Translations under genes and position numbers: made by a program
Notes under the pieces: model-generated
What the model saw: only the letters and a program-made list of their open reading frames with translations
The model's database searches: none
Told to the model about the DNA's origin: nothing
Part shown: in pieces, positions 1-5,099 of the stretch
How the letters are laid out: each line of letters opens with the position of its first letter
Numbering within the stretch: position 1 is the first letter of the stretch
Origin: Phycisphaerales bacterium
Lineage (GTDB): Bacteria; Planctomycetota; Phycisphaerae; Phycisphaerales; UBA1924
Assembly (NCBI GenBank): GCA_016764015.1
Contig: JAESSR010000336.1
Coordinates: forward strand, 1-5,099
Direction of reading: 5' to 3'
Length of the DNA: 5,099 nucleotides

Positions 1-276
1 GGCTCCTGGGACAACAACAAACCCAAGTTCGTCCAGAGCTGCACGATATTCAATGACCAGCGCACGGTTTGCAATGACTTTTGCACGAACAAATAGATCA
101 ATGTCTTGGGTAGTCCTTGCCGGTGGAAGTTTGGTGAGCGGTAAAAGTGTCTTCGTACCTTTCTGCCGTAAGTCCTCTTGTCTGAGATACAGGCCAAGTC
201 CGCCAGCAAGCAGTAAATCCGCGTTGCCGCCAAGAGCCTCGTCGAGGTCTAAGACTGTTGTAATCAACGCATTCAT
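1..276 (-). CDS. AbiEii-like nucleotidyltransferase toxin, N-terminal part (cut by window edge)
   Basis: The reading frame starts at an ATG (276-274) and stays open for 92 codons to the left edge, so only the N-terminus is seen. Residues 23-30 (LAGGLGLY) and 54-62 (RTTQDIDLF, with the acidic pair D58 and D60) form the GG...DxD signature of the nucleotidyltransferase fold in the AbiEii/AbiGii toxin family. Family knowledge: AbiEii is the toxin of type IV toxin-antitoxin and abortive-infection systems, a cytoplasmic NTP-using enzyme; related MenT toxins add nucleotides to tRNA acceptor ends. The 23 or so residues between the GG and R54 are longer than in compact family members. A perfect AGGAGG lies 6 nt before the ATG, and the start shares one base with the stop of the upstream antitoxin gene (TGATG), so the two are translationally coupled. 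Activity cannot be judged without the missing C-terminal part. Confidence 0.85.
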   Translation of the reverse strand, partial: MNALITTVLDLDEALGGNADLLLAGGLGLYLRQEDLRQKGTKTLLPLTKLPPARTTQDIDLFVRAKVIANRALVIEYRAALDELGFVVVPGA

Positions 277-1439
277 CACTCGCCTCCTCGCACATTCGCT
301 TCCACTTCTCGCAAAATGAGATCGCGGACTTGTTCTGCGATCTCTCGGTCGCGTTTGTCGCCGCTGGCAGAGAGTTCAAGGTAAGTCTGGACTGGTGAAG
401 CGTACACAATGCCAGATTCATCAGTGCGTGCATCGAGCCAAGGCGTAGCGTCACGAGTCTCGACCAAGGTCAAATCAGCAAACCGGTCGGTGAACTGGCA
501 GGTTTCACTGAGTAGATCACGCAGCTCATCCAGATCAGAACTGTACAGCACGGGATTGTCCGCACGCATCCCGGCAGAATATCGGCTCTGCGATGATTCG
601 CCCGAAAGCACGACTCGTGGATTGTCCGTTCCGGCGTTGGCTTGCAAGATGAACTCACTGAGCGATTCGCTCAGTTTGGCCCGGATGATTCTGATTGGTT
701 TGGGGGGGGTAAAGTTCTTTTCCAGCATATCGAGTAGTTTGTCTGGTTGAATAAGGCGAACTCGATTTCTATCTCTTTCAACGATGAGATCATCAGTCAT
801 CCGCGACAACGCCTTGGATACTGTAGATGGTGCGACCTTTCCGCCCGCAGCACCGATCTCCACTCGGATGTCGCCTACAGACGGATACATGGCTCGGCGA
901 AGAAATACCCGAGGCACTTGTGAAGTTGCTCCGCGATAGATGAACTTGGCGGGTTGGGATTGTGGATATAGATTTCGCCGTCCGGTGCGTTTGAGCAACA
1001 GTCGGCCTGGTACAACGATGAGTCCGTTGCCACTGAGGTCAAGCCCAGAGACTCCTGATTGCTCCAAGAGTGCCATACTTCGTTCGCTGAGATACGGTAC
1101 GAGGATCATTGGTAGGTTGCCAAACTTCGAGGCATTCTGTATCGCTCGTCCCATCGCATTTTCAATCAAGCGAAGTGTATTCGATGGCACCATATTGGCG
1201 ATAAAGTCGAATGATTGGCCAGCCCATTGCACGGCTACTTCCAAGTCAAACTGTAAGCCCCATCGAGAACGAGTGGAGTGGTTTGCAATGATTTGAATTT
1301 CGATATCAGGCCCAAATGGCGAGGCGATCTTCTGCATCATCTCGAGCATCGTTTCTTCGTCCAAATTCAAAATCGAACTCTGATCACACATTCTTGGCAG
1401 TGGGCGGCTAGATTCGGGCTGATTGGATAGTTTTGACAT
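276..1439 (-). CDS. AbiEi-like type IV antitoxin / autorepressor with central winged helix
   Basis: A 387-residue protein, expected to be a cytoplasmic DNA-binding antitoxin. Residues 44-160 form an alpha/beta domain with the pattern PYLSERSMALLEQSGVSGLDLSGNG (the 'PYLS...LDLxGN' part at 115-138), which I associate with larger AbiEi-family proteins. Residues 176-240 look like a winged helix: the likely recognition helix is VAPSTVSKALSRM at 202-214, followed by a DDLIVERDRNRVRLI wing. The C-terminal region (275-381) has VVLSGESSQSRYSAG and ends YASPVQTYLELSASGDKRDRE followed by a long helix, as in the antitoxin half of the family. Start choice: an in-frame TTG at 1460 lies inside the promoter -10 box, so it cannot be translated from that promoter; the ATG at 1439 has AAAGG 8 nt upstream. 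Neighbours: the stop overlaps the toxin start by one base, and repeated TTTCCA operators lie just upstream. Classical AbiEi is smaller, with its winged helix at the N-terminus; the different layout lowers certainty on the exact subfamily but not on the pairing. Confidence 0.78.
   Translation of the reverse strand: MSKLSNQPESSRPLPRMCDQSSILNLDEETMLEMMQKIASPFGPDIEIQIIANHSTRSRWGLQFDLEVAVQWAGQSFDFIANMVPSNTLRLIENAMGRAIQNASKFGNLPMILVPYLSERSMALLEQSGVSGLDLSGNGLIVVPGRLLLKRTGRRNLYPQSQPAKFIYRGATSQVPRVFLRRAMYPSVGDIRVEIGAAGGKVAPSTVSKALSRMTDDLIVERDRNRVRLIQPDKLLDMLEKNFTPPKPIRIIRAKLSESLSEFILQANAGTDNPRVVLSGESSQSRYSAGMRADNPVLYSSDLDELRDLLSETCQFTDRFADLTLVETRDATPWLDARTDESGIVYASPVQTYLELSASGDKRDREIAEQVRDLILREVEANVRGGE
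283..288 (-). promoter_or_regulatory. Strong ribosome binding site of the nucleotidyltransferase gene
   Basis: The minus strand reads AGGAGG here, 6 nt before the ATG at 276. It lies inside the last codons of the antitoxin gene. It fixes the toxin start and shows that the toxin is translated from the antitoxin's mRNA. Confidence 0.85.
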
Positions 1440-1453
1440 TTGAGGCACCTTTG

Positions 1454-1470
1454 TTTCCAATTATACGGAA
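1454..1470. promoter_or_regulatory. Imperfect operator-like repeat around the -10 box
   Basis: TTTCCA at 1454-1459 faces GGAA at 1467-1470, with the TATAAT of the minus-strand promoter between them. Only four base pairs (TTCC/GGAA) are symmetric, so it is a weaker match than the two perfect sites. It abuts operator 1 directly. Together they would cover the promoter from the -35 to the start of transcription. Confidence 0.4.
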
Positions 1471-1489
1471 TTTCCAGCGATGGAAACAA
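1460..1489 (-). promoter_or_regulatory. Sigma70-type promoter of the antitoxin-toxin operon
   Basis: On the minus strand a perfect TATAAT (1465-1460) follows a weak TTGTTT -35 (1489-1484) with an 18-nt spacer. Transcription would start near 1454, leaving a leader of about 15 nt that holds only AAAGG and the ATG at 1439. A perfect TTTCCA inverted repeat fills most of the spacer and touches the -35, so a bound repressor would block polymerase. The -10 match is excellent and the -35 match is poor, which suits a promoter under tight repression. Confidence 0.65.
1471..1486. promoter_or_regulatory. Operator 1: TTTCCA-GCGA-TGGAAA inverted repeat
   Basis: A perfect 6-bp inverted repeat with a 4-bp centre lies between the -35 and -10 of the antitoxin promoter. 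AbiEi antitoxins are known to bind inverted repeats in their own promoter and repress it. Assigning this site to the 387-residue protein next to it is inference. Confidence 0.65.
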
Positions 1490-1506
1490 GCAAATATCAA
1501 GGATTA

Positions 1507-1512
1507 TTTCCA
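1507..1512. repeat. Isolated TTTCCA half-site
   Basis: The same hexamer as in the two perfect operators, lying between them without a facing partner. Another related half-site, CGGAAA, is at 1551-1556. In all, seven copies of TTTCCA or its complement (one with a single mismatch) fall within about 105 bases, which is more than chance would readily give. Confidence 0.4.
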
Positions 1513-1522
1513 AAATCAAACA

Positions 1523-1540
1523 ATTTCCAGTAGTGGAAAT
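1523..1540. promoter_or_regulatory. Operator 2: ATTTCCA-GTAG-TGGAAAT inverted repeat
   Basis: A perfect 7-bp inverted repeat with a 4-bp centre, the same half-site as operator 1. The centres of the two sites are 53 bp apart, about five turns of B-DNA, so both would face the same side of the helix. It lies upstream of the -35, as expected for a second site bound cooperatively. Confidence 0.62.
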
Positions 1541-1610
1541 ACGCAAACATCGGAAATAGCGATGTTATCCGGACGATATGCGGAACAAGTCGCCTTGGCC
1601 ATCAAGACCA

Positions 1611-2336
1611 TCATCCTACCCGAGTCAAAATTACTTCTCGCCGATTTGCCCCATCGGCTTTGCGAGTTATGACTCGCCCGGTCATCTCCAGATTCCCGAG
1701 TGCGCTTCGCAACTGGGCCCGCGATCCCCCGGCGAGTTCCGCCAGCCGCAGTTCGCTGTGCCCAGCGTCGGAATCGAACCGTAGGGACGCGAGAATCGAC
1801 GCTCGAAGATCACCCCGGAAATCCGCCCGAGTGACGAACTCGGGATGCCGCCGCATGAGCCAAGAGGCCGGGCGAATCGCGTCGTCCTTGAACTCGATCG
1901 GTTGGCACCAGAGATTCCATTTTTGCGAGATACTCGACGCCTTGCATTTGGCCAGATCCCGGAGCTTCGGGTTCTTCCTCGAACTGGCGAACATCGCCTT
2001 TGGTTGCTTCGCTGGCTTGAGTGTCTTGATGATCGTCTCGAACTTCAGCGGGTGCGTTCCTTGCTGGGCAATATCAAGAAGCAGCCCAAGCACCGGCTGG
2101 TACTCGGGTTGAAGTTCATCACGGATCAGCCGCTTGAGCCGGTGCTTGGCAATCAGATCGCCGTAGGTATGCAGCCAAGTCGCCGACATGACAAACAACC
2201 TCGCCATTCGATCGGTGTTGCGGGCTGTGTCAATTAGCAGACGCTCGAGATCAATCTCGCCATTCGTAGGAGCCGTGTTGAACAGAACGCCAACGCTTGT
2301 CCACTGCTGAACCAAAATGTCGAGTTGGCTTGTCAA
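1611..2336 (-). CDS. Unrecognised protein with C-terminal winged-helix-like region
   Basis: A 241-residue soluble protein that I cannot assign to a named family. Residues 1-90 are mostly helical (LDILVQQW near the start; RMARLFVMSATWLHTYG at 43-59; KHRLKRLIRDEL at 64-75). Residues 105-140 are basic (LKPAKQPKAMFASSRKNPK). Residues 176-238 look like a winged helix: ILASLRFDSDAGHSELRLAELAGGSRAQLRSAL, then NLEMTGRVITRK and a closing strand REVILTR. No signal peptide or membrane segment is visible. The start is a TTG at 2336 with AGGA 9 nt upstream; an in-frame TGA two codons before it rules out a longer form, and the first in-frame ATG is residue 44. It lies upstream of the antitoxin-toxin pair in the same direction, 171 bases away, but that pair has its own promoter. 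It may be a regulator or third component of the locus; this is inference from position. Confidence 0.7.
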   Translation of the reverse strand: MTSQLDILVQQWTSVGVLFNTAPTNGEIDLERLLIDTARNTDRMARLFVMSATWLHTYGDLIAKHRLKRLIRDELQPEYQPVLGLLLDIAQQGTHPLKFETIIKTLKPAKQPKAMFASSRKNPKLRDLAKCKASSISQKWNLWCQPIEFKDDAIRPASWLMRRHPEFVTRADFRGDLRASILASLRFDSDAGHSELRLAELAGGSRAQLRSALGNLEMTGRVITRKADGANRREVILTRVG

Positions 2337-2552
2337 GTGTCAGTGTCCTATCGATGGGCGCAGAGCGTTATTCGTGCGAAGCATACTGTAGGTAATATCG
2401 TACAGATAAGCGGGGCGGATCATCATCACGCCGAAATGAATGGTTTTCGAGTTGCACAACTGCAACTCGTTCAGATTGTCTAGTCTACGCTTACTTCGAA
2501 AACATATTGCTGCGTTGGTATTTGGAATGCTTTGTACCTAGATTTGAGTTTG
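2337..2552. other. Intergenic region between the DuOB-like gene and the winged-helix gene
   Basis: 216 bases without a convincing gene. It holds the 8-bp inverted repeat at 2448-2469 and the AGGA of the downstream gene at 2346-2349. I see no good sigma70 promoter: no TATAAT-like box sits at the right distance from a TTGACA-like box. A 28-codon frame (2344-2427, minus strand) starting at a double ATG has no ribosome binding site. I also see no hairpin followed by a T-run, so no intrinsic terminator for the DUF488 operon is evident. Confidence 0.6.
2448..2469. repeat. Perfect 8-bp inverted repeat with 6-bp loop
   Basis: CGAGTTGC (2448-2455) and GCAACTCG (2462-2469) are perfect complements around ACAACT. 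On the minus strand it is followed by AAAACC and on the plus strand by TTCAGA, so it lacks the T-run of an intrinsic terminator in either direction. It is about 85 bases after the stop of the DuOB-like gene and about 110 bases before the next start. It may be an operator, an mRNA 3'-end-stabilising hairpin, or a remnant of a joining site between the two modules. Confidence 0.6.
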
Positions 2553-3509
2553 TTAGTCGTAGTCCTGGTCCTCATCTTCTTCATCATGATGCGTGGAGTA
2601 GAACCCCCATGGTCGAAGCGCATCATCCGATGAGTCGTCGCCAAAATCTGAGCCATATATCTCACCCGGAGGATCGTCACTACCCGAAATAAACATACCA
2701 CCCCATGAGTTGTCATTGTCCTCCCATGGGTTGTAGTCATCGTAGTGAGAAAACTCCTCGTGCCAATCCTCTTCTTCATATTCACCTGAGTCATACTCAA
2801 CCCAATCGTCGCCGTAGTCATCGTGTACTTCTTCAGGTTTAGCTGTTGGCGATACTGTCAGCAGCTCTACTTGAGCCCGTGACTCGTATGCCTCGTCGGA
2901 ATACCAACCAGACAACTGCAAGTAGCAGCGAAGCTCCATATTTGGCGCATCAGTAGGCGACCACCACCGTGCGAGGGATAGCCGAATTACACGGCCAGCT
3001 GGAAGTTCTTCTTCTGGCTTTCCTACTCCAACATATTTAATTGCAATGGGTGGCGTGATACCCACAGCCGTGTAGTAGGGCTTGCCATCGATCATGACGA
3101 GCTTAAGTGGCGAGGGCGACATCCAGAAACCCACACTGTTGCGAGGCACACCATATCGCTTTGATATGAATCCACGGCCTCGAGCGGTAAATCGAATCAG
3201 CCCATCAAACAGCACATGCGGGTCGCCGATCCATGGATCATGCCGGTTTGTGACAAAGGCCCGCATAGTCCTCATCTCCCCGACCTTTTCTTCAAGGTTG
3301 ACCACATAGTCTTCGACATGGGGAGGATTACATTCAACTGGGGTCGCCCGGACTTGCCAAATATCGCCGACTTCAATCATTGTTGATTTCGGCCATCCAT
3401 GGGCGCCGGCCTTCGGCAGTAAGCGGATCAACTCACCGGATTCTTCATTGATGCCTCCGATGCAAACCCCGTCCCACATGCGTGTCTTTGCGGCAATAAC
3501 GACGATCAT
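2553..3509 (-). CDS. Dual OB-fold (DuOB)-like protein with acidic C-terminal tail
   Basis: A 318-residue protein. Residues 1-70 open with MIVVIAAKTRMWDGVCIGGI, then ESGELIRLLP (23-32) and a VGDIWQVRATPVECNPPHVEDYVV stretch. This resembles, from memory, the first OB fold of the dual-OB family ('...K..gg.CvaGi...geWiRpl...'). Residues 97-215 would be the second half, with RFTARGRGF (106-114), VIRLSLARWW (174-183) and CYLQLSGWY (195-203). OB folds usually bind nucleic acid or nucleotides; the ligand here is unknown. From about residue 224 to the end, 36 of 95 residues are Asp or Glu and only two are Lys or Arg, with many Tyr and Trp: a low-complexity, probably disordered tail. Start choice: the ATG at 3509 overlaps the stop of the preceding DUF488 gene in an ATGA. 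An in-frame start at 3578 would overlap that gene by 73 bases and is unlikely. Third gene of the operon. Confidence 0.72.
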   Translation of the reverse strand: MIVVIAAKTRMWDGVCIGGINEESGELIRLLPKAGAHGWPKSTMIEVGDIWQVRATPVECNPPHVEDYVVNLEEKVGEMRTMRAFVTNRHDPWIGDPHVLFDGLIRFTARGRGFISKRYGVPRNSVGFWMSPSPLKLVMIDGKPYYTAVGITPPIAIKYVGVGKPEEELPAGRVIRLSLARWWSPTDAPNMELRCYLQLSGWYSDEAYESRAQVELLTVSPTAKPEEVHDDYGDDWVEYDSGEYEEEDWHEEFSHYDDYNPWEDNDNSWGGMFISGSDDPPGEIYGSDFGDDSSDDALRPWGFYSTHHDEEDEDQDYD

Positions 3510-3997
3510 GGCATGATGTGCTCCATAGGTAGGCCGGTTTGTTTCGCAAGTTCGTTCACGAGCAGTGATCGATGGCAAGCCTTAGGCTCACGCTCTACAC
3601 AGAAAAAAACCGGGCGACGCGCATCACTCAGCGTGGTCTTAAGCAATGCCCAAGCGTCGAGGTCGATCAGATTGTCTTGGATGTATCGATTCACAAACGC
3701 TGCCCCAAGCTCCGTTCGGCTGCGCTTTGCTACCCCTTGTCGAGCGTCCTCGTCGTGCTGGGCATCACGCACTGCTGAGGATGGAGCGAGTTCTTTCACA
3801 TGCATATATGTGATATTGAGCGATGCCAGGCGACTCTGCAAACGCTTGGAGTTGGCGAATGCGTACTGCGAACCTCGCAATCCTCGCCGTGCGCGCACAT
3901 CACAGAAACAGTCAACTTGTTCTCTCTGCAACGCTTCGAAGAAGGAATCTTCGGAGAAGCCATAGACACCGATCGACATAAGAACTTCAGCTGCCAC
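3506..3997 (-). CDS. DUF488 family protein (second, diverged copy)
   Basis: A 163-residue cytoplasmic protein. It has the DUF488 landmarks in order: SIGVYGFSEDSFFEAL (8-23), CDVRARRG (32-39), YMHVKELAP (64-72), and FFCVEREPKACHRSLL (131-146), which carries the conserved Cys133 and the Cys141-His142-Arg143 motif. DUF488 proteins have no settled activity; the invariant Cys and CHR residues suggest a catalytic or ligand-binding pocket. It is diverged from the upstream copy: it lacks the 'SRQPEF' segment and has instead a basic/polar insert at 73-97. Start: GTG at 3997 with GGAGGGG 8 nt upstream; an internal ATG at 3979 has no comparable site. Its stop overlaps the ATG of the DuOB-like gene by 4 nt (ATGA), and its GTG overlaps the probable original stop of the upstream DUF488 gene (TAGTG), so three genes form one operon. 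Confidence 0.88.
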   Translation of the reverse strand: MAAEVLMSIGVYGFSEDSFFEALQREQVDCFCDVRARRGLRGSQYAFANSKRLQSRLASLNITYMHVKELAPSSAVRDAQHDEDARQGVAKRSRTELGAAFVNRYIQDNLIDLDAWALLKTTLSDARRPVFFCVEREPKACHRSLLVNELAKQTGLPMEHIMP

Positions 3998-4586
3998 TAC
4001 TGCATCCCCTCCAATGACTCCGGCTCATAACGCCCGATCGATGTGAATGACTGACCAAACAACGCGCCCTGACCTCTGGTATCCGCTCTATTACAACTTG
4101 CTGAGAGACACGCTCGCCATCGCGATCTATGTGTGTTAACTCAGTGTCTTCTTTCTGGAGCGCCTGACCGATTAATTTTGACCGATGGCACCGCTCCGGA
4201 TCGAGCTCACTGCACATAATTGCAACGCGGTGGCCTCCTGCGAGGGCAGTTCGTAAGCGTTCAAGCCCAGATCGAAACGCAGGTCGCTGCTCGCATCGTG
4301 CGTAGTCAACTTTTCCATCAACAAAGCATGATGGATCATCAGGCTTACCGCCTAACTCATTGCCCATGAAAATATAGCGAATACCAGCCTGCTTGAGTAA
4401 AATTTGCAGGGCTTCCTCGTTGAACTCAGGTTGGCGTGATCTCGGTTGTGAGCGGACATCGATCAAGTACTCAATACCGTGACGATGAAGCCGCTCTAGA
4501 AAGCTCTCCCAAGATCGATCACCATAGCCAATAGATGTCAGCAATCCAGACTTGGTTTTTTTAGATGCCATAACTGTATTATACAC
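3987..4586 (-). CDS. DUF488 family protein with frameshifted C-terminus
   Basis: First gene of the operon, 199 codons as read. The core is canonical DUF488: TSIGYGDRSWESFLERL (17-33), YLIDVRSQPRSRQPEF (40-55), YIFMGNELGGKP (71-82), and IMCSELDPERCHRSKL (123-138) with Cys125 and CHR at 133-135, followed by THIDRDGERVSQQVVIERI. After Glu171 the frame gives an unlikely Ser/Arg/His-rich tail of 28 residues. Shifting frame at 4074 gives GQGALFGQSFTSIGRYEP and a stop at 3999-3997 that overlaps the next gene's GTG, so a base appears to be missing near 4074-4076. The repaired protein would have about 196 residues. The core motifs are intact, so the protein may still work. Start: GTG at 4586 has GAGGA 6 nt upstream; ATG at 4571 has no such site but follows a TATAAT that could place transcription near it. 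Confidence 0.82.
   Translation of the reverse strand: MYNTVMASKKTKSGLLTSIGYGDRSWESFLERLHRHGIEYLIDVRSQPRSRQPEFNEEALQILLKQAGIRYIFMGNELGGKPDDPSCFVDGKVDYARCEQRPAFRSGLERLRTALAGGHRVAIMCSELDPERCHRSKLIGQALQKEDTELTHIDRDGERVSQQVVIERIPEVRARCLVSHSHRSGVMSRSHWRGCSSGS
3997..4074 (-). other. Alternate-frame tail of the first DUF488 gene
   Basis: From 4074 the minus strand reads G-Q-G-A-L-F-G-Q-S-F-T-S-I-G-R-Y-E-P and continues to a TAG at 3999-3997. This 25-residue stretch looks like a native DUF488 C-terminus ('LFG..FTS..RYE' type, from recall), and its stop shares one base with the downstream GTG. The tail in the current frame has neither property. No homopolymer run lies at the junction (CCAGAGGTC), so a simple run-length sequencing error is not obvious, though an assembly error remains possible. 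Confidence 0.68.
4006..4012 (-). promoter_or_regulatory. Ribosome binding site of the second DUF488 gene
   Basis: The minus strand reads GGAGGGG, 8 nt before the GTG at 3997. It supports that non-ATG start over the ATG at 3979. It lies within the end of the upstream DUF488 gene, as in translationally coupled operons. Confidence 0.7.
4578..4583 (-). promoter_or_regulatory. Possible -10 box of the DUF488 operon
   Basis: A perfect TATAAT on the minus strand, 6 nt before the ATG at 4571. The region 17 nt upstream (TAGGTA, over the recombinase stop codon) is a poor -35. If used, transcription would begin at or within a base or two of that ATG, giving a leaderless mRNA. If the GTG at 4586 with its GAGGA is the true start, these bases are codons 2-3 and the operon is transcribed from further upstream. 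The sequence does not decide between the two. Confidence 0.35.
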
Positions 4587-4603
4587 TAATTTTCCTCAAA
4601 TAC

Positions 4604-5099
4604 CTACCCCACCCGCTGCATCACCTCAATCACTTTCGAATGATCCCGCTCGGCGTAGATCGCGTCGGTGATCTGGGCGCTCGCGTGGCCAAGGGCGAGT
4701 TGGGCGGCTTCGAGACCGAAGGCCTTGCGGATGTCCGTCGCGGCGTTGTGTCGAAGCTGATGCGGGTGCCAGCGGAATGGGGCTCGCCAATCCTTGAGCT
4801 GTTCCTTCTGCTTCTTGTTCAGCCGGGCATTCCATTGGGCGATCGTTTCATCGTCCCGCTTGCACAACGGCGGCGGTGGGGGAGACGCACGGTCGCACGC
4901 CCGTTGGATCGCGGAATAGTAACTCGGCGTGGTGTACCGATCGCCCGCTTGTTTTTCAGGATTGGGAATGCGGTTTGTACCGGTGCGGTTGCCGTAGGAG
5001 AGCGGAGTCTTGCGTTTGGCGGTGAGGGCTGCCCGTCGTTCCGACTCGGCTTCGGATGGGCTGAAGAGGTACGCATCGTCCGGGCGATCGGCAAAGAAC
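4604..5099 (-). CDS. Tyrosine recombinase (site-specific integrase), C-terminal 164 residues, 5' end outside window
   Basis: The frame is open from the right edge to a TAG at 4606-4604, giving 164 visible residues. Catalytic landmarks (numbered from the first full visible codon): box II HPHQLRH at 111-117 (His113, Arg116), box III LGH at 136-138 (His138), and the nucleophile Tyr148 in IYAERD. Ten residues separate His138 and Tyr148, one more than in XerD. The first catalytic Arg and the DNA-binding core domain lie outside the window. The segment LFSPSEAESERRAALTAKRK (11-30), then GDRYTTPSYYSAIQRACDR (52-70), is an insert I associate with planctomycete integrases. A short internal frame beginning at a TTG (4867) is only part of this gene. 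It lies just 17 bases upstream of the DUF488 operon's GTG, in the same direction, so read-through could express the operon. The gene appears intact in the visible part. Confidence 0.9.
   Translation of the reverse strand, partial: FFADRPDDAYLFSPSEAESERRAALTAKRKTPLSYGNRTGTNRIPNPEKQAGDRYTTPSYYSAIQRACDRASPPPPPLCKRDDETIAQWNARLNKKQKEQLKDWRAPFRWHPHQLRHNAATDIRKAFGLEAAQLALGHASAQITDAIYAERDHSKVIEVMQRVG

Follow-up and report, generated by a model that had tools for sequence, protein, structure and literature searches.

Genes and features of the locus

The window analysed here is the whole 5,099-nucleotide stretch of contig JAESSR010000336.1 (assembly GCA_016764015.1) from a Phycisphaerales bacterium. 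ORF analysis placed three genes head to tail on its minus strand in the order DUF488-A, DUF488-B and DuOB (the first two are called A and B below), with the end of an integrase lying upstream of the trio. The features are as follows:

4604-5098, minus strand: C-terminal part of a tyrosine integrase that runs off the window edge (PF00589, E 2.9e-07; phrog_1 integrase, E 4.5e-09)
3987-4571, minus strand: DUF488-A, 194 aa from ATG (PF04343, E 3.9e-25; PDC-M45B, E 8e-49)
3997-3999, minus strand: TAG whose last base is also the first base of the DUF488-B GTG; the stop of A in the sister contig
3506-3997, minus strand: DUF488-B, 163 aa, GTG start, intact (PF04343, E 7.3e-13)
3506-3509, minus strand: ATGA in the sequence, the DuOB start over the DUF488-B stop
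2553-3509, minus strand: DuOB gene, 318 aa (PF22557, E 4.3e-15)

All three proteins exceeded the curated Pfam cut-offs, A and B with 89.3 and 49.6 bits for PF04343 (cut-off 22.2) and DuOB with 56.8 bits for PF22557 over residues 2-202 (cut-off 27). ORFs and profiles are thus in agreement with the initial annotation, which had read two DUF488 genes and an OB-fold-like gene with overlapping ends; B and DuOB indeed share the ATGA. For A, an alternative GTG start is possible at position 4586.

In the window the TAG at 3997-3999 is not in the frame of A, and the last ~30 residues of A are unlike its closest relatives, whose match ends at about 85% of the protein. The sister contig L082, from IMG/VR, is identical to the window at 4529 of 4554 aligned bases (99.45%), with one single-base gap that is located inside A. 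There the frame of A is intact and ends one base into the GTG of B (ORFs 1-558 and 558-1049), and the TAGTG that had been postulated as the probable ancestral junction is present. The ~30 final codons of A in the window are out of frame relative to both the relatives and the sister contig, with the Cys...Cys-His-Arg site intact, and the break would stem from either a genuine frameshift or a mistake in assembly.

No known RNA family was found in the window. Promoter and terminator signals within 2300-4700 numbered 1 and 0, as against 2.5 and 1.4 in shuffled sequences. A 19-base inverted match (95%) between 3076-3094 in the DuOB gene and 3566-3584 in the active-site codons of B is probably a coincidence.

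None of the three proteins had a meaningful sequence match to any solved structure. The conserved Cys...CHR residues expected of DUF488 proteins were recovered in A and B: the Cys...Cys-His-Arg site is present in 79/79 A proteins, across which eight positions (active-site residues and glycines) do not vary, and the Cys, Glu and Cys-His-Arg set is present in 75 or 76 of the 76 B proteins, the exception being a B-DuOB fusion (L072). A and B each have an intact predicted cysteine active site. The structure model of B (pLDDT 95.7) resembles phosphatases, RapZ and Rossmann-like methylases in a structure comparison, the figures for which come from a second look at 998 chains. DUF488, which we take to belong to the RapZ-C/DUF488/DUF4326 clade of the rhodanese-phosphatase superfamily, links the window to that superfamily through the Pfam family itself and the conserved Cys and Cys-His-Arg, and phosphatases and RapZ rank among the matches of the B model. 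Scores for DUF488-N3a (PF22751) were 21.4 and 26.0 bits, with a cut-off of 27; a precomputed newer table assigns this family to P0121, a 99% identical relative of B. In two loci (L002, 6593-7519; L004, 6666-7511), DUF488-A carries an extra N-terminal region of ~110 residues that is alike in both.

The DuOB protein of the window consists of a 204-residue dual-OB core and a 114-residue acidic tail (40 D/E vs 3 K/R). The core model (pLDDT 95.8; second look at 995 chains) gave OB-fold structure matches for the DuOB N-terminal half, in keeping with the OB folds proposed earlier. The Foldseek list is led by domains of the HIN-200 dual-OB DNA sensors (IFI16, MNDA, p202 and p204), none of them significant; 17 of its first 31 rows are titled HIN and three IFI16, the remaining rows being presumably HIN entries as well. 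The viral structure library yielded no DuOB match at E 0.001. The DuOB family retains near-invariant residues, with R29, H64 and E66 kept in 19/19 covering sequences of a divergent set. Five relatives (P0045, P0048, P0054, P0059 and P0064) have a different C-terminal region with a CYIAT... box, and P0064 was named CFI-box-CTERM by its source.

Recurrence and distribution of the trio

One genome per species was scanned with DuOB alone, DUF488 being absent from the query. The scan matched 123 stretches, of which 88 encode a relative, and 80 loci were kept; IMG/VR added three viral loci. Searching all ORFs of at least 60 aa in 84 loci, the window included, with DUF488-A and -B profiles built from 120 relatives each, we found the full set of A, B and DuOB in 71/80 genome loci. 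With the three IMG/VR loci, all of which have the trio, and the window, the count is 75/84, these loci being partly dependent, as L081 has the layout and scores of L036 and L082 is the sister of the window. Recurrence of the trio in other genomes was thereby established through DuOB alone, in agreement with the co-occurrence of DUF488 and dual-OB genes elsewhere that the initial annotation had mentioned. Chance adjacency is ruled out by the presence of all three genes in 71/80 DuOB-found loci, and a gene order local to one lineage by carriers across many phyla: according to record titles, the MAG labels among which may be mistaken, these include Bacteroidetes, Chloroflexi, Planctomycetota, Proteobacteria, Nitrospirales and Verrucomicrobia, as well as Acidobacteria, Bacillota and Chlorobiota.

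The genes lie on a single strand in 73/75 full trios, and 72 have them unfused in A-B-DuOB order; DuOB is on the strand opposite the DUF488 genes in L014 and L070. At 31/71 measurable junctions, the stop of B overlaps the start of DuOB by either 4 bases (20 junctions) or 1 base (11 junctions). Four of the nine incomplete loci (L003, L006, L010 and L049) have the A/B side cut by a contig end, another four (L033, L038, L068 and L077) have A and DuOB without B, and L040, a DuOB-RecQ fusion locus, has no DUF488 within 16.6 kb. Pairwise distances among A, B and DuOB correlate across 68 of the 75 full trios (r 0.78, 0.65 and 0.59; 0/999 permutations as high); seven fused, broken, incomplete or duplicate trios (L032, L052, L072, L079, L080, L081 and L082) were excluded. 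These correlations fit joint inheritance, and would also fit a shared species history.

Fusions and rearrangements were also mapped. In six loci (L032, L034, L040, L049, L059 and L063) the DuOB frame runs on into a RecQ helicase, the window protein carrying an acidic tail instead; all six fusions have DEAD, Helicase_C, RecQ_Zn_bind and RQC domains, with HRDC in four and HTH_40 in three. Further RecQ fusions may exist in L117 and L122/L128, where the DuOB frame is long. A separate RecQ partner gene was sought with two RecQ queries over 84 loci, and none was found but a 98-aa ORF just after the L034 fusion. In L072 (7764-8474) and L120 (1183-1893), a single frame encodes both B and DuOB, and the Cys-His-Arg site is gone from its B portion, by the sequence of L072. 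The order is DuOB-A-B in L139 and L140. At L097, which lies at a contig start, B stands alone: the 3 kb covered contain neither A nor DuOB.

The distribution of DuOB is rare and patchy. In a whole-genome survey with a DuOB alignment at E 0.001, in which each sample includes its DuOB-positive centre genome and some of the matches are weak and divergent, DuOB was present in 2/150 genomes of one genus (centre: a Flavobacterium), and in 3/392, 13/400 and 10/395 genomes of the phyla of a planctomycete, a Chloroflexi and a Dysgonomonas locus, respectively. DUF488 genes, some of them divergent relatives, lie within about 1.5 kb of DuOB in 8 of the 13 DuOB-positive genomes of the Chloroflexi sample and 9 of the 10 of the Dysgonomonas sample. 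DuOB without a nearby DUF488 was found in L118, L119, L121 and L134, and also in the partial copies L123 and L125/L129. The 14 kb around L118, L121 and L119 (wider loci L141-L143) contain no DUF488; therefore, DuOB can stand alone. These three solitary copies are in large Chloroflexi-group genomes, and Cys16 is missing in 2/3.

Mobile and defence-related surroundings

The integrase in the window confirms the recombinase that had been noted beside the trio. L082 stops inside A, before that region, and its downstream genes match phage exonuclease VIII, a Sak4-like annealing protein, SSB and a DNA helicase. By these gene matches, the surroundings resemble the early genes of a temperate phage or of a related element. 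Since an integrase and phage recombination genes surround it, the trio is probably cargo beside the integrase.

The trio is followed in the window by a 241-aa ORF (1611-2336), also found in L082, for which no family exceeded its cut-off, and then by an AbiE-like pair. Within 1-1460, a 394-aa HTH protein scores 16.8 bits for AbiEi_2, under the cut-off of 21, and its gene overlaps the start of a nucleotidyltransferase-like AbiEii gene that runs off the window (a 93-residue fragment with E 0.0023; the complete gene is at 4276-5154 in L082). An AbiE-type toxin-antitoxin is a possible assignment for this pair. The toxin-antitoxin locus announced after the trio is thus present as an AbiE-like pair, its AbiEi_2 score lying under the cut-off and its AbiEii match being on a fragment. 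AbiEi proteins repress their own operon. Just upstream of the AbiEi-like gene, at 1451-1551, a 48-base direct repeat occurs in two copies, 53 bases apart; both contain a TTTCCA...TGGAAA palindrome and look like putative operators for such self-repression.

A search of 50,697 phage records with one DuOB query (L018) found nothing. Two DuOB queries against 72,556 plasmids found one record, Rhodothermus marinus pRMAR01, in which DUF488, DUF488 and DuOB stand in that order (L084, 4857-6702; L114, 18431-20222). Immediately after them come cas1, cas2, a J-domain gene and cas6, and csm genes belonging to a type III-A CRISPR region lie further along. An annotated single-stranded DNA-binding protein gene is also present in this stretch.

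Next-door genes numbered 140 from 82 loci, less the loci with no gene of at least 120 aa on that side, the window, L081 and L082 having been excluded beforehand. With the neighbours of L045, L050 and L058 left out, since the gene layout of these loci nearly repeats that of L043 and L057, the nearest genes of at least 120 aa comprised 67 upstream and 67 downstream (134). Their Pfam families are mixed and many are housekeeping among the matches listed (25/102 and 25/72); the matches listed also include a PIF1-type helicase downstream in 4/67 and ResIII/DEAD domains upstream in 3/67. At 1e-20, the upstream genes matched 21 PADLOC models and the downstream genes 44. The models listed beside the trio include type I restriction, capP, PD-T4-3, PD-Lambda-5 and HEC-06, together with AbiLi, TIR-TM, E1-E2 and MzaA (25 of the 44 downstream models are listed). 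As controls, 134 of 187 genes were scanned from 12 regions located some 30 kb or more away from the trio, on contigs of 12 carrier genomes; they matched 24 models of about five systems. As the tally is by model, not per gene, and the near set spans more genomes than the controls, the excess would lend mild support to a defence context.

The trio itself also matches PADLOC candidates. A matches PDC-M45B strongly (8e-49), while B matches PDC-M19A (6.7e-15) and, more weakly, PDC-M45C (3e-10). The A component of PDC-M45 had no match in the window, no PADLOC model matched DuOB of the window and five other loci, and we found no published description of the make-up of PDC-M45. Most PADLOC candidate systems await validation, according to the accessible part of PMC12988326.

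Possible functions of the trio

We tentatively favour the reading that the trio is a mobile DNA-processing unit, most likely one that inactivates competing phage or plasmid DNA. DuOB would use its OB folds to bind single-stranded DNA or DNA ends, as its predicted structure suggests. A helicase, borrowed or built in where RecQ is fused to DuOB, would open the duplex and expose an end. A and B would then jointly act on phosphate or sugar-phosphate groups at DNA ends or on released nucleotides, by analogy with their superfamily, and the cysteine-based chemistry of the two enzymes would harm the invader DNA. Phage-like elements, plasmids and scattered genomic sites are the carriers. In favour of this reading are the 71/80 loci with both DUF488 genes, the conserved active-site residues, the RecQ fusion, the OB-fold matches of DuOB, the structural matches of the B model, the patchy distribution, the integrase and phage genes around the window copy, the CRISPR-adjacent copy, the PADLOC matches to A and B and the PADLOC tally of neighbouring genes. 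The suggestion of a defence or nucleic-acid-sensing module in the initial annotation is partly supported: a recurring mobile unit with conserved residues, predicted folds, fusions and a patchy distribution is what was found, while DNA binding, the chemistry, complex formation and defence are what we infer from it. If the trio proves an immune system, it would add cysteine-based chemistry acting on DNA ends.

The main rival to defence, which we consider somewhat unlikely, is that the trio serves repair or replication of the element that carries it. The trio would clean or protect the DNA ends of the element or host when these integrate, replicate or come under attack, with DuOB as a specialised single-strand binder. 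The RecQ fusion and the PIF1-type helicases downstream accord with such a role, as do the Sak4, SSB and exonuclease genes further along L082, the single-stranded DNA-binding protein gene of the Rhodothermus plasmid and the acidic tail of the window DuOB, which resembles the tail of SSB. However, so patchy a distribution is unusual for a host repair function, the flanks vary between loci, and CRISPR and restriction genes stand beside some copies.

Processing of a nucleotide signal is, in our judgement, improbable. Here a pocket in DuOB would bind a diffusible nucleotide or ADP-ribose-like molecule whose phosphate the DUF488 enzymes remove. ADP-ribose phosphates were proposed for DUF4326, of the same superfamily, in the accessible part of PMC9503650, and the strict retention of R29, H64 and E66 is more than loose DNA binding would need; yet the RecQ fusion points to DNA, and no ADP-ribose-handling family occurs among the neighbour matches listed. 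A toxin-antitoxin type module, with a DUF488 pair that is harmful unless restrained by DuOB, would explain the tight stop-start coupling, the mobile and patchy distribution and the AbiE-like pair adjoining the trio in the window. It is nevertheless very unlikely, given three conserved genes with two apparent enzymes, near-invariant DuOB residues unlike those of a fast-evolving antitoxin, and A or B found without the full set. We give little credence to a more specific proposal, in which DuOB would be a bacterial counterpart of the HIN-type dual-OB DNA sensors of animal immunity, one that senses foreign DNA or its ends and activates a cysteine-dependent DUF488 heterodimer, with RecQ built in in some lineages. 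If true, mobile immune systems would gain a new class of the sensor-effector type.

The rhodanese-phosphatase superfamily is the subject of a 2023 paper by Burroughs and Aravind (doi 10.1093/nargab/lqad029), cited in PMC12419801, with a title covering nucleic acid modification and conflict. The paper reportedly predicts DNA-end processing in conflict systems. Pfam already lists DuOB and an 'Active DUF488-N3 subclade', and the authors of these entries may have seen the association. A conflict-system role for such genes is probably already in print, and the novelty of the trio is therefore limited. In a non-exhaustive literature search, we found no publication tying DUF488 to DuOB, nor did we meet the RecQ fusion, the CRISPR-adjacent plasmid copy or the HIN-like ranking; uses of 'DuOB', 'dual OB domain' and 'dual OB-fold' look unrelated in the portions of text available. 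DUF488 is without settled biochemistry, and the compact operon makes substrate, partner and phenotype assayable. The Pfam scan found no ParB fold or HTH in A or B of the window. An archaeal ParB-CTPase fold fused to DUF488-HTH, reported to bind CTP (accessible part of PMC12704722), is another DUF488 fusion with a nucleic-acid theme.
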